This document shows, piece after piece, positions 1 through 64,000 of a stretch of 64,000 nt of DNA (its first letter is position 1; each line of letters begins with the position of its first letter). The DNA comes from Fibrobacter sp. UWT2 (GTDB taxonomy: Bacteria > Fibrobacterota > Fibrobacteria > Fibrobacterales > Fibrobacteraceae). The position numbers and the translations under genes were made by a program. The stretch covers positions 124,001 through 188,000 of the forward strand of contig NZ_FRBF01000001.1 of the NCBI RefSeq assembly GCF_900142545.1, read 5' to 3'. The notes under the pieces are model-generated. The model was not told the DNA's origin and made no database searches. It saw nothing but the letters and a program-made list of their open reading frames with translations.

Positions 1-198
1 GTGGAGTTCGCCGGTGTCGCCATCGCCCGGCATGAAATCGCCTTTCCGAACGGGGCTCGCAAGGTCGGGGTGCGGTATCCCTCGTTTGTGATGGCGGCTG
101 AATCGGCGAATCTGCCACTAGAATTGGATCAGGATTCTGTCTTGGTTCCTGACTTTATTCCTGGCGATTTAAAACCCTTTGAGTGGAGCTTGAAATGA
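1..198 (+). CDS. C-terminal part of an unidentified protein of a prepilin cluster
   Basis: The reading frame is open from the first base, so the true start lies upstream of the window. The visible 65 residues have no signature I recognise. The stop codon overlaps the ATG of the following prepilin gene (ATGA), which indicates translational coupling and suggests a pilus or type II secretion-like component. Function is inferred only from that neighbour. Confidence 0.5.
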   Translation: MEFAGVAIARHEIAFPNGARKVGVRYPSFVMAAESANLPLELDQDSVLVPDFIPGDLKPFEWSLK

Positions 199-512
199 AC
201 GGTAGCCTCAAACCCGGTTTCACCTTGATGGAAGTCTGCGTGGCACTCTCGGTGCTTGCGGCGGGTATCGTCGTGTTCGGCCGTTACCTAGATGGCTTTA
301 ACCGTGTCCGGGCGCAGGAGCGTCTGCATGTGAATGAAATCCTTGCCGCGGCGCAGACGATGGAATCGCTTGTTTTGACTCCGCCGGCTTGCCTAGATTC
401 ATCTTTTACCTTGAATGGGGTTGACGCCTCGCTGAAGGTGGTGCCTGGTGTAAAACCGCTCGCGTGGGCTCAAGTGGGTTCGCTGCGGAGGCTTGTGCGA
501 TGCGTGCGGTGA
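195..512 (+). CDS. Type IV prepilin / pseudopilin-like protein
   Basis: This 105-residue protein has a class III prepilin leader: a short basic start, then PGFTLMEVCVALSVLAAG at residues 7-24. Cleavage by prepilin peptidase is expected after Gly8, giving N-methylated Phe and a Glu at mature position 5. The hydrophobic helix would anchor it in the inner membrane before assembly. The start at 195 is chosen because it overlaps the upstream stop and places the leader correctly; the alternative start at 183 would add four residues. The globular part is short, as in minor pilins. The next prepilin starts 13 nt before this stop. The role (type IV pilus or T2SS) cannot be separated from sequence alone. 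Confidence 0.75.
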   Translation: MNGSLKPGFTLMEVCVALSVLAAGIVVFGRYLDGFNRVRAQERLHVNEILAAAQTMESLVLTPPACLDSSFTLNGVDASLKVVPGVKPLAWAQVGSLRRLVRCVR

Positions 513-709
513 GAGGCTTTACCCTGATAGAGCTCCTGGTCGCAGTCGTGTCCGCTTCGATCATATCGCTTGCGGCGCTTCAGTTTTATGGGGGCTACCA
601 CAGGCTTTACCTGCACTTGTACGGCGACTACCAAAAAGAAACCGCCGCAATCCTTGAGGAACTGCGGCGGATAAATCCTTATTGCTTAGGCGCTAGAATT
701 AAGCGGTAG
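500..709 (+). pseudogene. Truncated prepilin-like ORF
   Basis: It begins with MRAVRGFTLIELLVAVVSAS, a textbook prepilin leader with Glu at mature position 5. The ORF then stops after only 69 codons, whereas minor pilins usually exceed 120 residues. Its last part runs through a hairpin (642-670) that looks like the terminator of the convergent glycosyltransferase gene, and its stop lies inside that gene's 3' end. I infer that the true 3' half was lost by rearrangement, so the pilin is probably non-functional. A genuine mini-pilin is possible but less likely. Confidence 0.55.
642..670 (-). terminator. Rho-independent terminator of the glycosyltransferase gene
   Basis: CCGCCGCA (642-649) pairs with TGCGGCGG (663-670). 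Read on the minus strand the hairpin is followed by TTTCTTTTT. It lies just downstream of the glycosyltransferase stop at 699. Confidence 0.65.
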
Positions 710-2264
710 CTTTTTCTGCCTTGGCTGCGGCCTTTTCAGCGGCGCGGGCTCTGTGCATTTCAAAGAGGTTGCCGATGTAGTGCATGAAGCTCAGCACGCT
801 CACAGAGAGGAAGCCGACGGAATAGAGGGCGAGGAACGGTCCGATAATGAACTTCTGTGCACCGATGTATTCCAAAAGACCGAAGATGCAGTAGACGCCA
901 ACGCCGAGTTCGACAACGGCCTGCCACGGGAACTTCTGGGCGTAGTGGCTCTTGGCCTTCTTCTTGGATCCGCCGCTCTTCGGCGTGCGGACGAAGCTGC
1001 CCTTGGCACCGATCACGGCAGAGAACACGGCGCGGGAGTTGCTGACTGCAATGCCCACACCCAGAGCCATGAGGATGGGGAGGCTGAGCAGGCGGATCTT
1101 CCAACCGGTGTAACCGGAGCAGCGCTGTGCCACAAAGTAAAGAACAGAAGGAGCGATAGCGGCGAGGAAGATAAAGCTGAAACCGACGGTGTAGGCCCAG
1201 GTCGGCAGGTGTGCGACCGGTTCAAAGAAGGCGAGCAACGGCCAAGCACAGAGGGCGGTAAACAACATGCAGGGGTGGATCGAGTAGTGCGTCGTGTGGA
1301 GGATGGCGCCAATCTTTACGCGGAGAGGAACCTTGGCCTTGAGCACGCGCGGCAAAATCTTGATAGCGGTCTGGATAGAACCCTTTGCCCAGCGGAACTG
1401 CTGTGCCTTGAAGGCGTTGATGTCGTTGGGGAGTTCGGCCGGAACGATCACGTCGAACACGAACTTCATCTTCCAACCAGCGAGCTGAGAACGGTAAGAA
1501 AGGTCCATGTCTTCGGTCAGGGTGTCGCCTTCCCAGCCGCCACCGCCATAGATGGCCTGCTTGCGCCAAACACCGGCGGTACCGTTGAAGTTCATGAAAA
1601 GCTTGCCCCAGCTACGGGCGGACTGTTCCACCACGAAGTGGCCGTCGATACCGATAGACTGTGCAAGGGTAAGACCGGATTCGGTGCGGTTCAAGTGGCC
1701 CCAGCGACCCTGGACCAGACCGATCTGTTCGTCCATCACCAGGTAGGGGATTGTCTTGAGGAGGAAGTCCTTCTCGGGGACGAAGTCGGCGTCGAAAATG
1801 GCGAGGAATTCACCCTTGGCCACTTCCATAGCTTCTTTAAGAGCGCCGGCCTTGAATTCGGAGCGGTTCGTACGGTGGATCAGCTTGATGTCGTAGCCCT
1901 TGGCGGCGAGTTCAGCAACTTTCTTCTTGGCAACTTCGTAGCATTCGTCGGTAGAGTCGTCCAAGACCTGAATTTCGTGCTTATCCTTGGGGTAATCAAT
2001 AGCGCAAACAGCTTCGAGCAGGCGTTCAACACAGTTGGCTTCGTTAAAGACGGGGAGCTGGGTGGTAACCTGCGGCAGCTCGTCCATGGAGTGTTCGCGG
2101 TAGAACTGCAGAATCTTTTTGCGGTCAGAAAGACGTGTAGTGCGGCTGTTCTTCAAGAACAGGTAGATGCTATAGTAACAGCTAAAACCGTAGATGACAA
2201 GCCCGATGCCTGCGATGACATAGACAACGAACATGATGTCGAGTAGGATTGTACTGATTGCCAT
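699..2264 (-). CDS. GT2 family membrane glycosyltransferase (CesA/CSLA-like)
   Basis: A 521-residue processive family 2 glycosyltransferase. An N-terminal membrane helix (about 8-30) is followed by the catalytic domain: DDSTDE (nucleotide binding), DADFVP (DxD metal site), TEDMDLSYR (catalytic base region) and QQFRW (QxxRW acceptor motif, near residue 290). Several membrane segments follow, then a basic, Ala/Lys-rich tail. The motifs match enzymes that polymerise beta-linked hexoses from nucleotide sugars at the inner membrane. The spacing resembles plant CSLA/CSLC-like bacterial proteins more than BcsA, and no PilZ domain is seen. The product is unknown. The gene stands alone, with a promoter-like element at 2311-2328. 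Confidence 0.85.
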   Translation of the reverse strand: MAISTILLDIMFVVYVIAGIGLVIYGFSCYYSIYLFLKNSRTTRLSDRKKILQFYREHSMDELPQVTTQLPVFNEANCVERLLEAVCAIDYPKDKHEIQVLDDSTDECYEVAKKKVAELAAKGYDIKLIHRTNRSEFKAGALKEAMEVAKGEFLAIFDADFVPEKDFLLKTIPYLVMDEQIGLVQGRWGHLNRTESGLTLAQSIGIDGHFVVEQSARSWGKLFMNFNGTAGVWRKQAIYGGGGWEGDTLTEDMDLSYRSQLAGWKMKFVFDVIVPAELPNDINAFKAQQFRWAKGSIQTAIKILPRVLKAKVPLRVKIGAILHTTHYSIHPCMLFTALCAWPLLAFFEPVAHLPTWAYTVGFSFIFLAAIAPSVLYFVAQRCSGYTGWKIRLLSLPILMALGVGIAVSNSRAVFSAVIGAKGSFVRTPKSGGSKKKAKSHYAQKFPWQAVVELGVGVYCIFGLLEYIGAQKFIIGPFLALYSVGFLSVSVLSFMHYIGNLFEMHRARAAEKAAAKAEKATA

Positions 2265-2310
2265 AAAACCGTATAACCTATATGTAAAACCTTTTGCTCC
2301 ATTCGGAACT

Positions 2311-2328
2311 TGCGGCCAAATATAGAAA
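2311..2328 (-). promoter_or_regulatory. TTTCTATATTTGGCCGCA promoter element
   Basis: This 18-base string, read on the minus strand, is identical to the elements at 12716-12733 and 41644-41661 just upstream of the two bioA genes. It contains the TATATTT core seen before many genes here, so I read it as an extended -10 region. It would give a leader of roughly 40 nt for the glycosyltransferase. Confidence 0.6.
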
Positions 2329-2395
2329 CCTGCAAGGAAGTTTGCTACATTGTGGCAGAGATTTTCTTGAAAAAAATATCAAATAAAGACCCCAA

Positions 2396-2926
2396 ATGTC
2401 TGTAAAAAACGAAAAACATGCACTTGAAAAGTGGATGGATGCCCAAAAAGGGAATCCTGGCTTCGAAATTGCGCTCAGAAGGCTAATTTCGTTCGCCTGT
2501 TCGGAGTGGTACAGACGTGAAAATTTAGTTACGATTCCCCCCGAAGAGGCCCTTGCCCGGGTGCTTGCCGCGAACCTGTCCGACTACCCCCTGGGAAGGT
2601 GGTTGGACTCGCCTGCGAGGTTCGCCCCCGAAATTGCAGATTTTTGTGAGCGGACCAAGGTGGACCCTCTGCCGGAAACCCTGAAGGGTGGGGTGCCGAC
2701 GCTGTTGGACTTGCGCGGGGTCGTTTGCCCGAACAATGCCATGCGCAGCCGCCTAGTGATGTCTGGCCTCCCTGACGGGGCGGAACTGGAAATCTACCTG
2801 GACGATGGGTCGCCTATCGAGAATGTGCCTGGAGCCCTAGTCGCCGATGGCCATGTTGTCAAAAAAAGGCAAAAAAAAGAGGGCTTTTGGTCGATTTCTG
2901 TGGTCAAACGGCCTGGAAGAGTGTAG
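2396..2926 (+). CDS. TusA/SirA-like sulfur-carrier domain protein
   Basis: The 176-residue protein has an alpha-helical N-terminal region (1-95) I do not recognise. A C-terminal TusA-like domain (about 98-170) holds LDLRGVVCPNNAMRSR, where the Cys of the VCP motif is the persulfide-carrying residue in TusA. The following beta-alpha-beta-beta pattern (GAELEIYLDDGSPIENVPGAL) fits the fold. TusA proteins pass sulfur to tRNA thiolation, molybdopterin or sulfur metabolism; which applies here cannot be told. The next gene starts 12 nt downstream, so the two are probably co-transcribed. Confidence 0.7.
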   Translation: MSVKNEKHALEKWMDAQKGNPGFEIALRRLISFACSEWYRRENLVTIPPEEALARVLAANLSDYPLGRWLDSPARFAPEIADFCERTKVDPLPETLKGGVPTLLDLRGVVCPNNAMRSRLVMSGLPDGAELEIYLDDGSPIENVPGALVADGHVVKKRQKKEGFWSISVVKRPGRV

Positions 2927-2938
2927 ATTATAGGAGTA

Positions 2939-3523
2939 ATGGAAAACAGGATACTGATTATAGGCGATGAACTTTTGGGAGAACAGGGCGAGGCTGCCAA
3001 CCGCTTTGCCGAAATACTCCTTTGTCGCGATGCCAACAGGCCTATCCAGTTTTCTATCAATGCCCCTGCCCCCCAGACTTTGCAGCAACTTTACGACCGC
3101 GCCTCGGCCGACATCATCGGTAAAAAGGCGGGGCGGATTATAGTTGGCCTTGGACTCAAGGAATTGAAGCGGGGCGGTAAAGATTATAATGGGGTTTTTG
3201 CGGCCTACGAGAAGTTGGCCGACGAAATCCTGAGCAAGACGCTAGCCTCCATTCATTTTCTGACCGTCCCTGAAGACATGTTCCCGGTGGCGCCCTCCCA
3301 GTTGACGGCGTTGAACGACTGCATTCGCGGGTTACAACAGAAAGATGAAAAGCGGGTAAAGATTTTGGATTTTGCGGCCTATGTGGCCGATTTCAAGGAA
3401 AAACAGCTGGAACGCGGAAAGTTCGGCCGTAGCCTCTATACCGAAGATGGCTCCCCGACATCGATTTGCAATACGTTTATGGCGTTGTTCCTTTATGATT
3501 GTATAAAGAAAGAATTGAAATAA
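2939..3523 (+). CDS. SGNH-hydrolase-like cytoplasmic protein
   Basis: It has 194 residues and no signal peptide. The N-terminus RILIIGDELLGEQGEAAN resembles block I of SGNH/GDSL hydrolases but has Glu where the nucleophile Ser is expected (GDE instead of GDS). The segment GRIIVGLGLKELKRGG resembles block III, without a clear Asn. It may therefore be a non-catalytic member of the fold. It sits between the TusA-like gene and a zinc-ribbon gene with short gaps (12 and 15 nt), suggesting one operon. Function is unknown. Confidence 0.55.
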   Translation: MENRILIIGDELLGEQGEAANRFAEILLCRDANRPIQFSINAPAPQTLQQLYDRASADIIGKKAGRIIVGLGLKELKRGGKDYNGVFAAYEKLADEILSKTLASIHFLTVPEDMFPVAPSQLTALNDCIRGLQQKDEKRVKILDFAAYVADFKEKQLERGKFGRSLYTEDGSPTSICNTFMALFLYDCIKKELK

Positions 3524-3538
3524 AAAAAGGAAGGTACT

Positions 3539-3874
3539 ATGAGCTTGACAGACGATCATTTCGCACGCAAGATTGCGGCCCAGAGCAAGGCCTGGGAAGA
3601 CACCAGTGACGCTCCGAAAAAGGAACGTACCCGTGAACCTGCCGCCCCCAAGATGGGTATTTGCGACAAGTGCAAGAAGGAAGCCCTTTTGCGCTCCTAC
3701 CGCTTTAAGGAAACCAGCGTCAGTAACGGCGCCGCCAGCTTCGGCACGGTGACCAAGCACCTTTGCGAAGATTGCGCTCCTAAGTCTCGCGCCCAGAAGG
3801 ACGCCGAGGTCCCGCAGCTCGACAAGAAGCAGCTGAAGAACCTGATGCGCTCGGCACGCAAGGCTTTGAGATAA
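3539..3874 (+). CDS. Small zinc-ribbon protein
   Basis: A 111-residue basic protein with CDKC (around residue 43) and CEDC (around 78), forming a likely four-Cys zinc ribbon. The tail is Lys/Arg-rich (LDKKQLKNLMRSARKALR), which would suit nucleic-acid or ribosome contact. The SD-like AAGGAAGG precedes the ATG. It is the last gene of the three-gene group that starts at 2396, with terminator-like hairpins downstream. The family is not recognised. Confidence 0.65.
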   Translation: MSLTDDHFARKIAAQSKAWEDTSDAPKKERTREPAAPKMGICDKCKKEALLRSYRFKETSVSNGAASFGTVTKHLCEDCAPKSRAQKDAEVPQLDKKQLKNLMRSARKALR

Positions 3875-3927
3875 CCGCTCGCGCCCAATCTACTAAGTAC
3901 GTACCCAGAGCGCTCGCTCTCGCAACC

Positions 3928-3949
3928 ACGCCTCGTTAATACGAGGCGT
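3928..3949 (+). terminator. Terminator-like hairpin after the zinc-ribbon gene
   Basis: ACGCCTCGT (3928-3936) pairs with ACGAGGCGT (3941-3949) around a 4-nt loop. The stretch 3875-4000 otherwise holds several copies of the short string ACCGCTCG but no gene. Confidence 0.55.
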
Positions 3950-4010
3950 TTGTTGCTCACGGAGACCGCTCGAATACAAAGACCGCTCGGCTCTATCGCT
4001 TTTTATAAAA

Positions 4011-4037
4011 AACGGCCCTGGCGAAAGCCAGGGTCGT
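4011..4037. terminator. Bidirectional terminator between the zinc-ribbon gene and amtB
   Basis: The dyad ACGgCCCTGGC / GCCAGGGtCGT is flanked by A-rich sequence on the left and T-rich on the right. It can therefore stop transcription from both sides. Confidence 0.7.
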
Positions 4038-4069
4038 TTTGATGTATCCGTTTTGCTAGAGTGTATGGA

Positions 4070-5344
4070 TTACATGTTGCTGAAGATTTGGAATCCGCTG
4101 TAGGATTCTTGTCCGTGTTCGCTTTGGTCGAGGCCGCGGAGTTCTTGACGTTCGGTAACGCGGAGGCCCATGGTCTTCTTGATGACGTAGAAGATGAGGC
4201 TAGCAGCACCGAAGCAGGGAACCGCGTAAGCGATCACGCCGATGGCCTGAGTGCCGAGGGTGTAGTCGCCAGTGATGTCGAAGATACCGACAGCGAGCGT
4301 ACCCCACACACCGTTCACCAGGTGAACCGAGAGAGCACCGACCGGGTCATCCAAGTGCAGGCGGTCGAACATGAAGACTGCACCGACTACGAGCACACCG
4401 GCGATGGCACCGATAATCCAAGAAGAAAGCGGGGAAACCACGTCTGCACCGGCAGTGATAGCGACGAGGCCAGCAAGGCAGCCGTTGAGGGCCATGGTGG
4501 CGTCCGGCTTCTTCGAAACAATCCAGCTCGTGAGCGTTGCGGTAATGATACCTGCGACAGCGGCGAGGTTCGTGGTCACGAGAATCCAGCTAGTAGCCTT
4601 CGGGTCGCCGGAGAGAGCAGAACCGGCGTTGAATCCCCACCAACCGAACCACAGCATGAACACACCGATGGTTGCGAGCGGAATGTTGTGGGCCGGAATA
4701 GCGTGCACCTTGCCGCCGACATACTTACCGATACGGGGTCCGAGAATCATGACGCCTGCGAGAGCTGCCCAGCCGCCCACGGAGTGAACGAGCGTAGAAC
4801 CTGCGAGGTCATGGAAACCGGCCTTGCCGATGGTGGAGAGCCAGCCACCGCCCCATGTCCAGCTACCCACGATGGGGTAGACCAAGGCAACGTAGACGAT
4901 GGTGAAGACGAGGAAGGAGTTCAGCTTCACACGTTCGGCGACAGCGCCAGAGACAATGGTAGCCGCGGTTGCTGCAAACATCGCCTGGAACAACCAGTCG
5001 GTGAAGAGGGTGAAGTGGCCGTTGTAGGCGGCGGTGAACTTAGAGGGGTCAGCCCAGTCACCGATGCCGAATCCGGCAAATCCAAGTACACCGGAGATCG
5101 CGTTGAACGTTCCGGGGTACATGAGGGCAAAGCCGATGGCGGCATACATCGTGATACCTATGGCGGGAACCGCGATGTTTTTGAAAGCGACGTTGGCCGC
5201 GCACTTGGCACGAACAAGACCCGCTTCGACACAGGCAAAGCCCAGGCCCATGATAAACACCAACATGGCGCTGATCATGATCCAAATGTTTTCTGTCATA
5301 AAGATGGCGTCGCTGACAGGTACGACAGTTGCTGCTTCGTTCAT
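4070..5344 (-). CDS. amtB: Ammonium transporter AmtB
   Basis: A 424-residue Amt/Mep/Rh channel with about eleven membrane helices. It carries the conserved MLWFGWWGFNAGSAL segment and both pore His residues in GSTLVHSVGG and GALSVHLVNG; the Asp of DLAGST, needed for substrate recognition, is upstream. It conducts ammonium/ammonia across the inner membrane. It follows glnK by 31 nt on the same strand, the standard glnK-amtB pair in which GlnK plugs the channel when nitrogen is plentiful. Expression probably depends on the sigma-54 promoter upstream of glnK. Confidence 0.97.
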   Translation of the reverse strand: MNEAATVVPVSDAIFMTENIWIMISAMLVFIMGLGFACVEAGLVRAKCAANVAFKNIAVPAIGITMYAAIGFALMYPGTFNAISGVLGFAGFGIGDWADPSKFTAAYNGHFTLFTDWLFQAMFAATAATIVSGAVAERVKLNSFLVFTIVYVALVYPIVGSWTWGGGWLSTIGKAGFHDLAGSTLVHSVGGWAALAGVMILGPRIGKYVGGKVHAIPAHNIPLATIGVFMLWFGWWGFNAGSALSGDPKATSWILVTTNLAAVAGIITATLTSWIVSKKPDATMALNGCLAGLVAITAGADVVSPLSSWIIGAIAGVLVVGAVFMFDRLHLDDPVGALSVHLVNGVWGTLAVGIFDITGDYTLGTQAIGVIAYAVPCFGAASLIFYVIKKTMGLRVTERQELRGLDQSEHGQESYSGFQIFSNM

Positions 5345-5375
5345 TGTGGAAAATCCTTTTGATTGTGGTTACTGT

Positions 5376-5717
5376 TTAGCCAATCGCTTCGGGGCCGGTT
5401 TCGCCGGTACGAATGCGGATGCACTGTTCGAGTTCGGTAACGAAAATCTTGCCATCGCCGATGGTACCGGTCCTTGCGCCAGCGATAATCGCGTCGATGC
5501 AGGGCTGTACAAATTCATCGTTCACGGCAATCTTCAAGCAGATTTTCTTGAGCAGATTCACTTCGGTTACGACGCCGCGGAAACGTTGGTTGTAGCCCTT
5601 CTGCTGACCGCAGCCAAGCACGTTTGTGACGGACATCTTGAAAATGCTTTTCTCGTATAGCGCTTGCTTTACGAGGTTTAGTCGTTCGGGTTGGATATAA
5701 GCTGTAACGAGCTTCAT
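5376..5717 (-). CDS. glnK: PII nitrogen signal protein (GlnK/GlnB) lacking Tyr51
   Basis: The 113-residue protein aligns without gaps to the start of E. coli GlnB. The T-loop reads [18 protein letters not shown], and position 51 is Thr, not the Tyr that GlnD uridylylates. The B-loop [11 protein letters not shown] and C-loop IRIRTGE, which bind ATP/ADP and 2-oxoglutarate, are intact. It should sense 2-oxoglutarate and energy and gate AmtB, but without uridylylation at residue 51. It is the first gene of glnK-amtB and has a sigma-54-type promoter. Confidence 0.95.
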
Positions 5718-5763
5718 GTTCCTATCCTTTGTTGAGGTTGTTTTCTTGTTTTGCCCAACCTAC

Positions 5764-5779
5764 TGCAAAAGGCGTGCCA
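5764..5779 (-). promoter_or_regulatory. Sigma-54 (RpoN) promoter of glnK-amtB
   Basis: Read on the minus strand the site is TGGCACGCCTTTTGCA, a full match to the -24/-12 consensus TGGCACG-N4-TTGCW. It lies 47 bp upstream of the glnK ATG. This is the expected promoter class for nitrogen-starvation genes and implies an NtrC-like activator elsewhere in the genome. Confidence 0.88.
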
Positions 5780-5926
5780 AAATTGAATTTTGACTCCAAC
5801 CGACAAAAAATGGTCGTATTTAAGAAGAAAATCAGCTTTTGATAATGTATGTTTACAACGTGTGTTTTTCGATAATTGAAATGATAACTGAAATTGTAAA
5901 ACTTCGCTTTGTGCCTGAAATTATGT

Positions 5927-5933
5927 TATATTT
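5927..5933 (+). promoter_or_regulatory. TATATTT -10 element of tatA
   Basis: TATATTT is placed 20 nt upstream of the tatA ATG, with an AGCAGG-like SD between. It matches the -10 form found throughout the window. Confidence 0.5.
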
Positions 5934-5953
5934 CGTAGAAAAGCAGGTGAATT

Positions 5954-6154
5954 ATGTCTATCGGAATTCCCGAAATTATCTTGATCGTGGTGGTTGTGCT
6001 GCTCCTGTTCGGGGCTAAGCGCATTCCGGAACTGGCCCGTTCGCTGGGTAAAGCTCAGAACGAATACAAAAAGGCGAAGGATGCCCTGAAGGAAGAAGCC
6101 GAGGATTTGCAGAAGACTGTCGAGAAGGCCGCCGAAGCGGAAGACAAAAAGTAG
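5954..6154 (+). CDS. tatA: Twin-arginine translocase subunit TatA
   Basis: A 66-residue protein with a short periplasmic N-terminus, one membrane helix (about 6-22) ending in LLFGAKRIPELARSLG (the conserved FG hinge and amphipathic helix), then a charged, Lys/Glu-rich cytoplasmic tail. TatA oligomerises to form the passage for folded proteins selected by TatC. It lies 59 nt upstream of tatC. No TatB is visible nearby; a minimal TatAC system is likely. Confidence 0.95.
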   Translation: MSIGIPEIILIVVVVLLLFGAKRIPELARSLGKAQNEYKKAKDALKEEAEDLQKTVEKAAEAEDKK

Positions 6155-6203
6155 AAGAGATCCTTCGACTTCGGCGCTCCGCGCCTTCGCTCAGGATGAC
6201 ACT
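6155..6203 (+). repeat. REP-like intergenic element between tatA and tatC
   Basis: It begins GATCCTTCGACTTCGG and ends CGCTCAGGATGACAC. The same end sequences (GATCCTTCGAC and CTCAGGATGACA) recur at 48631-48682, and a related GTCATCCTGG...GGGATCC form lies in the first biotin operon. It can fold into a hairpin. Confidence 0.6.
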
Positions 6204-6213
6204 TTAGTTTCGT

Positions 6214-6930
6214 ATGCAAGAAGCTGAAACCAATTTAATCTCTCATCTGGAAGATCTCCGGCGTGCGTTGTTGCGTTCGCTTGCGGTACTTGCCATAGGC
6301 ATTGTGCCGCTCTTTTTAGTTTCGCCCTACGTTTTGGAGTGGTTTTGCAGTCAGATTGCTTTGCAGGGTGATTTTCAACTCCATTATTTTTCACCGCTGG
6401 AAATTTTTCTGCTGCAGCTTAAAATTGCCGCCCTTTTGGATGTGGTGATCTGCTCGCCGGCTATCGCGTGGAATATTTGGCAGTTTGTGCTGCCAGCCCT
6501 CTATGAAAAAGAGAAAAAGTTTATCCGTTCCATTGTGGCGTTGACCTCACTTTTGTTTGTGGCGGGTGTCGCCTTTTGCTTGATCGTTTGCTTTCCGCTG
6601 ATTGTCAAGTTCGGCATGAGTTTTGCCAGTGATTTGCTGCAGCCTGTTTTTGGCGTGTCGAATTTAGTGAGTCTTGCCCTCTGGCTTTCGCTTGCTTTCG
6701 GATGCATGTTCCAGTTCCCGCTGGTGACTTTTGCTTTAATCCGCGGCGGAATTGTCGATTACGAGACGGTATGCAAAAAACGCCCCTACGTGGTAGTGGG
6801 CGTTCTCGCTCTCTCGGCGCTTTTGACTCCGCCGGATATTATAAGCCAGCTGGTGCTTGGAATGCCGACTTATCTGCTTTTTGAAGCGGGGCTTCTGGCG
6901 GCAAGGCGTTACAAAAAGCCCCGCATGTAA
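6214..6930 (+). CDS. tatC: Sec-independent translocase subunit TatC
   Basis: A 238-residue protein with six predicted membrane helices. The N-terminal cytoplasmic region ETNLISHLEDLRRALLRSL carries the conserved HLxELR-type motif (here HLEDLR) with its Glu for signal-peptide binding, and LLTPPDIISQLVLGMPTYLLFE is the typical TatC C-terminal signature. It recognises twin-arginine signal peptides and recruits TatA. The stop codon lies within its terminator hairpin (6918-6939). None of the exported redox proteins in this window has an obvious twin-arginine signal. Confidence 0.95.
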   Translation: MQEAETNLISHLEDLRRALLRSLAVLAIGIVPLFLVSPYVLEWFCSQIALQGDFQLHYFSPLEIFLLQLKIAALLDVVICSPAIAWNIWQFVLPALYEKEKKFIRSIVALTSLLFVAGVAFCLIVCFPLIVKFGMSFASDLLQPVFGVSNLVSLALWLSLAFGCMFQFPLVTFALIRGGIVDYETVCKKRPYVVVGVLALSALLTPPDIISQLVLGMPTYLLFEAGLLAARRYKKPRM

Positions 6931-6939
6931 TTGCGGGGC
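6918..6939 (+). terminator. Terminator of tatA-tatC
   Basis: GCCCCGCA pairs with TGCGGGGC across the tatC stop codon. T-rich sequence follows some bases later. Confidence 0.6.
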
Positions 6940-6963
6940 AGGCTTAAGAGAATAAAGCCTTTT

Positions 6964-8535
6964 TTAACATTCGAGACCTTCTCCGCACTCCTGGCAAGTA
7001 GAACTGCTTGCGCAGGGGAGGAGTTCGTCTACTTCTTGAATTTCCTTGACTCGATCGTCGTCCTTATATCTTAAGTACTTCACGTTTGTGTAGACTTTGC
7101 TCACGGTGAATGTGAGTGCACCTATCTGGAAACTGCTCAATTTTGCGCCGTCAGGGTAAATAACGTCTACGACAATGGTGTCGCCGGAAATTTCGGTGTA
7201 AACCGCTTCTATGACAAAGTTGTTAGAGGCGTTGTAACCATCGTCGCGAATCGAAATGGTTCCGTCCTCATTCCTTGCCATCACGACGCGCGGGGTTACT
7301 GCCATTCCTTGGCGGGGCGAGAGCGTGGCGTTTCTTGCCTGGGCGCGAGTGTCACTGGAGTCAGGAGGCGGCAGGTATTCCCACTTGCCTTCTACGCACT
7401 GGTAGTGACGTTCGTAGAAATACAGCAGCGTGTCCGTGTCGCAGGGTTCCAGGTCGGGCCTGTAGATTCCGTCAGGAATGCCGTCACCGTCGCAATCGCT
7501 GCCCGGATCACAGACGTTTACTAGAGTCCAGTAATTTAAAGCGCATCTGTATTCATCGCCGGTAGCGCAGTCGGTAACGATATCGATGTCCGTATCGGAG
7601 TTGCAGTTGGCACCTTGTTTCAATGCTTCGTTATCTGAAATGTGACGGCAATTTGCGATTTCCTTGCTGGAGCTTGACTTCGGATTGTCTGTGGATGAGG
7701 AAATCGGCGTTTCCGAAGACGAACTCGTGACAATGTCCTTCGAATCGATTACGTTGACCCATTCGTCGTCGGTCTTGCTGGCGGGGCACTTGTCCTTGGC
7801 GATGTCCGACTTTGCCGTGGTACGTTCAATGACCGGATCCTCGCTCACGTCACCGCAGTAGCTGAACAGGAATCGAACGATCTGGTTGCTCGTGTTTTCT
7901 TCGCAGTTCTTGGCTTCGATATCCACGACCTTCATGGTGTCAGGGGAGATGTATTCCAGCACGTGGCCGGCATACTTTTCGTTACCGTAAAGGTTGAAGG
8001 AGTAGAGCGAGCATTCGTTTGTGCCGTTCTTGGTTGCTTCAACCAGGTCGGCGTACTTGGCGGCAGCCTTCGGGAACAGCGCTTCTATAGCGCTGATGTT
8101 CTGCTGTACGAACTTGCGGACGCCCTCGCCATCGAATTCCGTGGAATTTGTGGAGCCGTCCATAGCCGGAGTCCTGGAGACCATTTCGCTCTTGTTGAAT
8201 GCAAGCACGGCCTTGTCGAAGCGGTGCTTGGTCTGCAGACCGTATTGCTGCAGGTAGGCGTCCAGCGAGCCGTCGTTGATCTGCGGAGTCTGTGCATCTC
8301 CGCTCGACGAAGAATTCGTCTGCTGATCGTCTACGCTGCTAGAGGAATTTTGATTCTGATCGCCGATGCTGCTCGAGGATTCGGCACCGGGCGTGCCCGA
8401 GCTGGAGGAACCCTTGTCGGCGATTTCGTTCAATTCTTCAGATGTTCCGGTGAGATCCTTGACTCCGTCGGAATCGCTGCAGCTGGTGCAGAGGAGGGCG
8501 AGTGCGCCCGCGATGCAAATGTTAAGCTTTTTCAT
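6964..8535 (-). CDS. Serine-linker lipoprotein encoded with a TIGR02147 regulator
   Basis: It has 523 residues. The signal MKKLNICIAGALALLCTSC ends in a lipobox with Cys19. Low-complexity Ser runs (about residues 42-80 and again near 270-290) resemble the linkers of Fibrobacter envelope proteins. The body has several Cys residues and an Asp-rich CDGDGIPDGIY segment that may bind calcium. No enzyme motif is seen. Its start overlaps the stop of the TIGR02147 gene by 14 nt, so the two are translationally coupled. It is probably displayed on the outer membrane; the substrate or partner is unknown. Confidence 0.75.
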   Translation of the reverse strand: MKKLNICIAGALALLCTSCSDSDGVKDLTGTSEELNEIADKGSSSSGTPGAESSSSIGDQNQNSSSSVDDQQTNSSSSGDAQTPQINDGSLDAYLQQYGLQTKHRFDKAVLAFNKSEMVSRTPAMDGSTNSTEFDGEGVRKFVQQNISAIEALFPKAAAKYADLVEATKNGTNECSLYSFNLYGNEKYAGHVLEYISPDTMKVVDIEAKNCEENTSNQIVRFLFSYCGDVSEDPVIERTTAKSDIAKDKCPASKTDDEWVNVIDSKDIVTSSSSETPISSSTDNPKSSSSKEIANCRHISDNEALKQGANCNSDTDIDIVTDCATGDEYRCALNYWTLVNVCDPGSDCDGDGIPDGIYRPDLEPCDTDTLLYFYERHYQCVEGKWEYLPPPDSSDTRAQARNATLSPRQGMAVTPRVVMARNEDGTISIRDDGYNASNNFVIEAVYTEISGDTIVVDVIYPDGAKLSSFQIGALTFTVSKVYTNVKYLRYKDDDRVKEIQEVDELLPCASSSTCQECGEGLEC

Positions 8536-9358
8536 TGTTGTTCTCCTTTATGCTTTTGGTAAGCGGGAATAATTGTAAATTCAAACGATAAACCTGTTCG
8601 ATGTTCTTGTCTTCGGCGGCAATCGCAATAATCTTGCGGCGGAATTCGTCGATCATGCCCACGATGCGGTCGTAAGTGTTCTTGGAAACACCCATGGTCA
8701 CGCCGCTAAAGTTGCGTTCGCCGGTAGGCAGCTCAAGTGCCGGGGCGGCGAGTTGAGCCATCTGGCGGTGCATGCCGCGGAGTGCGAGTCGGGTGGCATC
8801 AGGTGTGCCGCTGACGGAAGTTTCGGATTGCGCGAAAGATCCGTCTTTACCTTTTTTGAGAAGTCCGGTCCTAGTCAAAAAATCGAGCGATTCGCGGACT
8901 TCCTGTGCCGAGGTTTCGGCGTAGCACATCTTGGCCATTTCGCCGGGAGTGGCGCCGGGCATCAGAGGTGCAAGTTCACGCATCATGGGGTTGCGCCAGG
9001 TGTCGTAATAGGCGAACAGGTCGCCTTCGAGTACGCGCACCTTGTGGACTTTAGCAATTGCGAGCATGTCCTTGTAGGCAGCCTTTTTGGTTTCTTCGCT
9101 TGCGGCCTGGCCGAACTTGACCATGGCGCGGAAGTAATCCTGTTCAAATCCCGTGAGTCCCATTGCTGCGGCAACACGTTCTACACCGATCTTGCTGAGC
9201 TTGCTCTTTCCGTCGCACACCACCTTCATATAAGAAGAAGAGGTAAAACCGGCGATCTTCGAGAACTCGCGCCACGAGAACGCAGAACTGCGCTTGCGCT
9301 CCTCGTAGTAGTCCAGCAAGAACTGGCGGAAGTCTGAATATTCAATAATCGGTTTCAT
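8522..9358 (-). CDS. TIGR02147-family (Fibrobacter-type) helix-turn-helix regulator
   Basis: The 278-residue protein begins MKPIIEYSDFRQFLLDYYEERKR, the typical N-terminus of the TIGR02147/DUF4423 family. An HTH-like segment follows (SWREFSKIAGFTSSSYMKVV, about 29-48). The family was first defined as a paralogous set in Fibrobacter succinogenes. The start at 9358 is preferred to longer options because AGGATGG sits just upstream and the family motif begins there. It overlaps the downstream lipoprotein gene and presumably controls it or responds to it. A dyad at 9450-9467 may be its operator. Confidence 0.82.
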   Translation of the reverse strand: MKPIIEYSDFRQFLLDYYEERKRSSAFSWREFSKIAGFTSSSYMKVVCDGKSKLSKIGVERVAAAMGLTGFEQDYFRAMVKFGQAASEETKKAAYKDMLAIAKVHKVRVLEGDLFAYYDTWRNPMMRELAPLMPGATPGEMAKMCYAETSAQEVRESLDFLTRTGLLKKGKDGSFAQSETSVSGTPDATRLALRGMHRQMAQLAAPALELPTGERNFSGVTMGVSKNTYDRIVGMIDEFRRKIIAIAAEDKNIEQVYRLNLQLFPLTKSIKENNNEKA

Positions 9359-9449
9359 TGTTTTCCATCCTGTTATGCTAAGAATATATCTCTTTTTTAT
9401 CCGCCTGTCAATACTTTTATGCAACAAAAGTTAAGTTTTTTTATAAAAA

Positions 9450-9467
9450 ATCACAATGTTTTGTGAT
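9450..9467. promoter_or_regulatory. Inverted repeat upstream of the TIGR02147 gene
   Basis: ATCACAA (9450-9456) and TTGTGAT (9461-9467) form a perfect 7-bp dyad with a 4-bp spacer. It is flanked by direct copies of TTTATAAAAAAT (9440-9451 and 9470-9481). It lies about 90 bp upstream of the regulator start, so autoregulation is a reasonable inference. Confidence 0.5.
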
Positions 9468-9538
9468 TCTTTATAAAAAATATTTCTATATGCAACACTC
9501 TGTTCAATATAGAGGGGTCCCCGAGAGAAGGACAATTC

Positions 9539-10201
9539 TCAGACGCCGCGGCGTTCAGGTTCCCAGATTATTTTATGTAACTGGACTTGAAACCGTACGT
9601 TGTTTTCGACCATTGTACGGCTGCCCAGTAGCCAGTTCACGATTTCATCGTTAGATAAATTTCCGAAAACGGGCGAAATGAATAGGTGCGGCATGTCGCT
9701 TTTCTTTTCCGCGAGGCTTTTGACGACGTTTTCGGTTTCTTTGAGGTCTTCGATTGTGCCTACCACAAATTTGAGGACGTCATTGCTTCCGAGCGTCTCG
9801 AGGTTTTCCATCTTCATCTTGGCGGTCATTCCGCTGCTTTTGCATTTCCAGTCCATGGTATAGAATAAGCCGGGAAAATGCCATTTGCAAGGGACGGTCC
9901 CGTTGGTTTCGATGTTGACTCGATAGCCGTTGCCGCTTAGCTGGCGGAGCAGTTCCTCTACATCTTGGTGGATCAGGGGTTCACCGCCGGTAAGCGTTAC
10001 ATGGGTTATGCCGCTGTATTCTTTTATCGCGTCTAAAATCTGAGTGACGCTCATTTGTTTGTAGTCAGAACCTTCGACGGCGTACATCGAATCGCAATAG
10101 GAACATCGCAAGTTGCAGCCGTGAAGTCTTATGAATACGGCGGGGAGCCCTGTTCGGAGGCCTTCACCTTCGATGCTTCTAAATATTTCGCAAACTTTCA
10201 T
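9539..10201 (-). CDS. queE: 7-carboxy-7-deazaguanine synthase QueE
   Basis: A 220-residue radical-SAM enzyme. The N-terminus EIFRSIEGEGLRTGLPAVFIRLHGCN leads into the cluster motif CNLRCSYCDS (Cx3Cx2C, about residues 29-36), and THVTLTGGEPLIH is the SAM-binding GGE motif. It converts 6-carboxytetrahydropterin to 7-carboxy-7-deazaguanine, a step toward queuosine. It is the third gene of queC-queD-queE, starting 3 nt after the queD stop. Confidence 0.95.
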   Translation of the reverse strand: MKVCEIFRSIEGEGLRTGLPAVFIRLHGCNLRCSYCDSMYAVEGSDYKQMSVTQILDAIKEYSGITHVTLTGGEPLIHQDVEELLRQLSGNGYRVNIETNGTVPCKWHFPGLFYTMDWKCKSSGMTAKMKMENLETLGSNDVLKFVVGTIEDLKETENVVKSLAEKKSDMPHLFISPVFGNLSNDEIVNWLLGSRTMVENNVRFQVQLHKIIWEPERRGV

Positions 10202-10204
10202 GGA

Positions 10205-10534
10205 CTAAACCTCGTATTCCACGAGATTGCCTTCGCTTTCCTGGATCTGCACCTTGCAGCAGTGGGGGACTTGTTCGCAAATCCAACGGGCCATGTTTTC
10301 GGCGGTGGGATTTGCATCCATCACGTCGTTTAAGAACTGGTGATCCAGCCTGCCGTGAACGAGTTCCTTGATGCGTGAAAAATCGACGACCATGCCGTTT
10401 TCGTCGAGCGTTTCGGACTGGCAGAACACCGTAATAATCCAGTTGTGGCCATGCAGACCGCGGCATTTGCTTTCGTAGGGGAGCGAGAGCTTGTGCGCTC
10501 CCGAGATTTCCATGCGCTTGATGACTCTGTACAT
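10205..10534 (-). CDS. queD: 6-carboxytetrahydropterin synthase QueD
   Basis: The 109-residue protein has the zinc-binding His residues of the PTPS/QueD fold (ISGAHKL and GLHGHNW). The catalytic Cys region is at YESKCRGLHGH, and PTAENMARWICEQV is the conserved helix. It makes 6-carboxytetrahydropterin from dihydroneopterin triphosphate. It lies between queC (1-nt gap) and queE (3-nt gap). Confidence 0.95.
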   Translation of the reverse strand: MYRVIKRMEISGAHKLSLPYESKCRGLHGHNWIITVFCQSETLDENGMVVDFSRIKELVHGRLDHQFLNDVMDANPTAENMARWICEQVPHCCKVQIQESEGNLVEYEV

Positions 10535-10535
10535 A

Positions 10536-11189
10536 TTACGCTCCGTATTCCGTGGTGTCTTCGATGCCCGCTTCGGCGAGGGCTTCTTTTCGTTCGAGGC
10601 AGGTGCCGCATTTGCCGCAATGGATTTTTCCGCCCTTGTAGCATGACCAGGTTTGGCTGTAATCGATGCCGAGGGCTTTACCCTTGCGGGCGATGTCTGC
10701 TTTAGAAATATTGGTGTAAGGGGCGTCTATAGTAATGCCTGCGTAAGTGCCTGCCGCAATGGCTGCCGACATATTCTTGACGAATTCTTCGCGGCAGTCG
10801 GGGTAAATGGCGTGGTCGCCAAAGTGATTTGCCATCATGACCTTGGTGAGGTCGCGACTTTCGGCAAGGCCTGCGGCTACGGAAAGCATGATTCCGTTAC
10901 GGAAGGGGACTACGGTCGATTTCATGTTTTCGCTGTCGTAACTTCCTTCGGGAATTGCATCTGCGCCTTCTAAAAGCGATGACTTGAAATAGTCATGCAT
11001 GAACTTGAGGGGAATCGTCAGGTGCGGAATCCCGAGCTTTTCGCAGTGGTACTTGGCAAAGGGGATTTCCTGGTCGTTATGGTTGCTACCATAATCAAAT
11101 GAAACGGCGAGCGCGATTTCGTCGGCGCGTTCGTAAAGTAGAGTGGTACTGTCCATTCCGCCGGAAAGTACCAGCAAGGCGTTTTTCAT
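10536..11189 (-). CDS. queC: 7-cyano-7-deazaguanine (preQ0) synthase QueC
   Basis: The 217-residue ATP-pyrophosphatase has the PP-loop LVLSGGMDSTTLL (7-19) and a C-terminal zinc site CYKGGKIHCGKCGTC. It uses ATP and ammonia to turn 7-carboxy-7-deazaguanine into preQ0. It is the first gene of the que operon. The mRNA leader just upstream folds as a probable preQ1-I riboswitch, which fits feedback control by the pathway product. Confidence 0.95.
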   Translation of the reverse strand: MKNALLVLSGGMDSTTLLYERADEIALAVSFDYGSNHNDQEIPFAKYHCEKLGIPHLTIPLKFMHDYFKSSLLEGADAIPEGSYDSENMKSTVVPFRNGIMLSVAAGLAESRDLTKVMMANHFGDHAIYPDCREEFVKNMSAAIAAGTYAGITIDAPYTNISKADIARKGKALGIDYSQTWSCYKGGKIHCGKCGTCLERKEALAEAGIEDTTEYGA

Positions 11190-11195
11190 GGGGGC

Positions 11196-11240
11196 TCCTA
11201 GTTTTGTTTATAGTCAGGATGGATTTCGAACTGACAGCCC
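11196..11240 (-). promoter_or_regulatory. Probable preQ1-I riboswitch upstream of queC
   Basis: On the minus strand, stem P1 is GUCAG (11235-11231) with CUGAC (11217-11213). The loop starts UUCG and is pyrimidine/A-rich. The 3' tail UAUAAACAAAACUAGGAG (11212-11195) resembles the A-rich tail of known preQ1-I aptamers, such as that of Thermoanaerobacter tengcongensis (UUAACAAAACAAGG). The SD (AGGAG) is inside the tail, so ligand binding would block ribosome access. GGGCU at the 5' edge can also pair with AGCCC beside the SD. A TATATTT promoter core lies just upstream (about 11243-11249). Confidence 0.68.
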
Positions 11241-11257
11241 CAAATATAGAAACTTTT

Positions 11258-12572
11258 CTAATTTTTTCCTTCAAACGGAATTAAGGAAACGCAGTTTCGC
11301 TTTTTCTTTGATATGTAGAGCGCCTTGTCGGCAAAAGAAAGCATGTCTGAAACGGTTCCGTCTCCGAATGTTCCGCCAAAACTCATCGTTAGCTTTACAT
11401 TCGGGTAATCTTTCAGTACGATTTTTTTCTGCCTTGGCGCGCATGTGTTCAAGTCTGTTTTTCAGCACTTCATGACTGATGCCCTTGAACGAAATTAAGA
11501 ACTCGTCGCCTCCATAACGTACGATGTGGTCTAAATTACGAACCGATGAACTCAGTATCGATGCTACGGCGGTAAGGGCTGCGTCACCACACTGGTGGCC
11601 GTAATTGTCATTCACATCTTTGAAAAAGTCGATGTCGGCCATTACGACTGCTTGGCAATTCTGTGATGCGAGTATCTCGTCGAAATACTTACGATTCATC
11701 ACTTGAGTCAACGAATCCCTGTAGATTTTATCGTTGATTTCTGTGATTTCGTTAGTTTTATCGGTAAAGCCGAATACGGTTGTTTCTTCGCCAGTTCGCA
11801 CCACCTTCATTTCGACATACTGACCGAGTTCGTTGTGGAATATTTTTGATAAACTATTGCCAACTGGCAAGTATTCTTTAATGTACGACTCGTCAGCCAC
11901 TTTTCTGAGACTGTCCCGATCTTCTTCAAGAACCGTCGTGTCGAGGAGTTTTTCAACAAGTGCTTTGAAGGTCGGTGGTTCTTTCGTAGAGCCAATAGCG
12001 CTTTTGATTCGATCGCTAGTGCGGAAAATTTCCACCTTATCAGTTACAAAATCGACACTGGCAACGGAGGCGTATCCGTTCATGAGGGCATTGATCATGT
12101 TTTGTTGTTTGCGGTTCTGCTCCAAGAGCTCTTTCTCTTGTTCCAGCTTTGTCATTTGCGCGTTCACATTTTCGACAATATACAGGACTCGATGTAGAGG
12201 TTTTTCGTCGCCAATGCGTACAAATATCGCCTTACTCCAACCGTGAATCTTTCCATGAAAAATTTCTGATATCACATTTGAATCCTTCATGCGTTCTGGC
12301 AATGTTGAAAGAATTGTAAAGTTCTTGATGGTTTCAACACTTTCTGGACAAGCAAGATTCGACATGATATTGGTAATGCTTTCTTGTAGAGTGCTACCGC
12401 ACTTCATGAATTTATCGATGAATTCGTTACTCTTGATAGGGAACGCAGTGTTGGTCTCAAGATCAAGTACATGCATCGAAATGTACAGTTCGGTGACGGC
12501 GTGAGTGATAGCTGTGAAAAACTCCGCAGAGTTCACAGGAAGGTCTGCTACAAATTTTTTGTAATTGTCCAT
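11258..12572 (-). pseudogene. Diguanylate cyclase with a frameshift in its GGDEF domain
   Basis: The N-terminal 260 residues look like one or two PAS-type sensor regions. The GGDEF domain follows: DSLTQVMNRKYFDEIL, then the I-site RNLD, five residues, and the intact active site GGDEF. Just past ...HMRAKAEK the frame is lost. The expected end (KDYPNVKLTMSFGG...ADKALYISKKKRN) is in another frame, 11258 to about 11430. The break coincides with a run of seven T (11422-11428); one extra base there restores a full-length protein. It could be a sequencing error, a phase-variable tract or a real null allele. Confidence 0.85.
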
Positions 12573-12715
12573 AAGATCATTGCTCCCTATACCTGTAAAA
12601 TATATTCATTTCAATGAAAAAAAATAAGACCTTTTTCTAAAGAGTGGTGTCATTAATGTTTTTATCCACTTTATTTATAGGAAAATTATGTAAAATGTTG
12701 CTTGGTGTAGGGGAA

Positions 12716-12733
12716 TTTCTATATTTGGCCGCA
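12716..12733 (+). promoter_or_regulatory. bioA promoter with extended -10 TTTCTATATTTGGCCGCA
   Basis: The 18 bases are identical to those before the second bioA (41644-41661) and the GT2 gene. TATATTT ends 8 nt before the bioA ATG and no SD is present, so the transcript is probably leaderless. The rest of 12573-12715 is AT-rich and holds no gene I can see. Confidence 0.62.
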
Positions 12734-12734
12734 A

Positions 12735-14045
12735 ATGAAAAGGCTACTTGATTTTGATAGTGAGCATTTGTGGCACCCATATGCGGCGCTGAAGAATACT
12801 CCGGCCAGGTTCCTTGCAAAATCCGCTCATGGAACGACGATTGAAACGGCCGACGGCTTAAAACTGATTGATGCGGTATCGAGTTGGTGGTGCATGGCGC
12901 ACGGGCATAACGCCCCTGAAATCGTCGAGGCGATTCAGAAGCAGAGTGAAAAAATGTGCCATGTGATGTTTGGCGGCTTTACGCACGAACCTGCGATTGA
13001 ACTTGGCGAAAAACTGGTGAATTTTTTACCGGAAGGTCTTAACAAGATTTTCTTTGCGGATTCAGGAAGCATCGCCGTGGAATGCAGCGCCAAAATGGCT
13101 GTGCAGTACCAGCATTCGCTGGGCCGCTCGGAGCGTTGCAAGTTGGTTGCCTTGAAGGGCGGCTACCACGGCGACACCGCAGGCGCGATGGCTCTTTCTG
13201 ACCCTGACGGAATGCATACGCTTTTCCGCGGAATCATGCCGCATCATTATTTTGCGGAACGCCCGAATTGCCGATTTGACGAGGCTTGGAATCAGGCGGA
13301 TTTTGCTTCGATGGAGCGCGTTGTCGAGGAGCATAAGGATGAAATCGCTGCCGTGATTTGCGAGCCCGTGTTTCAGGGTGGAAACGGTATGTGGCTTTAC
13401 AATGCGGGCTACTTGAAGGCGCTTCGCGAACTTTGCGACCGCTACGGCATCCTGTTGATTCTGGACGAAATCGCTTCGGGTTTTTATCGCACGGGCCCGC
13501 GATTTGCGATGAGTCATGGTGGTGTGAAGCCGGATATCATGTGCATCGGTAAGGCGCTCACGGGCGGAAGCATTACCATGGCGGCCTGCGTTGCGTCCGA
13601 GAAGGTTGCCGAAACGATTACGAATGGCAAAATTCCGGCCTTTATGCATGGCCCGACGTACATGGCGAATCCGTTGGCATGTGCCGCGGGAATTGCTTCG
13701 CTTTCGCTGTTTGAAGGTCGCGATTATGCCACGAGTGTTGCTCGGATTGAAAAGCGCTTGAAGCAGAATCTGGAGCCGCTCCGTGCGCTTGAAAATGCGG
13801 CGGATGTGCGAGTACTTGGTGCAATTGGTGTCTTGGAACTGAAGGTGAAACCTTCGGCGGACGATATTCTGCATGTGATTCGCGAAACTGGCGTGTGGCT
13901 TAGGCCATTCTGCAATTACGTTTACACGATGCCTCCGCTTATTACGACTGATTCTGAAGTTGACCGCATTTGCGAAGCCATCAAGATGATTGGTGAGTGT
14001 GAACCCGCGCCTGTCGTAGAAGGTGAAGACGAATTTCACGAATAA
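12735..14045 (+). CDS. bioA: Adenosylmethionine-8-amino-7-oxononanoate aminotransferase, copy 1
   Basis: A 436-residue PLP-dependent class III aminotransferase. It carries SSWWCMAHGHNAPEIVEAI, LILDEIASGFYRTG and the PLP Lys in CIGKALTGGSITMAA. It converts 8-amino-7-oxononanoate to 7,8-diaminononanoate, using SAM as amino donor. It is the first gene of bioA-bioW-bioF-bioD. By hand count it differs from the second copy (41663-42973) at about 21 of 436 residues. The ATG is preceded by TATATTTGG and no SD. Confidence 0.96.
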   Translation: MKRLLDFDSEHLWHPYAALKNTPARFLAKSAHGTTIETADGLKLIDAVSSWWCMAHGHNAPEIVEAIQKQSEKMCHVMFGGFTHEPAIELGEKLVNFLPEGLNKIFFADSGSIAVECSAKMAVQYQHSLGRSERCKLVALKGGYHGDTAGAMALSDPDGMHTLFRGIMPHHYFAERPNCRFDEAWNQADFASMERVVEEHKDEIAAVICEPVFQGGNGMWLYNAGYLKALRELCDRYGILLILDEIASGFYRTGPRFAMSHGGVKPDIMCIGKALTGGSITMAACVASEKVAETITNGKIPAFMHGPTYMANPLACAAGIASLSLFEGRDYATSVARIEKRLKQNLEPLRALENAADVRVLGAIGVLELKVKPSADDILHVIRETGVWLRPFCNYVYTMPPLITTDSEVDRICEAIKMIGECEPAPVVEGEDEFHE

Positions 14046-14046
14046 G

Positions 14047-14078
14047 GAGATGCCCGGTCATGCCGGGCATGACAAAGT
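14047..14078 (+). repeat. REP-like hairpin between bioA and bioW (copy 1 only)
   Basis: The interval holds ATGCCCGGTCATGCCGGGCATGAC, written here as the dyad ATGCCCGG/CCGGGCAT. The second biotin operon has only 3 nt between the same genes, so this is an insertion or the second copy lost it. Confidence 0.65.
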
Positions 14079-14080
14079 GA

Positions 14081-14848
14081 ATGGAATACTATAGCTTGAA
14101 AATGCGTGCCTCGCAGCAGGTGGGCGAAGGCAAACAGAAACACGAACAGCATATTTCCGGTGCCGAACGCATTGTGGGCCGGGACTCCGTAGAGGCAGTG
14201 TGTACGGCGATGGTACGCCGCGCCATGAATCATTCCAAGGGCGACCCGGATTTTATCAACGTGAAAATCGAAAAGGTTCACGAAAACGATATTCGGATTT
14301 TGAAGGCTTTGCCTGTAACGCGCTTTGATGTAGATACGTGGCAGGAAGGGCTGGACAAGGCTTTTGGACTGATCACTCCGCTGATGGGCTCTGGCTGCGG
14401 GCTCCGTGAAAAGTTGCAGGAACTCTTGCGGGTGACTTTCCCGATGCGTGGCGCGATGCTGTACGATATCTCGACGGGCGAACGCCTGGAACCAGACCAC
14501 GAACGCGGAGTGCGTGCGACTTATATGGATGCTCTGCATTCGAGCGAAGTCGATGGCTGCAAGAATCACTTTAACGAAGCGATTGTGCTTGCGACCAAGG
14601 TGGCGAATGCTCCCGGAATGGTGGCGGAATTCTGCGTGAGCGATGACCCGAATTACGTGACGGGCTATGTCGCGAGCAAGGAACTCGGCTATGTGCGCAT
14701 TATGAAGATGAAGGAAATGGGCGATGAAAACGGAGGCCGCATTTTCCTGTTTGATTCGCGCAAGGCTTCTGCCGAAGAATGCATCGAGTACTTGCAGAAG
14801 AAAAAGGTATTAGTGGATGTCTCCGCAAGTCATCCTGGAACGAAGTGA
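14081..14848 (+). CDS. bioW: 6-carboxyhexanoate-CoA ligase (pimeloyl-CoA synthetase), copy 1
   Basis: This 255-residue BioW activates pimelate to pimeloyl-CoA with ATP and CoA. The family signatures MEYYSLKMRAS, ERGVRATYMDALH and KELGYVRIMKMKE are present. A pathway starting with BioW means pimelate is supplied as such, not through BioC-BioH. The C-terminal residues (ASHPGTK) differ from copy 2 because a repeat element overlaps the gene end. No bioB is in the window, so the final step is encoded elsewhere. Confidence 0.94.
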   Translation: MEYYSLKMRASQQVGEGKQKHEQHISGAERIVGRDSVEAVCTAMVRRAMNHSKGDPDFINVKIEKVHENDIRILKALPVTRFDVDTWQEGLDKAFGLITPLMGSGCGLREKLQELLRVTFPMRGAMLYDISTGERLEPDHERGVRATYMDALHSSEVDGCKNHFNEAIVLATKVANAPGMVAEFCVSDDPNYVTGYVASKELGYVRIMKMKEMGDENGGRIFLFDSRKASAEECIEYLQKKKVLVDVSASHPGTK

Positions 14849-14862
14849 CGGGATCCAGAGAA
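14830..14862 (+). repeat. REP-like element over the bioW 3' end (copy 1 only)
   Basis: GTCATCCTGG, AACGAAGTGA and CGGGATCC lie in order across the bioW stop codon. They resemble the ends of the repeats at 6155-6203 and 48631-48682. In copy 2, bioW and bioF overlap by ATGA with no such insert. Confidence 0.6.
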
Positions 14863-14869
14863 AATTAGC

Positions 14870-16087
14870 ATGAAAGAGAAAATTTTAGACTTATTTACAA
14901 GAGATGCGTTAGAGACTGCGCGGGCGAATAATACTTATCGCTCGATGCGCTTGATGGAAACGCCTGAATCGTCGCGTGTGAAGATCCGTATGCCCAATGG
15001 CGTTTCGCAGGAACAGGTTCTGCTTGCGTCTAATTCTTATCTGGACCTCGCGAACATCGATGAACTCAAGCAGGCGATGGCCCAGGCTGTTTTGGAGTGG
15101 GGGACTGGTAGCGGTGGGGCTCGGCTTACGACGGGCAACAAGACTCCGCATCAGGAATTGGAAGAGTTTATCGTAAAATTTAAGGGCGAAGAATCCGCTA
15201 TCACGTTCAATACGGGCTATATGGCGAACATCGGCACGATTTCGGCTTTGTGCGGCAAGAACGACTTTATCTTTAGCGATGAACTGAATCACGCCAGCAT
15301 TATCGATGGTATTCGCCTTTCCCGCGCCAAGTGCTTTGTCTATAAGCACAACGATATGGCGGATTTGCGGCGTGTGATTCAAGAAGCGGATAAGTCTAGA
15401 ACGGGCGAGTCTGCGTTGCCGGTTCCTCGTAAGCTCATCGTGACCGATGCAGTATTCAGCATGGACGGCGACCTCGCGAATCTGCCGGAACTTCTGCGCA
15501 TCGCGAAAGAAACGGATTGCCTCTTAATGATCGATGAAGCTCACGCCACGGGCGTGCTCGGCAAGACCGGGCGCGGGCTTGCCGAACACTACGGCTGTGC
15601 TCACGCCGATGTAACCGTCGGGACTTTGAGCAAAGCCGTCGCCGCCGAAGGCGGCTTCGTGGCGGGTAAGCAGCAACTGATTGATTTTCTCCGCAACAAG
15701 TCTCGCAGCTTTATCTTTACGACGGCGATGGCTCCTGCTGTTGCCGCGGCAGCCTGCAATAACTTGCGCTACATCGATACGCATCCTGAACGCGTACAAA
15801 ATCTGCGTGATAACGTGAAATTTTTCTGCGATGCCTTGCAACGCGAGGGCGTGAACGTTGAACTGTCTCCTTCGGCGATTGTTCCGATTGTCATCGGCGA
15901 CGAAGCGAAGGCGATGCAGATTTCTGCGAAGCTTCAGGAACAGGGAATCCTGATTCCTGCGATTCGCTATCCGACGGTCGCCAAGGGGCAGGCCCGCTTG
16001 CGCGCAAGCCTGATGGCAACACATACGCGAGAACAACTTCAAACCGCTGCGTCCATAATTGCGCAGGCGGTAAAAGAGGGTGTATGA
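14870..16087 (+). CDS. bioF: 8-amino-7-oxononanoate synthase, copy 1
   Basis: A 405-residue alpha-oxoamine synthase. It shows ASNSYLDLAN, GSGGARLTTGN, the PLP-associated IDEAHATGVLGKTGRGLAEHY and the PLP Lys in VGTLSKAVAAEGG. It condenses pimeloyl-CoA with alanine. Its stop overlaps the bioD start by 4 nt (ATGA). Bases 15545-15672 are identical to 44404-44531 in copy 2, in contrast to the diverged flanks. Confidence 0.95.
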   Translation: MKEKILDLFTRDALETARANNTYRSMRLMETPESSRVKIRMPNGVSQEQVLLASNSYLDLANIDELKQAMAQAVLEWGTGSGGARLTTGNKTPHQELEEFIVKFKGEESAITFNTGYMANIGTISALCGKNDFIFSDELNHASIIDGIRLSRAKCFVYKHNDMADLRRVIQEADKSRTGESALPVPRKLIVTDAVFSMDGDLANLPELLRIAKETDCLLMIDEAHATGVLGKTGRGLAEHYGCAHADVTVGTLSKAVAAEGGFVAGKQQLIDFLRNKSRSFIFTTAMAPAVAAAACNNLRYIDTHPERVQNLRDNVKFFCDALQREGVNVELSPSAIVPIVIGDEAKAMQISAKLQEQGILIPAIRYPTVAKGQARLRASLMATHTREQLQTAASIIAQAVKEGV

Positions 16088-16749
16088 ATAAGGGATATTT
16101 CGTTACAGCAACAGGGACCGATGTCGGTAAAACTTTTGTGACCGCCCTTCTCGTTAAAAAGTGGCGTGATTCTGGTATCGATGCGGGCTATTACAAGGCC
16201 GCCCTCAGTGGCGCTGAATTCCGCGACGGCAAATGGGTCGCCGGTGACGCCGATTACGTGAAACGCATTGCGAATCTTCCCGATACGCAGGAACAGCTCG
16301 TGAGCTATGTCTATAAAGAAGCGGTCTCTCCGCATCTCGCTGCCCGCAAAGAGGGAAATCCCGTGGAATTGGCGAAAGTCAAAGCCGATTTTGAAACTGC
16401 CTGCGCTCGCCACGAGTTCATTTTTGCCGAAGGTAGCGGGGGAATCATTTGCCCCATCCGCTATGATGGCCAAAAGATTTTCCTCGAAGACATAATCAAG
16501 ACCGTGAATCTCCCGATTCTCGTAGTGACGACGGCGGCGCTCGGCTCCATTAACGCCTGCGTGCTCACGGTAGAATATGCTCGTAGCCGCGGCCTAGACA
16601 TCCGCGGGCTCATCGTGAATCGCTACGGCTCTAGTGGCAACCTGGAAATGGAAGATGACAATATCCGCATGATGCAGGATTTGACGGGCCTCGAAATCCT
16701 AGCAAAAATAAAAGACGGCGACACCGACCTAGGCGTGCAACCGTTTTAA
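16084..16749 (+). CDS. bioD: Dethiobiotin synthetase, copy 1
   Basis: The 221-residue protein has the P-loop ATGTDVGKTFVTALLVKKW (9-27), the conserved YKAALSGAE region and EGSGGIICP. It closes the ureido ring of dethiobiotin using ATP and CO2. It is the last gene of the first biotin operon. The 3' end overlaps the convergent acetyltransferase gene by 4 nt. Confidence 0.95.
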   Translation: MNKGYFVTATGTDVGKTFVTALLVKKWRDSGIDAGYYKAALSGAEFRDGKWVAGDADYVKRIANLPDTQEQLVSYVYKEAVSPHLAARKEGNPVELAKVKADFETACARHEFIFAEGSGGIICPIRYDGQKIFLEDIIKTVNLPILVVTTAALGSINACVLTVEYARSRGLDIRGLIVNRYGSSGNLEMEDDNIRMMQDLTGLEILAKIKDGDTDLGVQPF

Positions 16750-17234
16750 AGTTCGATATAATGCGGGATAATGTCCTCGTAGTTCCCATCCTTGAGTAGG
16801 AAACCCTTGGGGATCACGCCGAGTTGGGTAAAGCCGAGCTTCTTGTATAGCTTGAGTGCTGACGTATTCGTCGCGACGACGGCGTTGAATTGCAAAATCC
16901 TGAAGCCGATTTCCTTTGCCTTCGCGAGGCAATCCTTCACGAGAAATTCACCGATGTGCTGGCCGCGCTTGTTCTTCTTGACGGCGTAACTTGCGTTTGA
17001 AATGTGCCCGCATCGCCCGACATTGTTCGGGTGGAGAATGTAGAGCCCGACCACTTCGCCGGAGTCCACATCGATAGCGATGCCCGTGAATGACTGCGAC
17101 TTGAAAAAGGCGTCTCCCGTCTGCGGGTCAAGCAAATCCATTTGCGGAAACGCGATGCCGTCTTCGACAATGTCGTTCCAGATTTCAATCGCGTCGTTGA
17201 TATACTTTGTATTATATTGTTCAATTTTAAGCAT
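16746..17234 (-). CDS. GNAT family N-acetyltransferase
   Basis: The 162-residue protein has the GNAT core: HISNASYAVKKNKRGQHIGEFLVKDCL (motif A, with the acetyl-CoA loop RGQHIG) and NTSALKLYKKLGF (motif B). Substrate unknown; the order resembles phosphinothricin-type or YhhY-like acetyltransferases. It lies 18 nt downstream of the LysR gene on the same strand and may be co-transcribed with it. Confidence 0.87.
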   Translation of the reverse strand: MLKIEQYNTKYINDAIEIWNDIVEDGIAFPQMDLLDPQTGDAFFKSQSFTGIAIDVDSGEVVGLYILHPNNVGRCGHISNASYAVKKNKRGQHIGEFLVKDCLAKAKEIGFRILQFNAVVATNTSALKLYKKLGFTQLGVIPKGFLLKDGNYEDIIPHYIEL

Positions 17235-17252
17235 GAGAATGATCTCCTTTTT

Positions 17253-18134
17253 TTATTCCCCCAGCACGTGCCGGAGCGTGTCGAGGAAAAGTTCGCCCGC
17301 CCGCGTGAACTGCTGGCCCCGCCGCCAAATGATGTACATGTTGGTGGTGAGCTCGGGCATGAGCGGCCTGAAACACAGGCGCGAACTGCGGCTCGTATCC
17401 ACCAGGCCGTCGAAAGTGAGCAGGTAGCCCGTGCCCTCTTTGGCAAGCACCGAACCGTTGTACGAAAGATCCAGCCCCACAATCACGTTCAGCCTCGAAA
17501 TATCGTCGCCGAACCATTTCGGCAAATCCGCCACCATCGCCTGGCGCGACGCCAACAGCGGCTTGTCGAGCAAGTCCTTCGGCTCAATAAAATCCCGCTT
17601 GGCCAAAGGATCGTCGCGGCGCATCACCACGCCCCAGCGGTCCACCGAACGCACCGCAAGGCAGTTGTACTTTTCCAAATCAACGTTATCTACAACCACC
17701 GCGAAATCGAAAATGCCCTTGTCCAGCTTTTCCAGGGCGCGCTCGCTGTCGCCCGAATATAAGTTGTACTTAATCTTCGGATAGTCGTCCTGGAGAATCC
17801 CGATGCACTTCGAAAGAAAATTCACGTTCCGCGATTCCGCGCAGGCAATGGCGATTTCACCCACCACCTCGTCTTCCTTCAGCGACTTGAAATCCTGCAC
17901 CGTCCTGTCCGCCATCGAAAGGATGTCCTCTGCACGCTCCCGCAAGAGTTCCCCCGCAGGCGTCAGCCGAATCGCGTAGTTCGTGCGCTCGAAAAGCTTC
18001 TCGCCCAGTTCCTCCTCCAACTCCTTGAGCTGGCGACTTACCGTCGGCTGCGTCACGCAAAGATTATCCGCCGCGCGCGAGACATTCCCCAACCGCGCCG
18101 CCTCCAGAAAATACCGCAAAACTCGAAGTTCCAT
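17253..18134 (-). CDS. LysR-type transcriptional regulator
   Basis: A 293-residue LTTR. The winged HTH is at residues 1-60 (RYFLEAARLGNVSRAADNLCVTQPTVSRQLKELEEELG), followed by a linker helix and a periplasmic-binding-like effector domain. It is divergent from the flavoprotein/hydrolase pair 18329-20079. The intergenic region holds a TATGC-N7-GCATA dyad (18228-18244), the likely binding site. The effector is unknown; the targets suggest redox or electrophile stress. Confidence 0.93.
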   Translation of the reverse strand: MELRVLRYFLEAARLGNVSRAADNLCVTQPTVSRQLKELEEELGEKLFERTNYAIRLTPAGELLRERAEDILSMADRTVQDFKSLKEDEVVGEIAIACAESRNVNFLSKCIGILQDDYPKIKYNLYSGDSERALEKLDKGIFDFAVVVDNVDLEKYNCLAVRSVDRWGVVMRRDDPLAKRDFIEPKDLLDKPLLASRQAMVADLPKWFGDDISRLNVIVGLDLSYNGSVLAKEGTGYLLTFDGLVDTSRSSRLCFRPLMPELTTNMYIIWRRGQQFTRAGELFLDTLRHVLGE

Positions 18135-18227
18135 ACCCGAAAACTAATAAAATTCAAGCCCCGCAGGTATGAAATTGTAAAAATAATGCCCGAAAGGAAT
18201 AACTAAGGCTTGTGAAAGCTTATTTTC

Positions 18228-18244
18228 TATGCCTTATAAGCATA
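18228..18244 (+). promoter_or_regulatory. LysR-type operator TATGC-N7-GCATA (site D)
   Basis: The 17-bp dyad TATGCCTTATAAGCATA starts 62 bp upstream of the TATATTT element at 18290-18296. The second half-site region contains TTATGAAAA. It has the same arm sequences as sites at 22091, 30978, 34762 and 36409. Confidence 0.7.
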
Positions 18245-18328
18245 TCTAGTTATGAAAACAAAGTATTTGCAATATCTAAAAAATGAAGGTATATTTGAAC
18301 ATGTAAAGACTTCAACCGAGAGGAACCT

Positions 18329-18868
18329 ATGAAAAAAGTATTGGTCTTGTCCAGCAGCTTGCGCAAGGGAAGCAACTCCGAAACCCTGGCGCAGGAGTTC
18401 GCGAAGGGTGCCGCCGAGGCGGGCAACAAGGTGGATTTCGAATCGTTGCGCGGCAAGAAGATCGGCTTTTGCATGGGCTGCCTCGCTTGCCAGAAGAAGG
18501 GCAAGTGCGTCATCAAGGACGACGCTCCCGCCATCACCAAGAAGATGGAATCGGCTGATGTCATCGTGTTCGCGACGCCGATTTACTATTACGAGATGAG
18601 CGGCCAGCTCAAGACGATGCTCGACCGCGCAAATTCCCTCTATTCCAGCGATTACAAGTTCCGCGAGATTTACCTGCTCACGTCTGCCGCCGACACCGAC
18701 GCGAAGGCCATGAACATCGCGAAGCGCGGCATTGGCGGATGGATTGCCTGTTTTGACGGCGTGAAGCTCAAGGGCGCCCTCTGCGCCACGGGTGCCGAAA
18801 GCGCAGGCGATGTCAAGAAGAATTCCGCGCTCCTGAAAAAAGCGTTCGCCATGGGAAAGAAAGCTTAA
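18329..18868 (+). CDS. NADPH-dependent FMN reductase / iron-sulfur flavoprotein-like
   Basis: It has 179 residues, no signal peptide and a flavodoxin-like fold. KVLVLSSSLRKGSNSETLAQEF is the FMN phosphate loop, CMGCLACQKKGKCVIKDD is a four-Cys segment (about 46-64) and FATPIYYYEMSGQLKTMLDR is the family signature. It probably reduces quinones or other electrophiles with NAD(P)H. It has a good SD (GAGAGGA) and a TATATTT promoter, and is followed 17 nt later by an exported hydrolase. Likely controlled by the divergent LysR. Confidence 0.87.
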   Translation: MKKVLVLSSSLRKGSNSETLAQEFAKGAAEAGNKVDFESLRGKKIGFCMGCLACQKKGKCVIKDDAPAITKKMESADVIVFATPIYYYEMSGQLKTMLDRANSLYSSDYKFREIYLLTSAADTDAKAMNIAKRGIGGWIACFDGVKLKGALCATGAESAGDVKKNSALLKKAFAMGKKA

Positions 18869-18885
18869 CCACAAGGAGATAAATC

Positions 18886-20079
18886 ATGAAATCCAAATTC
18901 TTTAAAGCGGCGTTTGCCGTGGTTTCCGCATGCACCCTGATGGCATGCTGCCCCGAAAAAGAAAACAACGCCGCGCATGATGCGGCCAAAACCGCCGCAC
19001 CGGCAACAGAAGCGGCACAACAGACAAAGGACGAAAATATGAACAAGCTCACGCTCACCGCCGAATGGGACAAGGTTTTCTCCAAGAGCGACAAGGTCGA
19101 ACATTCCAAGGTCACTTTCAAGAACCACTTTGGCATTGAACTCGCCGCCGACATGTTCGTGCCCATGGACACGAGCCTCAAGGTGAACGGCAAGTTCCCG
19201 GCGATTGCAGTCTCGGGCCCGTTCGGAGCCGTCAAGGAACAGTCCAGCGGCCTTTACGCCCAACAGATGGCGGAACGCGGATTCCTGACCATCGCATTCG
19301 ACCCGAGCTTCACTGGCGAATCGGGCGGCGAGCCGCGCTACATGAACAGCCCGGACATCAACACCGAAGACTTCATGGCGTCCGTGGATTTCCTCTCGAC
19401 TCGAGACGACGTTGACCCGGAACGCATCGGCATCATCGGCATTTGCGGCTGGGGCGGCATGGCGATTAACGCCGCCGGCATTGACACCCGCGTAAAGGCG
19501 ACGGTTGCTTCGACCATGTACGACATGAGCCGCGTGACCGCAAACGGCTACTTCGATTCCGCCAACAACGCCGATGCCCGTAACGAAGCCCGCAAGGCTT
19601 TGATGGCCCAGCGCACCAAGGATTTCAAGAACGGCACATACGACCTGGCCGGCGGCGTGGTGGACCCGCTCCCGGCCGACGCTCCTTACTTTGTCAAGGA
19701 TTACTACGCCTACTACAAGACTCCGCGCGGCTACCACAAGCGCTCCCTCAACAGCAACAAGGGTTGGGCCGCCTCCGCAGGCACCTCGCTCATGAACACG
19801 AAACTCCTCGCATATGCCGACGAAATCCGTAACCCGGTGCTCATCATCCACGGCGAAAAGGCCCATAGCCGCTACTTCGGCGAAGGCGCGTTCGAAAAGA
19901 TGACCGGCAAGAAGGCGAACGTCCCCGCAAAACTCGACGCCACCAAGAACTGGAGCAAGACCGTCGGCAACAAGGAACTCCTCGTCATCCCCGGAGCCTC
20001 CCACGTGGACCTCTACGACAACCTGGAAAAAATCCCCTTCGAAAAGCTGAACGAATTCTTCAAGACGAACTTGAAGTAA
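18886..20079 (+). CDS. Alpha/beta hydrolase lipoprotein
   Basis: The 397-residue protein starts with a lipoprotein signal (VSACTLMACCPEK; lipid Cys about residue 21). The hydrolase domain has GIIGICGWGGMAINAAG with Cys in the nucleophile-elbow position, a feature of YcjY/dienelactone-hydrolase-like families. VLIIHGEKAHSRYFGE may supply the acid, and PGASHVDLYD the His. It would act in the periplasm or at the outer membrane. Operon partner of the flavoprotein upstream; substrate unknown. Confidence 0.85.
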   Translation: MKSKFFKAAFAVVSACTLMACCPEKENNAAHDAAKTAAPATEAAQQTKDENMNKLTLTAEWDKVFSKSDKVEHSKVTFKNHFGIELAADMFVPMDTSLKVNGKFPAIAVSGPFGAVKEQSSGLYAQQMAERGFLTIAFDPSFTGESGGEPRYMNSPDINTEDFMASVDFLSTRDDVDPERIGIIGICGWGGMAINAAGIDTRVKATVASTMYDMSRVTANGYFDSANNADARNEARKALMAQRTKDFKNGTYDLAGGVVDPLPADAPYFVKDYYAYYKTPRGYHKRSLNSNKGWAASAGTSLMNTKLLAYADEIRNPVLIIHGEKAHSRYFGEGAFEKMTGKKANVPAKLDATKNWSKTVGNKELLVIPGASHVDLYDNLEKIPFEKLNEFFKTNLK

Positions 20080-20116
20080 GCAAAATCCATCTAACCGCGA
20101 CGATTATCGCTGCTGT

Positions 20117-20141
20117 CCAAGGTCACAAATTGTGACCTTGG
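20117..20141. terminator. Bidirectional terminator
   Basis: CCAAGGTCACA and TGTGACCTTGG form an 11-bp perfect stem with loop AAT, followed by a TTTTT run on the plus strand. It serves the hydrolase gene and possibly the convergent DUF2798 gene. Confidence 0.8.
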
Positions 20142-20165
20142 TTGCTTTTTGAGATTATTTACGGC

Positions 20166-20669
20166 TCAGTTAGAAATTGCAGCTTCCCGGCGTGCGTCGC
20201 GGTACTTGTGCAGGCCTAGCATCACGCGGCGTGCAATCGGTTGCGCGATCAAGATTTCTACCGCAAGCGAAATGGCAAAGTTACGAGGCCACTTGTAAAA
20301 GAAGTTTACCAACGGCTCCATTGTAATTTCGCGGTTTCCGACCCAGGTACCTACAATCGTCAAGATGATGGACATCAGGAAAACCGTGCACATAATGTTG
20401 AGTGTAATCACTGCGTGGAAGCTGTCGCCTTTCTGCGTGAGTTTTGAAGTCAAGAACGCCGCAGGCTTGTACGTGACAAGCACCGTCGCGATGACGCACG
20501 GCCAGAGTATCGGCATAATCGGGAATACGTGCGCCCAACTTTCCATGCTAAAGCCCATCTCGAAACAGGTGATGAGCGGCGCGATGATGTTCATCGAGAT
20601 AATCGAAAGCGTCACGAGAAAAAGGGTGAATTCGCGTTTGCAGCGCGGGAGTTTCATGTAAAAGTCCAT
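20166..20669 (-). CDS. DUF2798-like small membrane protein
   Basis: From the start at 20669 it has 167 residues, beginning MDFYMKLPRCKREFTLFLVTLSIISMN. That basic start and helix are typical of DUF2798. Four membrane helices are predicted, organised as two similar halves, and each half ends in a basic segment (PAAFLTSKLTQ; AQPIARRVMLGLHKYR). This start is favoured over 20714 because the family begins there and an SD (AGAGGTT) precedes it. Function unknown. Confidence 0.72.
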   Translation of the reverse strand: MDFYMKLPRCKREFTLFLVTLSIISMNIIAPLITCFEMGFSMESWAHVFPIMPILWPCVIATVLVTYKPAAFLTSKLTQKGDSFHAVITLNIMCTVFLMSIILTIVGTWVGNREITMEPLVNFFYKWPRNFAISLAVEILIAQPIARRVMLGLHKYRDARREAAISN

Positions 20670-20804
20670 TTTAACCTCTTTTGTTGCGGGCCCTGCGCAA
20701 TAAAAAAGGCGCAAAACCCTGATGTTTGAGTTTCACGCTGAACCATTATACGCAATGAAATTTCGTGCCCATAAATAAAAATATTTTTTGGCTTTGTCAA
20801 GAAC

Positions 20805-20833
20805 TTGCCAACGGAAAAATTTTTTCCTAAATT
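20805..20833 (+). promoter_or_regulatory. Promoter of the MFS leader RNA
   Basis: TTGCCA (20805-20810) and TAAATT (20828-20833) are separated by 17 bp. Transcription would start near 20840 and produce the structured leader at 20860-20921. Confidence 0.45.
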
Positions 20834-20859
20834 CGCTTGCGAAATCAACGTGTAGCGGT

Positions 20860-20899
20860 CCCGCATAAGTCCAGTTGTAAGGCTTTGCGGGCTTTTTTT
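20860..20899 (+). promoter_or_regulatory. Terminator hairpin in the leader of the MFS gene (possible attenuator)
   Basis: CCCGCA (20860-20865) pairs with TGCGGG (20886-20891). Inside, AAGTCC can pair with GGCTT. A run of seven T follows. No gene reads into it from the left, so it terminates a transcript that starts in this intergenic region. A second hairpin (GGCGA...TCGCC, 20902-20922) lies before the SD. This could be an attenuator or a small RNA. Confidence 0.5.
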
Positions 20900-20934
20900 A
20901 TGGCGATTCCGTGCGGTTTCGCCAAGAGGAATTT

Positions 20935-22125
20935 ATGAGCGGAAAACAGAAATTCACTTTCCTTATGCTGCTGCTTGGACTGCTTTCGGCATTTGGCCCC
21001 TTCGTGACAGACCTTTACTTGCCGGCCCTGCCGAGCCTTGCCGATTACTTTGCGGCAAGCCCATCGATGGCGCAACTGAGCCTCACCATGAGCATGCTCG
21101 GGCTTTCGGTGGGGCAACTCTTTGTAGGCCCGCTGAGCGACAAGTACGGCCGCAAAAAGTTGTTGCTAGTTTGTCTGTTGCTTTTTGTTTGCGGGACTGT
21201 CGCCTGCATTGTCGCACCGAACATCGTAACCTTCAACGTGTTTCGTTTGTTGCAGGGCATGGCGGCGTCCGGCGGCATCGTGATAGCGCGTTCCATTTCG
21301 GCGGATTCCTACCGTGGTCCCGTCCTCACCAAGTTCCTTGCCATGGTGAGCGCGGTGAACGGGGTCGCTCCGATTATAGCCCCGGTGCTAGGCGGATTCT
21401 TGCTGAATTTCATGAGCTGGAAGGGAACTTTCGCTGTGTTACTCCTGTATGGGGCTCTGCTGCTCTTTATGTTAGGGAAATTCCAGGAATCGCTCCCGGC
21501 AAAACGACGCAGCAAAAAATCTGTCTTTGCGAGCTTTAGCTTGTATGCAAAAGTATTCAAGAACCGCGCCTACGTATCGTATTTCTTGGTATGCACATTC
21601 CCGATGATTATCTTGTTCGGGTATATCGCGTCTTCGCCGTTTATCTACCAAAAAATCTACGGCCTTTCGCCTGTCGGCTTTAGTCTGTGCTTTGCGCTGA
21701 ACGCCGTTTTCACGGCCATCGGTTGCGCGTTGTCGGGTAAAGTCGGCAACGAATTCAAGGCCCTTAAAATCGCGGGTACGGGAATGTTCGTTTTCGCAAT
21801 TGCTGTTGCTGCCGCACTCATGACGCACGCTTTACTCCCGCTTCTGCAGGTCGCCTTCATGGGGCTTACGTTCATGTTCGGCATGAGTCAGCCCCCGGCA
21901 AGCGCATTGGCATTGAATGCGGAACGCGCAAATGCAGGCACCGCAGCCGCGGCCATCGGGGCATCGGGCTTCTTGATGGGCGGAATCGTCTCTCCGCTGG
22001 TCGGCATGGGCGACATTGCCACAAGTGTTTCGATCGTCCTAGTTGTGGGTGCCGTTTTGACGCTTGTTTCGGTTCTCGCCATCGGTTCACTATGCGCAAA
22101 AGGCATAGTGAGTCATAGCAAATAA
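20935..22125 (+). CDS. Bcr/CflA family MFS drug-efflux transporter
   Basis: From the ATG at 20935 (SD AAGAGGA) the protein has 396 residues and twelve membrane helices. PFVTDLYLPALPSLADYF in helix 1, VGPLSDKYGRKKLL between helices 2 and 3, and the RSISADSYRG segment are the marks of the Bcr/CflA (DHA1) group. These pumps exchange protons for chloramphenicol-like or bicyclomycin-like drugs, sulfonamides or sugars; specificity is not visible. The 3' end of the gene contains a LysR-type dyad serving the next gene. Confidence 0.93.
   Translation: MSGKQKFTFLMLLLGLLSAFGPFVTDLYLPALPSLADYFAASPSMAQLSLTMSMLGLSVGQLFVGPLSDKYGRKKLLLVCLLLFVCGTVACIVAPNIVTFNVFRLLQGMAASGGIVIARSISADSYRGPVLTKFLAMVSAVNGVAPIIAPVLGGFLLNFMSWKGTFAVLLLYGALLLFMLGKFQESLPAKRRSKKSVFASFSLYAKVFKNRAYVSYFLVCTFPMIILFGYIASSPFIYQKIYGLSPVGFSLCFALNAVFTAIGCALSGKVGNEFKALKIAGTGMFVFAIAVAAALMTHALLPLLQVAFMGLTFMFGMSQPPASALALNAERANAGTAAAAIGASGFLMGGIVSPLVGMGDIATSVSIVLVVGAVLTLVSVLAIGSLCAKGIVSHSK
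22091..22107 (+). promoter_or_regulatory. LysR-type operator TATGC-N7-GCATA (site E)
   Basis: TATGCGCAAAAGGCATA lies inside the end of the MFS gene, 57 bp upstream of TTATTTATATTG (22148-22159). TGAGTCATAGCAAAT follows, comparable to TGAGCATGAAAA at sites A and C. Confidence 0.62.
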
Positions 22126-22164
22126 GTATTTTGAATTGCTTGCACAATTATTTATATTGTGTAT

Positions 22165-22647
22165 ATGCGAAACATTGTCCTTATAGCGTTGTTCTTTCTG
22201 GTGGCTTGCAGCGATGCCGCGAACCATTCAACACAACCTGAAACCCAGACGCCGAAATCGTCCGCCAATTCATCCGCTCAAACGGAGGCTCCCGTGAAAC
22301 TCAAGATCCATGTGAACGATACCACCTTCACGGCAACGCTCGAAGAAAATTCCTCGGCCGAGGCCTTCGCCGAATTTCTCATGCAGGGCGACATGACGCT
22401 CGACATGCACGACTACGGCAGTTTCGAGAAGGTGGCCGACCTGCCGCGCAGTTTCCCGCGTAACGACAAGCAAATCGACACCGATGCAGGCGACATCATC
22501 CTTTACCAGGGCAATTCCATCACCATCTACTACGACAAGAATTCCTGGAACTTCACCCGCCTGGCCCGTATTGACAACGTGAACAAGAAACGCCTCCAGC
22601 AGATCCTCGGCAAAGGGAACGTGAAGGCGACATTCTCGGTGGAATAA
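22165..22647 (+). CDS. Cyclophilin-like-fold lipoprotein
   Basis: A 160-residue lipoprotein: MRNIVLIALFFLVACSDAAN, lipid Cys15, then a polar Ser/Thr/Gln linker. The domain from about 45 (KLKIHVNDTTFTATLEENSSAEAFAEFL...GDIILYQGNSITIYY...FTRLARID) matches the cyclophilin_like (PF18050) pattern. Such proteins occur beside flavodoxin-like exported proteins. The GTG at 22159 is also in frame, but the ATG is preferred. TATATT ends 6 nt before it and no SD is seen. A truncated second copy lies at 25814-25975. Confidence 0.75.
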   Translation: MRNIVLIALFFLVACSDAANHSTQPETQTPKSSANSSAQTEAPVKLKIHVNDTTFTATLEENSSAEAFAEFLMQGDMTLDMHDYGSFEKVADLPRSFPRNDKQIDTDAGDIILYQGNSITIYYDKNSWNFTRLARIDNVNKKRLQQILGKGNVKATFSVE

Positions 22648-22715
22648 ACAGCGAAAGCTCTAACTAACCCTTGTTTTTGTAACCAAATTTTTATTTTAAA
22701 TTTCTAGTTGTTCTA

Positions 22716-22744
22716 TTGACATTACAACGACAATTGGATATATT
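22716..22744 (+). promoter_or_regulatory. Consensus sigma-70 promoter of the MBL/Rrf2/macro/sirtuin cluster
   Basis: TTGACA (22716-22721), a 17-bp spacer and TATATT (22739-22744) form a near-perfect housekeeping promoter. The perfect inverted repeat TTACAAC (22722-22728) / GTTGTAA (22749-22755) spans the spacer to the start site and is a candidate operator. Confidence 0.75.
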
Positions 22745-22809
22745 TTGTGTTGTAACAATTAAAGAACAATAAAAAAAATAAAAAAGGGCATGACCCAAGG
22801 AGACTCAAA

Positions 22810-23607
22810 ATGGAAAAGAACAACTTCAAGACCGTAAAACTTGGTAAGGGTGTCATGGAAATCTACGATTTCGGCGCGGTCAAGCTGCATGCCTACAAGA
22901 CAAATGACCTGATAACCGACGAATGTTTCTTGCTGGAAAAGGGCGGCAAGATGTTCATGGTCGAAGCCCCCTGTTTCTTCGACAACATTAGGGAACTGGA
23001 AGCCTACATCAAGGGCCTTTCGGTAGAATTCGTGGGAACGGTGATTGCCTACCATGGCGCGGGCGCGACCTTCATGAAGGGTGCTCCCGTGTACAGCACC
23101 CGCCATGCCGACGATTACAACCATAACGGAGGCGGTGCGGCCCTGGTCAAGAATTTCACGGCGGCTTTTGGCGATGCTTTTGACAGCTCCATTTACGCGA
23201 CGACAGACTTTATCGAAGGCGAGAATTTGAATCTCGCGGGCATCGACATGCGCATTGTCGCGACCCAGGAGGCATTCGATATCGAATTTCCCGAAATCAA
23301 CGTTGTCTACACCCACATGATGGGCCACGACGTCCATTCCATCGTGGCAGGGAGCAAGCACGCCGATGCCATCATCGCGCAGCTCACGGATTACATCGAT
23401 CGCGGAATTTCCCTGATTCTCACGTCACACTACACGGTGGAAAATCTGGAAGATGCGCGTGCTAAAATCCAGTACCTGAAGGTGATGAAGAATATTGCCC
23501 TCAAGAACGTGAACCCGGCGGCATTCAAGAGCGCCATGAAGCAGGAATTCGCGAACTACTCCGGCGAAAATTACCTGGACATGACGGCGGGAATGTTCTA
23601 CAAATAG
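22810..23607 (+). CDS. Metallo-beta-lactamase-like protein with degenerate metal site
   Basis: It has 265 residues. The N-terminal part has the MBL strand pattern (MEIYDFGAVKLHAYKTNDLITDECFLLEKGGKMFMVEAP). Where HxHxDH is expected it reads AYHGAGAT, and later GHDVHS and TSHYTV might supply His residues. It may therefore be a divergent or inactive member. The SD (AAGGAG) is strong and the promoter is close to consensus. It is followed by an Rrf2 regulator, a Zn-macrodomain and a SirTM sirtuin on the same strand. Confidence 0.6.
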   Translation: MEKNNFKTVKLGKGVMEIYDFGAVKLHAYKTNDLITDECFLLEKGGKMFMVEAPCFFDNIRELEAYIKGLSVEFVGTVIAYHGAGATFMKGAPVYSTRHADDYNHNGGGAALVKNFTAAFGDAFDSSIYATTDFIEGENLNLAGIDMRIVATQEAFDIEFPEINVVYTHMMGHDVHSIVAGSKHADAIIAQLTDYIDRGISLILTSHYTVENLEDARAKIQYLKVMKNIALKNVNPAAFKSAMKQEFANYSGENYLDMTAGMFYK

Positions 23608-23631
23608 GCCAAGGCACGCGTGATCGCGGGC

Positions 23632-23641
23632 AACAATTGTT
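23632..23641 (+). promoter_or_regulatory. Palindrome AACAATTGTT before the Rrf2 gene
   Basis: A perfect 10-bp palindrome ends 12 bp before the Rrf2 ATG. Related strings (TTGTAACAATTAAAG) lie after the promoter at 22739. It may be an Rrf2 binding site. Confidence 0.35.
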
Positions 23642-23653
23642 AAATTGTGGATT

Positions 23654-24256
23654 ATGAAAGTCAGCGTTCGTTTTACGGCGGCGGTCCATACCTTGCTTTG
23701 CATCCACTTCTTCGAGGGTGCGGAACGGGTGACCTCGGAATTCATATCGGGCAGCACCGGCGTGAATGCGGTCATCATCCGCAAGGTCCTTTTGCAGTTG
23801 CAAAAGGCGGGCCTGGTAGAGACGGCTCCTGGCGTAGGGGGCTCTCACCTTGCGCGTCCTGCCGACAAGATAACGCTCCTGGATGTCTACAAGGCCATCA
23901 ACGATAACGACGAGGAACGGATCGTCTTCAGTTTCCACCCGGAACCGAATCCGCTGTGCCCTGTAGGCAGGAACATCCATCGCCTGTTGGACCCGGCCCT
24001 GAATTCGGCGCAGACGGCTCTGGAAATGGAACTGGAGAAGACGACCCTGAAGGGCCTCGCCGCACAACTCAAGACCGCCCCTGAGTCATCCGGGAGGAAA
24101 CATGAACCAAGCAGAGCGCAGACTATTCCTGATAAAGTATCTACTGGCGGAAAGTCCCAGGTACAGCGGCACGACCATCCCCGCGGACGCCGAAGGACAG
24201 AAAATCCTGCTGCGTTCCTTGATGAACGTGCGGGAGGCCGCCCCCGCAAGCGATGA
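23654..24256 (+). CDS. Rrf2 family transcriptional regulator, probably frameshifted at its end
   Basis: The winged HTH is VTSEFISGSTGVNAVIIRKVLLQLQKAGLVET, followed by GVGGSHLARPADKITLLDVYKAI; a single Cys sits in NPLCPVGRNI. This resembles YwnA/HypR-type Rrf2 proteins, which sense disulfide or electrophile stress and lack the three-Cys Fe-S site of IscR/NsrR. The family is about 135-145 residues, but this frame runs to 200 and overlaps the next gene by 155 nt. One extra base at the CCCC at 24078-24081 would put a TGA at once, giving about 143 residues. The last part is thus probably not real. Confidence 0.83.
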   Translation: MKVSVRFTAAVHTLLCIHFFEGAERVTSEFISGSTGVNAVIIRKVLLQLQKAGLVETAPGVGGSHLARPADKITLLDVYKAINDNDEERIVFSFHPEPNPLCPVGRNIHRLLDPALNSAQTALEMELEKTTLKGLAAQLKTAPESSGRKHEPSRAQTIPDKVSTGGKSQVQRHDHPRGRRRTENPAAFLDERAGGRPRKR

Positions 24257-24923
24257 ATTCTACAGGATTCAGGACGAATACCTGCAGGAATCCATCCGTG
24301 ACCGCGGAATAACGGATGTCGCGGACATCGAAAGTATCGGCAGGCGCTTCAGCGCAGGTGCGCCGGACTTGTTTGGCGATTCCTTGTTCCTGTGGCGCGG
24401 CGACATCACCACCCTCAGGGTGGATGCAATCGTGAATGCGGCCAACAGCGGCATGACGGGTTGCTGGCAGCCTTGCCACAGCTGTATCGACAACTGCATC
24501 CACACTTTCGCGGGAGTTCGTCTCCGTAGCGCTTGCGACGCCCTGATGAAACGGCAAGGGCACCCCGAACCCACGGGACAGGCGAAAATCACGCCGGCCT
24601 ACAACCTGCCCTGCAAATACGTGTTGCACACGGTGGGGCCAATCGTGGGCTACGGCCTTACGGAACGGGACTGCAAGTTGCTGGAATCGTGCTACAGGAA
24701 CTGCCTCGATGTTGCGGCCCGGAATGGTGTGGAATCTGTCGCCTTCTGCTGTATTTCTACAGGCGTATTCCGTTTCCCGCCGGAACGTGCTGCCCAAATC
24801 GCGGTGGATACGGTGCTGGAATGGAAACGCCGTTCGCAAAAACCCATGAAGGTTGTCTTCAACGTTTTCAGTGAAAAGGACGAGGCTATCTATGCGCGGA
24901 TTTTCGAAAAGTTCAACGGATGA
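24102..24923 (+). CDS. Zinc-dependent macrodomain ADP-ribosylhydrolase (Zn-Macro)
   Basis: The 273-residue protein has a helical N-terminal extension and a macrodomain from about 93 (GDSLFLWRGDITTLRVDAIVNAANS). The Zn-Macro ligands are visible as Cys121, His126 and Cys128 in GCWQPCHSC, followed by IHTFAG. PTGQAKITPAYNLPCKYVLHTVGP is the family signature. Zn-Macro enzymes remove ADP-ribose placed by SirTM sirtuins. The SD (GGGAGG) is 7 nt upstream and the sirtuin gene overlaps its 3' end by 32 nt. This is the eraser of the module. Confidence 0.92.
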   Translation: MNQAERRLFLIKYLLAESPRYSGTTIPADAEGQKILLRSLMNVREAAPASDEFYRIQDEYLQESIRDRGITDVADIESIGRRFSAGAPDLFGDSLFLWRGDITTLRVDAIVNAANSGMTGCWQPCHSCIDNCIHTFAGVRLRSACDALMKRQGHPEPTGQAKITPAYNLPCKYVLHTVGPIVGYGLTERDCKLLESCYRNCLDVAARNGVESVAFCCISTGVFRFPPERAAQIAVDTVLEWKRRSQKPMKVVFNVFSEKDEAIYARIFEKFNG

Positions 24924-25791
24924 TTTTTCTGCCGAAGTGCCGAGACTGAAAGAGGCGCTGGCAAGGGCGGATGCCGTCGTCGTGGGCGCGGGCGCCGGAC
25001 TTTCGACATCGGCGGGATTTACCTATTCCGGGGAACGCTTTGTCAAGTACTTCGCTGACTTTTCTGTAAAGTACGGCTTTTCGGACATGTATTCCGGCGG
25101 CTTTTTTCCTTACGGCACACCCGAAGAAAAGTGGGCCTTCTGGAGCCGCTATGTCATGATAAACCGTTATATGGCCGCCCCGAAACCCGTCTACGAAAAT
25201 CTCCTGAAAATCCTACAGGATAAGGATTACTTTGTCCTTACCACCAACGTGGACCACTGTTTTCAAAAGGCGGGCTTTGACAAGGATCGGCTTTTTTACA
25301 CCCAGGGCGATTACGGGCTTTTCCAATGCAGTAAGCCATGCCACCCCTGCACCTACGACAACGAAAAGCAGATTCGTGCCATGTTCGATGCCCAGAAATT
25401 TTCGGAAGAAACGGGATTGTTCGGCGCCATGACCGTCCCTGCGGAACTGTTGCCCAGGTGCCCCATTTGCGGCCGCCCCATGTCCATGAACCTGCGCTCT
25501 GATTCCACCTTCGTAGAAGACGACGGCTGGCATCGTGCTGCAAAACGTTACCGCGAATTTCTCGACAGATGTAACGCCATGCGCGGCGGAAACGTGCTGT
25601 TCCTGGAACTGGGCGTAGGCATGAACACCCCCGGAATCATCAAGTACCCGTTCTGGCAAATGACCGCCCTGAATTCGAACGCCACCTACGCCTGCATCAA
25701 CTACGGACAGGCCTACGCTCCCGACGATATCGGAACCCGCTCGATAAGCATCGACAGCGATATCGGCGAGGTGGTGGCGTCTCTCTTCTAG
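24892..25791 (+). CDS. Class M sirtuin (SirTM) protein ADP-ribosyltransferase
   Basis: From the ATG at 24892 the protein has 299 residues. The NAD site GAGAGLSTSAGFTYSG is at 32-47. TTNVDHCFQKAGF (117-129) and YTQGDYG (136-142) replace the usual catalytic HG with Gln138, the change that turns SirTM into an ADP-ribosyltransferase. A four-Cys zinc ribbon is likely (Cys146/150 and CPIC 190-193), and Arg202 lies in SMNLRSD. In Staphylococcus and Streptococcus the target is a lipoylated GcvH-like protein; none is encoded nearby here. It overlaps the macrodomain gene by 32 nt. Confidence 0.9.
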   Translation: MRGFSKSSTDDFSAEVPRLKEALARADAVVVGAGAGLSTSAGFTYSGERFVKYFADFSVKYGFSDMYSGGFFPYGTPEEKWAFWSRYVMINRYMAAPKPVYENLLKILQDKDYFVLTTNVDHCFQKAGFDKDRLFYTQGDYGLFQCSKPCHPCTYDNEKQIRAMFDAQKFSEETGLFGAMTVPAELLPRCPICGRPMSMNLRSDSTFVEDDGWHRAAKRYREFLDRCNAMRGGNVLFLELGVGMNTPGIIKYPFWQMTALNSNATYACINYGQAYAPDDIGTRSISIDSDIGEVVASLF

Positions 25792-25813
25792 TGCTCTAGT
25801 CGGTGTTCCCGTC

Positions 25814-25975
25814 GCAACCTGAAACTCAGACGCCAAAATCGTCCGCCAATTCATCCGCTCAAACGGAGGCTCTCGTGAAACTTAAAATCTATGTGAACGA
25901 TACCACCTTCACGGCGACGCTCGAAGAAAATTCCTCGGCAAAGGGAACGTGAAGGCTACTTTCTCGGTGGAATAA
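25814..25975 (+). pseudogene. Internally deleted copy of the cyclophilin-like lipoprotein gene
   Basis: Bases 25814-25931 match 22233-22350 closely, and 25940-25975 match 22612-22647. The middle (equivalent to 22359-22611, 253 bp) is missing. The join is at TCCTCGGC (25932-25939), which occurs at both ends of the missing segment in the intact gene (22351-22358 and 22604-22611). The start is absent and the deletion shifts the frame. This explains most of the gap between the sirtuin and arsR. Confidence 0.88.
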
Positions 25976-26047
25976 ACGTTTTCTTGTCACCTCAAGAAAA
26001 AAGATACAATTATTCTCTTGCTTTTTTTTAATAATGTTTGTATATTT

Positions 26048-26060
26048 ACGAACAACGAAC
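26048..26060 (+). promoter_or_regulatory. ArsR-type operator at the arsR promoter
   Basis: ACGAAC occurs twice (26048-26053 and 26055-26060), directly after the TATATTT -10 element at 26041-26047. The same unit forms a perfect dyad at 26415-26432, so both are probably bound by ArsR. Confidence 0.55.
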
Positions 26061-26070
26061 AGGAACCGAA

Positions 26071-26397
26071 ATGGCCAAAAAAAGCAAATACTGTGAAGAA
26101 ACCGAGACTTTGGCGAGGTATGCCAAGGCTTTGGCGCATCCCGCACGCATAAGTATCATGCAGTTCTTGGCCAAGCGCAATACCTGCTATTTTGGCGATA
26201 TCCACGAAGAACTGCCCATTGCGAAGGCCACGGTTAGCCAGCATTTAAAGGAACTAAAAGAGGCCGGTTTGATCCAGGGTGAAATCGAAACGCCCAAGGT
26301 CAAGTACTGTATAAACAAAAAAAACTGGAAAAAGGCCCAGGCACTGTTCGGTGATTTTTTCAATAAGGATTTTTGCGATAGGGGATGCGATTGCTAA
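26071..26397 (+). CDS. arsR: ArsR family metalloregulator
   Basis: A 108-residue winged-helix repressor. [49 protein letters not shown] covers the DNA-binding core. Cys37 lies in the region before the recognition helix, and the C-terminus CDRGCDC gives further thiols that could bind arsenite. It begins an operon with a redox protein, arsenate reductase and permease. The start at 26071 follows an AGGAA SD; the upstream in-frame start lies inside the promoter. Confidence 0.92.
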
Positions 26398-26414
26398 AAA
26401 ATTTTACCATATAT

Positions 26415-26432
26415 GTTCGTTATTCTACGAAC
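26415..26432 (+). promoter_or_regulatory. Second ArsR-type dyad GTTCGT-N6-ACGAAC
   Basis: GTTCGT (26415-26420) and ACGAAC (26427-26432) lie between arsR and the thioredoxin-like gene. They share the ACGAAC unit with the site at the arsR promoter. An internal controlled promoter is possible. Confidence 0.55.
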
Positions 26433-26455
26433 TACAAACAAAAAAAGAGGAAATA

Positions 26456-26695
26456 ATGAAAAACATAAAAATACTCATGAGCCAGTGTGGCTGCAACATT
26501 GCTTTCGCCGAATCTGTTGAAAAAATCGTTAAGGAATCGGGCCTAGATGCTTCAGTTTCCCGCATTGACGATGTTGTCCAAATGCTTCCGTACAATGTCA
26601 TGACTTTACCCGCGCTTGTTATCGATGAACGGCTTGTGTCCACAGGTAAAATTAGCGAAGATAAAATAAAAGAACTTATCAAAGGTGAAATATGA
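26456..26695 (+). CDS. Small thioredoxin-like protein of the arsenic operon
   Basis: It has 79 residues with a thioredoxin-like fold (MKNIKILMSQCGCNIAFAESVEKIVKESG...MTLPALVIDERLVSTGKI), as in the MTH895/redox-active disulfide protein 2 family. The usual CxxC is replaced by CGC (residues 10-12). The cis-Pro (TLPALV) is present. Such proteins often sit in arsR-arsC-permease operons and may supply electrons to ArsC. SD GAGGAA; its stop overlaps the arsC start (ATGA). Confidence 0.8.
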   Translation: MKNIKILMSQCGCNIAFAESVEKIVKESGLDASVSRIDDVVQMLPYNVMTLPALVIDERLVSTGKISEDKIKELIKGEI

Positions 26696-27111
26696 AGATA
26701 CTCTTTCTTTGTACAGGCAACAGGTGCCGTAGTCAAATGGCCGAAGGATTTCTCAAGGCACTGGATTCGTCGTTGACCGTATGTTCTGCAGGAACGTTTC
26801 CGGCAAAGAACGTGCATCCGACTGCAATCGAAGTGATGAAGGAACGAGAGGTTGACATTTCCCTTAATAAGCCAAAAAATGTATCGCAGTATCTTGATAC
26901 ATCGTGGGACTACGTTGTCACCGTCTGCGACAAGGCGAAAGAAAGTTGTCCGATTTTTTTTGGGGCAGTCAAGAACAGAATTCATCTTGGCTTTGATGAT
27001 CCTGACGCGTTCAGAGGGACTGAAACCGAAATTCTGCAGGAATTTCGTCGTGTAAGGGATGAAATAGACATGGCAGTAAGGGCTTTCTATGATACAATTA
27101 TTCACCGATAA
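26692..27111 (+). CDS. arsC: Arsenate reductase, LMW-phosphatase type
   Basis: The 139-residue protein has the P-loop LCTGNRCRSQMAEGF (Cys7 nucleophile, Cx5R) and further Cys in VTVCDKAKESCP, which supply the thiols of thioredoxin-coupled ArsC. It reduces arsenate to arsenite. LGFDDPDAFRGTE is the expected acid-loop region (DP). It overlaps the permease gene by 23 nt. Confidence 0.93.
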   Translation: MKILFLCTGNRCRSQMAEGFLKALDSSLTVCSAGTFPAKNVHPTAIEVMKEREVDISLNKPKNVSQYLDTSWDYVVTVCDKAKESCPIFFGAVKNRIHLGFDDPDAFRGTETEILQEFRRVRDEIDMAVRAFYDTIIHR

Positions 27112-28078
27112 TCTTGTTTACAACATCATTGGATTGGATGGCTCGTCTCCTTTGGGTTCGACGATAAATTTCTTCGTTTACGACAGCCTCAAAATTATCC
27201 TGATATTGCTTTTTATTAGTTTCCTGATGGGGCTGCTGAATACATTTTTCCCGATTGAGGCGATTCGCAATTTTTTGTCGTCGCATCGTTTGTACGGAGT
27301 CCAATATTTCCTCGCCGCAATCTTCGGAGCGGTTACCCCTTTCTGCTCATGTTCCAGTATTCCCCTGTTCATCGGTTTTGTCAGGGGCGGCATCCCCCTT
27401 GGCGTCACGTTCAGTTTTCTTATAACATCGCCACTTGTAAACGAGGTCGCTGTTGCCATGCTTGCGGGAACATTCGGATTGAAAGTGACTGTGATTTATG
27501 TAGGTTCCGGCGTGTTTCTTGGAACATTTTTAGGGATGTTCCTGGAACGGTTCAAACTGGAAAGATTTCTAAGCGAATGGGTGAAAAATTTGCAGCGGAC
27601 AAACGAATCCGTCAATAACGATTCAAAGCCATGTAGCCTTAAGCAAAGATTCGTTCAAGTACTGCAGAAAATACCCCAAGTAGCAAGGGATGCCCTTGGT
27701 GTAACGCGTTCGGTTTTGCCCTATGTGCTTGCTGGCATTGCAATCGGCGCATTAATGCACGGTTATGTTCCTTCGGGATTTTTTGAAGAATACCTGTCAA
27801 AAGACAAATGGTTTGCCGTTCCCCTGGCGGTAATTCTTGCCGTTCCCATGTACGCAAATGCAGCTGGAGTTATTCCCATTGTCGAGGTTCTTGTTCAAAA
27901 GGGTGTCGCTCTTGGCACGGCTCTTGCCTTTATGATGGCCGTTGTGGGACTCTCGCTCCCCGAAGCCATGCTTTTGAAAAAGGTCATGACACTTAAGCTG
28001 ATATTTGTCTTTTTCGGAACGGTTACAGCGGCAATCATCGTTCTTGGGATCGGTTACAATCTTTCTATAAGTTCCTGA
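27089..28078 (+). CDS. ArsP/DUF318-type permease
   Basis: A 329-residue membrane protein with about eight helices in two halves, joined by a basic cytoplasmic loop. The Cys-rich signature TPFCSCSSIPLFIGF and the later VPMYANAAGVIP mark the COG0701 permease family. In arsenic operons these export arsenite or methylated arsenicals. It starts within the end of arsC and completes the operon arsR-trx-arsC-permease. Confidence 0.88.
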   Translation: MIQLFTDNLVYNIIGLDGSSPLGSTINFFVYDSLKIILILLFISFLMGLLNTFFPIEAIRNFLSSHRLYGVQYFLAAIFGAVTPFCSCSSIPLFIGFVRGGIPLGVTFSFLITSPLVNEVAVAMLAGTFGLKVTVIYVGSGVFLGTFLGMFLERFKLERFLSEWVKNLQRTNESVNNDSKPCSLKQRFVQVLQKIPQVARDALGVTRSVLPYVLAGIAIGALMHGYVPSGFFEEYLSKDKWFAVPLAVILAVPMYANAAGVIPIVEVLVQKGVALGTALAFMMAVVGLSLPEAMLLKKVMTLKLIFVFFGTVTAAIIVLGIGYNLSISS

Positions 28079-28104
28079 TTATTTAGTTTGTATATTTTAT
28101 AAGG

Positions 28105-28986
28105 ATGTATTTACGGAATATAGCGACATTTAAAAAGATATTGGTGCTTGTGCTGTTCACGGTATTTGCAAGTTTCGCACATGCTGAAACGCCCGCAGCC
28201 GATTCGACAAGCGTGGATTCCGCAGCCATCAATAGCGCACAAAAGCTTTCTCCGCTCAACCATCTGGGCCATAACATGTTGCTGAGTGCGTTCGGCTGGC
28301 CGCTCGGGTTCCACATGCTCGGCGGAGCGCTTACGTACAAGTTCTCGATGGAAAACAACGACCTGATGGTGGCCCGTTTTGCGGCACGTCAGGATCAACT
28401 TGTTTACGGCATTGCGTTCACTCCCGGCATGATGATGGGGACATTCTTCCCGATTCTTGTTCCGGGCTACATGTACTTTATCAGCGACAACCGCGCGCTG
28501 AACAACACCGGTGCAGTCGCCGTGCAGGCCACCGCCGTGGCTTTCCTCTACAACAACATCCTCAAGGCGATTTCGGCCCGCGAGCACCCTGACGCAGAAC
28601 TCAACAGCGGCGAGCGTTCCCGCGATTTCAAGTGGGGATTTTTTAGGCGCGGCGTCTTTTACGGCTGGCCCTCGGGGCATTCCATGACCAACGCGGCCAT
28701 GGCCATGAGCATCGCAAGCTACAACCGCGACAAGCCCCTCGTCGTGGCGGGCTGCGCCCTGTATGCAGGCTACATCGCGACAAGCATGGTGCTTGGCGCA
28801 AAAGGCGAAGCCCACTGGTTCTCCGACGCCGTCGCGGGCACCCTGATGGGAGCCTCCATCGGCTGGTACATCGGCAGCGTGTTCTACAAGGATAAACTCG
28901 GCGAAAAGCAGACCCCGCCCAAATTCACCATCGCCCCGCTATTCTACGACGACATCAAAGGCGCCGTGCTCAGCGTGAGAATATAA
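28105..28986 (+). CDS. Exported PAP2 family phosphatase
   Basis: It has 293 residues with a signal peptide (LVLVLFTVFASFAHAE) and membrane segments. The PAP2 motifs are present in order: KAISAREHP, GWPSGHSM and SMVLGAKGEAHWFSDAVAG (His and Asp of motif 3). It probably dephosphorylates a lipid phosphate at the envelope, for example undecaprenyl or phosphatidate species. TATATTT (28091-28097) ends 7 nt before the ATG, giving almost no leader. Confidence 0.85.
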   Translation: MYLRNIATFKKILVLVLFTVFASFAHAETPAADSTSVDSAAINSAQKLSPLNHLGHNMLLSAFGWPLGFHMLGGALTYKFSMENNDLMVARFAARQDQLVYGIAFTPGMMMGTFFPILVPGYMYFISDNRALNNTGAVAVQATAVAFLYNNILKAISAREHPDAELNSGERSRDFKWGFFRRGVFYGWPSGHSMTNAAMAMSIASYNRDKPLVVAGCALYAGYIATSMVLGAKGEAHWFSDAVAGTLMGASIGWYIGSVFYKDKLGEKQTPPKFTIAPLFYDDIKGAVLSVRI

Positions 28987-29086
28987 GTCAAACGCCTGGT
29001 ACACAACCTTGTGGACCGACGAAAGAGAAAAAATGCATAAACCACTTGACAATCGCGTTCTGGTAATTTTATTGGAAAATGTCTCT

Positions 29087-29105
29087 TGCGTCGCCAGCCC
29101 CGAAA
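29087..29105 (+). repeat. Left 19-bp direct repeat flanking the AbiE module
   Basis: TGCGTCGCCAGCCCCGAAA is identical to 30691-30709. It lies 2 nt beyond the abiEii stop. The right copy lies within a small membrane-protein gene, and the left copy is open in the same frame for a few codons (FGAGDA) before a stop. Confidence 0.8.
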
Positions 29106-29107
29106 TG

Positions 29108-29947
29108 TTAGAAAATACAATCAAGAATCTCTTTGCAAGATTCAATTGTCGCTTCAAATGGAACATCTTTTGCAAACGAAGATTTTTTTGCATAGTTCTT
29201 CCATCGAGTTTGAAGAATGTCGCTCTTTGAAATTTCTTCTAGAAGCAAAAGAGCTTCTTCTTTTTTAAAAGGCGTTTTGCGGTATTGGCAAGTTGTTTCA
29301 AAAGATTTCTTCAAGTCAGGAATATTGATGTTATTCCTTTGCAATTGATTGATGATATAGATGTCGTAATAATCTTTGCAGCGGCTATTGAGCAGGCCTC
29401 GGAAAAGAATGGTTTGAAGCTTTTCAGCAACAACCGTTTCTAGGTTGTAGGCTCGGAACGCAATGGTTTCATTGCTGATGAGGCTTTGGTAGGAGTATTC
29501 GATATCTTTTGGCGTAATAGGATCGCCCGTGGCAACATCGACATGGAAACTTTGTCTGACATTCTCTAGGCGTCCCGTCAAAAGGATGGAAAATCCGCCA
29601 TAGGCGTCTTCGTCGCGGATAGGAGAAATATCGCTTATTTCAAAAGTGATAGAATCGTCTGCATCGATTGCGATGATGTCGGTGAAAATTTCCTTCAATC
29701 TATTCTCATTCATGGTTTCCTTTCTCAAAAGGAAATCAATGTCGGCAGTATAGCGGTTTTTTACGCCGAGCAATGTGGCGAGATAGAATCCGCCCTTGAA
29801 AACAAACTTGTTGGCGTATGTTGACTTGGCCAATCTTGAAATGAATGCATCAAAGAAGAACGATACGAGCAAGACGTTGGCGTGAACGTTCATTTCTTTG
29901 GAGAGGTTGTTGATTCTCGCTTGCAGGGAATTCTTATTAATCTTCAT
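29108..29947 (-). CDS. abiEii: AbiEii/AbiGii-family nucleotidyltransferase toxin
   Basis: The 279-residue protein has the nucleotidyltransferase motifs KGGFYLATLLG and RYTADIDFLLR (Gly-Gly, then the two metal Asp residues). AYNLETVVAEKLQTIL and KDYYDIY complete the four AbiEii motifs. AbiE toxins modify tRNA with nucleotides and act in type IV toxin-antitoxin and phage-abortive systems. It overlaps the antitoxin gene by 11 nt. The module is flanked by 19-bp direct repeats. Confidence 0.93.
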   Translation of the reverse strand: MKINKNSLQARINNLSKEMNVHANVLLVSFFFDAFISRLAKSTYANKFVFKGGFYLATLLGVKNRYTADIDFLLRKETMNENRLKEIFTDIIAIDADDSITFEISDISPIRDEDAYGGFSILLTGRLENVRQSFHVDVATGDPITPKDIEYSYQSLISNETIAFRAYNLETVVAEKLQTILFRGLLNSRCKDYYDIYIINQLQRNNINIPDLKKSFETTCQYRKTPFKKEEALLLLEEISKSDILQTRWKNYAKKSSFAKDVPFEATIESCKEILDCIF

Positions 29948-30545
29948 TCAGTACCATCGTCATAAGTTCCGCCACTTTGTTCTCTATTTTCAATATTTGG
30001 GCGTAATGGAGTAGGCTGCGGGTATTCTTGTCTTTTGATTTTGCGTAAAGCCTGAGCGCTTTGCCGTAAATTTCTGCATCGATCTTTCGGCTGTTCTTGA
30101 TGATGTCGCAAAGCGTTCGTTCCATGTCGTAGCATTCCACCAGATGTCCAAGCGAAGTCTTGATTTTGCAAATTCCAAGCCTGTAGGTTTCATCGCGAGA
30201 ATCTGTGTGGATTGCGACGGAAGGGTTCGGAGAAAATGGCCTATAATTCTTGGGCCCGGTTACCTCAAAATAATCGGGTAGGCGGTCTGTTAGCCCATGC
30301 AAGAATAGTGCGGAAACGTGTGAAAAGATGAATCTGGGATACTTGTATTGAAAAACAAGGTAATCGTCCCTGATCCATTGCTCTTGGGCGTAGAATCCCT
30401 TGTCTACCTTGACAAGGCCCTGTTTTCGCACGAAATCGGTCAAGAACCACGAGGGAATCTTGTGGATGTCGACTTGCTTTCGCGTGATGTAGCCGCTGTT
30501 TGCGTTCAGCATTTTTTCCAGTTTCTTCTCGTTTGTTTCTTGCAT
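29937..30545 (-). CDS. abiEi: AbiEi-family antitoxin
   Basis: A 202-residue protein. The N-terminal winged helix (NSGYITRKQVDIHKIPSWFLTDFVRKQGLVKVDKGFYA) is the AbiEi_4 domain, followed by FSHVSALFLHGLTDRLP and a C-terminal antitoxin region. It represses the operon by binding the promoter. TATATTT (30554-30560) ends 8 nt before the ATG with no SD, so the mRNA is probably leaderless. Confidence 0.92.
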   Translation of the reverse strand: MQETNEKKLEKMLNANSGYITRKQVDIHKIPSWFLTDFVRKQGLVKVDKGFYAQEQWIRDDYLVFQYKYPRFIFSHVSALFLHGLTDRLPDYFEVTGPKNYRPFSPNPSVAIHTDSRDETYRLGICKIKTSLGHLVECYDMERTLCDIIKNSRKIDAEIYGKALRLYAKSKDKNTRSLLHYAQILKIENKVAELMTMVLNED

Positions 30546-30553
30546 TTCAAACC

Positions 30554-30560
30554 AAATATA
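30554..30560 (-). promoter_or_regulatory. TATATTT -10 element of abiEi-abiEii
   Basis: Read on the minus strand, TATATATTTGG ends close to the ATG, with the same TATATTTGG-N6-ATG arrangement as both bioA genes. Confidence 0.6.
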
Positions 30561-30597
30561 TAATAAAATGGTTGAAAAAGCAAGTTTTTATTTCTTT

Positions 30598-30750
30598 TTA
30601 ACCGCTACAGAACATTAAAGATGCGAAAATCCCCACGAAAATCAGGAACGGCAGCACTTTCAGCAGCAAGGTAATGGCGCAGGCGTCCCCTGCGTCGCCA
30701 GCCCCGAAAAGAGCCAAAATACCTAGCACGATAAGGAAAGTTACCAGCAT
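30598..30750 (-). CDS. Small two-helix membrane protein (50 residues)
   Basis: It starts MLVTFLIVLGILALFGAGDAG and ends LLLKVLPFLIFVGIFASLMFCSG: two hydrophobic helices joined by a short acidic turn. A GCGAGG-like SD and a TATATTT promoter core precede the start. The string FGAGDA is encoded by the 19-bp repeat that recurs beyond the AbiE module. No family recognised. Confidence 0.6.
   Translation of the reverse strand: MLVTFLIVLGILALFGAGDAGDACAITLLLKVLPFLIFVGIFASLMFCSG
30691..30709 (+). repeat. Right 19-bp direct repeat flanking the AbiE module
   Basis: Identical to 29087-29105. It lies inside the small membrane-protein gene. Confidence 0.8.
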
Positions 30751-30784
30751 AGAACCTCGCTGGTACAAATATACATACCTTGGA

Positions 30785-30799
30785 TGTCATAATATGACA
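30785..30799. promoter_or_regulatory. Palindrome TGTCATA-A-TATGACA
   Basis: Perfect 7-bp arms around one base, between the small membrane protein and the YafQ remnant. A close copy (TGTCATAAAATGACA) lies at 36360-36374 near the GNAT toxin module. Possibly a toxin-antitoxin operator. Confidence 0.45.
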
Positions 30800-30805
30800 A
30801 TTTGA

Positions 30806-30961
30806 GGATTTGTTGAAAAAGGGGAAAGCCTGGAACTAAAGTCCCAACTGCTTGGCTCGATTGAATTGACGGGAAATTTCAAAGGCGTCTGGGAATGCCA
30901 TATTCAACCAGATTGGTTATTACTTTATCTAAAGAAGATTTTTTCTGACAGAAAACCATAA
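30806..30961 (+). pseudogene. Remnant of a YafQ-type mRNA interferase toxin
   Basis: The 51-codon frame contains IELTGNFKGVWECHIQPDWLLLYL, matching the YafQ core (LxGxxxGxRECHIxPDWLLIY) with the catalytic His, Asp and Trp. The N-terminal third is missing and the frame ends soon after without the TGTHSDLF C-terminus. No antitoxin is adjacent. It must be a broken toxin gene. Confidence 0.78.
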
Positions 30962-30977
30962 AAGCATTTGTTTCCAC

Positions 30978-30994
30978 TATGCGTCCCGCGCATA
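30978..30994 (+). promoter_or_regulatory. LysR-type operator TATGC-N7-GCATA (site A)
   Basis: TATGCGTCCCGCGCATA, followed by CTGAGCATGAAAA. The dyad begins exactly 56 bp before TTATTTATATTA (31034-31045), the -10 region of the monooxygenase-flavodoxin operon. Confidence 0.82.
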
Positions 30995-31071
30995 CTGAGC
31001 ATGAAAATTAAGCATTTTATGCATGCTCCGAAATTATTTATATTATATGCGAAACATTTCGGAGTGGCAAA

Positions 31072-31473
31072 GTGAAACTCAAGTTTTTAACGCTATTTTC
31101 AATCCTTGCGCTCGCTGCGAGCGTGTTTGCGGAGAGTGCCATGAGCAATATTACGGTAAACCTGCGCTATACGGGTAAGAACGGGGCGGCAAAGAAGTTC
31201 GCCGAAGAGATGGTTTCTAGCGGGACGGTGGCGAAAATCCGTGCCGAGAAAGGCAACATCCGCTACGAATATTTCCAGTCGCTGGACGATCCCGAAACCA
31301 TCTTGCTGATTGACGCGTGGGAAAGCCAGGCCGCCATCGACGTGCACCACGCTTCGCCCATGATGAAGACGATTGCGAAACTCCGCGACAAGTACGACTT
31401 GAAAATGACTGTCGAACGCTACACGCCTGACAACACCATGCCCAAGATCGACGAAAAGTTCATCAGGAAGTAG
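31072..31473 (+). CDS. Exported antibiotic-biosynthesis-monooxygenase-like protein
   Basis: It has 133 residues with a GTG start and SD CGGAG. Signal peptide about 1-20 (LFSILALAASVFAES). The remainder (TVNLRYTGKNGAAKKFAEEMVSSG...YFQSLDDPETILLIDAWESQAAIDVHHASPMMKTI) is a ferredoxin-like ABM/quinol-monooxygenase domain related to YgiN. It may oxidise quinols or remove aldehydes in the periplasm. It is followed 4 nt later by a lipid-anchored flavodoxin, a probable electron partner. Confidence 0.83.
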   Translation: MKLKFLTLFSILALAASVFAESAMSNITVNLRYTGKNGAAKKFAEEMVSSGTVAKIRAEKGNIRYEYFQSLDDPETILLIDAWESQAAIDVHHASPMMKTIAKLRDKYDLKMTVERYTPDNTMPKIDEKFIRK

Positions 31474-31477
31474 TCCG

Positions 31478-32170
31478 ATGAAATCGCTCGCGTTGTTTTC
31501 GACATTGCTACTGGCTCTGTTTTTGAGCCTCTTTGCTGCGTGTTCCGACGACAGCTCGTCTTCTCCGACAGGCACCGGGGAAGCTGTCGAATCCAGCGTC
31601 TCGCAAGACGGCAAAAATTCCGCGACTTCGAGTTCTGCGACTTCAAAGGACGAAACTTCATCCAGTTCCGCGACATCGGCGAGTAAGTCCCGTGGCAAAA
31701 CGCTTGTGGCATACTTCTCCAGAACGGGCAACACCAAACCGCTGGCCGAATACGCAGCGGAATACTTGGATGCGACTTTATTCGAAATCACTGCAAAAAT
31801 CCCTTACACCGACGAAGACATCGCCTATTATACGGACTGCCGTGCCGACCGCGAACAGAAAGACGAATCCGCCCGCCCCGAAATCGCAACCGTTGTCAAG
31901 AACATGGACGAATACGATACCGTCATCATCGCGCACCCGATATGGCACGGGATTGCTCCCCGCATCATAAGCACGTTCCTCGAAGGCTACGACTTTTCTG
32001 GCAAGACCTTGCTCACCTTCTGCACGTCGGCTTCAAGCCCGCTGGGCCAAAGCGCCAAGCTGCTGCAGGAACTTACGCCCAATTCCACCTGGCTCGAAAG
32101 CAAGCGCTTCGCCATCGGCACCAGCCGCGAGGAAATCGAAGAATGGCTGGAAGACGTTCTGCGCCCGTAA
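31478..32170 (+). CDS. Lipid-anchored flavodoxin
   Basis: A 230-residue lipoprotein: ALFLSLFAACSDD with lipid Cys22, a Ser/Thr-rich linker to about residue 70, then a flavodoxin domain. TLVAYFSRTGNTKPLAEYAAEYL is the FMN phosphate loop; AHPIWHGIAPRIISTFLEGYDFSGKTLLTFCTS is typical of the flavodoxin_4 group. FMN-binding flavodoxins are usually cytoplasmic, so a lipid-anchored envelope form is unusual. Same operon as the ABM protein, under site A. Confidence 0.88.
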   Translation: MKSLALFSTLLLALFLSLFAACSDDSSSSPTGTGEAVESSVSQDGKNSATSSSATSKDETSSSSATSASKSRGKTLVAYFSRTGNTKPLAEYAAEYLDATLFEITAKIPYTDEDIAYYTDCRADREQKDESARPEIATVVKNMDEYDTVIIAHPIWHGIAPRIISTFLEGYDFSGKTLLTFCTSASSPLGQSAKLLQELTPNSTWLESKRFAIGTSREEIEEWLEDVLRP

Positions 32171-32314
32171 CCCATAGTCGATCATCATCGGGATTGCCAT
32201 GAATTTTTTAGAATCGACGGTTCCCAGCAAGCAGTACCACTTTTTGGCCTCTGTGCATGTATGTTTAATCTGCAGAATTTGTTGCTCCGTCAGAAAGTTG
32301 CGAATATGCCCTTT
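32171..32314 (-). pseudogene. Possible remnant of an unidentified gene
   Basis: The minus-strand frame reads IRNFLTEQQILQIKHTCTEA and then KKWYCLLGTVDSKKFMAIPM before merging into the antisense of the flavodoxin gene. Composition and codon pattern look protein-coding, but there is no start or proper end. Family not recognised. Confidence 0.3.
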
Positions 32315-32346
32315 TTAAACGACGTGATAATTTTTAAAGTTGTGCC

Positions 32347-33924
32347 GTGAAGTTCCTGAAAGTTCTAAAAGCGTTTGTTATTCTTGTCATATCTTTTTGC
32401 GTTACCACGTATGCACAAAATTTGGACGAGGAATTTACGCAACTTCCGGACAGTCTCCGAATAAAGATTCTAGATAAGGACGCTGTTTTCAGCGTGCAGG
32501 AAGCGCGGGATCTGGTCAATTTCCGCAGGAGCATGGGTGACACCCTGGTTCCCAAAGAAAGTGCTCCCGACACGACCATTATTCCCAAAGACAGCCTGTT
32601 TGGCACCCATGTGAATCCGCTTATCGTCGGGACCGAAGTGCTCGGGCTCAACGCCTTTGTGTGGGCTTGGGATTACTGGGTCCTGGACAAGAGTTACGCA
32701 CATACGGGCCCCAGCTATTGGAAGCGGAACTTCCGCGAAGGCTGGGAATGGGACCATAACCATTGGGCCATCAACTTTTACGGACACCCGTATCAGGGCT
32801 CCATGTACTACGCCACGGCCCGTGCCGGTGGCTACGGCTTTTACGGAAGCATGGCGTTTGCCGCCCTTGGGAGTTCTACCTGGGAAATGTTCTGCGAAAC
32901 GGAATACCCGGCGCCGAACGACTTGATTTCTACGACGGTTGCGGGCTCCATGTTCGGCGAAGTCCTCTACAGGCTTTCCCGCGCATCGTACAACGGTTCC
33001 AAGGTGCCCTGGTACAGGCATCTGCTCGCTTTCGCCCTGGAACCCGCCGGCTATGCCCAGCGTAGGGTGTTCGGCAACAGGGATTTTTATACGGGCTGGA
33101 CGCCAATCGAGTTGACGGTTGCCACGGGTATTGGCTCCAGGTTCGGTTCTGACTATCGGTTCGGTGGCGAAGACGCCGACGAGCTGGATGCCGAATGGAA
33201 CGACCGTCACGGGATGATGGCGGTTTCCCTTGAGTATGGTCGGCCCTACACGAGGGTAAGGCGGCCTTTCGATTATTTCACTTTAAACTTCTTCGGCGAA
33301 GGCGGACTCGAAGGGAATGTGTTGCAGATGGATATCATGGGGAAACTTGTGAACAGGGGTATCCACGGGCGAGGCCATTGGCTTGATTTTTCGGTGAATT
33401 TGGATTACGATACTTTTTACGGGGACCTTGCCACGGTAAGCACGCTTTCGCTTGGCGGTGCCATGGACATAGCCCTTTGGCTGACTCCCAACTTGCGGTT
33501 CCGCGTCATGAACCAGGTTTACTGGATTATGCTCGGCTCTGCCGACATGGGCTACGATGACATTATCCAAGAATTTCACCCGGATTACAAGCCCGATATG
33601 GATAGCTACCAGTACAATTCCGGCGTGAAATACAGCCTGATGATAGAAACCCTATACAAGAGGTGGAGAATCTACAACAAGACGACGATAGATGCCATGA
33701 AGACCATCGAGGGAACGACTGCGGAATATGGCGTTTCGGGCTGGGATTTTTTGCTCCTCAACAACACCGCGGTGGAATACAGGCTGTTCTCTTGGTTGGA
33801 TTTGGGCCACAGGCTTGACACCTACGTGAAAATGGCTGCCTATTCCTCGGAATATGCCGAACCCATGTCCAGGCGCATCCACGCCTTTTCGTGGTACCTA
33901 AATTTCCACCTGCTAGGGAGTTGA
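32347..33924 (+). CDS. DUF3943 outer-membrane-like protein
   Basis: It has 525 residues, a GTG start and a signal peptide (VLKAFVILVISFCVTTYAQ). The segment NHWAINFYGHPYQGSMYYATARAGGYGFYGSMAFAALGSSTWEMFCETEYPAPNDLISTTVAGS is the DUF3943 core, with the conserved HPYxG and E residues. The C-terminal half has alternating aromatic beta strands, and a final Phe/Trp-rich strand fits an outer-membrane barrel. Role unknown. The SD is weak. Confidence 0.78.
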   Translation: MKFLKVLKAFVILVISFCVTTYAQNLDEEFTQLPDSLRIKILDKDAVFSVQEARDLVNFRRSMGDTLVPKESAPDTTIIPKDSLFGTHVNPLIVGTEVLGLNAFVWAWDYWVLDKSYAHTGPSYWKRNFREGWEWDHNHWAINFYGHPYQGSMYYATARAGGYGFYGSMAFAALGSSTWEMFCETEYPAPNDLISTTVAGSMFGEVLYRLSRASYNGSKVPWYRHLLAFALEPAGYAQRRVFGNRDFYTGWTPIELTVATGIGSRFGSDYRFGGEDADELDAEWNDRHGMMAVSLEYGRPYTRVRRPFDYFTLNFFGEGGLEGNVLQMDIMGKLVNRGIHGRGHWLDFSVNLDYDTFYGDLATVSTLSLGGAMDIALWLTPNLRFRVMNQVYWIMLGSADMGYDDIIQEFHPDYKPDMDSYQYNSGVKYSLMIETLYKRWRIYNKTTIDAMKTIEGTTAEYGVSGWDFLLLNNTAVEYRLFSWLDLGHRLDTYVKMAAYSSEYAEPMSRRIHAFSWYLNFHLLGS

Positions 33925-34725
33925 CGCCAGAGTCACCTTGAAAAATTCCACGTTCATTTCGCGGTCGGCGAGCGGCACAATCTTGCGGTCCTTGGGAATT
34001 TCGTAATCGAACTGGTGGTCCGAAACGAATGTCAACAGCGAAGACTGCTCGATGAGCTTTGAAATGCCCTTCACGCTGTCGTGCTTGATGAAGGTGGCGT
34101 CGGGAATCTTCTTGCGCTTGACCTGCTCCCAGAACCCTACGTTGCTGCGCTGGATGATGGTTTCGCCCTTGAGTTCACGGAGCCGGATGGACTTGCGCTT
34201 CGCAAGCGGGTGCTTTTTGGGGAGAGCAATCGAGAGTCGCTCCTGCATATACTTTTCGGCGCGGTATTTCTTTGCGCGGGGGGCCTTAAGCGTGATGCCG
34301 ATATCCGCCGAGCCCTCGTTCAGCGCCTTCAGCACGCCCGCCTCATTGTCGATAATCTTGTAGGTGACCTGTGCCCCCGGGTGCTTTTCTTGCAGTTCCT
34401 GCATCATCCGCATGGCGGGGAGAATGGCCACCGACGCGATAGAGAACGTGCGCGCACCCGCTCCCTGCGGGCTCACCTTTTCCATCATCTCGCCTTGCAA
34501 ATCCATGATGCGCTTCGCGTATTCGGCGACCGTGCGTCCCTTCTCGTTCAGCTCGATGCGGTTCTTTTTGCGCTCGAAAAGCGGAGCGCCGATTTCGTCT
34601 TCCAGTTTCTTGAACGCGCGGCTCACCGCCGGCTGCGAAGTGTAGAGCTTGTCCGCAACGGCAGAAAGCGTCCCGTATTCCAGGAACCCGGCCAGCAATC
34701 GCAAAATGTAGGTCTCGACAAACAT
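33913..34725 (-). CDS. LysR-type regulator of the exported redox genes
   Basis: From the start MFVETYILRLLAGFLEYGTLSAVADKLYTSQPAVSRAFKKLEDEIG at 34725 it has 270 residues, with the HTH at 18-37 and an effector domain from about 90. The longer start at 34773 would fall inside the operator palindrome, so it is rejected. It is divergent from the flavodoxin gene 34875, with site B between them, the classic LTTR layout. It overlaps the convergent DUF3943 3' end by 12 nt. It is the best candidate regulator for sites A, B, C and E. Confidence 0.92.
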   Translation of the reverse strand: MFVETYILRLLAGFLEYGTLSAVADKLYTSQPAVSRAFKKLEDEIGAPLFERKKNRIELNEKGRTVAEYAKRIMDLQGEMMEKVSPQGAGARTFSIASVAILPAMRMMQELQEKHPGAQVTYKIIDNEAGVLKALNEGSADIGITLKAPRAKKYRAEKYMQERLSIALPKKHPLAKRKSIRLRELKGETIIQRSNVGFWEQVKRKKIPDATFIKHDSVKGISKLIEQSSLLTFVSDHQFDYEIPKDRKIVPLADREMNVEFFKVTLASTP

Positions 34726-34761
34726 AAAAAGCCCCTTTTGGGGAGAATATAATAAATCCGC

Positions 34762-34778
34762 TATGCGTTTCACGCATA
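34762..34778 (+). promoter_or_regulatory. LysR-type operator TATGC-N7-GCATA (site B)
   Basis: TATGCGTTTCACGCATA between the LysR gene and the flavodoxin gene. It begins exactly 56 bp before TTATTTATATTA (34818-34829). GTGGGCATAAAAA follows, comparable to sites A and C. Confidence 0.87.
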
Positions 34779-34874
34779 GTGGGCATAAAAATTACGCATT
34801 ACGCGGCTGTGCTGGATTTATTTATATTATAGACAACCGGTTCAAAGGAATTTTTAACGAAAAAGGCGGATTCC

Positions 34875-35435
34875 ATGAAAAAAATCACCTTGATTCTTTT
34901 ATCACTTCTTCTAGGAGTCTCTATGGCAGCAGAAAAGAAAATCCTCGTCGTTTACTATTCCCGTGCCGATGAAAACTACAGCGTCGGGAACATTTCCAAG
35001 GGCAATACCGAAATCATTGCCGAGATGATTGCGAAAAAGACGGGCGGCACGCTTTTGCATGTGGAACCCGCGAAGGAATACCCCAGGGGCTACGATGACT
35101 GCATCAACGTGGCCAAGAAGGAACTTGCGCAGGACGCGCGCCCGGCAATCAAGCCGGTGAACGTGAACCCCGAAGAATTCGACGAGATTTATGTCGGTTA
35201 CCCGGTGTGGTGGGGCGAAATGCCCATGCCCATGTTCACTTTCTTCGAGAAGTATAACCTGAAGGGCAAGACGATTCACCCGTTCGTGACTCACGAAGGC
35301 AGCGGCCTCTCGGGTGTGCAGCGCCTCAAGAAGGTGACCGGCGCGAATGTGACCCCCGGCCTCGCCATCTACGGACACGTGGCCCAGAACGAACGCGACA
35401 AGGCCCAGAAAGAAGTCGATAAGTGGGTGAAGTAG
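34875..35435 (+). CDS. Exported flavodoxin
   Basis: It has 186 residues with a Sec signal (ITLILLSLLLGVSMAAEKK), cleaved near Ala19. The flavodoxin_4 domain starts KILVVYYSRADENYSVGN; GNTEIIAEMIAKKTGG and YPVWWGEMPMPMFTFFEKYNLKGKTIHPFVTHEGSG complete it. It would bind FMN in the periplasm. No twin-arginine motif is seen, so FMN must be loaded after export. Divergent from LysR; promoter with site B. Confidence 0.9.
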   Translation: MKKITLILLSLLLGVSMAAEKKILVVYYSRADENYSVGNISKGNTEIIAEMIAKKTGGTLLHVEPAKEYPRGYDDCINVAKKELAQDARPAIKPVNVNPEEFDEIYVGYPVWWGEMPMPMFTFFEKYNLKGKTIHPFVTHEGSGLSGVQRLKKVTGANVTPGLAIYGHVAQNERDKAQKEVDKWVK

Positions 35436-35444
35436 GCTTGCGCC

Positions 35445-36050
35445 TTACTTAGGATTGCTAGTCCTTTTCTTTAATTCAATCAAGTCGAAATACATCAGGC
35501 GACTGTTTAAAGGCTTCTCTGGCGCGAGTCCCCGGAATTCGCGTTCTTGTTCTTCGGTGCTGAACAGGAATTTGAACTCGTTGTTTTGATAAAACTTTAG
35601 GTTTCGTTCCCTGTTGTAGGAATCTACCAGCAGAAAACGGCAACCGGTCTTGTTGAGCGGATCGACGAACCAGGCTTTTATAAAACTGAGAACGTCGCTT
35701 CCCAAATGCTTGCTTTGGAAATTTTGGCTAATTCCGAGACGACCGATCATGACTGCCGGATAACTGCTGTATATCTTTTCGCGAGGAATGTTCTTCTCAA
35801 TCTTTCTTTTGCGAGATCCGGGAATTTTCTTGATGCTGTCATTGGAAAGCGTAAAAACCGCTACCAGTTGAGCCGGGTCATCGACAAGAGAAAAACAATA
35901 ATTCTTGCAAAGTAACTCTTCGCTCTGCAAAAAAGCGTCTTTTGTGAAGAAATCGTCCAAGTCGTTGTCCCCGCACTTGAATGATTTGCATAGGACGGCC
36001 TTGCCTTGAGTGTAGAACCCAAAGCGGCAATTCTGTTGGAGAAAGTTCAT
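35445..36050 (-). CDS. GNAT-fold toxin-like acetyltransferase
   Basis: The 201-residue protein begins LQQNCRFGFYTQGKAVLCKSFKCGDNDLDDFFTKDA, the start typical of GNAT proteins in toxin-antitoxin pairs (CGDxDLDxFF). PAVMIGRLGISQNFQSKHLGSDVLSFIKAW is the acetyl-CoA site, and LVDSYNRERNLKFYQNNEFKFL the C-terminal motif. Such toxins acetylate aminoacyl-tRNA. Its ATG overlaps the stop of the small upstream gene by one base. Confidence 0.85.
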   Translation of the reverse strand: MNFLQQNCRFGFYTQGKAVLCKSFKCGDNDLDDFFTKDAFLQSEELLCKNYCFSLVDDPAQLVAVFTLSNDSIKKIPGSRKRKIEKNIPREKIYSSYPAVMIGRLGISQNFQSKHLGSDVLSFIKAWFVDPLNKTGCRFLLVDSYNRERNLKFYQNNEFKFLFSTEEQEREFRGLAPEKPLNSRLMYFDLIELKKRTSNPK

Positions 36051-36217
36051 TACTTATATTCTCTAAAGTCGGCCTTGGAGAGAATGTCTCTGGCCTGTTC
36101 AATTTGCTTGGAAAAATCGATGGAACCGCGACGCTTTTCGCTTTCTTCCATCATGAGGTCAAACCTGTCCGACGCTTCGCCGGTCAGTATCGGTACTGAT
36201 GCAATAGCTAGTGCCAT
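36050..36217 (-). CDS. Small antitoxin-like protein (55 residues)
   Basis: It reads MALAIASVPILTGEASDRFD and then LMMEESEKRRGSIDFSKQIE, ending ADFREYK. An excellent GGAGG SD lies 5 nt upstream. The TAATG junction couples it to the GNAT gene. The acidic/basic helical C-terminus fits an antitoxin that wraps the toxin. It was identified by translation of the gap upstream of the acetyltransferase. Confidence 0.75.
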   Translation of the reverse strand: MALAIASVPILTGEASDRFDLMMEESEKRRGSIDFSKQIEQARDILSKADFREYK

Positions 36218-36359
36218 GATGACCTCCATTGTTGAATTGAACTATAGTCAATATACATTTTTCCTCGTGTTGGTGCAAGTGGTGAAACTTGAGTCAATTG
36301 GCTTATTTGAGGAAAATGAAGCCTTTTGACCATGCAAGAGCAAAAATATATTTTTAGAG

Positions 36360-36374
36360 TGTCATAAAATGACA
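36360..36374. promoter_or_regulatory. Palindrome TGTCAT-AAA-ATGACA
   Basis: Near-copy of the palindrome at 30785-30799. It lies between the toxin module and site C. Confidence 0.4.
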
Positions 36375-36408
36375 ATATGGAAAAGAAACGGAATTTTGTC
36401 GTTTTCAC

Positions 36409-36425
36409 TATGCGTTTTACGCATA
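36409..36425 (+). promoter_or_regulatory. LysR-type operator TATGC-N7-GCATA (site C)
   Basis: TATGCGTTTTACGCATA, then CTGAGCATGAAAA. It starts exactly 56 bp before TTATTTATATTA (36465-36476), the -10 region of the CMD-cupin gene. Confidence 0.87.
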
Positions 36426-36502
36426 CTGAGCATGAAAAAATGGTATTTTGCGGGGTTTGCGCATTTATTTATATTAAAGGCGTAGAAAAAAAGGAATAAA
36501 CC

Positions 36503-37726
36503 ATGAAACTAGGGACGATTATGACGATGCTTGGTATGGGTGCGGTGCTTGCCGCGTGTGACTGCTGCCCGCAGGGCGAGGCGAAGGCGCTTTCGCAGGA
36601 CAAGGAACTGCGTGCCGTGATGGATAACTTCACGCAGAACGAGGTTCCGGCGGCGACTCCGCTTGTAGAAAAGCGCGAGGTGGAGTTGATTCGCCTGGTG
36701 TCGCTTGTGACGCAGCAGTCGGGTGCACTTTTGCAAGAGGAAGTGGCGACGGCGCTTGCGCAGGGGCTTGCTCCCGAAGAAATTCTCGAGGCGATTTACC
36801 AGTGTGCCCCTTACACCGGGTTCCCGCGGACGGTGGATGCGGTTGAAATTGCCCGCAGCGTGTTCAAGGCGAAGAACGTGAAAGTGGACGAAAACCGTGC
36901 GACGGTGACGGCGCAGTCCCGCCTGGAGGCGGGTGCCGACGCGCAGGGAACGCTGTTCGGCCAAGCTTTCCGCGACATGGCGAAAAACGGAAAGGACGGG
37001 ATGCCGACTATCAATTACTTTTTGGCGAGCAACTGCTTTGGCGATTACTACACCCGCAAGGGGCTCAATCTGAATACCCGCGAACTCCTGACGATGGCGA
37101 TTCTCGTGAATCTGGGAACGGAGCCGCAACTCAAGGCGCATGTCGGCGCGAACCTCAAGATTCGCACGGCCGAATACGTGGAACAGGCGATTTACAACTG
37201 CTTGCCGTATTGCGGTTACCCGCGCACGCTGAACGCTCTGCGATTGCTTAAGGAAGCGGTGGCTGAGGCTGCGGATGCTGGGGGCGCGACGGCTGGTGTG
37301 ACGGACGCAAAATCCATGCCGGGAAAGGACTGGAGTGTGTTCCCGGTGGGCAAGCCGAATGACGCCTATGCCAAGTATTTCGTGGGCAAGAGCTATCTTG
37401 ACATGATCAGCAAGGAACAGGTGGGTGTCGGGAACGTGACTTTTGAACCGGCATGCCGCAACAACTGGCATATCCATCATGCAAAGAAGGGCGGTGGCCA
37501 GATTCTCATTGCGACGGCGGGCCGCGGCTACTATCAGGAATGGGGCAAGCCGGCGGTGGAACTGAAGCCCGGCGACGTGGTGAACATTCCGGCTGGCGTC
37601 AAGCATTGGCACGGGGCGGCTCCGGATTCCTGGTTCCAGCATTTGGCGATTGAAGTCCCTGGCGAAGGTGGAAGCAACGAATGGCTCGAGCCCGTGAGCG
37701 ACGAAGACTATGGGAAGTTGAAATAA
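36503..37726 (+). CDS. Lipoprotein with two carboxymuconolactone-decarboxylase domains and a cupin
   Basis: A 407-residue protein. The lipoprotein signal GMGAVLAACDCC gives lipid Cys19. Two CMD/AhpD-like domains follow: EEILEAIYQCAPYTGFPRTVDA (about 95-116) and EYVEQAIYNCLPYCGYPRTLNA (about 228-249). A cupin domain comes last (NWHIHHAKKGGGQILIATAGRGYYQEWG...LKPGDVVNIPAGVKHWHGAAPDSWF), with the metal His residues. It may detoxify peroxides or quinone-like compounds at the envelope. It is coupled to the next gene by TAATG. Confidence 0.9.
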   Translation: MKLGTIMTMLGMGAVLAACDCCPQGEAKALSQDKELRAVMDNFTQNEVPAATPLVEKREVELIRLVSLVTQQSGALLQEEVATALAQGLAPEEILEAIYQCAPYTGFPRTVDAVEIARSVFKAKNVKVDENRATVTAQSRLEAGADAQGTLFGQAFRDMAKNGKDGMPTINYFLASNCFGDYYTRKGLNLNTRELLTMAILVNLGTEPQLKAHVGANLKIRTAEYVEQAIYNCLPYCGYPRTLNALRLLKEAVAEAADAGGATAGVTDAKSMPGKDWSVFPVGKPNDAYAKYFVGKSYLDMISKEQVGVGNVTFEPACRNNWHIHHAKKGGGQILIATAGRGYYQEWGKPAVELKPGDVVNIPAGVKHWHGAAPDSWFQHLAIEVPGEGGSNEWLEPVSDEDYGKLK

Positions 37727-39159
37727 TGATTGCCAGAATTCTCGCTTGCGCATTTATTGGCCTTATGACGGTAGGAACTTTTGCGGCACCTGCGCCCGAC
37801 GGCTTCGTGCTTATCAGGGGCGGGACTTTCAACATGGGAAGCCCCGCAAACGAGGACTGGCGCGTCAACGACGAGACGCTCCACAAGGTGAAAGTCTCCG
37901 ATTTTTACCTGGGTAAATACGAGGTGACGCAAAAGCTTTACCGCGAGGTAATGGGCGAAAATCCTTCCAGTTTCAGGGGTGGCGACTTGCCCGTCGAAAA
38001 CATCACGTGGCTCGAAGCGGCTCGTTTTTGCAACAAGTTAAGCGAACGCGACGGACGCACTCCCGTTTACGCTATCGAAGGCGATGCGGTCAGCTGGAAT
38101 CGCGAGGCGAACGGCTACAGGTTCCCCACCGAAGCGGAATGGGAATACGCGGCCCGAGGCGGCACGACCACGCCATTCTACACAAAGAAGGCTCCCGGTG
38201 CCGACGACGTGAATTTTTACGGGCATTATCCGTATCAAATCGAGCAGAATTATTTCAACGACGAGGTTCTGGAAACACGCCCCGGCGTTTACCGCGGGAA
38301 CACGCTCCCCGTGGGTAAGTTCAAGCCCAATCCCTTCGGGCTTTACGATATTTACGGGAACGTTGGAGAATGGTGCTTTGACTTTTACGGCGATTACGGT
38401 GTTTCTGCAGGTTCGACAAGCGTGACGGTCAATCCGGCGGGCAAACCTTCGGGCACAAGGCGCGTGCATCGCGGTGGCGGCTGGAACGATTTCGGCAAGA
38501 ACCTCCGCAGCGCCTATCGCGGGGCCATGCAGCAATCCAGCAAGAGTTACAATGTGGGGCTCAGGCTCGCCATGAATGCGGGTGCAGGCGTCAAGGGAAC
38601 TTTTGTGACCCAGGAAGCGGCGGGCTTTAAGGGCGAAAAGACGCAAGCGGCGACGAACTCGAAAAGCGGGTCCCGTGCGCTGATCGTTTTCTATTCCTGG
38701 AGCGGGAATACCCGCGGCGTGGCCCGCGAAATCAAGAAGCAGACCGGTTTCGACATGGTGGAACTTGAACTCGAGAAGCCCTATTCCGACGACTACAATA
38801 CCGTCTTGAAGCAGGCGCAGAACGACCAGCACAAGCAGGCGCGCCCCGCCCTCAAGAAAAAGCCTGACGCAAAGAAGTGGGCCGACTACGAAACGATTAT
38901 CATCGGTTACCCCAACTGGTGGGCGAGTATCCCGATGCCTATCGCGACTTTGCTCGAAAGTTACGACTTTACGGGCAAGCGGATTCTGCCGTTCTGCTCC
39001 CACGGTGGCGGGCGCTTTGGCCAGAGCATCACTGCGATTGCGAAACTCGCGCCCAATGCAAAAATCGGCGAAGGCCTTTCGGTGCATTACTCCGGCGGTT
39101 CGAGCCTCTCGAAAGATGTGGCCAAGTGGCTCGAGAAAAACGGCGTGAAGACGAAATAA
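37726..39159 (+). CDS. Exported SUMF1-flavodoxin fusion protein
   Basis: From the ATG at 37726 it has 477 residues and a signal peptide (ILACAFIGLMTVGTFAAP). The first domain (about 22-285) is SUMF1/FGE-like: GTFNMGS, YEVTQKLYREVM, RFPTEAEWEYAARGG, YGNVGEWC, RRVHRGGGWNDFGKNLRSAYRG. The active-site Cys of true formylglycine enzymes is absent (Ser in LRSAYRG). The second domain (about 310-475) is a flavodoxin: ALIVFYSWSGNTRGVAREI and YPNWWASIPMPIATLLESYDFTGKRILPFCSHGGG. The fold pair is unusual. The gene is in the site C operon. Confidence 0.88.
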   Translation: MIARILACAFIGLMTVGTFAAPAPDGFVLIRGGTFNMGSPANEDWRVNDETLHKVKVSDFYLGKYEVTQKLYREVMGENPSSFRGGDLPVENITWLEAARFCNKLSERDGRTPVYAIEGDAVSWNREANGYRFPTEAEWEYAARGGTTTPFYTKKAPGADDVNFYGHYPYQIEQNYFNDEVLETRPGVYRGNTLPVGKFKPNPFGLYDIYGNVGEWCFDFYGDYGVSAGSTSVTVNPAGKPSGTRRVHRGGGWNDFGKNLRSAYRGAMQQSSKSYNVGLRLAMNAGAGVKGTFVTQEAAGFKGEKTQAATNSKSGSRALIVFYSWSGNTRGVAREIKKQTGFDMVELELEKPYSDDYNTVLKQAQNDQHKQARPALKKKPDAKKWADYETIIIGYPNWWASIPMPIATLLESYDFTGKRILPFCSHGGGRFGQSITAIAKLAPNAKIGEGLSVHYSGGSSLSKDVAKWLEKNGVKTK

Positions 39160-39174
39160 TGTATATTCCTTGAT

Positions 39175-39840
39175 ATGCCTATTTCCGCCAAAATCCGTAT
39201 GCCGCTTGATATCGCGATGACGGTCGCGACGCTCGTGCTGATGGGCGGCAATTACTTCTTTGAATCGACGGCCGTTCACGAGATTCTGGGCGTGGTGCTG
39301 CTTGTTCTGTGGGCGGTGCACATCACGCTGAACCGGCGATTCTTCCTTTCGCTGTTCAAGGGCCGCTACAACGCATTCCGCATCTTGCAGGTGGTCGTGA
39401 ATTGCGGGATCCTTTTGTGCGCGATTTTCTTGATGGTGAGCGGAATCATGCTTTCGAACCATGTGTTCGCCTGGCTCGGGATTGAATCGGGCGCAAGTTT
39501 TGCCCGCACGGCGCACCTGCTCGCCAGCCACTGGTATTACGTGTTCATGTCGCTCCACATCGGGCTGCATGTGAGCCTGATTGCAAACCGCTTGGGACTT
39601 GCGGGCGCATTCAAGTCAAAGACTGCCCTTGTCGCAACCCGCGTGGTTGCCGCTCTCGTGGCGGGTTACGGAATTTACGCCTTCGCCATTCGCGGGCTTT
39701 GGAAATACATGTTCCTACAACAGCCCTTCTTTTTCTTTGACGCGGAACGCGGCTACGCTCTCTTTTTCGCGGACTATATCGCCATTATTGTGCTGTTTGC
39801 CGTTGCGGTGCATTATGTGGCGAAATTGGTCAAAGCGTAG
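39175..39840 (+). CDS. DUF4405 membrane protein
   Basis: It has 221 residues and five or six membrane helices. His residues are placed as in DUF4405/cytochrome b561-like proteins (HEILGVVLLVLWAVHITLN; RTAHLLASHWYYVFMSLHIGLHV), which probably bind haem and move electrons across the membrane. This would link quinols to the exported flavodoxins. It starts 15 nt after the fusion gene. TATATTC ends 6 nt before the ATG, so it may also have its own leaderless promoter. Confidence 0.75.
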   Translation: MPISAKIRMPLDIAMTVATLVLMGGNYFFESTAVHEILGVVLLVLWAVHITLNRRFFLSLFKGRYNAFRILQVVVNCGILLCAIFLMVSGIMLSNHVFAWLGIESGASFARTAHLLASHWYYVFMSLHIGLHVSLIANRLGLAGAFKSKTALVATRVVAALVAGYGIYAFAIRGLWKYMFLQQPFFFFDAERGYALFFADYIAIIVLFAVAVHYVAKLVKA

Positions 39841-39920
39841 TTTTCACCTTGGTGTAGGCGTCTATTGATTGAAATTTGCAGGAACTTTGTATAAATTTAA
39901 GACGTAACAACGGAGTTTTT

Positions 39921-40502
39921 ATGAAGGTCGTTTTATTCAATGGTAGCCGTCGCGAAAAGGGCTGCACTTATACAGCGCTGAGCCTCGTGGCTGGCGAACT
40001 CAAGGCCGCTGGCATCGAGACGGAAATCTTCTTTGTGGGCGGCCGCGTGCTGAAGGGTGAAACCGACGCCGTGGTTCACGAAGCCAAGGAAATCCTTAAA
40101 ACGGCCGACGCCGTTGTTTACGGCTCCCCGGTTTATTACGCATCCCCGAGTGGCGAGATGCTGATGTTCCTGGACAGGCTTTACGGCATTGCCGAAGCGG
40201 AACTGCTCTTTAAGCCCGCCGCAACAGTTGCTTCTGCCCGCCGTGCCGGCACTACCGCAACGCTCGACGCCCTGAACAAGTACCCCACCTTTGCGCAACA
40301 GCCCCTGGTGACATCTCGTTATTGGAATATGGTCCACGGTTCTAGCCCCGAAGATGTGCTGAAGGACGAAGAAGGCGTGCAGATTATGAAGGAACTGGGC
40401 CGCAACATGGCGTGGATCCTGAAGAGCATCGAAGCGGGCAAGAAGGCAGGCGTTGAACAACCCGTAGCCGAAAAGAAAATTTTCACGAACTTTATCCGCT
40501 AA
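39921..40502 (+). CDS. NADPH-dependent FMN reductase-like flavoprotein
   Basis: Cytoplasmic, 193 residues. KVVLFNGSRREKGCTYTALSLVAGEL is the FMN loop; YGSPVYYASPSGEMLMFLDRLYG is the family signature. It belongs to the flavodoxin-fold NAD(P)H oxidoreductases often called flavodoxin family proteins. The start at 39921 has SD CGGAG. The next gene begins 7 nt after its stop. Confidence 0.87.
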   Translation: MKVVLFNGSRREKGCTYTALSLVAGELKAAGIETEIFFVGGRVLKGETDAVVHEAKEILKTADAVVYGSPVYYASPSGEMLMFLDRLYGIAEAELLFKPAATVASARRAGTTATLDALNKYPTFAQQPLVTSRYWNMVHGSSPEDVLKDEEGVQIMKELGRNMAWILKSIEAGKKAGVEQPVAEKKIFTNFIR

Positions 40503-40509
40503 AAATACG

Positions 40510-41601
40510 ATGCGCTTGCGTTTTGCGAAGAACAAGAAACTCATGATTACGGCGATTATTTTATCGACCCTTTTTATTCTGGGAACCGTTGGCGTGCTGT
40601 TCCTGAACCAGGCAAAATTTGGGCGTATTCCGCAAGGCAAACGCCTTGAACGCATCAAACAGTCACCGCATTACGATGGTCAAAAGTTCGTGAATGAAGA
40701 AAAGACTGTCACAATGACGGGCGATAAGAACTTGTTTGAAACGACGCTTGAATTCTTGTTCGGCAAAAGGTCGCAAACCGTTCCCGATACAGCGCTGACG
40801 GTCGTCAAAACGGACTTGAAATCGCTGCCGCAGGACCGCGATTGGATTGTATGGTTTGGACATTCTTCGTATTTGATGAACTTATCTGGGAAGAAGATTC
40901 TTGTGGATCCCGTATTTTATCAGGGTTCGCCAGTAAGCTTTGTGAACAAGATGTTCAAGGGAACCGACGTTTACAAGCCTGTTGACATGCCGGATATCGA
41001 TTGCCTGGTTATTTCGCACGATCATTGGGATCATCTAGATTACCAGGCCGTGAAGGAACTCGAACCGCGCGTAAAGCGTGTGGTGACGGGGCTTGGCGTG
41101 GGTGAACATTTTGAATACTGGGGATACCCCATCGAGAAACTCGTGGAACTCGACTGGTGGGATTCTACCGATTTGGGTGAAGGCTTTAACGTGACCTCGA
41201 CTCCGGCAAGGCATTTTTCGGGTCGTGGGATAAGGTCGAATAAAACGTTGTGGTCTTCGTTTGTATTCAAGACGCCAAAGCGTTCCGTTTGGATTGGTGG
41301 GGATAGCGGCTATGGCAAACATTTCAAGAAGATAGGTGAAAAATTTGCAGATATCGATCTGGCAATTTTAGAAAACGGGCAGTACAATGAAGATTGGAAC
41401 CAAATTCATGCCCTGCCCGAACAGCTCGGCAAAGAAATGCTGGACCTGAATGCAAACCGCTACATGACGGTTCATCATTCTAAGTTCTGCTTAGCTTACC
41501 ATACTTACTTCGAACCGCTGGAAAATGCGAAACGTGCCGCCCAGGAATCAGGTAAGCCCGTGCTCATGCCGCAAATGGGCGAGGTTGTGTACCTGGAGTA
41601 A
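40510..41601 (+). CDS. Membrane-anchored MBL-fold hydrolase (UlaG/NAPE-PLD-like)
   Basis: A 363-residue protein with an N-terminal membrane helix (ITAIILSTLFILGTVGVLFL). The metallo-beta-lactamase domain shows WFGHSSYLMNLSGKKILVDPVF, the metal motif SHDHWDHLD, ARHFSGRG, and GGDSGYGKHF. This pattern is close to N-acyl-phosphatidylethanolamine phospholipase D-like and UlaG proteins. It probably hydrolyses a phosphodiester or lactone facing the periplasm; substrate unknown. Likely co-transcribed with the flavoprotein. Confidence 0.87.
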   Translation: MRLRFAKNKKLMITAIILSTLFILGTVGVLFLNQAKFGRIPQGKRLERIKQSPHYDGQKFVNEEKTVTMTGDKNLFETTLEFLFGKRSQTVPDTALTVVKTDLKSLPQDRDWIVWFGHSSYLMNLSGKKILVDPVFYQGSPVSFVNKMFKGTDVYKPVDMPDIDCLVISHDHWDHLDYQAVKELEPRVKRVVTGLGVGEHFEYWGYPIEKLVELDWWDSTDLGEGFNVTSTPARHFSGRGIRSNKTLWSSFVFKTPKRSVWIGGDSGYGKHFKKIGEKFADIDLAILENGQYNEDWNQIHALPEQLGKEMLDLNANRYMTVHHSKFCLAYHTYFEPLENAKRAAQESGKPVLMPQMGEVVYLE

Positions 41602-41643
41602 ACCGCATTACCTATGTTAGCGCGTCGATGGCGATATAGTATT

Positions 41644-41661
41644 TTTCTATATTTGGCCGCA
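41644..41661 (+). promoter_or_regulatory. bioA copy 2 promoter TTTCTATATTTGGCCGCA
   Basis: Same 18 bases as at 12716-12733 and 2311-2328. TATATTT ends 8 nt before the ATG. Upstream of this string the two biotin loci are unrelated, so it marks the left edge of the duplicated unit. Confidence 0.62.
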
Positions 41662-41662
41662 A

Positions 41663-42973
41663 ATGAAAAACCTTTTAGATTTTGATAGCGCACATTTGTG
41701 GCATCCGTATGCGGCGCTGAAAAATACTCCCGCAAGATTTCTCGCCAAAACAGCTCACGGAACAACGATTGAAACGGCAGACGGCTTGAAACTGATTGAT
41801 GCCGTGTCTAGCTGGTGGTGCATGGCGCACGGGCATAATGCCTCTGAAATCGTCGAGGCGATTCAGAAACAAAGTGAAAAAATGTGCCACGTGATGTTCG
41901 GCGGTTTTACGCACGAACCCGCAATTGAGTTGGGCGAAAAGTTAGTGAAGTTTTTGCCCGAAGGATTGAACAAGATTTTCTTTGCGGATTCGGGTAGCAT
42001 TGCTGTGGAATGCGCTGCCAAGATGGCTGTGCAGTACCAGTATTCCCTTGGACATCCGGAGCGCTGCAAGTTGGTCGCCCTGAAGGGCGGCTATCACGGC
42101 GATACCGCAGGCGCGATGGCGCTTAGCGATCCGGACGGAATGCATACGCTTTTCCGCGGAATCATGCCGCACCATTATTTTGCAGAACGCCCGAACTGCC
42201 GCTTTGACGAGACTTGGAACCAGGCGGATTTCGCTTCGATGGAACGCGTTGTCGAGGAACACAAAGATGAAATCGCCGCCGTAATTTGTGAGCCCGTATT
42301 CCAGGGCGGAAACGGCATGTGGCTTTACAATGCGGGTTACTTGAAGACACTCCGCGAACTCTGCGACCGTTACGGTATCTTGCTTATTTTGGACGAAATT
42401 GCTTCGGGCTTTTACCGCACGGGCCCGCGATTTGCGATGATGCATGCGGGGATAAAGCCGGACATCATGTGTATCGGCAAGGCGCTCACGGGCGGAAGCA
42501 TTACGATGGCGGCCTGCGTTGCGTCCGAGAAGGTTGCCGAAACGATTACGAACAGCAAGATTCCTGCATTCATGCATGGTCCCACCTACATGGCGAACCC
42601 GTTGGCCTGTGCCGCGGGAATTGCTTCGCTTTCGCTGTTCGAAAGTCGCGATTATGAAATGAGCGTTGCTAGGATTGAAAAACGTCTTAAACAGAATCTG
42701 GAGCCGCTCCGTGCGCTTGAAAATGCGGCGGACGTGCGTGTTCTCGGCGCTATCGGAGTCTTGGAACTGAAGGCGAAACCTTCCGCAGACGATATTCTGC
42801 GCGTGATTCGTGAAACTGGTGTGTGGCTCAGACCATTCTGCAATTACGTCTATACGATGCCTCCGCTCATTACGACCGATTCTGAAATAGACCGCATCTG
42901 CGAAGCCATCAAGATGATTGGCGAATGTGAACCCGCGCCTGTCGTAGAAGGCGAAGACGAATTTCACGAGTAA
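41663..42973 (+). CDS. bioA: Adenosylmethionine-8-amino-7-oxononanoate aminotransferase, copy 2
   Basis: It has 436 residues like copy 1, with about 21 substitutions by hand count (for example FAMMHAGIKPD for FAMSHGGVKPD). The PLP Lys in CIGKALTGG and all core motifs are intact, so both copies should be active. Many synonymous differences separate the genes. No SD; probably leaderless. Confidence 0.95.
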   Translation: MKNLLDFDSAHLWHPYAALKNTPARFLAKTAHGTTIETADGLKLIDAVSSWWCMAHGHNASEIVEAIQKQSEKMCHVMFGGFTHEPAIELGEKLVKFLPEGLNKIFFADSGSIAVECAAKMAVQYQYSLGHPERCKLVALKGGYHGDTAGAMALSDPDGMHTLFRGIMPHHYFAERPNCRFDETWNQADFASMERVVEEHKDEIAAVICEPVFQGGNGMWLYNAGYLKTLRELCDRYGILLILDEIASGFYRTGPRFAMMHAGIKPDIMCIGKALTGGSITMAACVASEKVAETITNSKIPAFMHGPTYMANPLACAAGIASLSLFESRDYEMSVARIEKRLKQNLEPLRALENAADVRVLGAIGVLELKAKPSADDILRVIRETGVWLRPFCNYVYTMPPLITTDSEIDRICEAIKMIGECEPAPVVEGEDEFHE

Positions 42974-42976
42974 GTG

Positions 42977-43717
42977 ATGGAATATTATAGTTTAAAAATG
43001 CGGGCCTCGCAGCAAGTGGGCGAGGGTGAACAGAAACACGAACAGCATATTTCCGGCGCAGAACGCATTGTAAATCGGGATTCTGTTGAAGCTGTGTGTT
43101 CGGCGATGGTGCGCCGGGCCATGACGCATTCCAAGGGCGACCCGGATTTTATCAATGTGAAAATCGAGAAGGTTCATGAAAGCGATATCCAAATTCTGAA
43201 GGCCTTGCCGGTGACGCGCATAGATGTGGAAACATGGCAGGAAGGGCTGGAGAAGGCTTTTGGACTGATTGGTGATGCTGCTGCCGACGCTCGCGAAAAA
43301 CTTCCAGAACTCCTGCGGGCAACGTTCCCGATGCGTGGTGCAATGCTGTATGATATCGCGACGGGAAACCGCCTAGAACCTGACCACGAACGCGGCGTGC
43401 GTGCGACTTATATGGATGCACTGCATTCGAGCGAAGTGGATGGCTGCAAGAATCATTTTAACGAAGCGATTGTGCTGGCAACCAAGGTGGCGAATGCCCC
43501 CGGAATGGTTGCGGAATTTTGTGTGAGCGATGACCCGAATTATGTGACGGGCTATGTTGCGAGCAAGGAACTTGGCTATGTGCGCATCATGAAGATGAAG
43601 GAAATGGGCGACGAAAACGGAGGCCGCATTTTCCTGTTTGATTCGCGCAAGGCACGTGCCGAAGAATGTATCGAGTACTTGCAGAAGAAGAAAATTTTGG
43701 TGGATGTCGGGGCATGA
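42977..43717 (+). CDS. bioW: 6-carboxyhexanoate-CoA ligase, copy 2
   Basis: The ATG at 42977 is 3 nt after the bioA stop. The protein has 246 residues, with GDAAADAREKLPELL where copy 1 has TPLMGSGCGLREKLQELL, and the C-terminus VDVGA. Motifs for ATP and CoA use are intact. The stop overlaps the bioF start (ATGA), the compact arrangement that copy 1 has lost. Confidence 0.94.
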   Translation: MEYYSLKMRASQQVGEGEQKHEQHISGAERIVNRDSVEAVCSAMVRRAMTHSKGDPDFINVKIEKVHESDIQILKALPVTRIDVETWQEGLEKAFGLIGDAAADAREKLPELLRATFPMRGAMLYDIATGNRLEPDHERGVRATYMDALHSSEVDGCKNHFNEAIVLATKVANAPGMVAEFCVSDDPNYVTGYVASKELGYVRIMKMKEMGDENGGRIFLFDSRKARAEECIEYLQKKKILVDVGA

Positions 43718-44946
43718 GTCGCATTCTTGACATTTTTACGAAAGACGCTTTGGATGCAGCTCGGGCGAATAATACCTACCGCACCATGCGTTTGATGGAA
43801 ACGCCGGAATCGTCATGCGTGAAAATCCGCATGCCCAACGGCGCTTCGCAGGAACAAATCTTGCTGGCGTCTAATTCTTACTTGGACTTGGCGAACGTCG
43901 ACGAACTCAAGCAGGCAATGGCCCAGGCGGTTTTGGAATGGGGTACAGGTAGCGGCGGCGCTCGGCTTACGACAGGCAACAAGTCTCCGCATCAGGAACT
44001 GGAAGAATTTATCGCGAAATTCAAATGCGAAGAATCCGCTATCACGTTCAATACGGGCTACATGGCGAATGTCGGTACGATTTCGGCATTGTGTGGCAAG
44101 AACGACTTTATCTTTAGCGATGAATTGAACCACGCGAGCATTATTGACGGAATTAGGTTGTCGCGAGCCAAATGCTTTGTCTATAAGCATAATGATATGG
44201 CGGATCTGGAACGCGTGATTTCGGCGGCCAAGGATGAATTTTGCTCACGTGAAATGCCCGCGGAACTCGGTGCCGTTTCGGCTTTCCGTGGCCTTATTGT
44301 GACCGATGCTGTTTTCAGCATGGATGGCGACCTTGCGAATTTGCCGGAACTTCTGCGGATTGCAAGAGAAAATGATTGTCTCTTGATGATCGACGAGGCG
44401 CATGCCACGGGCGTGCTCGGCAAGACCGGGCGCGGGCTTGCCGAACACTACGGCTGTGCTCACGCCGATGTAACCGTCGGGACTTTGAGCAAAGCCGTCG
44501 CCGCCGAAGGCGGCTTCGTGGCGGGTAAGCAACAACTGATTGATTTTCTCCGCAACAAGGCCCGCAGCTTTATCTTTACAACCGCGATGGCCCCTGCCGT
44601 TGCCGCCGCAGCCTGCAACAACTTGCACTACATCGATGCGCATCCAGAACGCGTGCAGAACTTGCGCGATAACGTGAAATTTTTCTGCGAAGCCTTGCAG
44701 CATGAAGGCGTGAAAGTTGAACAGTCTCCTTCGGCGATTGTTCCGATTGTCATTGGCGACGAGGCCCGCGCTTTGGAAATTTCTGCAAAACTCCAGAATG
44801 CGGGAATACTCATTCCTGCGATTCGCTATCCGACAGTCGCCAAGGGGCAAGCCCGCCTCCGTGCAAGCTTGATGGCCACACACACGCACGAGCAACTTCA
44901 AGCCGCCGCAACAACCATCGCTCAAATCATAAATGATTGCTTGTGA
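43714..44946 (+). CDS. bioF: 8-amino-7-oxononanoate synthase, copy 2
   Basis: From the ATG at 43714 it has 410 residues. It differs from copy 1 mainly in a surface loop (VISAAKDEFCSREMPAELG) near residues 165-185. PLP Lys in VGTLSKAVAAEGG. Bases 44404-44531 are identical to copy 1 while flanks differ often. The upstream in-frame ATG at 43666 lies inside bioW and is rejected. Confidence 0.95.
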   Translation: MSRILDIFTKDALDAARANNTYRTMRLMETPESSCVKIRMPNGASQEQILLASNSYLDLANVDELKQAMAQAVLEWGTGSGGARLTTGNKSPHQELEEFIAKFKCEESAITFNTGYMANVGTISALCGKNDFIFSDELNHASIIDGIRLSRAKCFVYKHNDMADLERVISAAKDEFCSREMPAELGAVSAFRGLIVTDAVFSMDGDLANLPELLRIARENDCLLMIDEAHATGVLGKTGRGLAEHYGCAHADVTVGTLSKAVAAEGGFVAGKQQLIDFLRNKARSFIFTTAMAPAVAAAACNNLHYIDAHPERVQNLRDNVKFFCEALQHEGVKVEQSPSAIVPIVIGDEARALEISAKLQNAGILIPAIRYPTVAKGQARLRASLMATHTHEQLQAAATTIAQIINDCL

Positions 44947-44956
44947 AGCGTCGCTA

Positions 44957-44990
44957 TTCCTAACCACTAATCACTAACCACTGTTTACTT
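44957..44990 (+). repeat. Repetitive spacer CTAACCACTAATCACTAACC
   Basis: The gap between bioF and bioD of copy 2 holds CTAACCACTAATCACTAACC; CTAACCACTAC recurs at 58924. In copy 1 these genes overlap by 4 nt, so this is an insertion in copy 2. Confidence 0.5.
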
Positions 44991-44993
44991 TTT

Positions 44994-45659
44994 ATGTCCA
45001 AAGGTTATTTCGTCACAGCAACTGGAACCGATGTCGGCAAAACATTCATTACCGCCCTTCTCGTAAAAAAATGGCGCGATTCCGGCATCGATGCGGGCTA
45101 TTATAAGGCTGCCCTTAGCGGCGCAGAACTCCGTGATGGCAAATGGGTTGCAGGTGACGCCGATTACGTGAAACGCATCGCAAATCTACCCGATACGCAA
45201 GAACAGCTCGTCAGCTATGTCTATAAAGAAGCTGTCTCTCCGCATCTCGCTGCCCGCAAAGAAGGCAATCCAGTAGAACTCGCGAAAGTCAAAGATGATT
45301 TTGATGCGGCCCGCAATTGCCACGAATTCATTTTCGCCGAAGGCAGCGGGGGAATCATTTGCCCCATCCGCTACGATGACCAGAAAGTATTCCTCGTCGA
45401 TATCATGAAAACGTTAGGCCTTCCGCTGGTTATTGTTACGACAGCGGCTCTCGGCTCCATTAACGCTTGCGTACTTACGGTGGAGTACGCTCGCAGCTGT
45501 GGCCTCGATGTTCGCGGCCTCATCGTGAACCGCTACGGCTCTAGCGGTAACCTCGAAATGGAAGACGACAACATCCGCATGATGCAAGACCTGACGGGGC
45601 TTGAAATCCTTGCAAAAGTAAAAAACGGCGACACCGACCTAGGTGTGCAACCGTTTTAA
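44994..45659 (+). CDS. bioD: Dethiobiotin synthetase, copy 2
   Basis: A 221-residue near twin of copy 1 with the P-loop ATGTDVGKTFITALLVKKW and EGSGGIICP. It ends the second biotin operon. The similarity to copy 1 stops just after the stop codon, defining the right edge of the duplicated block. Confidence 0.95.
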   Translation: MSKGYFVTATGTDVGKTFITALLVKKWRDSGIDAGYYKAALSGAELRDGKWVAGDADYVKRIANLPDTQEQLVSYVYKEAVSPHLAARKEGNPVELAKVKDDFDAARNCHEFIFAEGSGGIICPIRYDDQKVFLVDIMKTLGLPLVIVTTAALGSINACVLTVEYARSCGLDVRGLIVNRYGSSGNLEMEDDNIRMMQDLTGLEILAKVKNGDTDLGVQPF

Positions 45660-45684
45660 AAATTGAGAAACAGCACTGTCGACG

Positions 45685-46797
45685 CTACGATGCGTCGATG
45701 TCTGCTGCAATATGCAGGTCGTAGTCGGGGTAGGCTTCGCGGATTTCCTTGTGCAGAATGTCCAGGCCTTCTTGCGGCTTGACCTCGAAATTCATGACCA
45801 CGTCAAAACGCATGGTGCGGTCTTCAAGGTTCACATAAAAGCCGTGGAGTTGCAATGCCCAAGGGTGCTCCTTTACCAACTTCAACACGTTGCTGCGAAT
45901 TTTGGCAGCTTCGTCATTCTTGGTGTTGTGTGAATACACGCCTACGCCCGTGAGAATCACGCCGGTTTCTTTGAGTACGCGTGCCTGTACCCTGCGGGTC
46001 AGTACGTCGACTTCTTCAACGGTCATGGTATCGGGAAGTTCCAAGTGCACGGAACCGAGGAACTTGTCCGGCCCGTAATTGTTGAGGATGACATCGTAGG
46101 CACCATGGACTTGCGGTTCTTCGGTGAGCAGTTTCTTGATTTTCTTGACCAGGTCGCCGTCGGCGCGCTTGCCCAGAATATCGTCCAGCGTTTCGATGAG
46201 CATGCCGATGCCCGACTTGATGATGAATCCCGAAATTACGAGACCCACGTAGGCTTCAAGCGAAATTTCCGTGAGAACAAAGACGATGGCCGAGGCTAAC
46301 ACCGAAAGGGAGAGTATGGCGTCGAATAGTGCGTCAGCGCCCGATGCCACGAGCGCGCCCGAGTTCACGCGCTCCCCCTGGCGTTTCACGAATTTGCCGA
46401 GCACGAGTTTTACCACTACCGCCGAAGCGATAATGACCAGCGAAGCCGTGGAGTAGTCCGCTGTTTCGGGGTGGATAATCTTCTTGACCGATTCCACCGC
46501 CGAGGTACCGCCGGCGTAAAGCACGATTGCCGCAACTACCATTGCGCTCAAGTATTCGATTCGACCGTAACCGAGCGGGTGTTTTTTGTCGGGCAACTTG
46601 TTCGAAAGTTTTGCGCCCACAATCGTAATGACCGAGGACAAAGCGTCAGAAAGGTTGTTCACCGCATCGAGTGTCACGGCGATGGAGTTTGTAGCAAAGC
46701 CGACGAACGCCTTGAATGCGGACAGCACGATGTTTGCCGCAATGCCGATGATGCTTGTTCGGACAATGACCTTTTGACGGTTTTCTGCTTCGTTCAT
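45685..46797 (-). CDS. Cation diffusion facilitator family transporter
   Basis: From the ATG at 46797 (SD AAGGAT) the protein has 370 residues. TLDAVNNLSDALSSVITIVG and KKHPLGYGRIEYLSAMVVAAIV carry the HxxxD/DxxxD metal sites of helices 2 and 5 in CDF proteins. A cytoplasmic metal-binding domain follows (about 210-290) and a further C-terminal extension. It exports zinc, iron, manganese or similar ions; specificity is not visible. The long upstream frame to 46968 covers a gene remnant on the other strand and is rejected. Confidence 0.92.
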   Translation of the reverse strand: MNEAENRQKVIVRTSIIGIAANIVLSAFKAFVGFATNSIAVTLDAVNNLSDALSSVITIVGAKLSNKLPDKKHPLGYGRIEYLSAMVVAAIVLYAGGTSAVESVKKIIHPETADYSTASLVIIASAVVVKLVLGKFVKRQGERVNSGALVASGADALFDAILSLSVLASAIVFVLTEISLEAYVGLVISGFIIKSGIGMLIETLDDILGKRADGDLVKKIKKLLTEEPQVHGAYDVILNNYGPDKFLGSVHLELPDTMTVEEVDVLTRRVQARVLKETGVILTGVGVYSHNTKNDEAAKIRSNVLKLVKEHPWALQLHGFYVNLEDRTMRFDVVMNFEVKPQEGLDILHKEIREAYPDYDLHIAADIDAS

Positions 46798-46817
46798 AAA
46801 ATCTGATCCTTTTTTAG

Positions 46818-46952
46818 CGAAATGACTTGGGTGATAAGCCAATCGTTCGCTTAAAGAAAGTAGAAATAAAAGACATTTGGGACCACAAGGACCCCGGTCA
46901 GCAGCAGTCCTGGGTGCCGCAAGCCACATGGGAATTTTTCGAGAAGTTCTAG
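46818..46952 (+). pseudogene. 3' remnant of an esterase-like gene
   Basis: The 44-codon frame ends DIWDHKDPGQQQSWVPQATW followed by EFFEKF and a stop. This resembles the C-terminus of Fibrobacter esterases of the alpha/beta-hydrolase type. No start or upstream domain exists. It lies between the CDF gene and the GH30 gene. Confidence 0.4.
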
Positions 46953-47066
46953 CGGATAAATACATCATTCTGTTGTCAATTTATCAAAACGAATTCGAAT
47001 AAAGCCCTATATTAAGCGAATTTTTCAACTTATTTTATAGTAAGTAAAGTTCGTATGGGAGGCTTT

Positions 47067-48560
47067 ATGTCGTTTTCAATTAAGGGATTTCCCTTTTTTG
47101 CAGGTTTTGTCGCGTTTTTGGGCACCCTCGCCAGTGCGGCAACGATTAACGTAGATATCGGCAAGGAACACCAGCGCATCAGCGGCTTTGGGGCTGCCTC
47201 GGCATGGGCCGGTTCCATCACCGACAAGAATGCCGCCTTCCTTTGGGACTCCACCAGCGGCGCCGGGCTTACGCTGCACCGTATCCGCATCGCTCCGGAT
47301 GGCACCACATCAGAAACGAGTATCGCAAAAAAGGCGAGTGAATACGGAGTCAAAGTTTGGGCTGCCCCATGGATATCCAAATACACTGTAAATTACGACG
47401 GTGACAAGAAGCACCTGGATTTCAATCACGCTCAGGACTGGGCCAACACCATCTTGAAGTTTACGCAAGACATGCGGAAGGCTGGCGTTAATCTATATGC
47501 AATTTCGTCGCAAAACGAGCCCGACGGCACCGGAGACAACCACTACGAACCCGATGAATTGGCACGTTGGGTCGGCGACTACCTTGGCCCCACCCTCGAT
47601 ACCACGGGCATCAAAATCATTGGCACCGAAGCTATTAACTGGTACGGATTCCCCAATTACAAAAAAGCCTTCTTCAACAATCCCGCCGCCCTGAAATACA
47701 CGGACATCTTCGGAACGCACGAATACGGCGGAGACCCGGCGGCTTATCCCGAAATCCACGAAGCCGGCAAGGAATTCTGGGAAACCGAAGTCTATGATCT
47801 TGGAAGTAACAAGGAAGACGTGGGCATGGGAAGTGCTCTCCGCGTTGCAGGCGTAATCCATGACGCCCTGACTATTGCGAACATGAACGCCTGGCATTTC
47901 TGGTGGATTTATTCCTGCAGCGAAGCCAGTTGCGGCAACGGAGCCCTCTGGCCGCAAGGACAAGGCAACCCCGACAATGTGGAGCCTACCAAGCGACTCT
48001 GGGTCATGGGGAACTTCAGCCGCTTCGCGCGACCCGGCTCTTGGAGAATCGACGCTACCAAGAATCCCGAAAGAGATGTAAAGGTCACCGCCTACCGCGA
48101 CTCCCTCAAGACGAAAATCGCAGTCGTCATTCTCAATTCCAAGAATGAGGAGTTCAAGGCGGACTTTGATTTCGGAAACACAAAAATTGGAAGCTTCAAG
48201 CCCTACGTCACCGACGACAATAGCAACCTCAAAGAAGGAACCGAAGTCAAAGTCGACGATACAAAGTGCAGTTTCAGCGTTCCGGCCCGCAGTGCAACGA
48301 CCATCGAATTCATTCTGTGGCAGGAACCAAAGGTGGAACCGCCCGCAGATTCTACAGAGGCTATCGCCTTCGGATTTTCTGCCCCCAAAAGCCTCCAAAG
48401 TACATATAAAGTATTTAGCCCGCTCGGCGCGTTCATCGGCGAATTCCAAGCCGGACATATCGGCGATCTCCGCAACGCCATGACAAACGCAGGCTTAAGC
48501 CGCGGTGTGTATATGGTCAAATGCGGCAATGCGAAAACGCAACATATGATTTTGAAATAG
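47067..48560 (+). CDS. Secreted GH30 family xylanase-like glycoside hydrolase
   Basis: From the ATG at 47067 (SD GGGAGG) it has 497 residues. Signal peptide about 1-23. The GH30 barrel starts NVDIGKEHQRISGFGAASAWAGS; the acid/base Glu is in AISSQNEPDG and the nucleophile Glu in FWETEVYDLG. The side beta domain follows (WVMGNFSRFARPGSWRIDA). A C-terminal module (about 425-497, YKVFSPLGAFIGEFQAGH...GVYMVKCGNAKTQHMILK) resembles type IX-like sorting domains used by Fibrobacter secreted enzymes. Probable glucuronoxylanase or endoxylanase. Confidence 0.88.
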   Translation: MSFSIKGFPFFAGFVAFLGTLASAATINVDIGKEHQRISGFGAASAWAGSITDKNAAFLWDSTSGAGLTLHRIRIAPDGTTSETSIAKKASEYGVKVWAAPWISKYTVNYDGDKKHLDFNHAQDWANTILKFTQDMRKAGVNLYAISSQNEPDGTGDNHYEPDELARWVGDYLGPTLDTTGIKIIGTEAINWYGFPNYKKAFFNNPAALKYTDIFGTHEYGGDPAAYPEIHEAGKEFWETEVYDLGSNKEDVGMGSALRVAGVIHDALTIANMNAWHFWWIYSCSEASCGNGALWPQGQGNPDNVEPTKRLWVMGNFSRFARPGSWRIDATKNPERDVKVTAYRDSLKTKIAVVILNSKNEEFKADFDFGNTKIGSFKPYVTDDNSNLKEGTEVKVDDTKCSFSVPARSATTIEFILWQEPKVEPPADSTEAIAFGFSAPKSLQSTYKVFSPLGAFIGEFQAGHIGDLRNAMTNAGLSRGVYMVKCGNAKTQHMILK

Positions 48561-48630
48561 CCCAATTCAAGATATAGGGTTAGTTAAAGTAAAAAACGCA
48601 GGCTCGATTGAGTCTGCGCTTAATGCTTTA

Positions 48631-48682
48631 GATCCTTCGACGGAGTTTATCCTGAGCTTGTCGAAGGACTCAGGATGACATG
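48631..48682 (+). repeat. REP-like element downstream of the GH30 gene
   Basis: GATCCTTCGACGGAG, GTCGAAGG and CTCAGGATGACA. Shares both ends with 6155-6203 and forms the hairpin CCTTCGAC/GTCGAAGG. It may also terminate carB transcription. Confidence 0.65.
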
Positions 48683-48686
48683 TCGC

Positions 48687-54780
<6,094 letters not shown>

Positions 54781-54784
<4 letters not shown>

Positions 54785-54981
54785 ACGATTCTCATTGCTT
54801 TAGTGTTAAAAACTCTATAAAAATAAAGGCAAAAGCCAAAAGCTTTTGCCAAACGATAAAGACGAATAAAAACGGTAAAAAGGAAAATTTTGTGAAAACC
54901 AGAGAGAGTGGCTTGATTCCGTTGCGAGATTGCTGCAACGGCTGCGCTCATGTGTGCCTCGATGGTTTCCGATATTTTCAT
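54781..54981 (-). CDS. Leader peptide of the carA-pyrG-carB operon (66 residues)
   Basis: The ORF starts MKISETIEAHMSAAVAAISQ with AGGAG 4 nt upstream. Its middle part (FHKIFLFTVFIRLYR) is translated from a U-rich tract. It continues through the terminator hairpin at 54828-54850 and ends in ATGA with carA. This layout matches the pyrL leader of E. coli pyrBI, where UTP level sets whether the ribosome follows RNA polymerase closely enough to disrupt the terminator. The peptide itself has no recognised function. Confidence 0.68.
54828..54850 (-). terminator. Terminator (probable attenuator) inside the car leader ORF
   Basis: In the minus-strand RNA GGCAAAAGC pairs with GCUUUUGCC around UUUUG, then UUUAUUUUUAU follows. 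The hairpin is 9 bp. It lies 44 nt upstream of carA. Confidence 0.7.
54919..54941 (-). promoter_or_regulatory. Hairpin before the U-rich tract in the car leader (possible pause hairpin)
   Basis: CCGTTGC and GCAACGG form a 7-bp stem with a 9-nt loop, upstream of the U-rich stretch (54851-54898) in the leader transcript. It is placed like the pause hairpin of pyrBI. Confidence 0.5.
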
Positions 54982-55159
54982 CGGACTCCTAATGTAGTAA
55001 AAAAGGGGGTGAACCACAAGGTTTTGGATGGAATTTGCCTAACATTTTTTAGTGACTTTTCATAATATGTAAACCAAAATCTTTGAAAACGAGGAAATGT
55101 AAAAACAGGGCGGTTGAATAGCGAAAAATAGAATGTATTTTTATAGTGGAGGGTAGAAA

Positions 55160-56776
55160 ATGATCAAGAGAACAAGTCTGCTTTTTGCCTTAATTTGGGC
55201 ATGCATATATATAGGCTGTGGCGATGATTCCACTTCTGCCACGATCGAAGAAGTTTCACAAGTCACTTCCAGCTCTAGCAACGAAATTATGGACGATCAG
55301 TCGTCCGACTCCTCGAAACCTTCGAGTTCGAGTGTTTCGTCCGGTGAAACTTCTAGTGCGAGCGAACCTGTCGAATCCGGTATTTCGTCTTCAATTCTGA
55401 CATTGCTGCCTAGCGAAGGTGACTTGTTTTGGGAGGGTGGTGCTGCCGGTGCCGGAGGCTTTACGCCGTATTGGTATTATGATTCCACAAAGTTTAAACC
55501 GCTAGATCCTTCCAAGCCGGATGGATGTTTCCAAGTCTATCAAGATTCCCTAATCGGAAACATTACTTCGGAGTTCGAGGAACCATTGTGCGTTGTCAAA
55601 CAAGCCATTTTGGGGCTGGTCGAGAATTTGGTGAATCAGGGTGTTGTCGTCGAAGAAGCGAAGACGGCTGCAGTGCGAAAGCTGTATGAATTTTTTGAAA
55701 TTGACTCCGTACCAAAGAACGATAGTTTGTATGAGTCCGCCTTGGGTTATGCCTTGAGCTCTTTGTTCCCGGTGAATGACAGTGATACCACGATGAGGGT
55801 GAATTTTATTAATGACCTCGCTAATGGCAAAGATTTCAGCAAATCGGATCGGTGCGGATTGGTAGTGAATTCTGCAATGATGATTAAAGTTCCTAACGCT
55901 TATATGGGCACCTCTGTACGTAGTGTGACGTCTGCAATCATTGGAAAATTATGGAAGTATTGCGGAGGTCTTACGGATTGCGATGAGTCAAACAAAGGTG
56001 AATTTAGGAAATACGATTGCGGACCGGATTTCCCAAATTGCATCTATCAAAATAGGGAATATATCTGCACGGGAACGGGATGGACTCTCCCGACAACGCA
56101 GGACTATGAAACTCTCGGCCATGAATGCAAGATGAACAATACGCGTTTCCCAAGTGATTCTACATCGGGAATGGAATATATCTGTTACGAAGGAACATGG
56201 TACAAGTCTACTGATAAATTGGTCGGTAAATTGCCGAAGGAATACTTCTTTAACGAAAACATTAGCTACGGCACCATGGAAGATTCCAGAGACGGACATG
56301 TGTACAAGACGGTTGAGTACGATGGCCTGACGTGGATGGCCGAAAATATCAACTATTATACTGAAACCGATTCGGCAATAAAGAATTATAGCAAGTGCTC
56401 TCAAAGTATCAAGTGCGATTACGGACGCTTCTACAATGTGGAGGCTGCCTTGAGCGCGTGTCCCGAAGGCTGGCGCTTGCCCAAGAAAGAGGAACTTGAG
56501 AAATGGATTGATATGGAGTATGTGGTACGTCAAAAATTCTTGCCGAAACTCTTTTCTAAACTGTCGGGAGTGCGTGATGCGTCCGATGAATTTGGCTTGT
56601 CCCTTTTGGCGACGATTACGGTTGACCCGTACGGATGGGACGAAACCTCGGGGTATGGAGTTTTCTGGGTAGAAGGCCGGTCCTACATACGTATTACGGA
56701 TAATATCATCTATTTTCAAGATAAAATAGATCCCCGTGAAGCGGGCGAGTTTATCCCGGTCCGTTGTGTCAAGTAA
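55160..56776 (+). CDS. Lipoprotein with the Fibrobacter major paralogous domain (TIGR02145)
   Basis: It has 538 residues. Signal LLFALIWACIYIGCGDD with lipid Cys20. A Ser-rich linker (about 28-75) leads to an uncharacterised middle region with several Cys. The C-terminal domain (about 375-538) begins DGHVYKTVEYDGLTWMAENINYYTETD and ends GEFIPVRCVK, with ACPEGWRLPKKEELEKWI between: the hallmark of TIGR02145, expanded in Fibrobacter. Function of the domain is not established; surface display is likely. Confidence 0.88.
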   Translation: MIKRTSLLFALIWACIYIGCGDDSTSATIEEVSQVTSSSSNEIMDDQSSDSSKPSSSSVSSGETSSASEPVESGISSSILTLLPSEGDLFWEGGAAGAGGFTPYWYYDSTKFKPLDPSKPDGCFQVYQDSLIGNITSEFEEPLCVVKQAILGLVENLVNQGVVVEEAKTAAVRKLYEFFEIDSVPKNDSLYESALGYALSSLFPVNDSDTTMRVNFINDLANGKDFSKSDRCGLVVNSAMMIKVPNAYMGTSVRSVTSAIIGKLWKYCGGLTDCDESNKGEFRKYDCGPDFPNCIYQNREYICTGTGWTLPTTQDYETLGHECKMNNTRFPSDSTSGMEYICYEGTWYKSTDKLVGKLPKEYFFNENISYGTMEDSRDGHVYKTVEYDGLTWMAENINYYTETDSAIKNYSKCSQSIKCDYGRFYNVEAALSACPEGWRLPKKEELEKWIDMEYVVRQKFLPKLFSKLSGVRDASDEFGLSLLATITVDPYGWDETSGYGVFWVEGRSYIRITDNIIYFQDKIDPREAGEFIPVRCVK

Positions 56777-56845
56777 AAATGACCTGTGAATCGTCAGAAA
56801 ATTGACGGAATAAAGCTGATTTTGCTATATTTGCAGTCCACAAAT

Positions 56846-56919
56846 GCTCGAGTAGCTCAGTTGGATAGAGCAATTGCCTTCTAAGCAATGGGTCGTGGGT
56901 TCGAATCCCGCCTCGAGTA
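56846..56919 (+). tRNA. tRNA-Arg, anticodon TCT
   Basis: 74 nt. Acceptor GCTCGAG/CTCGAGT with G-U at the first pair, D arm GCTC...GAGC, anticodon arm ATTGC-CTTCTAA-GCAAT (anticodon TCT), T arm GTGGG-TTCGAAT-CCCGC, discriminator A. CCA is not encoded. The promoter TTGACG-N18-TATATT is just upstream. Confidence 0.97.
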
Positions 56920-56921
56920 TG

Positions 56922-56956
56922 AATAGCCTAGACACCTTTACGGTGTCTAGGCTATT
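56922..56956 (+). terminator. Terminator of the tRNA-Arg gene
   Basis: A perfect 15-bp stem (AATAGCCTAGACACC / GGTGTCTAGGCTATT) with loop TTTAC, followed by TATTTTTG. It starts three bases after the tRNA. Confidence 0.95.
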
Positions 56957-56974
56957 TATTTTTGTAGGAGGGAG

Positions 56975-57077
56975 CGAACCCGAAGGGTTCGACCTCTGCG
57001 TAAGGCGAACGCAGCGACCGAGCTTGCTCGGGCATTGCTGAGCCGTAGCAGAGGCTACAAAGCACGTAGTGCTTTGT
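56975..57077. repeat. Multi-hairpin intergenic element
   Basis: Nested perfect stems: CGAACCC/GGGTTCG (56975-56991), CCTCTGC/GCAGAGG (56993-56999 with 57048-57054) enclosing CCGAGC/GCTCGG (57018-57031), and ACAAAGCAC/GTGCTTTGT (57057-57077). There is no ORF. It could be a mobile palindromic repeat or a structured RNA. Confidence 0.6.
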
Positions 57078-57118
57078 GAGTCCCGCCGTTAAGAATCAAA
57101 AAAATCATACACAAAAAA

Positions 57119-57143
57119 ACGTCCGGTTCAAAGAACCGGGCGT
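57119..57143 (-). terminator. Terminator of groES-groEL
   Basis: On the minus strand ACGCCCGGTTC pairs with GAACCGGACGT and is followed by TTTTTTT. Confidence 0.85.
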
Positions 57144-57170
57144 CCATAAGGAGTAGAATCTAGGGGCCGA

Positions 57171-58817
<1,647 letters not shown>

Positions 58818-58835
58818 TTATTTAAAATTTTTGAG

Positions 58836-58931
58836 TAGGAAGTTTGAAGTAGGAAGTTAGAAGTGTAATAATCGCGGCTTCGCCGCCTAACTAGACCTGT
58901 CTACCGTCTACTTCCTACTGTCTACTAACCA
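58836..58931. repeat. Inverted-repeat element between groES and groEL
   Basis: AGTAGGAAGT occurs twice at the left (TAGGAAGTTTGAAGTAGGAAGT) and ACTTCCTACT at the right, with a central hairpin GCGGCTTCGCCGC (58874-58886). CTAACCACTAC ends it, like the spacer at 44957-44990. Confidence 0.65.
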
Positions 58932-59213
58932 CTACAGAGTAGCGATGACGTCGGATTCCTTCACGATCAGGTAGTTTTCGCCATCGACGGAGACTTCCGT
59001 TCCGCTGTACTTGCCGTAAAGCACCACGTCGCCGACCTTGACTTCCATGGCGACGAGTTCGCCCTTGTCGTTCTTGCGACCCGGGCCCACGGCCACGACC
59101 TTACCCTGCATCGGCTTTTCCTTGGCGTTGTCCGGGATAAAGAGACCCGAGGAGGTCTTCTGTTCGGCTTCTGCCGGCTTGACGACGATTCGATCTGCAA
59201 GAGGCTTAATCAT
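58932..59213 (-). CDS. groS: Co-chaperonin GroES
   Basis: A 93-residue protein starting [34 protein letters not shown], with [13 protein letters not shown] and [15 protein letters not shown] typical of GroES. The ATG at 59213 has SD AAGGAAAA; the longer frame to 59285 is rejected because the family starts here. It caps the GroEL ring. Confidence 0.97.
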
Positions 59214-59277
59214 TTTCACTTTTCCTTTTTTACGGGTGGTTTCGCACCCAATGTTTGAACTGTTTTGCCCAAATTGG

Positions 59278-59294
59278 TAGTCCAACTTGGACTA
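59278..59294. promoter_or_regulatory. Palindrome TAGTCCAA-C-TTGGACTA upstream of groES
   Basis: Perfect 8-bp arms around one base, about 65 bp upstream of the groES ATG. It is not the CIRCE element bound by HrcA. It may be a different heat-shock operator or the start of the mRNA leader. Confidence 0.5.
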
Positions 59295-59740
59295 TTTATT
59301 TTGTTTCGCCCTAGAGTAAGCAATTTCTGTGCCAAGTTCTATTGGTGGGCGATTTGTGTCTATTTTGGTGTTTTTAGGCGTCTTACAGTATCGTTTTGAA
59401 ACGTTTTTGGAGGCTTTTAAGGCTTTAAGGAGGTTGTGTTTTAATTTGAAACAAATCGTTTTGCTTGTGACGGGTTTACGGGCGATTCCGTAATTGTCCA
59501 CACTTGACTGCATTAATGAAGAAATGTGGACTTTTTATTTTTATTACAATTTTTAAAAATGCCAAATTGTCTAGAAAATTTTTAAAATAATGTGGACTTT
59601 TTATAGATTTTTTGATTATATTTAGAAAAGGAATTGCTGTAGAGTCTTGTTGTCTAAAGACTACAAATAAGAATAATTTGCGTTCTGTTTTGAACTTTTA
59701 GAAATAGATTAGCAGTAAGGCCATAGAAAATGGAGTTTAT
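59295..59740 (+). other. AT-rich intergenic region with repeated TGTGGAC motif before the PL11 gene
   Basis: No credible gene. AATGTGGACTTTTTAT occurs twice (59523-59538 and 59589-59604), and the inverse GTCCACA lies at 59496-59502. TATATTT at 59617-59623 is a likely -10, leaving a leader of about 110 nt for the PL11 gene. The repeats may bind a regulator of pectin use. Confidence 0.55.
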
Positions 59741-62380
59741 ATGGGTATTGGTTTAAAAACATCGACAATTTTTGCAGGAGTCGCGCTAGCGTTTGGGCTT
59801 GCTTCTCCGGCTTTTTCTGCTAACCGCCAGATGGAAAATCTTTCGCGCGGTCTTGCTGTCACGAACACGGGCAAGGGTGTGCTCGTGAGTTGGCGCCTTT
59901 TGGGTACTGACGCTCCGGACGTGGAGTTCAATCTCTACCGCGATGGTGAGAAAATTGCTTCCGTTGGTAAGACGGGTGGCACGAACTACCTGGACGCCGC
60001 CGGCAAGACAACTTCCAAATATACGGTCGCGGCGGTAGTTGGCGGCAAGGAAGGTGCCAAGCAGGGTGTTTCCGTGGTGCTCGACAAGACGGTCTCCAAC
60101 AGCGGAAAGTCTTTCCCGTATAAGACTATTAAACTGGAAGTCCCCGCGGCACAGACAATGCCCGACGGCGAAAAATGCACGTACACTCCCAATGACGTGA
60201 GTACGGCCGACCTCGACGGCGACGGCGAATACGAACTGATTTTGAAGTGGGATCCGTCTAACGCTCACGACAACTCGCAGACGGGCTATACGGGTACGGT
60301 ATTCATCGATGCCTACAAGCTCGACGGTACGCGCCTTTGGCGTATTGACCTCGGTAAGAATATTCGCGCGGGCGCACACTACACGCAGTTCCAGGTCTTT
60401 GATTACGATGGCGACGGCAAGGCCGAGATGATCGTGAAGACTGCCGACGGCACGATTGACGGTACGGGCAAGGCGATTGGCGACAAGTCAAAGGATTACC
60501 GCGACGCGAGTGGTACGATTCTTAAAGGCCCTGAATACCTGACTGTTTTCCGCGGTGTTGACGGTGCAGCGATTTCGACCGTTACGTACGAACCGAGCCG
60601 AGACATCAACCAGCACGTGAAGGGCAAGGATGCCCATGGCTACTGGGGCGATAACTACGGCAACCGCTGTGAACGCTACTTGGCTGCAACGGGTTATCTG
60701 GACGGAGTACACCCGAGTGCAATCTTTGCACGCGGTTATTATAGCTCATCTTATGTGGCCGCTTACGATTTTGACGGAAAAGATTTGAAACTCCGCTGGC
60801 TCCACAAGTCGGAATATCCGGGCCAGGGCCTGTACGGCGAAGGAAACCACAGCCTTCAGGCGGTGGACCTTGACGGTGACGGCTACGACGAAATCTTCTT
60901 CGGGGCAGCAGCCTTGAACCACGATGGAACGCTGCGTTACCGCACGGGCCTCGGTCATGGCGATGCCCATCACATCGGTGATCTGGATCCGGATCTTCCG
61001 GGTCTTGAATCCTGGGACGTGCACGAACACAAGGATGCCCAGTACACCGAAGAAATGCGCGCCAATGATGGCAAGATTATTTGGGGCACTCCGCAGCCAT
61101 CTGCCGAAGGTGTCGATAATGGTCGTGGCATGGCTGCAGACGTTGATTCTGAATATCGTGGCTATGAAATGTGGTCTGCAAAGGGTGGTGGAATGAAGAC
61201 TGCTAAGGGCAAACTCATTGGAACGCCTGCAGTGTCTCAGAACTTCCGCATTTATTTTGACGGCGATGAGTATGATGAACTCTTGGACGGCGCTTTTGTG
61301 ACCAAGTTCAATTCTTCGTCAAAAAAATCTGAAACTTATTTCGATGGTCCATCTGCCCTCGGTGTTACCGGTTGCAATGGCACCAAGAATACGCCGAGCC
61401 TTGTGGCCGACCTCTTTGGCGACTGGCGCGAAGAAATGGTAGTGCGTAGCGAAAAGGATCCGACGTTGCTGTACATCGTTTCGACCCCGGTAGAAAGCAA
61501 ACTTCGAGTCTACACGCTGATGCACGATGCCACCTACCGCACGGCGGTTGCGTCTCAAAATACGGCCTATAACCAGCCGTCGCACCTGGGCTACTACTTG
61601 CCCGACATGGTAAAGTCGCTCAAGCAGCCGAGCATCTTCGTAGTGGGCGAGGACCCGACTCCTGCCGACACAACCCCGGTGGTGAACAGCGGCAAGTCCG
61701 AACTGGATGCCTCTACCCCGAAGGATGGCAAGGGCTGGACTCAGAGCGAAAACGAAGGCTTCCTCAAGAACGGCTACTATAACTTTGACAATGCGCTTTC
61801 GAGCTACGGCACTTGGGAAATCTTCTCGAAGACCGAGGCGAAGACGACGCTTACGGTGCGCTTCACGAACGGTGGGACTACCTCCCGCAATATGGCGGTT
61901 ACCGTAAATGGCGCTTCTGCCGGCACGATTAGCTTCCCCTCGACAGATGCCTCCTGGACGACTTATTCCGAGGCGAAGATCGATGTGAAGATTGTCGCTG
62001 GCGTGAACACGATTACGTTTACCTCGATGACGAGTGATGGCGGCCCGAACGTCGATATGTTCACCTTCGGTATCGATGGTGTAGAACTCTATGATGGTAC
62101 GCAGAAGATTGATAATCCGACGGCACTTGCGGTAATTCCGTTCAAGAGCGGTGTCTCCTTCAATTCTTCTACGGGCGTGCTCTTTACGCCCAAGGCTGGC
62201 TTTGCGGAAGTCTACTTCTACGATATGTCCGGTGCAATGCGCATGGGGGTGTCGCGGAACGTGAATGCAGGCTCTACGACGATTTCGCTTGATCGCGAAA
62301 TGCTTCCGAAGGGAACTTATCTCGTTAAGGTAATGCTTGACGGAAAGGCTGTTTCGACGAAGAAATTCTCGAAGCTATAA
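59741..62380 (+). CDS. Secreted PL11 rhamnogalacturonan lyase with CBM35-like module
   Basis: An 879-residue protein. Signal peptide about 1-27 (IFAGVALAFGLASPAFSAN). The PL11 domain (about 28-625) starts RQMENLSRGLAVTNTGKGVLVSWRLLGTD and has the repeated calcium-binding loops DLDGDGEYELILKWD, DYDGDGKAEMIVKTADG and DLDGDGYDEIFFGAAALNHDG of the eight-bladed propeller. A CBM35-like module follows (about 645-780, GWTQSENEGFLKNGYYNFDN...NGGTTSRNMAV), then a C-terminal sorting-like module. It cleaves the rhamnogalacturonan I backbone. The CE12 gene follows. Confidence 0.93.
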   Translation: MGIGLKTSTIFAGVALAFGLASPAFSANRQMENLSRGLAVTNTGKGVLVSWRLLGTDAPDVEFNLYRDGEKIASVGKTGGTNYLDAAGKTTSKYTVAAVVGGKEGAKQGVSVVLDKTVSNSGKSFPYKTIKLEVPAAQTMPDGEKCTYTPNDVSTADLDGDGEYELILKWDPSNAHDNSQTGYTGTVFIDAYKLDGTRLWRIDLGKNIRAGAHYTQFQVFDYDGDGKAEMIVKTADGTIDGTGKAIGDKSKDYRDASGTILKGPEYLTVFRGVDGAAISTVTYEPSRDINQHVKGKDAHGYWGDNYGNRCERYLAATGYLDGVHPSAIFARGYYSSSYVAAYDFDGKDLKLRWLHKSEYPGQGLYGEGNHSLQAVDLDGDGYDEIFFGAAALNHDGTLRYRTGLGHGDAHHIGDLDPDLPGLESWDVHEHKDAQYTEEMRANDGKIIWGTPQPSAEGVDNGRGMAADVDSEYRGYEMWSAKGGGMKTAKGKLIGTPAVSQNFRIYFDGDEYDELLDGAFVTKFNSSSKKSETYFDGPSALGVTGCNGTKNTPSLVADLFGDWREEMVVRSEKDPTLLYIVSTPVESKLRVYTLMHDATYRTAVASQNTAYNQPSHLGYYLPDMVKSLKQPSIFVVGEDPTPADTTPVVNSGKSELDASTPKDGKGWTQSENEGFLKNGYYNFDNALSSYGTWEIFSKTEAKTTLTVRFTNGGTTSRNMAVTVNGASAGTISFPSTDASWTTYSEAKIDVKIVAGVNTITFTSMTSDGGPNVDMFTFGIDGVELYDGTQKIDNPTALAVIPFKSGVSFNSSTGVLFTPKAGFAEVYFYDMSGAMRMGVSRNVNAGSTTISLDREMLPKGTYLVKVMLDGKAVSTKKFSKL

Positions 62381-62390
62381 ACACCTCACT

Positions 62391-62430
62391 GCCTAGCCTT
62401 GGTCTTTCGAATGTTGGACCGGGGCTAGGC
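62391..62430 (+). terminator. Terminator between the PL11 and CE12 genes
   Basis: GCCTAGCC...GGTC pairs with GACC...GGCTAGGC, followed by GATTTTTGG. Confidence 0.8.
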
Positions 62431-62447
62431 GATTTTTGGTTTTGGTT

Positions 62448-64000
62448 ATGAAGATGTTTAATAAAATCTGGCAATCTGCCGTAATCGCATCGATGGTCGT
62501 CGCTCCGCTCACATGGTCGGCGGTGACCATCTACATGTGTGGCGACTCCACCATGCAGGACTGGAACGAAGGCTACTATCCCAAGCAGGGACAGGGGCAG
62601 GATTTCCATTTCTGGTTTGATCCGACCAAGGCGGCGGTTGTGAACCGCGGCCAAGGTGGCATGTCGCTCGGTGGCGGCGGTAAGGCCAAGGATGGCAGCA
62701 CAGCTGTCGGTTATTATGACATGTTCTTCAAGAAGGGCTGTTCTGCCGGTAACTGCATTGCTGAAAAGCTTCAGGCGGGCGACTATGTCGTAATTCAGTT
62801 CGGTATTAACGACGTGAGCTACAGTACCGAAGATTTCTTTGCTTCGAACATGAAAAAGATGGTGAGCGATGTCCGCGCGAAGGGCGCGTACCCGATTATC
62901 ATGAGCCCGATTCGCCGCCTGTATTACGATTCCCCGACGCAGATTCATAACAGCTACCGCGGTTATCCGGCGCTCAACAAGAGCCTCGCCGAAGAACTCA
63001 ACGTGCCGTTTATCGACATGAGCGAGATGGTCGCGAACTACATGATTTCGGTGGGCGAGCAGTATGCGGCTCAGTTCATCTTCAACTATGCGACCAAGGC
63101 AGAATACAGCAATCTTGGCAGTGACCAGACGGACCAGGTGCACTTGCAGATGAACGGTGCGAACGCTTTCGGGCGCATTATTACCGAACAGATGCGCGCC
63201 CACAGTGACCCGATTGTGAAAAAACTCGGTGACTATATGGCACCCATGTACCAGGTCGAAGTCAAGGTGAGCCCCGAAGGTGCTGCTGAAGCGACTTCGA
63301 TTAACGCCTATTACCCGAAGGGCATGACCGTGATGCTCAAGACTATTCCGAAGAGCGGCAAGAAGTTCTTGGGCTGGTACGACGGTAACGGCAACAAGGT
63401 GGGTGCCCCGAGCCGTTCGAACGTGAAGTCTCCTTACATTCATACGTTCGTGATGGGTAGTGCCTCGACGCAGTTCACGGCGGTTTACGAGGGCGGAACG
63501 GCGCAGAAATATACCGGCGATGGTGCTGCGTTAACCGCATTCCCGACCACGACCCCGAAGAGCCTTGACGATGTGACCTTTGTTCCGTTTACCCCGATTG
63601 AAGGCAGTACGCAGGATACGGTGAAAATTGACAAGGATATCAAGAAATTCTTTGATGCAAGCACTCCGGATACGGCAGGAATCGGCTGGACTCAGAACGA
63701 ATGGACTGGCTTTACGGGCGAAGGCTATTACAATCTGGATAATACGAATGCCTCGTTTGCCGCATATAAGGTCAAGTTCCCAGGCGCAGGCTATGTGACG
63801 CTTGCGGTGCGCTATGCAAACGGCGGATCGTCGGATCGTATGTTCAATGCTTATTTGGACCATGATTACCTTGTGAGTGCACCGCCGACGGGTGGTTGGG
63901 ACAAGTGGGATACCGCCTACGTGGTGATGGATGCTCCGCAAGGTGAAGCCGAACTCAAGATTATGTCGCTTACAAGCGATGGCGCTCCGAATCTAGATGC
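62448..64000 (+). CDS. CE12-type rhamnogalacturonan acetylesterase with CBM35-like module (3' end cut by window)
   Basis: The frame is open to the last base (517 codons visible). The signal peptide covers about the first 25 residues. The SGNH catalytic blocks are clear: CGDSTMQDW (Ser34), NRGQGG (Asn66), FGINDV (Asn121) and DQVHLQMNG (Asp229, His232). An InlB-like or immunoglobulin-like segment (VEVKVSPEGAAEATSI) precedes a CBM35-like module (from about 410, GWTQNEWTGFTGEGYYNLDN) nearly the same as that of the PL11 enzyme. It removes acetyl groups from rhamnogalacturonan so that the lyase can act. The SD is weak; ATG 62454 is an alternative. Confidence 0.9.
   Translation, partial: MKMFNKIWQSAVIASMVVAPLTWSAVTIYMCGDSTMQDWNEGYYPKQGQGQDFHFWFDPTKAAVVNRGQGGMSLGGGGKAKDGSTAVGYYDMFFKKGCSAGNCIAEKLQAGDYVVIQFGINDVSYSTEDFFASNMKKMVSDVRAKGAYPIIMSPIRRLYYDSPTQIHNSYRGYPALNKSLAEELNVPFIDMSEMVANYMISVGEQYAAQFIFNYATKAEYSNLGSDQTDQVHLQMNGANAFGRIITEQMRAHSDPIVKKLGDYMAPMYQVEVKVSPEGAAEATSINAYYPKGMTVMLKTIPKSGKKFLGWYDGNGNKVGAPSRSNVKSPYIHTFVMGSASTQFTAVYEGGTAQKYTGDGAALTAFPTTTPKSLDDVTFVPFTPIEGSTQDTVKIDKDIKKFFDASTPDTAGIGWTQNEWTGFTGEGYYNLDNTNASFAAYKVKFPGAGYVTLAVRYANGGSSDRMFNAYLDHDYLVSAPPTGGWDKWDTAYVVMDAPQGEAELKIMSLTSDGAPNLD

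Follow-up and report, generated by a model that had tools for sequence, protein, structure and literature searches.

Hairpin-based dispersed repeats that lie downstream of genes include the REP/BIME-RAYT systems and the miniature elements derived from IS200/IS605, and MITEs are bounded by terminal inverted repeats and duplicate their target over a length set by their transposase. In PMC10969869, ERIC, Correia, RUP, BOX and other MITEs are presented as short mobile repeats devoid of a transposase gene, and the Rickettsia palindromic elements (RPEs) as sequences of about 150 bp that encode a conserved peptide and are found, for nearly half of them, within ORFs (PMC10969869). Besides, hairpin stems are reported to be both made and repaired by template switching (PMC8794818).

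The locus considered here belongs to Fibrobacter sp. UWT2 and lies in a window of 64,000 nucleotides, i.e. the whole stretch of DNA that was analysed. An earlier note, made from the sequence alone, had singled out 103 bases (56975-57077) filled by four perfect stems, two of them nested, and devoid of any ORF, between the terminator of a tRNA-Arg and that of groEL. All four stems are present exactly at these positions, none of the listed ORFs of at least 60 aa covers the stretch, and its placement between both terminators is borne out. From the compactness of the stretch, either a structured RNA or a palindromic mobile repeat had been suggested. The latter alternative stands, and is favoured because empty sites at two gene ends show insertion; there is no support for a structured RNA fixed at this locus. 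The stretch is almost certainly one copy of a large dispersed repeat family, and the element is a non-autonomous palindromic repeat dispersed across the family of Fibrobacter. The open-licence PMC literature, which cannot prove absence from print, yielded no published description of such a family, and in the part of PMC2864571 considered Fibrobacter is named solely in one reference.

Table 1. Features of the tRNA-Arg(TCT) locus, in window positions
Feature	Position	Strand	Basis and remarks
tRNA-Arg(TCT)	56845-56920	+	ARAGORN, Rfam tRNA; T-arm and 3' end reappear downstream
Terminator 3' arm plus tRNA 3' end as a diverged inverted copy	56942-56981	+	73% complementary over 40 nt to 56897-56936
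Outermost closing stem, 5' strand GGAGGGAG	56967-56974	+	Pairs with tail 57078-57087; 146-nt fold
Stem 1, CGAACCC-GAA-GGGTTCG	56975-56991	+	Turn between inverted and direct tRNA T-arm copies GGGTTCGA
Outer arm X, CCTCTGC	56993-56999	+	Fold; pairing copy-specific across the element family
Conserved core AAGGCGAAC...GCTGAGCCGTA	57002-57047	+	GGC/GCC short stem, tandem G-A step, R-Y pair, inner hairpin
Inner hairpin CCGAGC-TT-GCTCGG, nested within X/X'	57018-57031	+	Perfect stem
Outer arm X', GCAGAGG, complement of X	57048-57054	+	Fold; copy-specific pairing across the element family
3' hairpin ACAAAGCAC-GTA-GTGCTTTGT, C-GNA-G loop	57057-57077	+	Fold, loop survey
Tail GAGTCCCGCC	57078-57087	+	Resembles tRNA 3' part GAATCCCGCC (56903-56912), direct repeat

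Anatomy, folding and distribution of the repeat family

With a size of roughly 90-130 bp, the element is composed of an arm X, a 47-nt core, an arm X' and a short hairpin often closed by a GNA loop, to which a repeat of the host target is added in some copies. The window copy is slightly longer than the 103 bases originally delineated, GGAGGGAG and GAGTCCCGCC closing an outermost stem around them. Folded as RNA, 56975-57077 reaches -52.0 kcal/mol vs. -33.4 (sd 3.3) for dinucleotide shuffles (z -5.57), the opposite strand gives a z of -6.54, and 0/200 shuffles are as stable on either strand. Folded as DNA, 56966-57088 yields z values of -5.4 and -4.8 and a copy at the leuS end (L086) a z of -2.5, i.e. 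a mixed outcome for the DNA folding of single copies. Regarding the 3' hairpin, a perfect stem of at least 5 bp is present in 69 of the 84 distinct 3' sides, with a C-GNA-G closure in 38 of these 69 vs. 9 of the 1518 hairpins of the control (4983 windows, same loci); this ratio is a rough one, subfamily members being non-independent and some of the 69 hairpins being neighbours of the element, but the difference is still large. DNA mini-hairpins with a GNA loop are described as extraordinarily stable (PMC4686876).

In the direct vicinity of the window copy, the order 3' of the terminator is an inverted tRNA 3' end, a GAA turn, a direct T-arm copy (GGGTTCGA, a direct repeat of 56897-56904), the element and finally GAGTCCCGCC. 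The same order is encountered in the own genome behind tRNA-Pro(CGG) (L072), where the final part is a 15-nt repeat of the tRNA 3' end; another tRNA-associated copy lies behind tRNA-Arg(CCG) (L051), and T-loop junctions occur at tRNA-Arg(TCT), tRNA-Arg(CCG) and tRNA-Pro(CGG). The score of the inverted copy is reached by 8/500 two-base-block shuffles for the window, 0/500 for L014 and 3/500 for tRNA-Pro; in L051, it is reached by 187/500 shuffles and is not significant. Over 36 loci, 24 tRNA-Arg neighbourhoods exhibit 45 downstream tails of the TCCCGCC type, 26 of which have their next three bases equal to those of their own tRNA, vs. 9.1 (maximum 17) in shuffles. The tail of the window is among those that do not continue like their own tRNA, the match ending with CCCGCC and the following GTTA differing from the TCGA of the window tRNA.

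A BLAST of the own genome gave just one full copy along with six chance-level stretches, and a covariance model was therefore needed. DNA searches of 111 genomes of the family retrieved the tRNA-Arg neighbourhoods of relatives as well as other sites matching the middle of the element only, and the core common to side-by-side copies reads AAGGCGARYGCAGCGACC-hairpin-GGGCATTGCYGAGCC. In an alignment of 23 copies, the inner helix is 97.5% paired with two-sided changes in 8/14 pairs, one inner-helix pair being G-C in 12 copies and A-U in 11, and the outer helix is 68% paired. The covariance model R1, built on the core alone (22 copies, 14 pairs, 47 nt), has a single match in the window (57002-57048, 76.4 bits) and finds 14 copies at E <= 4.3e-4 in the own genome, a fifteenth match (E 4) being noise. 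Copies elsewhere, for which the earlier note had proposed a genome search, are thus present in the own genome, and they occur throughout the genus, each of the 80 genomes searched having from 5 to at least 76 matches; these counts are lower bounds, scoring having been limited to 77 candidates in any genome. At the family level, R1 matches 91/110 genomes from 6/11 genera, with 0/12 genomes in genus g4; phylum-wide, 89/167 genomes match at E <= 1e-6, every one of them in the Fibrobacter family, on the understanding that many of the searched genomes are incomplete drafts and that the R1 E-values are rough, per the tool's own statement.

The compensatory changes that the earlier note had looked to are abundant in the core pairs. 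In a collection of 88 copies, 75 of them distinct, standard pairs make up 97.4% of the pair cells and two-sided changes affect 12 of the 14 core pairs, amounting to 203 cells vs. 57 in shuffles and at most 26 with partners slid, in an alignment fitted to structure, which favours pairing statistics. A variant core in which the first stem is reversed, AAGCCGAG...CGAGGC replacing AAGGCGAG...CGAGCC, recurs in five loci (L070, L151, L165, L183 and L222) and is itself a compensatory change. At curated scores, Rfam recognised tRNA only in the window and 20 further loci, and a permissive Rfam search of 56930-57180 left chance-level matches alone on the element; plasmid and phage collections contained no match to the element, and viral contigs no match to a degenerate core pattern.

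Insertion sites and copy-specific arms

At a gene end encoding YGKD-stop, a copy stands right behind the stop codon in 5 of the 30 loci listed (L151, L152, L165, L166 and L175), L151 being the copy of the own genome, and a different insert is present in L176. GACTA flanks the element on both sides in 4 of these 5 filled loci, the left side of the own copy reading GATTA. Beyond the element, L165 joins the sequence that also lies downstream in the empty L167 and L179, and the other filled loci differ there. The leuS 3' end is occupied in L211 and unoccupied in L214 (own genome) and L217, which continue in the same way; L222 bears a variant copy, and L219, L232 and L240 are read as decayed remnants of the element. 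At an EELI-stop gene end, L181 is filled and L182 empty, and at other loci several elements follow one another with copies of the gene end between them.

Besides gene ends, copies reside within CRISPR repeats of genome G019 (L039 at 1041, 5581, 5690, 9332 and 9514; L040 at 1494-1540), where the sequence reads GTCTTA, the element and then ATCCACTG..., some of them in the first repeat of an array; no clear target duplication is apparent in the CRISPR case. Further copies occur in AT-rich arrays. Clear in-frame copies inside genes amount to 2 of the 51 matches examined, namely in a PriA-like ORF (L044), where the element provides residues 178-193 and separates the 3' DNA-binding domain from the helicase domain, and in an IleRS-like C-terminal domain (DUF5915; L099), where it provides residues 57-73. 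Another copy, lying inside a 404-aa ORF with a weak BatD match (L082), is a doubtful case. Two candidates for in-frame insertion were rejected, i.e. a thrS-like one (L092), in which the element shifts the frame, and a leuS-like one (L064), in which the leuS match begins after the element, at residue 91. Of note, the own genome has two leuS-like 3' ends, at C8:116492 and C8:128453; for the leuS-like copy at C8 128 kb (L064:1286-2785), the match starts after the element at model position 426 of 843, the first half of leuS being absent from that frame, and this copy is truncated. When mechanical ORFs of 120 aa or more are considered in the nearly finished genome G063, 12 of the 58 cores fall inside one and 11 of the 58 lie at most 40 nt from the stop codon of one.

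Some further arrangements were observed. In L089, L095 (1501), L097 (93), L110 (159) and L114 (201), a sequence resembling the 16S rRNA 5' start is preceded at a short distance by a copy with TTAATC/GATTAA arms; the motif AATGAAGAGTTTGATCCTGGCTCAG, which we take to mark the start of the 16S rRNA, is visible in L089 and L095, and L097, L110 and L114 show just the first part of it. Such a copy may have a role in the rRNA leader. In genome G063, a subfamily (e.g. C2:714875, C2:749016 and C1:235498) appears to sit inside a palindrome-like CCTGA...GAAG ... ATCCAG..., and repeats may thus be nested in one another. Likewise, a partial core match overlaps the surroundings of an opposite-strand core match in L041:1482-1567 and L046:1484-1569, which suggests that one element was inserted into another.

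The outer arms are copy-specific, the two arms of a copy matching each other. At the two gene ends where empty sites show insertion, the 5' arm (AAGACTA, AGTAA) corresponds to the coding sequence of the host together with its stop codon, and its complement is found as the 3' arm within the element. From 93 extracted copies, 91 of which have full flanks, 29 representatives were retained after removal of look-alikes; at least 6 consecutive Watson-Crick pairs between own arms are formed in 20 of these 29 representatives vs. 2.1% of partner shuffles, and a direct repeat of at least 6 bases is found in 12 of the 29 vs. 17% in shuffles. A second set, comprising 58 of the 60 matches in genome G063 (L095 being shared with the first 93 copies), replicates the arm pairing with at least 6 pairs in 8/19 representatives vs. 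0.9% in shuffles, the mean being 5.05 vs. 3.43 shuffled and the best of 2000 shuffles 4.06. In one set of orthologous copies, the match is retained with changes on both sides, L183 having TTGATATAA with CAATATCT and L197 TTAATATAA with CAATATTT. In an eight-copy subfamily of genome G063, the inner 79 nt are identical to the reference in 6 copies and one base off in the 2 others, and the arms enclosing the core and the 3' hairpin vary pairwise (AGAGCT/AGCTCT, AGAACT/AGTTCT, AGTGCT/AGCACT), with one wobble or mismatch in C2:244999 and C1:1213236. In several expanded subfamilies, arms are carried along with the element, namely CAAATG (L049, L112, L125, L127 and L136) and CAACTC (genome G063), and arms are therefore not rewritten at every move. 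As for the target repeats, their length varies, with 5 bp in L165, 12 in L116, 16 in L137 (read from the flanks) and 32 in L051.

Possible modes of spread

The reading tentatively preferred here is that of a palindromic mobile repeat, itself non-autonomous, the arms of which would originate from copying by fold-back or template switch. The element would be copied as single-stranded DNA in the course of replication or repair, its core and mini-hairpins would fold and its 3' end would snap back, after which the polymerase would copy the neighbouring host strand and thereby write X' as the complement of X. Such snap-back copying would also duplicate a stretch of the target of variable length, and the same zig-zag copying would account for the 3' ends of tRNA-Arg and tRNA-Pro being repeated behind these genes, first inverted and then direct. 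A spread as folded single-stranded DNA, with an arm copied from the target, is proposed because of the inverted and direct flank copies, the GNA turns, the paired changes in the arms and the variable target repeats. Behind a terminator, the element gives the impression of being selfish and close to neutral, and a host function need not be invoked. Counting against arm copying, searches for Y1_Tnp and RVT_1 identified no responsible enzyme, fewer than 5 arm pairs are formed in 8 of the 19 representatives of genome G063, and the longest arm pairing is just 3 or 4 in L053, L092, L096, L100 and L123. The arms carried along in some subfamilies, the L116 case with its fit to target choice by pairing, the wobble or mismatch in two sets of enclosing arms, the CRISPR case without clear target duplication, the direct repeats confined to 12 of the 29 representatives, the window tail that departs from its tRNA and the non-significant inverted copy in L051 weigh against it too.

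A bolder version, which we hold to be rather doubtful, is that of a bacterial mobile element free of any dedicated enzyme, whose folding core would parasitise replication or repair by fold-back template switching. In such a case, X' would be the complement of the host target at founding, the outer stem would record the landing site, and tandem arrays as well as inverted and direct tRNA 3' ends would be produced.

A miniature element of the classical type, mobilised in trans by a transposase (be it a Y1 HUH enzyme of the IS200/IS605 or RAYT type or another one) and having the outer arms as its ends, is rather unlikely. Hairpins at both ends, a non-coding sequence, many copies per genome, expanded subfamilies carrying their arms along and the insertion shown at empty sites would all fit. 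However, the end sequences are inconstant and the target repeats range from 5 to 32 bp; Y1_Tnp, the transposase family searched, is found in just 27/80 genomes of the genus and is absent from the own genome and from the two genomes with the largest numbers of matches (G084 and G086), a past enzyme being possible.

Selection for the fold of a functional structured RNA, such as a 3'-UTR or a tRNA-downstream RNA, appears improbable. The strong covariation of the core with its tandem G-A step, the copies lying directly behind stop codons in genome G063 and the occurrence of the element in several genera are what such an RNA could leave. Against it stand the spread in matches per genome, the copies inside CRISPR repeats or in frame in the PriA-like and IleRS-like ORFs, and the empty sites together with presumed decayed remnants.

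It is improbable that X' acts as a guide, the target being chosen by pairing with X' and the X/X' match following from this choice. In agreement with such a choice, L116 has the X' of L124 and a similar, non-identical target with one mismatch, and enclosing arms differ between otherwise nearly identical copies. The source of new guides would nevertheless be left unexplained, X and X' co-change after insertion in one ortholog example (L183 vs. L197), and the carried-arm copies L125, L127 and L136 are read as lying in targets unlike X. A SINE-like retroelement, in which an RNA is copied by a reverse transcriptase with variable target duplications as a result, would suit the varying length of the target repeats and the RNA-like core but is most improbable, RVT_1 being present in 31/111 genomes of the family, the own genome not being one of them, and in 5/12 genomes of g4, where the element was not found; neither the distribution of Y1 transposase nor that of reverse transcriptase tracks the element. 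Lastly, a fixed riboregulator of tRNA or groEL was rejected, the same core being found at many unrelated sites, and the view that a tyrosine recombinase had left att sites arrayed at the tRNA 3' end was no longer kept as the main reading, since non-tRNA copies share the same anatomy and the tRNA end is also inverted.

Should the arms indeed be copied from the target, the family would amount to a natural experiment in template switching, repeated independently many times across related genomes, and the perfect covariation of its stems would reflect a copying mechanism rather than an RNA function. Covariation driven by copying would in turn bear on the way functional RNAs are called from covariation. 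Fibrobacter genomics also gains a family of repeats that can be masked and that can serve to trace recent changes in the genome.

Comparison with known systems

Like tRNA-targeted integrative elements, the copies next to tRNA genes come with tRNA 3' ends as direct repeats behind the tRNA; unlike them, the tRNA 3' end is also inverted here, no ORF of at least 60 aa covers the copy in the window and the core occurs at many non-tRNA sites. With ERIC, Correia, RUP, BOX and other MITEs, the element shares being a short mobile repeat without transposase gene. The constant terminal inverted repeats of MITEs were not found, the outer arms being copy-specific (as judged on the arms of the element alone), nor was a fixed-length target duplication, 5, 12, 16 and 32 bp being duplicated at different sites. 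Hairpin-based and dispersed downstream of genes like REP/BIME-RAYT and the IS200/IS605 derivatives, the element differs from them in that the Y1 transposase was not found in 53/80 genomes here and that the target repeats are variable.

Template-switch (quasipalindrome) mutation resembles what is seen here in its reverse-complement copies of neighbouring sequence and in stems that can be kept paired (PMC8794818). It is a mutation process and not a mobile element; in the present case, a conserved core would spread in conjunction with it.

The RPEs, as depicted in PMC10969869, are alike in being short, palindromic, transposase-less and present in many copies, and they include insertions in frame within genes (PMC10969869). 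The feature of a short palindromic dispersed repeat is found again here; the differences are that the lineage is another one and that clear in-frame cases are limited to the two matches given above, RPEs being compared by description alone. The element is not filed as an RPE because of this rarity of clear in-frame insertion and of a comparison made by description. To our knowledge, arms matching the host have not been described for RPEs. By analogy, the element would work like other palindromic interspersed repeats, first and foremost the RPEs.
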